DNA of 19,398 nucleotides. Source: Puniceicoccales bacterium. GTDB taxonomy: Bacteria; Verrucomicrobiota; Verrucomicrobiia; Opitutales; LL51. The translations under genes were made by a program, and so were the position numbers. The stretch lies in NCBI GenBank assembly GCA_031268545.1, contig JAIRXD010000052.1:1-19398 (forward strand). Direction: 5' to 3'. This document shows positions 1 through 19,398 of the stretch, one piece after another (position 1 is the first letter of the stretch; each line of letters opens with the position of its first letter). The notes below the pieces were generated by a model. That model worked only from the letters and a program-made list of their open reading frames with translations. It searched no databases and was not told the origin of the DNA.

Positions 1-2
1 AA

Positions 3-233
3 TATGATGCTAATAGAAAGCTGACAGGAACAACGAAATATAAATATGGCGCTAATAGAAAGCTGAGAGGAAAAACGAAATATGCCGCTAATGGCAATCC
101 GATAGAAAAAACGGAATATGAATATGACGCTAATAACAAGCTGATAGGAAAAACGAAACATGACGCTGGTGGCAAGCTAGTAGGAGCAAGGGGATATGAA
201 TACGGCAATGGCGAGATTATAAGAAAAAAAAGA
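3..233 (+). repeat. Codon-phased tandem repeat, alternating 42 and 36 bp units
   Basis: Degenerate direct repeats begin at 3, 45, 81, 123, 159 and 201, giving lengths 42, 36, 42, 36, 42 and about 33 bp. The pattern is a 78-bp (26-residue) higher-order unit made of a 14- and a 12-residue half. Recurring cores are GCTAATAGAAAGCTGA and GGAAAAACGAAA. The array decays toward the right. It lies inside the partial coding frame and probably continues left of the window. Confidence 0.75.
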
Positions 234-293
234 TATACAAGTAATGATGGTGTCAATTTGATTTTGACTGGAAGGGCCCTAGTACTACAGTAA
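3..293 (+). CDS. 3' end of a YD-like tandem-repeat protein (partial)
   Basis: An open frame runs from the left edge (first full codon at 3) to a TAA at 291-293, with no start in the window, so this is the C-terminal 96 residues of a longer protein. The translation is built from units like YDANRKLTGTTKYK, YGANRKLRGKTK and YDANNKLIGKTK, followed by a short tail ending in TGRALVLQ. The units resemble YD/Rhs-type and DUF2963-like beta-strand repeats in their Tyr-Asp/Gly-Ala-Asn-x-Lys-Leu-x-Gly-Lys-Thr-Lys core. The family cannot be fixed from so short a piece. Unit lengths are multiples of three and the frame stays open throughout, which supports coding. No toxin or enzyme domain follows the repeats. 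It converges on the metallo-beta-lactamase-fold gene with only 16 bases between the stop codons. A surface or secreted role is a guess. Confidence 0.7.
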   Translation, partial: YDANRKLTGTTKYKYGANRKLRGKTKYAANGNPIEKTEYEYDANNKLIGKTKHDAGGKLVGARGYEYGNGEIIRKKRYTSNDGVNLILTGRALVLQ

Positions 294-309
294 ACCCAAA
301 ATTATATGA

Positions 310-1404
310 CTATTTCCACCAGGGGGAGAAGGTTTGGTTGGGGTTGCGAAGGTCGACTTTCTGGCCGATCTGCGGTGTGAGCAGCCGGAACTTCTTCCCC
401 TTGGAAAGTTCATAGATCCGCTCCAGCGGTTCGTTCCAGGGATGGGTTGACAGGGAATACTTGCCCAGATGTACCGGTAGCAGTGCTTCGGCCCGGAGAT
501 CCTCGGTGGCCCGGATCGTCTCCTCGGGATACATGTGAATATCTCGCCAGTTTTCATTGTATTGGCCATTCTCCATAATCACCAGGTTAATCTCATTGAA
601 AAGCTGGCCTATCCTCATGAAATGCGTGTCATAACCTCCGTCTCCTCCAAAAAATATCTTGAAATTGCTCGGCGTATTGATCAGAAACGATGCCCATAGG
701 GATTTATTCTTGGCAAATCCTCGGCCCGAAAAATGCCTAGCCGGTAGACAATGTATATGAAATTTTTCGCCAATTACAGTACTTTCATTCCAATCCATTT
801 CGGTGATGATCTCGGGGTCAAAATCCCAGCGATCAAAATGGGCTCCAACTCCCAGCGGACAAATGACCCTCCGAATCTTCTCTCTTAGGTTGCTAACCGT
901 CTCGTAGTCCAGGTGGTCCCAGTGATCATGGGTAATGAAAAGATAATCCAGTTCTGGAATATCATCGGTGCTGTATATGTTGCTCCCAGGGAAGGCCTTG
1001 GGGAATTGTAGAAATTGCAGTGGCGAAGGGACGTTGCTGAAAATCGGGTCCACCAGTATTTTTTTCCCATCGATCTGGATGAAATAGGACGAATGGCCAA
1101 ACCAAACTAGCACATCCTCGTTCCGGCCCAAATTCATAAGATCTGTCTTTATCGATGGTATATGTTCACAGGTCTTGTGTTTCATGAAAAAATCCACCAT
1201 CGTCCGAAATATATTTGGTAGTGAAGTCGGTAGCTGTGTATCATGAATATTGTGAAACATCCCGGATCGGTAATTCAATGAATGTCGGATTCTTTCCAGA
1301 TAGATTCCTCCGGGTAAATTTCCAAACCTGGGCAGGCGAACATAGAGCATTACTAGAATTGAGATCGCGATGGCGGTGGTAAGTAATACTTTCAAAGGTC
1401 TCAT
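310..1404 (-). CDS. Membrane-anchored metallo-beta-lactamase-fold hydrolase (NAPE-PLD/UlaG-like)
   Basis: A 364-residue protein with an N-terminal hydrophobic anchor (about residues 7-22), so the catalytic domain probably faces the periplasm or lies at the membrane. The metal-binding motif is HDHWDH (His159, His161, Asp163, His164). Further likely ligands are His224 in PARHFSGRG, Asp255 in GGDGGYD, and His312 in PVHLGKYSLSTHPWNEP. This last segment and the overall layout resemble the N-acyl-phosphatidylethanolamine phospholipase D branch, so a phospholipid or related lipid substrate is possible but not shown. It is the last gene of the minus-strand operon. Its ATG overlaps the TAA of murG by one base (TAATG), which implies translational coupling. 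RomA- or UlaG-like hydrolases are the main alternatives. Confidence 0.85.
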   Translation of the reverse strand: MRPLKVLLTTAIAISILVMLYVRLPRFGNLPGGIYLERIRHSLNYRSGMFHNIHDTQLPTSLPNIFRTMVDFFMKHKTCEHIPSIKTDLMNLGRNEDVLVWFGHSSYFIQIDGKKILVDPIFSNVPSPLQFLQFPKAFPGSNIYSTDDIPELDYLFITHDHWDHLDYETVSNLREKIRRVICPLGVGAHFDRWDFDPEIITEMDWNESTVIGEKFHIHCLPARHFSGRGFAKNKSLWASFLINTPSNFKIFFGGDGGYDTHFMRIGQLFNEINLVIMENGQYNENWRDIHMYPEETIRATEDLRAEALLPVHLGKYSLSTHPWNEPLERIYELSKGKKFRLLTPQIGQKVDLRNPNQTFSPWWK

Positions 1405-2489
1405 TATGATTTTAAGGGCTTAGTTAATATTTCGATTCTATCAGCTATTTTGGCAGCCACATTGACTTCCTCCATAGCTTCACAGGAATAGGCCATCTGG
1501 CCCAGCTTTTCATCGTCGGAGAGTATTGAATCGACCATATCAAATAACATGTTAATCTGGTTTTGGTTTATTTTTACAGCACAGCCATTTTTCTCAACTT
1601 GGTTGGCATTTTCTTCCTGATGATTTTCTGCTGCAAGTGGATATGGAACTAAAATCATCGGAGTATGGCAAGCAATACATTCGGCAATGGTGCTAGCGCC
1701 TGCCCGGGCTATCACCATATCTGCGGCGTGCAATAGGATATTCATATCGTCGCTGAATGGCTCAAAGGTGGTGCTAAAGCCACCATCGGTTATTTTTTCA
1801 TTTTTTGTATTCAATCCACCTAGACAGTGGCAATTTATTCGATGTCTGGCAAATCTTTTTACATTCTCTAGGACCCAGTCGGTGAGGGCCTTGGCTCCCT
1901 GGCTGCCTCCCAAAACCAGCAGTAATTTTTCTCGGCCGTTTATTCCTAATATTTTTTTGGCAATAGCCTTATCCATATTACACAGTTCCTTTCTTAGTGG
2001 CACGCCAAGGTTAATCAGTTTTGTATTTTTTACACCCAACTTGTTCTTTATCCCACTGCTTGGAAGGATAATAAGGTCTGCTAACCTGGAAAGAGCCCTG
2101 GTGGATTTGCCAGCAATGATGTTCGATTCATGTAATATTATCGGAATTTTTTTTAATTTTGATGCCAGGGCAAGCCCCAGAGATGTAAACCCACCGAAGC
2201 ATACCGTGCAGTTTACCCGGTTCTCTTTTAATATTTTAAATGACCGAAAGACTTCTGCACTTTGGGAAAACACGAATTTTAAAAACTTCAACGGTGATTT
2301 GGAAAATGGAAGCGAGTTGATTGTGATAAACTGAAATTGTGGATATTTTTCGATAAATCTGCGATCTATTTTCTTCTGGCTGATGCATATAAAACACCTA
2401 TGGTTTCTCGATTGGAGCTCTTCGGCCACTGCCAAGCCCGGGGCAATATGACCACCAGATCCACCACAAACTAGCAATATGTTATTCAT
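1404..2489 (-). CDS. murG: UDP-GlcNAc:undecaprenyl-PP-MurNAc-pentapeptide transferase MurG
   Basis: MurG is a GT28 glycosyltransferase on the cytoplasmic face of the membrane that adds GlcNAc to lipid I to make lipid II, the peptidoglycan precursor. Visible signatures are the N-terminal glycine loop GGSGGH (residues 9-14, usually GGTGGH), HESNIIAGKSTR, the second glycine loop LGGSQGA, the acceptor/donor motif ARAGASTIAE, and PYPLAAENHQEENA near the C-terminus. With the chosen ATG at 2489 it has 361 residues, normal for the family, and begins MNNILLVCGG. An in-frame ATG at 2507 would add six residues and overlap the upstream stop by 11 bases. It lies between a DUF4340 gene and a hydrolase gene rather than in a division and cell-wall cluster beside murC or ftsW, which is unusual. 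Confidence 0.95.
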   Translation of the reverse strand: MNNILLVCGGSGGHIAPGLAVAEELQSRNHRCFICISQKKIDRRFIEKYPQFQFITINSLPFSKSPLKFLKFVFSQSAEVFRSFKILKENRVNCTVCFGGFTSLGLALASKLKKIPIILHESNIIAGKSTRALSRLADLIILPSSGIKNKLGVKNTKLINLGVPLRKELCNMDKAIAKKILGINGREKLLLVLGGSQGAKALTDWVLENVKRFARHRINCHCLGGLNTKNEKITDGGFSTTFEPFSDDMNILLHAADMVIARAGASTIAECIACHTPMILVPYPLAAENHQEENANQVEKNGCAVKINQNQINMLFDMVDSILSDDEKLGQMAYSCEAMEEVNVAAKIADRIEILTKPLKS

Positions 2490-2496
2490 CGATCTA

Positions 2497-3801
2497 TCAT
2501 CCGTCATTGGTTAGCAATTCTGATTGATGCGATTCGGACCATGCTATCAGCATAGCTGATAATTCTTCATTAATCAAGTGCGAAAAATTACTATCGTTTT
2601 TTTTGATAAGCCAATTCCCATCCAATTTTGATATTTCATAGGTTATTTTCTCGTTGGCTTCCAGTGTTAATTTTATCACAGATTGCTCATCCCGTGGTTG
2701 GGTTTCCTGTCCGAATCGCAATGCATTGGATCTCAAGTTATATATGAGACTCAGCAAGGTGTCGATTTTATCATTATCCACCGGAGTGGTCACCCATTCT
2801 TCGGTTTTTTTGTCCTTGTTCACCAGTTTCCAAATTTCTCCGGAATCGGATTTTTGTAGGAACCATTTGGCCGAACCATGGGACACGCCAATGGATGTAA
2901 TATGGGTCATATCGACAATTTTTCTATCATATAAGCTTGTTAATGGGTCTAGTATTTGCTCCATGTTTTTGATCTTTACGGTCATCACAGTTCCCTTGTT
3001 GTGAATTCTGGCAAAGAAAAGATTTTCGCTGGGCTGGAACCACTTGCCAATATCAAGGGTTATCTGGGAGTCCCGACATTGAATCAACAGGCGGCACTCC
3101 GGAATGGCTAGTCCAATTTCATGCATATTGCAGGTTTGTTCGCTGAAGAACTGTTCGGCCTCCATCCTAAATATATCCATGAGGACCATCTCCACAAGCT
3201 TAGTGTCCGCATTGATTGATATCGGAGCTTCAAACTTCCATAGATCGTTATATTTGGTCAGTACATATTTTTTATCCGAGGCCGAGATGGCGAAGATCAC
3301 CGAGTCAATGTTGGCCTGATTATCACTAAATAGTTCCCGCTGACACCAATAAGATACAGGCTTGGCAAGTATTTTGTTAATTTTCATTATCTCGTCGGAG
3401 ATATATACTTCGCCGAGGAATGTTAGGGTGTTATTTGCTAATGCTATTACATAGTCGCAGCATTTCGTTTTTATCACCAGTTCCCGGGTCAGGCGCTGCT
3501 TCAGGTTGGTCTTTTTCATTCGGAGCTGCCCTAGACAATCGAACAGATTCTCGATGGAAAATCTATTTGCTTCCCAAACAAACGGTTGCGATACCATCCA
3601 GTTATTTTTATCCTTAAGCATTACCATCTGGGTTCCTCGAACCATATCGGTGTATTCTATCCTACTAGCCGTTGCCAGGTCATTGTCATTTAGGAAGATA
3701 TTCTGGGGAATGTGTTCATTTCTGGTCAGGACAAAACCCAATAGTGCTAGTGTGCCAAGGAAAGCTATGGATAAAAATAACGTGTTTGTAAGCCTTTTCA
3801 T
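2497..3801 (-). CDS. DUF4340 membrane-anchored protein, partner of GldG-like protein
   Basis: A 434-residue protein with an N-terminal membrane anchor (about residues 7-25) followed by a long extracytoplasmic part. It shows the DUF4340 pattern of strand-rich segments such as MVMLKDKNNWMVSQP, followed by a paired-helix segment EANRFSIENLFDCLGQL. A related module recurs further on (WKFEAPISINADTKLVEMVL; WVTTPVDNDKIDTLLSLIYNL), so the protein appears to be an internal repeat of at least three such units. DUF4340 genes typically follow gldG-like genes of an ABC-2 transporter of unknown substrate. Here the start is one base after the GldG-like stop (TAA-A-ATG). The biochemical function is unknown. 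The family call rests on pattern and context. Confidence 0.8.
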   Translation of the reverse strand: MKRLTNTLFLSIAFLGTLALLGFVLTRNEHIPQNIFLNDNDLATASRIEYTDMVRGTQMVMLKDKNNWMVSQPFVWEANRFSIENLFDCLGQLRMKKTNLKQRLTRELVIKTKCCDYVIALANNTLTFLGEVYISDEIMKINKILAKPVSYWCQRELFSDNQANIDSVIFAISASDKKYVLTKYNDLWKFEAPISINADTKLVEMVLMDIFRMEAEQFFSEQTCNMHEIGLAIPECRLLIQCRDSQITLDIGKWFQPSENLFFARIHNKGTVMTVKIKNMEQILDPLTSLYDRKIVDMTHITSIGVSHGSAKWFLQKSDSGEIWKLVNKDKKTEEWVTTPVDNDKIDTLLSLIYNLRSNALRFGQETQPRDEQSVIKLTLEANEKITYEISKLDGNWLIKKNDSNFSHLINEELSAMLIAWSESHQSELLTNDG

Positions 3802-3802
3802 T

Positions 3803-5254
3803 TTATTTTCGCCTCACAAAACTCACATAGAGGCCGATTAGCAGAATGAATAGTGGTAGAATAGCAATCCATCGGGCAATGGAAAAAATGTCACTCTTGG
3901 ATAGATTGGCCATGTACTGCTTTAAAATCCTTGGCTGTATTCTAAGTGATTGATTATCATCTGTTAGCCAGTTAATCATGCTATTAAATAAAATTCTATT
4001 TCCCAGCAGATGTATTCTTGAATTTGAGATAAAACTGCAATTGCCAACCACCAAAAGTTTGCCCCGGCTGATATCAATGCCTGTTGATTTATCCAGCATT
4101 CTCTCGGAAAGGGTTGCGATTGGAATAGGCCCAGGCAGATCGGTATTTGGATCGAAATTCCTGTCAGCCTTGTCCTTATTAAAATTTAGCTTGGCAAAGG
4201 TATTCAGAGAACTTTCTATGAGCGGTGTGATGACCAGTTGACTAGTGTTTGCACCCAGGTCAGGCCTGGCCGGCTGAGTTGCACCAAATATCGAGGTTAA
4301 TTGCATACCCGTCATGGCCTTGGTAATCGGGTGATCCGCAAAGATTCTCAGGATATTGTCTCCATTGTTGGCCGAATCCGTCGAATCTTTCGAAACCAAT
4401 ATCATGTCATCGGCGATGATTCCCCAGCGAAAAAATAGATCATCCAATCCATTGCTTTTCAGTGGACTTAACAATATCAAAAGTCGGCCATTTTTGTGGG
4501 AGAGAAAATATTCCAGAGTATCAACTTCGGTGTCGATAAATTCCGTTCGAGGTCCGGCAATGACTATGAGATCCAGGTCATCGCTATTGCTGTTTATATC
4601 AGCAATATGTTTTGTAAGTACGTTGTAGCCATGCTTTTTGAGCGAACTTACTGCTGATGATATGCCATTGGATGCGCTGGGGTTATCGATGGACATTTCT
4701 CCATGGCCCACGGTAAACACTATGGATTTTTTGTTTCCACTGGTCAGAGTCGCCAGTGTATTCGATATAACTTCCTCTCCACAGAATACCGTATCGTTTT
4801 CGTTAGAAAGATCATAAAGTTCGAAGGCCGTAATGGTTTTGAAGCGATCACCACAGGAAACTACCACCGAATTGCCATCGATTTCCCCAAAGCGGTTCCT
4901 GAGCGAATCGATTTGCCGTGGCTGTTTATTTATATCAATGAATGTGGTTTTTATAAAATTCTGGCAATGGGCACGATACTCCTGGAGAAGCTTTCTCACC
5001 GGCTGGACAAATATCTGGGCATCTGAGTCGGTTTGCTGTTCATAGGCCACAAAAATTTCCACCTCACCGATTATGCTGTTCAGTATGTGAATTGATTCGG
5101 AGGAAAGGGCAGTGCTGGGTTTGTTTGCCATATTGATTCTCCTAAGATAGGTCCAGGCCAATAGGTTCACCGTGATGAATAGGAAGGTGGCTATGGAAAC
5201 AGCCAATATATTGTTTAGTCTTCTGATTAATTTTGCTGCTCTGAAATTTTCCAT
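3803..5254 (-). CDS. GldG-like ABC-transporter-associated membrane protein
   Basis: A 483-residue protein with one N-terminal (about 14-34) and one C-terminal (about 459-478) transmembrane helix around a large soluble domain. Family hallmarks are the early segment on thiol/peptide-like folding (SESIHILNSIIGEVEIFVAYEQ), VFTVGHGEMSIDNPSA (the GHGE motif typical of GldG/ABC_transp_aux), DLIVIAGPRTEF and GRLLILLSP. In Bacteroidota GldG works with GldF and GldA in gliding or secretion; in other phyla homologues accompany an ABC-2 permease and ATPase of unknown substrate. No GldF-like permease or matching ATPase adjoins this gene, only the DUF4340 partner downstream and the RodZ-like gene 12 bases upstream. 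The partner genes may lie elsewhere. Confidence 0.85.
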   Translation of the reverse strand: MENFRAAKLIRRLNNILAVSIATFLFITVNLLAWTYLRRINMANKPSTALSSESIHILNSIIGEVEIFVAYEQQTDSDAQIFVQPVRKLLQEYRAHCQNFIKTTFIDINKQPRQIDSLRNRFGEIDGNSVVVSCGDRFKTITAFELYDLSNENDTVFCGEEVISNTLATLTSGNKKSIVFTVGHGEMSIDNPSASNGISSAVSSLKKHGYNVLTKHIADINSNSDDLDLIVIAGPRTEFIDTEVDTLEYFLSHKNGRLLILLSPLKSNGLDDLFFRWGIIADDMILVSKDSTDSANNGDNILRIFADHPITKAMTGMQLTSIFGATQPARPDLGANTSQLVITPLIESSLNTFAKLNFNKDKADRNFDPNTDLPGPIPIATLSERMLDKSTGIDISRGKLLVVGNCSFISNSRIHLLGNRILFNSMINWLTDDNQSLRIQPRILKQYMANLSKSDIFSIARWIAILPLFILLIGLYVSFVRRK

Positions 5255-5266
5255 TGCTGGCCCAGG

Positions 5267-5977
5267 CTATTTTATTTCTACTGCGCCGAGACCGCTCTCT
5301 AAATGCAGCCTTTCGCCGCTGGAAAGTTCTATCGATAGTGCTTTGCCGTTATCGTAATAATTTGTATCTTTAATTTTTATTAAAATTTTCACCTTATCAG
5401 TGGACATAAGCGAAATCTTTTTCTTGGTTTGATTTGATATCAATCCGGCACCTGGGTCGATGGCCGAAGTATTTTTAACACTGTTATTGGTCGATTCAAC
5501 CGTTGGCCTGGAGGAATTTCTGGACAAAAACAGCATGAATAGCAGCAGTGATAGGGATACTCCGGCGGCAATATAGACATATTTTTTTTTGAACTTTTCC
5601 GAGCTTTGTTTGTAATCGGAATCCGGTCCTTCGGCTAATTCTGGGTCGGATTTTACCTCCAGGTTGCTATGATCAATGGCCAGGCTTTTTTTTGCCACCT
5701 CCTGGACCATTTCTCGCCGTTTTGATGAAGTGATAAGCGGTACGAAGGCTTTGATCGGGCAAAGGGCCATAACTTCCTGGGTGTCGAGCTTTAGAAATTC
5801 TGCATAGGTTTTTAGAAATTCGCGTTTATATATATCCGGAAGATTGAAACTAAATGAATTTTTTTCAAAATTTTCCAAAAAGTCCTGGCGAATTTTCGTC
5901 GCATTCGCAGCCGCCTCCAAAGAAATTTCCAGATTTTCTCTTGCTTTAGAGAGTAGCTCGCCTAATCCATTGCTCAT
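5267..5977 (-). CDS. RodZ-like helix-turn-helix membrane protein
   Basis: A 236-residue protein from the ATG at 5977. The N-terminal helix-turn-helix (about residues 4-72; LGELLSKARENLEISLEAA and IRQDFLENFEKN) is of the HTH_25 type seen in RodZ. A charged linker leads to one transmembrane helix (about 134-152) and a short C-terminal strand-rich domain with VKILIKIKDTNYYDNG, resembling a trimmed DUF4115. RodZ anchors MreB and directs rod shape, which would suit its place in an operon with murG, but no mreB is present here, so the shape role is inferred. A TTG at 5996-5998 would extend the N-terminus by seven residues; the HTH alignment favours the ATG. Neither start has a clear ribosome binding site. 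Confidence 0.75.
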   Translation of the reverse strand: MSNGLGELLSKARENLEISLEAAANATKIRQDFLENFEKNSFSFNLPDIYKREFLKTYAEFLKLDTQEVMALCPIKAFVPLITSSKRREMVQEVAKKSLAIDHSNLEVKSDPELAEGPDSDYKQSSEKFKKKYVYIAAGVSLSLLLFMLFLSRNSSRPTVESTNNSVKNTSAIDPGAGLISNQTKKKISLMSTDKVKILIKIKDTNYYDNGKALSIELSSGERLHLESGLGAVEIK

Positions 5978-6034
5978 ATGAGGACTAAAATTTGCCAAAA
6001 TTAGCCAAAAGGCAAATGATTTTTGGCAGAAGAT

Positions 6035-6880
6035 TTAACCGATGTGTATCGATGGAACGCAGGAGATGAGTTTCTTGGTATATGGATGCTGCGGATCACC
6101 ACATATTGCTTCCGACGAACCATACTCCAATATTCTGCCATCTTTCATCACCATCATATTTTCGCAGAGATACTCGGTGACGGCGATATCATGGGATATA
6201 AATAGAATGGCAATGCCCTGGTCTCTGTTTAATGACTTGAGCAGGTTGAGAATTTGGGCTTGGACGGATACATCGAGGGCACTTACTATTTCGTCACAGA
6301 TAAGTAATTTTGGTTCCATTGCCAATGTCCTGGCTATGGATACCCGTTGCCGCTGACCTCCACTAAGTTGATCTGGATATCTGGATAGCAGCGATGAGGA
6401 CAACATGACCACATCGAACAATGACTTGATTTTGGAAGTCTTCCATGTTTTTGGCACATTTTTGAAACGGATATTCAATGGCTCTAGCATGATTTCCTCC
6501 AGGGTCATTCGTGGATTTAATGTATTACAAAAATCCTGAAATATGATTTGAACAAGCTTCCGGTAGGGTCTGAAATCTCTCCAGGCCATATGGGTAACAT
6601 CGTCTTCGTTTACGAATATCGAGCCCGAGGTCGCCGGAATCAGTTTAGCCAGTGCATGGATGAGAGTGGATTTACCGCTACCACTTTCGCCAACAATTCC
6701 CAATCGCTCGCCATATTTCAGGCTGAATGAAACTCCATCCAATGCATTCACTAGATGTCTATTAAGATGTCGATTAAATAAATATTTACTAAATAGAGAA
6801 AAAACCCTTGCGTTGCGAAATGTCACCCTAAGTGAATCAGTTCTAATCAATGTTTTTTTGTTTTCCAATCTAGCATTCAT
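6035..6880 (-). CDS. OppF/DppF-like ABC transporter ATP-binding protein
   Basis: A 281-residue ABC ATPase with a full set of motifs: Walker A GESGSGKST (64-72), Q-loop Gln115, signature LSGGQ (172-176), Walker B LLICDE (192-197) and switch His230. The sequence around RKLVQIIFQDFCNTLNPRMT and the tail GDPQHPYTKKLISCVPS are typical of the oligopeptide/dipeptide importer ATPases OppF/DppF. Those normally pair with OppD, two permeases and a binding protein, none of which is in the window. It heads the minus-strand run, 57 bases before the RodZ-like ATG. It could be an orphan subunit of a transporter encoded elsewhere. A role with the GldG-like protein is possible but the subfamily does not suggest it. 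Confidence 0.88.
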   Translation of the reverse strand: MNARLENKKTLIRTDSLRVTFRNARVFSLFSKYLFNRHLNRHLVNALDGVSFSLKYGERLGIVGESGSGKSTLIHALAKLIPATSGSIFVNEDDVTHMAWRDFRPYRKLVQIIFQDFCNTLNPRMTLEEIMLEPLNIRFKNVPKTWKTSKIKSLFDVVMLSSSLLSRYPDQLSGGQRQRVSIARTLAMEPKLLICDEIVSALDVSVQAQILNLLKSLNRDQGIAILFISHDIAVTEYLCENMMVMKDGRILEYGSSEAICGDPQHPYTKKLISCVPSIHIG

Positions 6881-6888
6881 AGAGGTAG

Positions 6889-6917
6889 ATAATTTTTTTT
6901 AATTTGTCTTTATCCAA
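6889..6917 (-). promoter_or_regulatory. Candidate promoter for the minus-strand operon
   Basis: On the minus strand TTGGAT (6912-6917) is followed after 17 bases by AATTAT (6889-6894), then 8 bases to the ATG at 6880. The -35 match is poor (3 of 6) and the -10 moderate (4 of 6) in a very A+T-rich stretch, so this is tentative. The surrounding 120-base divergent gap (6881-7000) must hold promoters for both the ABC ATPase run and gatC; I could not define a convincing one for gatC. Confidence 0.3.
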
Positions 6918-7000
6918 CATTATCAATCATTTTGCTTTAAAAGGAAAATGCAAACAATAACTTGACCTTTCATGATGTCTTTACACCTTTTGGCATTGAA

Positions 7001-7300
7001 ATGAACTCCATGGAACAGCCGATACCCATCGATATAAATCTGGTTTCTTCACTGGCGAGAATAGAATTGACCGAGGAAGAATCCCATAAATTTGCCAGTC
7101 AATTGGGGAATATTTTGGAATATCTTGGTCAAATAAAGAAGGTGGATGTAACTGATGTAGAACCCATGGCCCATGCATTTCCAATTTACAATGTTTGGCG
7201 CGATGATGTTCCCGGTGAAAATTTTCCGGTAAATAAGGTTTTGATGAATGCTCCGGAGAAATTCAATGATCAAATAATCGTCCCAAAAATAATTGAATAA
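7001..7300 (+). CDS. gatC: Asp-tRNA(Asn)/Glu-tRNA(Gln) amidotransferase subunit C
   Basis: GatC is the small, wrapping subunit of GatCAB, which converts misacylated Glu-tRNA(Gln) or Asp-tRNA(Asn) to the amide form. The 99-residue protein shows the family pattern IDINLVSSLARIELTEEE, the helix FASQLGNILEYLGQIKKVDV, and the DVEPMAHAFPIYNVWRDD linker that threads between GatA and GatB. The ATG at 7001 is preferred because it gives the normal length; ATG at 7010 is equally possible, and a TTG at 6962 would add 13 unrelated residues. No ribosome binding site is evident. gatA follows after 11 bases. gatB is not in the window and must be elsewhere. Confidence 0.92.
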   Translation: MNSMEQPIPIDINLVSSLARIELTEEESHKFASQLGNILEYLGQIKKVDVTDVEPMAHAFPIYNVWRDDVPGENFPVNKVLMNAPEKFNDQIIVPKIIE

Positions 7301-7311
7301 TATTTAATAAT

Positions 7312-8781
7312 ATGTCAGAGGAGCTTTTCCATAAAACCGTTTCAGAACTAAGTGAGATGCTGAAGAGTAAAATTATCTCTTCGGAGGAATTAACCAATGC
7401 ATTTATTAATCGCACAAAAACATTGGATGTAAAGATTGGTGCCTTTCTTAGCTATGATGAAGAGAAAACTATAAACCAGGCCAAGGAATCGGATAAAAGA
7501 CGAGCCAGGGGTTTGTCACTCGGGGACTTGGATGGCATAGTTATTGGAGTAAAAGATATAATTGCCGAGGAAGGGCAACCATTGACCTGTGCCAGCCGAA
7601 TTTTGGAATCCTATATCAGTCCCTATGATGCTGGGGTTATAAAAAAACTAAAGAGTTGCGGTGCAGTGCTTTGGGGGAGATTAAATCTGGATGAATTTGC
7701 CATGGGATCGTCCACAGAAAGCTCGGCATTCAAAACCACCCGCAATCCCTGGAATTTGGACTACGTGCCAGGTGGTAGTGGAGGAGGTTCTGCAGCGGCG
7801 GTGTGTTCTAGGGAGGTTCCGGTTGCCCTGGGTTCGGATACCGGTGGTTCCATACGCCAGCCGGCTTCATTATGTGGCATTGTTGGATTAAAGCCAAGCT
7901 ATGGTCTGGTTAGTCGCTACGGCCTGGCTGCATTGGCTAGCTCCACGGATCAGATAGGGCCCACCGGACGAACCATCAAAGATGTGGCCATATTATTGCA
8001 AGCCATAGCTGGTCACGATCCTCGTGATTCTACCAGCTACCAGGCCGATGTACCGGATTACATAGGGGTTTTTAATGGTAAAAATTATCCAAAGGTTATA
8101 GGTTTGCCAAAGGAATATTTTGCCGATGGTATCGATAAAGATGTTAGTAATGCGGTTAATAAGGCTGTGGATTTTTATTCGAAATCGGGTTTTGTGATGA
8201 AAGAAATTTCATTACCTCACAGTGAATATGCCATTCCGGTTTACTATATTATCATGACCGCCGAGGCATCTTCTAATTTGGCTCGATTTGATGGAGTTAG
8301 GTATACTCGGCGCAGTAAGAATACCAACAATGCCATGGATATGTATTTTCGATCCCGAGAGGAAGGTTTTGGTGCCGAAGTTAAACGTAGAATTTTGCTT
8401 GGAACCTATGTTTTAAGCAGTGGGCATCATAATGCTTATTATGTTAAAGCTCAGAAGGTTAGATCAAAAATTCGTGAAGATTTTCTTCGGGCTTTCGAGG
8501 AGGTTGATGTGATCCTATCACCAACTTCTCCAAGTACAGCTTTTCCCATTGGTGAAAAATTGGACGATCCGATTTCGATGTATTTGGCAGATATTTATAC
8601 GGTTTCGTCAAGTTTGGCTGGGCTGCCAGCCATTTCAATTCCCTGTGGGTTTTCGAGCAGTGGGTTGCCCATTGGATTGCAGCTCATCGGCAAGCCATTC
8701 CATGACGCTGATATCATGCTCACCGCCAAGAAGTTCGAAGAGAATCATGATTTCGCCAATAGAATTCCCAATATGGTGTGA
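7312..8781 (+). CDS. gatA: Asp-tRNA(Asn)/Glu-tRNA(Gln) amidotransferase subunit A
   Basis: GatA is the glutaminase subunit of GatCAB, releasing ammonia that GatB uses to amidate the tRNA-bound amino acid. The 489-residue protein is an amidase-signature enzyme with the Ser-cisSer-Lys triad visible: Lys81 in GVKDII, Ser156 in PGGSGGGSAAAV and nucleophile Ser180 in GSDTGGSIRQPA. The spacings (75 and 24 residues) equal those of characterised GatA proteins. The C-terminal GLPAISIPCGFSSSGLPIGLQLIG segment is also typical. The length is normal. Its TGA overlaps the GTG start of mnmA by four bases (GTGA), so the two are probably translated together. Confidence 0.97.
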   Translation: MSEELFHKTVSELSEMLKSKIISSEELTNAFINRTKTLDVKIGAFLSYDEEKTINQAKESDKRRARGLSLGDLDGIVIGVKDIIAEEGQPLTCASRILESYISPYDAGVIKKLKSCGAVLWGRLNLDEFAMGSSTESSAFKTTRNPWNLDYVPGGSGGGSAAAVCSREVPVALGSDTGGSIRQPASLCGIVGLKPSYGLVSRYGLAALASSTDQIGPTGRTIKDVAILLQAIAGHDPRDSTSYQADVPDYIGVFNGKNYPKVIGLPKEYFADGIDKDVSNAVNKAVDFYSKSGFVMKEISLPHSEYAIPVYYIIMTAEASSNLARFDGVRYTRRSKNTNNAMDMYFRSREEGFGAEVKRRILLGTYVLSSGHHNAYYVKAQKVRSKIREDFLRAFEEVDVILSPTSPSTAFPIGEKLDDPISMYLADIYTVSSSLAGLPAISIPCGFSSSGLPIGLQLIGKPFHDADIMLTAKKFEENHDFANRIPNMV

Positions 8782-9869
8782 TTGAGGCTGGATCCGATAG
8801 TATTTTTGTGGCCATGTCCGGTGGCGTAGATAGTTCGGTGGCCGCATTATTGCTAAAAGAACGCCATGAAAATGTTGCCGGTGGTTATATGCGAACCTGG
8901 CATAATGGAGATGCCAATCATCCGATTTCTGGCTGTCCATGGCAACAGGATCTTGAATCAGCCAGCCGGGCAGCGGCAAAGATTGATATAAATTTCGAAG
9001 TCATCAATATGATAGAAAACTATCGCGAGCTTGTGGTTCGTGGTCTTATCGATGGCTATAAAAATTTGCTTACCCCAAATCCTGATGTGATGTGTAATCG
9101 ATTTATAAAATTTGGAGCATTGTATAATTATGTGGTAAAAAAAGGCTTTGGAAAAATCGCCACCGGTCACTATTGCAGGAAATATGCCAATGAAGATGGT
9201 TCCTTTGATCTGAAGGAGGCCATTGATAAAAATAAAGATCAATCATACTTTTTAGCCTATCTTTCCCAGGAGCAGCTGGCCTTTGCCGAGTTTCCTTTGG
9301 GAAGTATAACTAAGCCTGAGGTAAGAAAAATAGCCAGATCTGCCGGCATGGAAAATGCCGAACGCAAAGACAGTCAAGGGATCTGTTTCCTTGGCAATGT
9401 GAAGATTCAGGATTTTTTAGCCCAATATATAGAAGAAAATCCAGGTGATATAGTAGATGATCAGGGCAATATTATTGGTCAACACCTTGGCCTGCATAAC
9501 TTTACCCTAGGACAACGAAAGAGAATCAATGTGCCATCGAATTCAGATTTTAATCACTATGTGGTGATTGGTAAAGATAGGGAACATAACCGATTGATCG
9601 TATCTTTTGAATCTTCAACGGCGATGAATCTATATGGCAAACAATTCAGGGTTCATGATTTGAGTTATACCAATAGAGTGATTGAATCCAGATGCCGAAT
9701 ATTGGCCAAGCCGAGATATAGAGATCAGTCACAGAAAATATATTTTGAAAAGGTTGATATAACTACGGCCATAGTCGAATTCGATGAACCGCAGCGAGCT
9801 TTGGCTCCTGGCCAGGTCATTGCATTTTACGATGGTGAGACTCTGCTTGGCGGAGGTATATATTGTTAA
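8778..9869 (+). CDS. mnmA: tRNA-specific 2-thiouridylase MnmA
   Basis: MnmA adds sulfur to C2 of the wobble uridine (U34) of tRNAs for Lys, Glu and Gln. The 363-residue protein has the PP-loop SGGVDSS (residues 14-20), which binds ATP, the catalytic Cys106 in TPNPDVMCN and the second catalytic Cys203 in DSQGICFLG. The central and C-terminal beta-barrel parts follow (GQHLGLHNFTLGQRKRI; FDEPQRALAPGQVIAFYDGE). The start is GTG at 8778, inside the end of gatA; the frame gives a normal N-terminus of about ten residues before the PP-loop. Placing the U34 thiolase with GatCA and GlyRS groups tRNA maturation and charging functions. No cysteine desulfurase or Tus relay gene is here. Confidence 0.96.
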   Translation: MIEAGSDSIFVAMSGGVDSSVAALLLKERHENVAGGYMRTWHNGDANHPISGCPWQQDLESASRAAAKIDINFEVINMIENYRELVVRGLIDGYKNLLTPNPDVMCNRFIKFGALYNYVVKKGFGKIATGHYCRKYANEDGSFDLKEAIDKNKDQSYFLAYLSQEQLAFAEFPLGSITKPEVRKIARSAGMENAERKDSQGICFLGNVKIQDFLAQYIEENPGDIVDDQGNIIGQHLGLHNFTLGQRKRINVPSNSDFNHYVVIGKDREHNRLIVSFESSTAMNLYGKQFRVHDLSYTNRVIESRCRILAKPRYRDQSQKIYFEKVDITTAIVEFDEPQRALAPGQVIAFYDGETLLGGGIYC

Positions 9870-9919
9870 AATTTATGAGTTGTATTGACCAACCATTGGA
9901 ATTTTATCCTATCATATTT

Positions 9920-11419
9920 ATGAGCGATATTACATATACACCGACGATGGATCAGATAACCGGGCTATGTCGACGCCGTGGCTTTATCTTCCAATCCTCG
10001 GAGATATACGGTGGCCTTGCTGGATTTTTTGACTATGGGCCATTGGGTTCTGAGATGAAAAAAAATATCCGCGATGCCTGGTGGAATGATATGGTACGAA
10101 GAAGGGACAATGTAATTGGCGTGGACTGCTCTATCATCGCGAATCCGTTGGTGTGGAAGGCTTCTGGCCATGTGGATGGATTTTCTGATCCGATGGTTGA
10201 TTGCAAGGAATCCAAGATGAGATATCGGGCCGACCAACTCTATTTTTCAAAAATTTCGGTTGATGGAGAATTGATAGGCTATGTATCTGTATTGGAAGAT
10301 GATAACATGCAATATATCGCTGAAAAGGCCGCCAATGATCTCAAGCGAAAACTCGGTAAAGTAGGCAAATTGGATGAGGTTATCCTGGCCGATTATACCA
10401 AAGCTAGGCCAGATGAGTATGATTTGATACCGTCGCCGGCCACAGACAAGCCCGGTAGTTTGACTCCACCCAGAGCTTTTAATTTGATGTTTACGACTCA
10501 TATTGGTGCCATGACCGATGATTCATCGGTTGCTTACCTTAGACCCGAAACCGCCCAGAATATTTTTATTAATTTTAAAAACATTTTAGACACAAGTCGT
10601 GTAAGGGTACCATTTGGAATTGCCCAGATAGGCAAGGCATTCAGGAATGAGATTACACCTAGAAATTTTATTTTTAGATCTCGTGAATTTGAGCAGATGG
10701 AAGTGGAGTTTTTTATCAATGAAGATTCCTGGGAAACCTGGTATCGTTATTGGGTGGAAGAGCGATTGGCCTGGCATAAAAATATAGGATTAAGGCCCGA
10801 ATTGATCAATTTAGAAGTTCATTCCAAGGAAAAATTGGCCCACTATTCCAAGGCCTGCACCGATATAATCTTTAAATATCCATTTGGGTGGAGCGAGTTG
10901 GAGGGTGTTGCTGCCAGGGGTAATTTCGATTTAACCCAGCACCAAAATGCCAGTGGTAAATCGCTTGAATTTTTCGATGAATCCCAGGGTCGTAGCTATT
11001 TGCCTCATGTTATTGAGCCTTCGGTGGGAGTGGATCGGCTGTTCCTGGCCCTGCTATGCTCTGCCTATGCCGAGGACGAAATCGATGGGGAAAAGCGGAT
11101 GGTTTTGAAACTACATCCTCGGATTGCACCGGTCAAAATGGCCATCCTGCCTCTGGTAAAAAATAAACCAGAACTCGTCGCTGTGGCCAGGAAATTATAC
11201 GACAGATTCAATAAAATTTGCAATGTATTCTACGACGAATCCGGTGCCATAGGCCGCAGGTATCGGCGGATGGATGAAATCGGTACGCCCTATTGTTTGA
11301 CCGTTGATTTTGAGTCTCTTGAGAATGGAACATTTACGCTACGTGATCGGGATTCCACAGCACAGACTAGATTGACCGAAGAGCATGTTTTGGCCCGACT
11401 TATGGAAAATATTTTCTAG
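9920..11419 (+). CDS. glyQS: Glycyl-tRNA synthetase, dimeric (archaeal/eukaryotic) type
   Basis: Class II synthetase that charges tRNA(Gly). From the ATG at 9920 it has 499 residues and starts MSDITYTPTMDQITGLCRRR, as the dimeric alpha2 family does. Visible are FDYGPLGSEMKKNI, the HVDGFSDPMVDC segment, motif 2 in the FRNEITPRNFIFRSREFEQME region, motif 3 EPSVGVDRLFLAL, and a C-terminal anticodon-binding domain (APVKMAILPLVKNK onward; TVDFESLENGTFTLRDRDS). This is not the alpha2beta2 GlyQ/GlyS type common in bacteria. Upstream in-frame starts exist at 9875 (ATG) and 9863 (TTG). The TTG has a textbook GGAGGT five bases before it, but family alignment favours 9920, 50 bases after mnmA. Confidence 0.95.
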   Translation: MSDITYTPTMDQITGLCRRRGFIFQSSEIYGGLAGFFDYGPLGSEMKKNIRDAWWNDMVRRRDNVIGVDCSIIANPLVWKASGHVDGFSDPMVDCKESKMRYRADQLYFSKISVDGELIGYVSVLEDDNMQYIAEKAANDLKRKLGKVGKLDEVILADYTKARPDEYDLIPSPATDKPGSLTPPRAFNLMFTTHIGAMTDDSSVAYLRPETAQNIFINFKNILDTSRVRVPFGIAQIGKAFRNEITPRNFIFRSREFEQMEVEFFINEDSWETWYRYWVEERLAWHKNIGLRPELINLEVHSKEKLAHYSKACTDIIFKYPFGWSELEGVAARGNFDLTQHQNASGKSLEFFDESQGRSYLPHVIEPSVGVDRLFLALLCSAYAEDEIDGEKRMVLKLHPRIAPVKMAILPLVKNKPELVAVARKLYDRFNKICNVFYDESGAIGRRYRRMDEIGTPYCLTVDFESLENGTFTLRDRDSTAQTRLTEEHVLARLMENIF

Positions 11420-11453
11420 GCCAAGGATCCATTAATTTATTGACCTAAAATTT

Positions 11454-11459
11454 TATAAT
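11454..11459 (+). promoter_or_regulatory. -10-like box upstream of kdsD
   Basis: A perfect TATAAT lies 15 bases before the GTG start of kdsD, in the 55-base gap after glyQS. The correctly spaced -35 position (11431-11436, ATTAAT) is poor. A TTGACC at 11440-11445 is only eight bases upstream and too close to act with it. The box supports a separate start of transcription for the kdsD group, but A+T-rich gaps produce such hexamers by chance. Confidence 0.35.
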
Positions 11460-11474
11460 TGAATCATTGGAACT

Positions 11475-12458
11475 GTGGTTGTTGATACAAAAGTATCCAT
11501 TGATTCTGCAATAAGTTTTATCGATCACAGCGTCGGTGCACTGGCGTCGATTAAGAAGAATATTGCCGAACCTCTGGGCAAAGTGTTGCCAATTTTATGC
11601 AATCAGTCGATAAAAGTGATTGTTTGTGGCATGGGGAAATCTGGTTATATTGCTCAAAAAATTTCGGCCACTTTTAATAGTATAGGTGTGCGTTCGGTGT
11701 TCCTTCATCCGGCCGAAGCAGCCCATGGCGATCTTGGAATATATACACCAGGAGATCCATCCATCATGATATCGAAAAGTGGAAGTACCGAGGAGATTTT
11801 GCGACTGCTGCCGGTTTTAAAGCGATTTAAATCGCCGATAATATCCATTGTTGGAGATGCAAATTCACCATTGGCGAAAAGTTCCGATTTTATGTTTGAT
11901 ATAAATGTAAAAATTGAGGGCGATCCTCTTGGGATAATTCCCACCACCAGTGCCATTTTATCGCTGGCTGTAGGAGATGCCATTGCCTGTGGAATAATGA
12001 ACGCTACGGGCTTCTCTAAGAACGATTTTGCCTGTCTTCATCCCGGTGGACAGCTTGGGAGAAATCTATTGCTTTCCGTCGGAGATATTATGCATAGACC
12101 TACTGAGGTGGCGATGGTTAAGAGGGATTCACCGTTGAGAGATATTTTAATTGCGATGACAAAATATCCTCTTGGTGCAGCGGTTGTTACGGACGATAGT
12201 GTTCATATGCTTGGTCTTATAACTGATGGAGACATTCGGAGGGCTCTGCAGAGAAATTTATCTATGGACGAAATCGTTGCAAACGATATAATGACAACTA
12301 TGCCTAGGAGAATTTCTGAAAATGATTGCCTTGGTGAAGCGTTGAGAATTATGGAAAATGGGCCTAGCCAGGTATATATTTTGCCGGTAATTGACAAAAA
12401 TGACGCTAGGTTCGTCGGACTATTAAGGTTACATGACGCATATCAGGGACGTTCATGA
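11475..12458 (+). CDS. kdsD: D-arabinose 5-phosphate isomerase (KdsD/KpsF type)
   Basis: The enzyme interconverts ribulose 5-phosphate and arabinose 5-phosphate, the first step toward Kdo for lipopolysaccharide. The 327-residue protein has an N-terminal SIS sugar-isomerase domain with CGMGKSGYIAQK (51-62), HPAEAAHGDLG (78-88), SKSGSTEE (100-107) and CLHPGGQLGRNL (188-199). Two CBS domains follow (about 205-265 and 270-326; the second ends FVGLLRLHDAYQ). This is the standard layout and length. The start is GTG at 11475; a stop lies just upstream in frame, leaving little room for another start. Its TGA overlaps the next gene's ATG (ATGA). Together with lpxK it shows that the organism makes lipid A and Kdo. 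Confidence 0.93.
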   Translation: MVVDTKVSIDSAISFIDHSVGALASIKKNIAEPLGKVLPILCNQSIKVIVCGMGKSGYIAQKISATFNSIGVRSVFLHPAEAAHGDLGIYTPGDPSIMISKSGSTEEILRLLPVLKRFKSPIISIVGDANSPLAKSSDFMFDINVKIEGDPLGIIPTTSAILSLAVGDAIACGIMNATGFSKNDFACLHPGGQLGRNLLLSVGDIMHRPTEVAMVKRDSPLRDILIAMTKYPLGAAVVTDDSVHMLGLITDGDIRRALQRNLSMDEIVANDIMTTMPRRISENDCLGEALRIMENGPSQVYILPVIDKNDARFVGLLRLHDAYQGRS

Positions 12459-12928
12459 GTAGCATATTTGAGTTGACCGAGAGAATTGCGGCCATAGCAC
12501 AGGACTGTGACGCCAGGCCTGAGTGGGATGATTATTTTATGGCCATGGCCGTTTTGATGTCCTGTCGTTCCATATGTACAAGATTGAAAGTTGGTTGTCT
12601 AATTGTTTCCCGGGGCGAATACAGTAATAGATTAATTGCTGCGGGGTACAATGGTTTTGTGGCCGGAGCACCGCATATATCCAGGGTGCGAGATGACCAT
12701 GAACAGGCCGTGGTCCATGCGGAACAAAACGCTGTGACCGATGCGGCTCGCAGAGGTGTAAGTATCGATGGGGCAATAGCATACGTTTCCCATTTCCCTT
12801 GCATAAACTGTGCTAAGGTAATGGTATCAGCTGGCATAAGAGCTATAAAATATCATTTTGACTATAAAAACGATGAGCTTGTTTTTGAGCTTCTAAATGA
12901 ATGGAAAATTCCTATAAGTAGGCTATGA
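12455..12928 (+). CDS. dCMP deaminase family protein (ComEB-like)
   Basis: A 157-residue zinc-dependent cytidine/deoxycytidylate deaminase-fold protein. The zinc and catalytic residues are His88-Ala89-Glu90 (HAE) and Cys116 and Cys119 in PCINC. The substrate-side segment RLKVGCLIVSRGEYSNRLIAAGYNGF matches dCMP deaminases better than cytidine or tRNA adenosine deaminases. The probable reaction is dCMP to dUMP, feeding thymidylate synthase two genes downstream, and this context strengthens the call. It is joined by four-base ATGA overlaps to both neighbours (kdsD before, yqgE after), so it is part of one translationally coupled set. Confidence 0.88.
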   Translation: MSSIFELTERIAAIAQDCDARPEWDDYFMAMAVLMSCRSICTRLKVGCLIVSRGEYSNRLIAAGYNGFVAGAPHISRVRDDHEQAVVHAEQNAVTDAARRGVSIDGAIAYVSHFPCINCAKVMVSAGIRAIKYHFDYKNDELVFELLNEWKIPISRL

Positions 12929-13473
12929 AGAGCGCGATGGATTTATCGGGACGTCTATTGATTGCAACTACTGCTGTCAAAGATAGGAACTTTTCCAAGA
13001 CCGTATGTCTTGTGGCGAAGTACTCTGATTATGGTACCATTGGAATCATAGTAAATCGCCCTCTGCTTATGACCATTGGAAGGTTTAATAAGAAATTTTC
13101 TCACAGTATTTTAGCTGATAATCCGATCTATTGCGGTGGTCCAGTTAATCCAAACCATATAACTCTGACTGCCTGGATTCCCCATAGTAATGACGTTGGT
13201 TTCGAATTGAGATATAATGTCAACAAGGTCGAAACCGAAGAGATTTCCATTCGCGAGGAAGGAGCCCAGATTCGTGGCTATCTTGGTTGTGCTAGTTGGG
13301 CGCCATATCAACTTCTTATGGAAATACTTAGAGGAGATTGGTTGGTCGCCGACATCGGTTATTTGTTTGACACCAAGGAACGTGGCGAGAAACTATGGGA
13401 AGCCATGGTCGCTAGGATAAATCCTGGAATGTTGTTGTTTCGAGAATTGCCGGACGATCCTTCGCTGAATTAG
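12925..13473 (+). CDS. YqgE/AlgH (UPF0301) family protein
   Basis: A 182-residue protein with the family's start pattern DLSGRLLIATTAVKDRNFSKTVCLVAKYSDYGTIGIIVNRP compressed at the N-terminus, then YCGGPVNPNHITLTAW and a GYLGCASWAPYQLLMEILRGDWLVAD segment, all typical of YqgE/AlgH. The biochemical function of the family is not established; AlgH was named from alginate regulation in Pseudomonas. The ATG at 12925 overlaps the previous stop (ATGA); an ATG four codons later would fit the family start equally well. It lies between the deaminase and thyA genes, eight bases before thyA. Confidence 0.9.
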   Translation: MKSAMDLSGRLLIATTAVKDRNFSKTVCLVAKYSDYGTIGIIVNRPLLMTIGRFNKKFSHSILADNPIYCGGPVNPNHITLTAWIPHSNDVGFELRYNVNKVETEEISIREEGAQIRGYLGCASWAPYQLLMEILRGDWLVADIGYLFDTKERGEKLWEAMVARINPGMLLFRELPDDPSLN

Positions 13474-13481
13474 TCTAGTCT

Positions 13482-14279
13482 ATGAAACAATATTTGGATT
13501 TATTAAAATATGTACTTGATAATGGAGAGCTTAGAAAAGATCGCACCGGAACTGGAACCATCGGTTTATTTGGCGCACAGCTTCGATTTGATCTGAGGGA
13601 TCGATTTCCGTTGGTAACCACAAAGAAGGTTCACTTTAAGTCGGTTGTCCATGAATTATTGTGGTTTTTGAAAGGATCGACCAATATCAAGTATTTGCAG
13701 GATAATGGCGTGAAGATATGGAACGATTGGGCTGATGAGAATGGTGATCTGGGGCCGGTCTATGGCAAACAGTGGCGTCGTTGGGAAACCAAAGACGGTG
13801 GAGAAGTAGATCAAATTGCCCGTATCATCAAGCAAATAAAAGAGGATCCCTTTAGCCGTCGTCACATAGTCAATGCCTGGAATGTGGGGGAATTGGATAA
13901 AATGGCATTGCCTCCCTGCCATTCATTGTTTCAGTTTCATGTATCTGCTTCTGCTGAATTACGTTGTCAATTGTATCAGCGCAGCGCCGATATGTTTCTA
14001 GGTGTACCGTTTAATATTGCATCCTATTCGCTTCTCACATTGATGATTGCTCAGGTTTGTGGCCTAAAAGCTGCCGAATTTGTCCATAGTTTTGGCGATG
14101 TACATATATATACCAATCACATCGATCAGGTGAAGGAGCAGCTGTCTCGGGAGCCGAAAAATCTGCCCAGTGTAATATTGAATAGTGAAGTTAATGATAT
14201 AAATGCTTTTATCTATGAAGATATTAGGTTGTTGGAGTATGATTCGCATGGACCAATAAAGGCTCCAATTGCCGTATGA
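13482..14279 (+). CDS. thyA: Thymidylate synthase ThyA
   Basis: ThyA methylates dUMP to dTMP using methylenetetrahydrofolate. The 265-residue protein matches the short bacterial type in length. It shows [40 protein letters not shown], the catalytic Cys146 in [31 protein letters not shown] for nucleotide binding, and the normal end PIKAPIAV. No dihydrofolate reductase gene follows, although this often accompanies thyA. The last 56 bases overlap, antiparallel, the 3' end of lpxK. Confidence 0.97.
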
Positions 14280-15492
14280 TTTGCGGTTTTGTCTGAAGAA
14301 AAGCTAGTGCCTGTTCCAGTTCCTTATCATCGGAAAGCAATTCTATTTCCACACGAAGATAATATGCCGGCGTAGAAAATCCAAAACCTTCGTCTATCCT
14401 CACCGAATCTTTTTCTGTGGTAATTATAACATCTGCATTAACATAGGCCGCATTTTCATCCATGCGTTCCAATTCACCTATTAGAAATCTGTGATGGTCG
14501 AGAAATCTTCTTTTATAGGCCACATGACCGCCCATGGTTTTTATGAAATTTTCGAAACTATCTGGCATGGCAATGCCGCTGAACACAGCCACGCGCTTAT
14601 CTTTCAGGTAGCTCAGTGGCTTAATGGAGTTATCCTTTAGGCTAACTAGATATTTTGGAACATGTCGACAATAAATTATTTTGGCAATTTTGTTATGTTT
14701 TCTGATCGTCTGTTCTAATTTTATATCTGTTTCGTCATTGGATTTCGTGATAATCACACAGGAGGCTCGATTGATGTGATTTGTCGGTTCTCTAAGTATT
14801 CCACAGGGAAGAAGCTTGCCATTACCGAATGGATTGGTTCGGTCAATCAGCAGCCACTGTATGTTTGTCGATAGCCTGAGATATTGAAAGCCGTCGTCTA
14901 GCAAAAGCACATCGGAGCCAAACATTTTTATGGCATAATTTCCGGCTTTCACTCTGTCTTTATCGACAATTACCGGTACACCTGGAAGATTTCTGGCGAG
15001 CATAAATGCTTCATCGCCGGCTTTTTCTGAGCAGAGCAACAGCGATGTACCGTTGCTAACAACCTTCGGCGGAGGTGGCTGTTTATGAGTCATCCATCTA
15101 AAAAATCTTTTTATCAGTGGATCTTTTTTGCTTTTATAGCCCCGGCTTATGATGGCAACTTTTCGACCATTTTTGAGTAATTTTTTTGCTAGCATTTCCG
15201 TAACCGGTGTTTTCCCGGTGCCGCCAACGGTTAAATTTCCCACAACTATCACTGGGCATCCTAGAGAAAATGATGTCAAAATTTTGTTTTTGTACATAAT
15301 CTTTCTCACTTTTATGATGATGGCGAATAGATAGGACAATGGCCATACCATGAATATAAATAATTTGGATTTGCGATCAGTCCTTCGCCCATAGAGCACA
15401 TCTGACAAAAATGCAGCAAAAGAATCTATTTTCCTATCCACCTGTCTTATTTTTTTTCTGAAAAAATATTTAATTTTTCTTATTTGCCTCAT
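14224..15492 (-). CDS. lpxK: Tetraacyldisaccharide 4'-kinase LpxK with N-terminal extension
   Basis: LpxK phosphorylates the 4' position of the lipid A precursor at the inner membrane to give lipid IVA. Signatures are the P-loop [12 protein letters not shown] (residues 85-96), [31 protein letters not shown] as a broken-up stretch, [11 protein letters not shown], and TTEKDSVR near the C-terminus. A membrane-interacting helix (about 44-63) precedes the P-loop. At 422 residues it is longer than the usual 320-350: the P-loop comes about 38 residues later than in E. coli because of a very basic N-terminal segment. I recall similar extensions and the [10 protein letters not shown] segment in verrucomicrobial LpxK. 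The ATG overlaps the holA stop (ATGA). The C-terminal tail (HANHTPTT) overlaps thyA. Confidence 0.95.
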
Positions 15493-16556
15493 AGTGTATT
15501 AGCACATTTTTTATATAAATTTGCCATGGTTTCAAACTGGGAATCATGATGCTTTATAAGCAAAAAAAATGTGGTTGAAAATAAAAATTGAAATGTCATT
15601 AATTGCTTAACTGTAAACATATTAGCACATGGTATGATTTTGTTAACATACCATGGGTTCTGCCTGAAAATGCTATAATTGGTTTTGGATTTTTCATCAT
15701 TTTGGCTAGATTTATATTCTTTCCCAAGCCTATTTAATATATCCTGGGTCAGGTTTGTCCGGAGGCCATGGATTTGACGCAGGGCAGAAATTTGCAACAT
15801 CAACCTATTTCTGCTTTGCAATGCAGCGAGCAGCGGTCTGGCTTCGGAGGTTTTGATGAAATATTTACGCAAAGAATCAAGGGCAGCCTGTGGATTTTTT
15901 TGAAAAAATAAATCTATGGTTTCGAAGAAATCGCTGGTCTGTGTTTCTATAATAATGTCATCTATATCTTTGACTAGCACAGTTTTGCGTGGATATATAT
16001 AGGTTATTAGTTTGTCAATTTCGCTGAAAAGTGTCCGTGAGTCGCTGCCTATTTTTGAAATCATTTTTTCCAGAAGGTCTTTGCTAAGCGAAACCCCCTG
16101 GGCCTGGAAATATTTAGATGCATTGGATAGTATGTCATTTAATTTGCTTACATCCAGATATTTATAATCACAGAGCTCGGTCAGTACCTTAACGAATTTG
16201 GATCTTCGGTCTATAGGAGATGCGGATAATATGATATCACAATTGTTGCATCGCCGGATTTCATCTAGTAATGTAGAGATCTTTTCACGAACGGCTTCGG
16301 ATTTGCTTAAACTGTTATCACATAAAAAATTAACACTTCGCAGCCATAGAAGCTTTTCATCGCTGAACATCGGCAATGTTATCATAGAAATACACAGACT
16401 ATCCAACAAAGATATTGCTTCATTAACTGTTGAGCAGTAACAATTAAAAATTTCTACAGATTGTTCATTTTGTATTATTTTTTTGTAAATTTCGTCGGCA
16501 GCCCGATCCACAAGAAAATCGTCATTGCCACAGATAAAATGGCGCTGTTGATCCAT
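15489..16556 (-). CDS. holA: DNA polymerase III delta subunit HolA
   Basis: The delta subunit of the clamp loader opens the beta sliding clamp. The 355-residue protein starts MDQQRHFICGNDDFLVDRAA, the usual opening of HolA, and has an N-terminal AAA-like domain without a functional Walker A. A lid region follows (ISKIGSDSRTLFSEIDKLITYI) and then a helical C-terminal collar domain (FFQKNPQAALDSLRKYF; LLAALQSRNRLMLQISALRQIHG). The length and domain order fit the family. It is two bases after the DUF502 stop and overlaps lpxK by four bases, forming a DUF502-holA-lpxK run. Confidence 0.88.
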   Translation of the reverse strand: MDQQRHFICGNDDFLVDRAADEIYKKIIQNEQSVEIFNCYCSTVNEAISLLDSLCISMITLPMFSDEKLLWLRSVNFLCDNSLSKSEAVREKISTLLDEIRRCNNCDIILSASPIDRRSKFVKVLTELCDYKYLDVSKLNDILSNASKYFQAQGVSLSKDLLEKMISKIGSDSRTLFSEIDKLITYIYPRKTVLVKDIDDIIIETQTSDFFETIDLFFQKNPQAALDSLRKYFIKTSEARPLLAALQSRNRLMLQISALRQIHGLRTNLTQDILNRLGKEYKSSQNDEKSKTNYSIFRQNPWYVNKIIPCANMFTVKQLMTFQFLFSTTFFLLIKHHDSQFETMANLYKKCANTL

Positions 16557-16558
16557 GT

Positions 16559-17203
16559 CTATTTCTTAATTTTCTCAGCTTGTATAGAATAGGGTGGAGT
16601 TACCACGCCGCCAGATATTATCATTTTCATACCATCGGATACGGACATATCCAGATAAATCACATTGCTTTTAGGTATCAATAATAGGAATCCACTGGTA
16701 GGGTTTGGTGTGGTCGGTACGAGGACATTGACAATGTGTTGGCCAGTTTTTTCTAGAAGTTCTCCGTCGGTTTCGCTGGTAACAAAGCCTATCGAGTAGG
16801 AATCCTTGTGTGGAAAATTAACAAGTACGGTGTGCTGAAAAACCGCATCTCGATTCTTGCTTAATGTTTCGACAATCTGTTTGACTGTATTGTAAACCGT
16901 GCTTATGAATGGCAATCTGGCGATAATTTTTTCGGTCAGATTTATTATTGTCTTACCAAGCAAGTACTTGGATAACACTCCAAAGAGCGCTACAATTACC
17001 ACCAATATCAGTGTAGATAGTATGTTAATTATGGTGCTCATCCAAAATTCATCCGGTACGGATATGCCGAGAAAACTCAGGAAAAATTTACTGGTCGGTG
17101 CTCCTATATGGTCCAATAACAGATCTACCACAATTATGGTTACTCCGAGCGGGAGTATTAGTATTGTGCCTGTTATCAGCGCGTTACGTAATTTTTTAAG
17201 CAT
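16559..17203 (-). CDS. DUF502 family membrane protein
   Basis: A 214-residue protein with two transmembrane helices (about 9-30 and 55-80) and a C-terminal soluble domain. Family hallmarks are the opening LKKLRNALITGTILILPLGVTI in outline, LPFISTVYNTVKQIVETL, the VNFPHKDSYSIGFVT strand segment, VLVPTTPNPTSGFLLLIP and the closing MKMIISGGV. These match the DUF502 consensus closely. The family is widespread in bacteria and its function is not established to my knowledge. It heads the run with holA and lpxK and is divergent from rpmG across a 122-base gap. Confidence 0.92.
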   Translation of the reverse strand: MLKKLRNALITGTILILPLGVTIIVVDLLLDHIGAPTSKFFLSFLGISVPDEFWMSTIINILSTLILVVIVALFGVLSKYLLGKTIINLTEKIIARLPFISTVYNTVKQIVETLSKNRDAVFQHTVLVNFPHKDSYSIGFVTSETDGELLEKTGQHIVNVLVPTTPNPTSGFLLLIPKSNVIYLDMSVSDGMKMIISGGVVTPPYSIQAEKIKK

Positions 17204-17210
17204 GATCTAA

Positions 17211-17239
17211 ATTTTGTAATTTTTTGCAATTGATGACAA
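17211..17239 (-). promoter_or_regulatory. Candidate promoter for DUF502-holA-lpxK
   Basis: On the minus strand TTGTCA (17234-17239; 5 of 6 to TTGACA) is followed after exactly 17 bases by CAAAAT (17211-17216; 4 of 6 to TATAAT). Only seven bases separate this from the ATG at 17203, so transcription would begin at or next to the start codon. Confidence 0.45.
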
Positions 17240-17290
17240 TATTAATTTAATAGAACCTATTTTGCATATATGTTGGATTGATTTTGCCTG

Positions 17291-17319
17291 TTGACAATCA
17301 ATTTAAATTTGATGATGTT
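17291..17319 (+). promoter_or_regulatory. Candidate promoter for rpmG-ybeY
   Basis: A perfect TTGACA (17291-17296) is followed after 17 bases by GATGTT (17314-17319; only 3 of 6 to TATAAT), and six bases later by the chosen rpmG ATG at 17326. The strong -35 and exact spacing support it; the weak -10 counts against it. Confidence 0.4.
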
Positions 17320-17325
17320 TCGGCT

Positions 17326-17496
17326 ATGCCAAGAGAACATATAATTTTGGAATGCACCGAGGCTAGGCAGGAAGGTAAGCCGGTTTCGCGCTATATGTCC
17401 ACAAGAAACAAGAAGTTACAAACCGAGCGCGTCGAGAAGATGAAATATAATAAATTTCTTCGTAGACACACCCTTCATCGGGAAATTAAGAAGTAG
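17326..17496 (+). CDS. rpmG: Large-subunit ribosomal protein bL33 (zinc-independent form)
   Basis: A 56-residue basic protein with the bL33 pattern: [37 protein letters not shown] and the near-invariant ending [11 protein letters not shown]. Only one cysteine is present, so it lacks the paired CxxC zinc-ribbon motifs and belongs to the C-minus, zinc-independent form. The frame extends upstream to 17278, but the first sixteen residues do not fit bL33, and the ATG at 17326 gives the normal MPRE start and length. No ribosome binding site precedes it. ybeY follows after eight bases. Confidence 0.94.
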
Positions 17497-17504
17497 ACTT
17501 TCAA

Positions 17505-17969
17505 GTGCGACGGTTGGTGGAGATAGCTGATGCCTGTACAAATTTTGTGCTAAATCGAAGCCAGGTTGTTGCCCTATTTTGGTGCCTTGACGACTTCGAT
17601 GGTTATAATATTCCCGGGGGAGATCTTTCCATTGCCTTTGTAGACCATGGGGTCATGACTTCTATTCATGGAAAATTTTTACAGGATCCGACGCCCACCG
17701 ATGTAATAACCTTCGATGGTGATAGTTCTATGGATTTTGCTGGAGAAATAATTGTCTGTCCGGATTATGGCTTGGATCGTTGCAAGGAATTTGGTACGAC
17801 GCTGGACTATGAAATATTACTCTATTTAGTTCATGGATATCTTCATCTAGCTGGCCTGGATGATGTTAATGGCGAAGCCGTCCCTAAGATGAGGGCAGCC
17901 GAAACAAAGTGCCTATCCCATTTAAATTCCATCATGGATAAGGGTTGGAATTTGATAAAATACGCCTGA
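17505..17969 (+). CDS. ybeY: Endoribonuclease / rRNA maturation factor YbeY, variant active site
   Basis: YbeY is a metal-dependent protein involved in 16S rRNA 3' processing and ribosome quality control. The 154-residue frame starts with GTG at 17505 and has the family core PTPTDVITFDGDSSMDFAGEII and the metal motif HGYLHLAGLDD. The metal motif keeps His110 and His114, but the third ligand, normally His in HGxLHLxGxDH, is Asp120. The conserved Arg before the PTDV segment (Arg59 in E. coli) is Leu59. From memory Bacteroidota YbeY proteins show the same pair of changes, so this may be a lineage form rather than a loss of function. It sits eight bases after rpmG, in keeping with a ribosomal role. 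Confidence 0.92.
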   Translation: MRRLVEIADACTNFVLNRSQVVALFWCLDDFDGYNIPGGDLSIAFVDHGVMTSIHGKFLQDPTPTDVITFDGDSSMDFAGEIIVCPDYGLDRCKEFGTTLDYEILLYLVHGYLHLAGLDDVNGEAVPKMRAAETKCLSHLNSIMDKGWNLIKYA

Positions 17970-17971
17970 AG

Positions 17972-18010
17972 ATAAAAAATACCAAGTTGCCTGGCCAAAG
18001 GATTTTTTAT
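17972..18010 (+). terminator. Possible bidirectional terminator between converging genes
   Basis: Between the ybeY stop and the stop of the diadenylate cyclase gene, ATAAAAAATACC (17972-17983) can pair with GGATTTTTTAT (18000-18010) with one bulged A. This gives an A/T stem closed by two G-C pairs, and on either strand it ends in a T-run. The loop of 16 bases is long and the G-C content of the stem is low, so its strength is doubtful. The position between convergent genes supports the call. Confidence 0.4.
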
Positions 18011-19377
18011 TATATGGTGGAGGCTGATAGGCTTTGTTCGGACAACGCGGTCATTTTGCCATCTCGGAACAGGGTGATCTGATTGGTGCTCTCCGATACG
18101 GTGATCGCAATGCTTTCGGAAATCAATGAAATAATTGCCGCAGCCGCGTGGCGAGTCCCTAGGCCACCGGGCATCTGTACATTGTGGTTATTTGGTGCCT
18201 GTATCATGGTGCCGGCCGATTCTATAACTCCATCTCCGCGAACAATAAATGCGCCATCTATGGTTGAAAATTCCTTCACCGTTTCGACCATGAATGGGTT
18301 GAGAATATTCCGCTCTTCTTCTTTGTATCCAAAAAATGGATTTAGGACCAGTTGCTTCGTGAATGGCCTTATTTTTTCTATATCTCCTAGGACAAATAAA
18401 CATCCAACTGGTTTTCCCTCACGCCCTTCAACGGAGATATCGCCGACAATGGCCAGTAAACGCTCCAAAACCTCAGGCCTAATGCCATCCTGTAGGAACA
18501 TTTTACCATTGGTTGCGGATACGGATGAACTGAATTCTTTGGCAATGTCTATCACCGATATGGTATCAAATAGATTGCTTTTGGTTATTCCGGAAATGCA
18601 GCATATTTTTTCATCTCCCTGGATCAATGCCCTGGTCAATCCTATTATTATGGCGCTCCTAAGTTGGGATAGCCTGTGGGCTGAAAATGACTGGACGAAG
18701 ATCACATTGTTCGAAGTACTTGGATCCGAAAGTGCATTGGCTTTCTGGGTGACAAATAGGGTCTTTAATCCACCAAACTTATCAGCACAGTCATAGCAGT
18801 CTCCGACTATAACATCATCGAAAATCATCACTGCCGAGCATTTGGCCCCATAGGCGATCTGCTTAGCTTTGTCAAAGATCAGACTATTGAATTTAGTTTC
18901 GTCTGGATTTTCGCTGGTCTTATAGCCTACGAATATTTTATTTATTTTTGACCGAAATGATACCATCGAAGGTTGACTTTTCAATTCATTTATTATCGAC
19001 GGATCCTGTAATATTCTCGCCAGCGTTGATAGGACATTCAGATATAAATCTCCACCCTTGGCCGATAGCAGCAAAAATAGTACTTTTATTTCCTTATGAT
19101 CCGGGGAATTGCTATTGGGTAACCCATCTTGACAGTAACCAACAGCAAAGATGTAGGGCCTGGGTATGGCCAGCTTTACATGGGGCATTGCTATGCCGTT
19201 GCCAAGGTAGGTCGGTATTGTTTTTTCCGATTCAAGAATGAGCTGAAGAATCTCTTGATTACTACCAGTGGTTTTGGGAAGATGACAAACTTCCAAAAGC
19301 TCCACGATAGCATCCTCGAATGTTTTGCTTTTGATGTCAATAATTCTGTCTTTTGCTAAAAATTTGTGTAGCCGCAT
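18010..19377 (-). CDS. PTS EIIA - pyruvate-kinase-C-like - diadenylate cyclase fusion
   Basis: A 455-residue soluble protein in three parts. Residues 1-148 form a fructose/nitrogen-type PTS EIIA domain with the phosphoacceptor His66 in GIAMPHVK. Residues about 165-300 (KQIAYGAKCSAVMIFDD; IIIGLTRALIQGDEKICCISG) resemble the pyruvate-kinase C-terminal-like domain found before the cyclase in archaeal DacZ/CdaZ enzymes. Residues about 303-442 are a DisA_N diadenylate cyclase domain with EGREGKPVGCLFVLGD, the DGA motif (374-376) and GTRH (407-410). It should condense two ATP to c-di-AMP. The second Arg of the usual RHR motif is Ala411. The likely sense is that phosphorylation of His66 adjusts cyclase output; this is inferred. 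The gene stands alone, convergent with ybeY. Confidence 0.9.
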   Translation of the reverse strand: MRLHKFLAKDRIIDIKSKTFEDAIVELLEVCHLPKTTGSNQEILQLILESEKTIPTYLGNGIAMPHVKLAIPRPYIFAVGYCQDGLPNSNSPDHKEIKVLFLLLSAKGGDLYLNVLSTLARILQDPSIINELKSQPSMVSFRSKINKIFVGYKTSENPDETKFNSLIFDKAKQIAYGAKCSAVMIFDDVIVGDCYDCADKFGGLKTLFVTQKANALSDPSTSNNVIFVQSFSAHRLSQLRSAIIIGLTRALIQGDEKICCISGITKSNLFDTISVIDIAKEFSSSVSATNGKMFLQDGIRPEVLERLLAIVGDISVEGREGKPVGCLFVLGDIEKIRPFTKQLVLNPFFGYKEEERNILNPFMVETVKEFSTIDGAFIVRGDGVIESAGTMIQAPNNHNVQMPGGLGTRHAAAAIISLISESIAITVSESTNQITLFRDGKMTALSEQSLSASTI

Positions 19378-19386
19378 TTAAAATAT

Positions 19387-19392
19387 ATTATA
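19387..19392 (-). promoter_or_regulatory. -10 box before the EIIA-diadenylate cyclase gene
   Basis: On the minus strand a perfect TATAAT ends nine bases before the ATG at 19377, within a run of A and T. Its -35 would fall beyond the right edge of the window. No ribosome binding site occurs between it and the ATG, so a very short or absent leader is expected. Confidence 0.4.
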
Positions 19393-19398
19393 ATACGT

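Follow-up and report, generated by a model that had tools for sequence, protein, structure and literature searches.

An EIIA–PK_C-like–diadenylate cyclase fusion of Puniceicoccales: a plausible PTS input in relatives, probably disconnected in one lineage

Introduction

The class names of the diadenylate cyclases (DACs) are said to go back to Corrigan and Grundling in 2013. In the sections of the Haloferax DacZ paper on which we draw (PMC6741144), a pyruvate-kinase C-terminal-like (PK_C-like) fold is described in DacZ-type cyclases, a regulatory role for this domain is merely suggested, and Lacunisphaera, Puniceicoccaceae, Coraliomargarita, Opitutae and a Verrucomicrobia bacterium are listed as DacD. 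Going by the taxa in that list, the cyclase described here, encoded in a stretch of 19,398 nucleotides from a Puniceicoccales bacterium (hereafter the window), would belong to class DacD. The EIIA/PK_C-like/DAC architecture is not new, since it is common through the order and proteins of the same taxa have already been published as DacD; no published study of an EIIA–cyclase fusion was found in the openly licensed PMC literature.

Comparison with the closest systems shows features shared with each of them. The listed DacD members come from fitting taxa, and in a draw of 141 genomes from the taxonomic class a DAC match was found in 22 of the 23 that belong to the window's order, each time in a frame of 450–487 aa; what sets the window protein apart from DacD is Ser50 and Lys68, along with a genome in which EI and HPr were not detected. 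Archaeal DacZ/CdaZ enzymes likewise carry the PK_C fold immediately before the DAC domain, a feature of their superfamily, but the window protein adds an N-terminal EIIA, and its match to the NCBIfam DacZ equivalog (NF041371; residues 237–442, E 2.4e-28) reaches 99.2 bits against a cut-off of 430. The EIIA part has the fold and the acceptor His of EIIA-Ntr (PtsN) but is fused to a cyclase, scores 44 bits against 138.7 for the PtsN equivalog, and has Ser50, Lys68 and, in place of an aligned His, Tyr112. CdaA and DisA have the DAC fold and the DGA motif in common with the window protein, whereas the domains attached to it (PK_C-like and EIIA) are different, and it reads RHA at the place of the RHR motif of CdaA.

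Domain architecture of the fusion

The three-domain fusion in the window gene (Table 1) is real, as confirmed by domain matches and predicted folds: the EIIA-Ntr, PK_C-like and DAC folds are all supported, the DAC domain above its curated cut-off. The initial annotation, made from the letters alone, had proposed exactly this arrangement, and its view of the EIIA as regulatory in type is supported by the EIIA-Ntr-like fold. For the middle domain alone, a sequence-profile search returned no solved relative at E < 0.2, unlike a fold search, which found one. Residues Asp374 and Gly375 of the DGA motif are present in 125/125 alignment rows having a residue there and Ala376 in 111; Arg409 and His410 are similarly present in 125/125, and the position after them is variable, being Ala in 99 of 127 rows and Ser, Thr, Met, Val or others elsewhere.

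Table 1. Position of the fusion gene, its domains and key residues, and its neighbour in the window. Rows are those of the cyclase alignment; EI+ denotes genomes with a detected EI.
Feature	Position	Strand	Size or basis
Whole EIIA–PK_C-like–diadenylate cyclase fusion gene	18010..19377	(-)	455 aa
EIIA domain, EIIA-Ntr (PtsN) fold, residues 1–152	18922..19377	(-)	
Ser50; Arg in 88/94 rows from EI+ genomes	19228..19230	(-)	aligned with Arg of REK/RER in IIA-Mtl and PtsN
His66, putative phospho-acceptor	19180..19182	(-)	alignment
Lys68; Arg in 91/94 rows from EI+ genomes	19174..19176	(-)	aligned with PtsN Arg, not IIA-Mtl
Tyr112; Tyr in 94/94 rows from EI+ genomes	19042..19044	(-)	aligned with His of IIA-Mtl and PtsN
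Pyruvate-kinase C-terminal-like domain (DacZ_P), residues 158–283	18529..18906	(-)	
Diadenylate cyclase (DAC) domain, residues 295–449	18031..18495	(-)	
DGA motif, residues 374–376	18250..18258	(-)	residue conservation
Arg409-His410-Ala411, RHR in CdaA enzymes	18145..18153	(-)	CdaA alignments
ybeY, convergent downstream neighbour, outside the system	17505..17969	(+)	Pfam PF02130, E 1e-20

At the other end of the window, an open-ended frame with repeated motifs (3–293) matched no Pfam family at E 0.01. In the sister genome G001, the cyclase gene has a SIS-domain gene immediately upstream, encoded on its own strand (L010:798-1427); the corresponding position in the window is removed by the contig end.

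Distribution of the fusion

A protein search yielded 3304 homologues among 7994 scored candidates, and EIIA and DAC domains occurred together in all of the 120 listed among the 3304. Among the best 80 of at least 556 named relatives, all are Verrucomicrobiota records except one labelled Pseudomonadales. Sampling of 141 genomes of the window's order gave a cyclase match in 125, made up of 117 full fusions (two of them split between contigs), seven without the EIIA part (in G187, G239 and G266 its absence is deduced from a missing N-terminal match) and one different, shorter cyclase (G191). The same fusion was present in 7/7 genomes of family f10, which belongs to another order, with the His kept in all seven. 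Presence in 117/141 and 7/7 genomes rules out chance or an assembly artefact as the origin of the fusion.

Other cyclases were met as well. Larger DAC frames elsewhere in the taxonomic class (G054, G029, G128, G105 and G065) are not this fusion, since the window protein matched none of three of them and the other two weakly (E 3e-6 and 6e-6). The 504-aa frame of G105, one of the three, has an EI gene at a distance of about 2.4 kb, in the same orientation on its contig (G105:C9:28617-32111, L251). Some genomes of the window's order have a shorter second cyclase frame of 300–322 aa (L246, L247, L135 and G232:C860); L246, the one checked, consists of DacZ_P and DAC, with the EIIA absent.

The c-di-AMP system around the cyclase

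The window's own genome (84% complete) contains a single DAC match, and the window gene is the only diadenylate cyclase found in it. When this genome was searched for partners of the proposed circuit, a PgpH-type phosphodiesterase gene (PF07698) was found, and EI and HPr were not. Across the order, the PgpH-type gene is present in 124/141 genomes, comprising 118 of the 125 that gave a cyclase match and 6 of the 16 that did not (Fisher p 2e-7, kinship ignored). Six f4 genomes (G111, G206, G227, G246, G256 and G263) have neither a cyclase match nor PgpH, although they retain EI, HPr and HPr kinase; they have apparently lost c-di-AMP signalling as a whole. At three f68 loci (L129, L130 and L133) an EIIA-less cyclase gene adjoins a PgpH-type gene on the same strand, as read directly in L129 and from the match places in the others.

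Phosphate donors in the window's lineage and its relatives

EI (PF05524) was detected in 138/141 genomes drawn from the class, including 125/125 of those with completeness of 90% or more and contamination of 5% or less, and in 107/141 genomes drawn from the order. It was found neither in the window's own 84% complete genome nor in any of the 14 genomes of its family, five of which pass the same quality thresholds. HPr (PF00381) is present in 115/141 order genomes and 6/7 genomes of the sister genus, and HPr kinase in 113/141 by E-value (111 over the cut-off) and 4/7; both were looked for and not found in the window's own genome or in the sister genome G001, which is 95% complete. To judge from the assemblies, the window's lineage has apparently lost EI, HPr and HPr kinase, and the EI and HPr of a working PTS phospho-relay were not found in the 84% of the genome that is available.

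Further insight came from HPr itself. In the sister genus (L139–L144) His15 and the Ser46 region are kept and Arg17 is lost in 6/6 proteins read (usual HPr numbering), and the motif HARP is retained in the 14 HPr proteins read from elsewhere. The sister-genus protein is possibly a Crh-like HPr with a regulatory role only. That EI was merely missed in the family is ruled out by the 0/14 count together with the loss of Arg17. By contrast, four larger genomes scored as lacking EI (G163, G165, G180 and G232) have an intact EIIA site and an intact HPr, so their EI was probably missed.

In four of the seven sister-genus genomes, in all of which EI was undetected, an HPr kinase gene follows the cyclase gene immediately downstream, encoded on its strand (L013:2286-3257, L015, G004:C34 and G008:C43); it was read in G013 and G002, and that of G013 was confirmed by Pfam. 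Two f68 genomes (G200 and G250) have EI and HPr and gave no match to the cyclase.

The acceptor site of the EIIA

Alignment with IIA-Mtl and PtsN supports His66 as the putative acceptor that the initial annotation had pointed out. By the same alignment, residues 50 and 68 presumably lie beside it, and Tyr112 occupies the position of a His of IIA-Mtl and PtsN, presumably their second active-site His. The window protein reads S50, H66 and K68, against R50, H66 and R68 in relatives with EI. The set R50-E51-H66-R68 is intact in 80/94 cyclase rows from EI+ genomes and in 0/19 EIIA-bearing rows of four small-genome families without EI (f1, f54, f68 and f69); seven further rows lack the EIIA part (four in f67, three in f68). 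The damage differs by lineage: the window genus has SEHK in 2/2 genomes, as do P0003 and P0004, its sister genus REYR, f54 HEHR, KEHR, KEHH or REYC, and f68 QEHK. His66 itself is kept throughout the window genus, also in P0002–P0004, and in 4/5 f54 rows. Two families with EI break the pattern, His66 being replaced by Tyr in 5/5 rows of f51 and by Ser or Cys in 4/4 rows of f4. The f51 change (L093–L096 and L102), which occurred though EI, HPr and HPr kinase are kept, is the same as that in the window's sister genus.

Four His losses were placed on EI- branches (length 5.2–5.8) and two on EI+ branches (23.6–24.2), a rate ratio of 8–9 (p 0.011–0.016). These rates, and the counts of first damage, come from a 121-row tree that leaves out, besides three fragment rows, G187, G191 and the fragment of G163; in both, f1, f54, f67, f68 and f69 were treated as EI-, EI was assumed present in the four doubtful larger genomes, and the loss in f69, which groups with f4 on this tree, was counted among the EI+ losses. 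With first damage of any kind taken once for each clade, p was 0.04 or 1.0 depending on stem assignment, and an independent-pairs test, on a tree omitting three fragment rows of 127, had four usable pairs, on starred branches, and was not significant. The correlation between EI absence and damage to the EIIA site is suggestive, resting on few independent events and broken by f51 and f4.

Despite its altered site, the EIIA of the window lineage does not look dead. Between the window gene and that of G001, dN/dS was 0.063 for the EIIA (bootstrap 0.031–0.125), 0.050 for the PK_C-like domain and 0.009 for the DAC domain, rough values as dS is saturated at about 1.6. The rate of the EIIA divided by that of the DAC domain is 3.4 in the window genus and 3.5 in its sister genus, compared with 1.2–3.7 in ten families with mostly intact sites, 5.6 in f54 and 8.6 in f69. 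In the window genus the EIIA does not clearly evolve faster than in families with EI. It remains under constraint there and so probably has a role independent of phosphate.

The cyclase as sole PTS_EIIA_2 match

In 72 genomes the fusion was taken as the only PTS_EIIA_2 match, a single match in a fusion-bearing genome being assumed to be the fusion; the count covers the PTS_EIIA_2 family alone. EI and HPr are present in 49 of these, out of 102 genomes with both donors, and His66 is kept in 47 of the 49. This is the best reason for regarding the cyclase EIIA as a real PTS target in the relatives. In two f51 genomes (G176 and G202) the only PTS_EIIA_2 match is the EIIA bearing Tyr.

Discussion

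Our reading is that the window protein still works as a c-di-AMP synthase, its activity judged from conserved residues, and that its EIIA has become disconnected from the PTS and is yet conserved. The idea that PTS phosphorylation of His66 controls c-di-AMP gains indirect support for relatives owning EI and HPr, from the intact sites and from the cyclase as sole PTS_EIIA_2 match, and is plausible there; for the window organism it is probably wrong, the coupling being probably broken in view of the family without detected EI, the HPr and HPr kinase not found in the window's own genome or in G001, and the changes R50S and R68K. The joint reading, a PTS switch on the cyclase in relatives with EI and HPr and a disconnected but conserved EIIA in the window lineage, is given a probability of about 0.6. 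In such relatives, phosphate from PEP would most likely reach His66 by way of EI and HPr, and the phosphorylation state of this residue would act on the cyclase via the PK_C-like domain. After the apparent loss of EI, HPr and HPr kinase in the window lineage, the EIIA, changed at positions 50 and 68, would probably no longer accept phosphate; under purifying selection it would persist in a structural or protein-binding role, with the cyclase probably set by the PK_C-like domain and substrate.

Other explanations have to be weighed against this reading. The EIIA of the whole family may never have been a phospho-acceptor and may serve as a dimerisation or docking module with the His kept for folding, as Tyr in place of the conserved IIA-Mtl/PtsN His in 94/94 EI+ rows and the loss of His66 in two families with EI would suggest. 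The retention of all four site residues in 80 of those 94 rows, the cyclase EIIA as the only PTS_EIIA_2 match in nearly half of the genomes with both donors, and the change of different site residues in different EI- lineages speak against this, and we consider it unlikely. A switch outside the PTS, with His66 of the window genus phosphorylated by another donor or binding a metabolite, would agree with the purifying selection on the EIIA and with a His conserved where EI is not detectable; the changes at the aligned residues 50 and 68 count against it, and we know of no non-PTS phosphate donor for an EIIA of this fold, which makes this version quite improbable.

It is less probable still that EI and HPr are encoded in the missing part of the window's genome, phosphorylate His66 and so set c-di-AMP synthesis. 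His66 is conserved in the genus, including P0002–P0004, and 16% of the genome is wanting, but the absence of EI from all 14 family genomes, the failure to find HPr and HPr kinase in the more complete G001, and Ser50 and Lys68 in the site are difficult to reconcile with an intact relay. That the window protein has ceased to be an active cyclase, for which the Ala after RH instead of the CdaA Arg could be cited, is hardly credible: this position varies throughout the family whereas Asp374, Gly375, Arg409 and His410 do not, the DAC domain is the most constrained of the three, and a PgpH-type gene is present in the genome.

Returning to the preferred reading of a PTS switch dismantled in the window lineage, a wider picture can be offered tentatively, at somewhat less than even odds. 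Much of the order would have an EI/HPr relay with the cyclase as its only PTS_EIIA_2 acceptor, linking PEP supply to c-di-AMP, and a second, metabolite input would enter at the PK_C-like domain. Small-genome descendants would have taken this line apart piece by piece and differently in each lineage, the window genus representing a stage where the donors have disappeared and half of the site with them, while the domain itself persists.

For cyclases of the PK_C-like type, the sequence comparison points to the PTS as a candidate input. A matched set of enzymes is at hand whose EIIA sites are intact, damaged or absent, which makes the coupling testable in vitro. The window lineage also cautions that a conserved catalytic His is insufficient for claiming phosphorylation where the genome is without a donor. 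Potassium balance is reported to be acted on both by unphosphorylated EIIA-Ntr and by c-di-AMP (PMC11808508, PMC7900238). The coupling, if true, would join these two systems, EIIA-Ntr and c-di-AMP, in their action on potassium balance.
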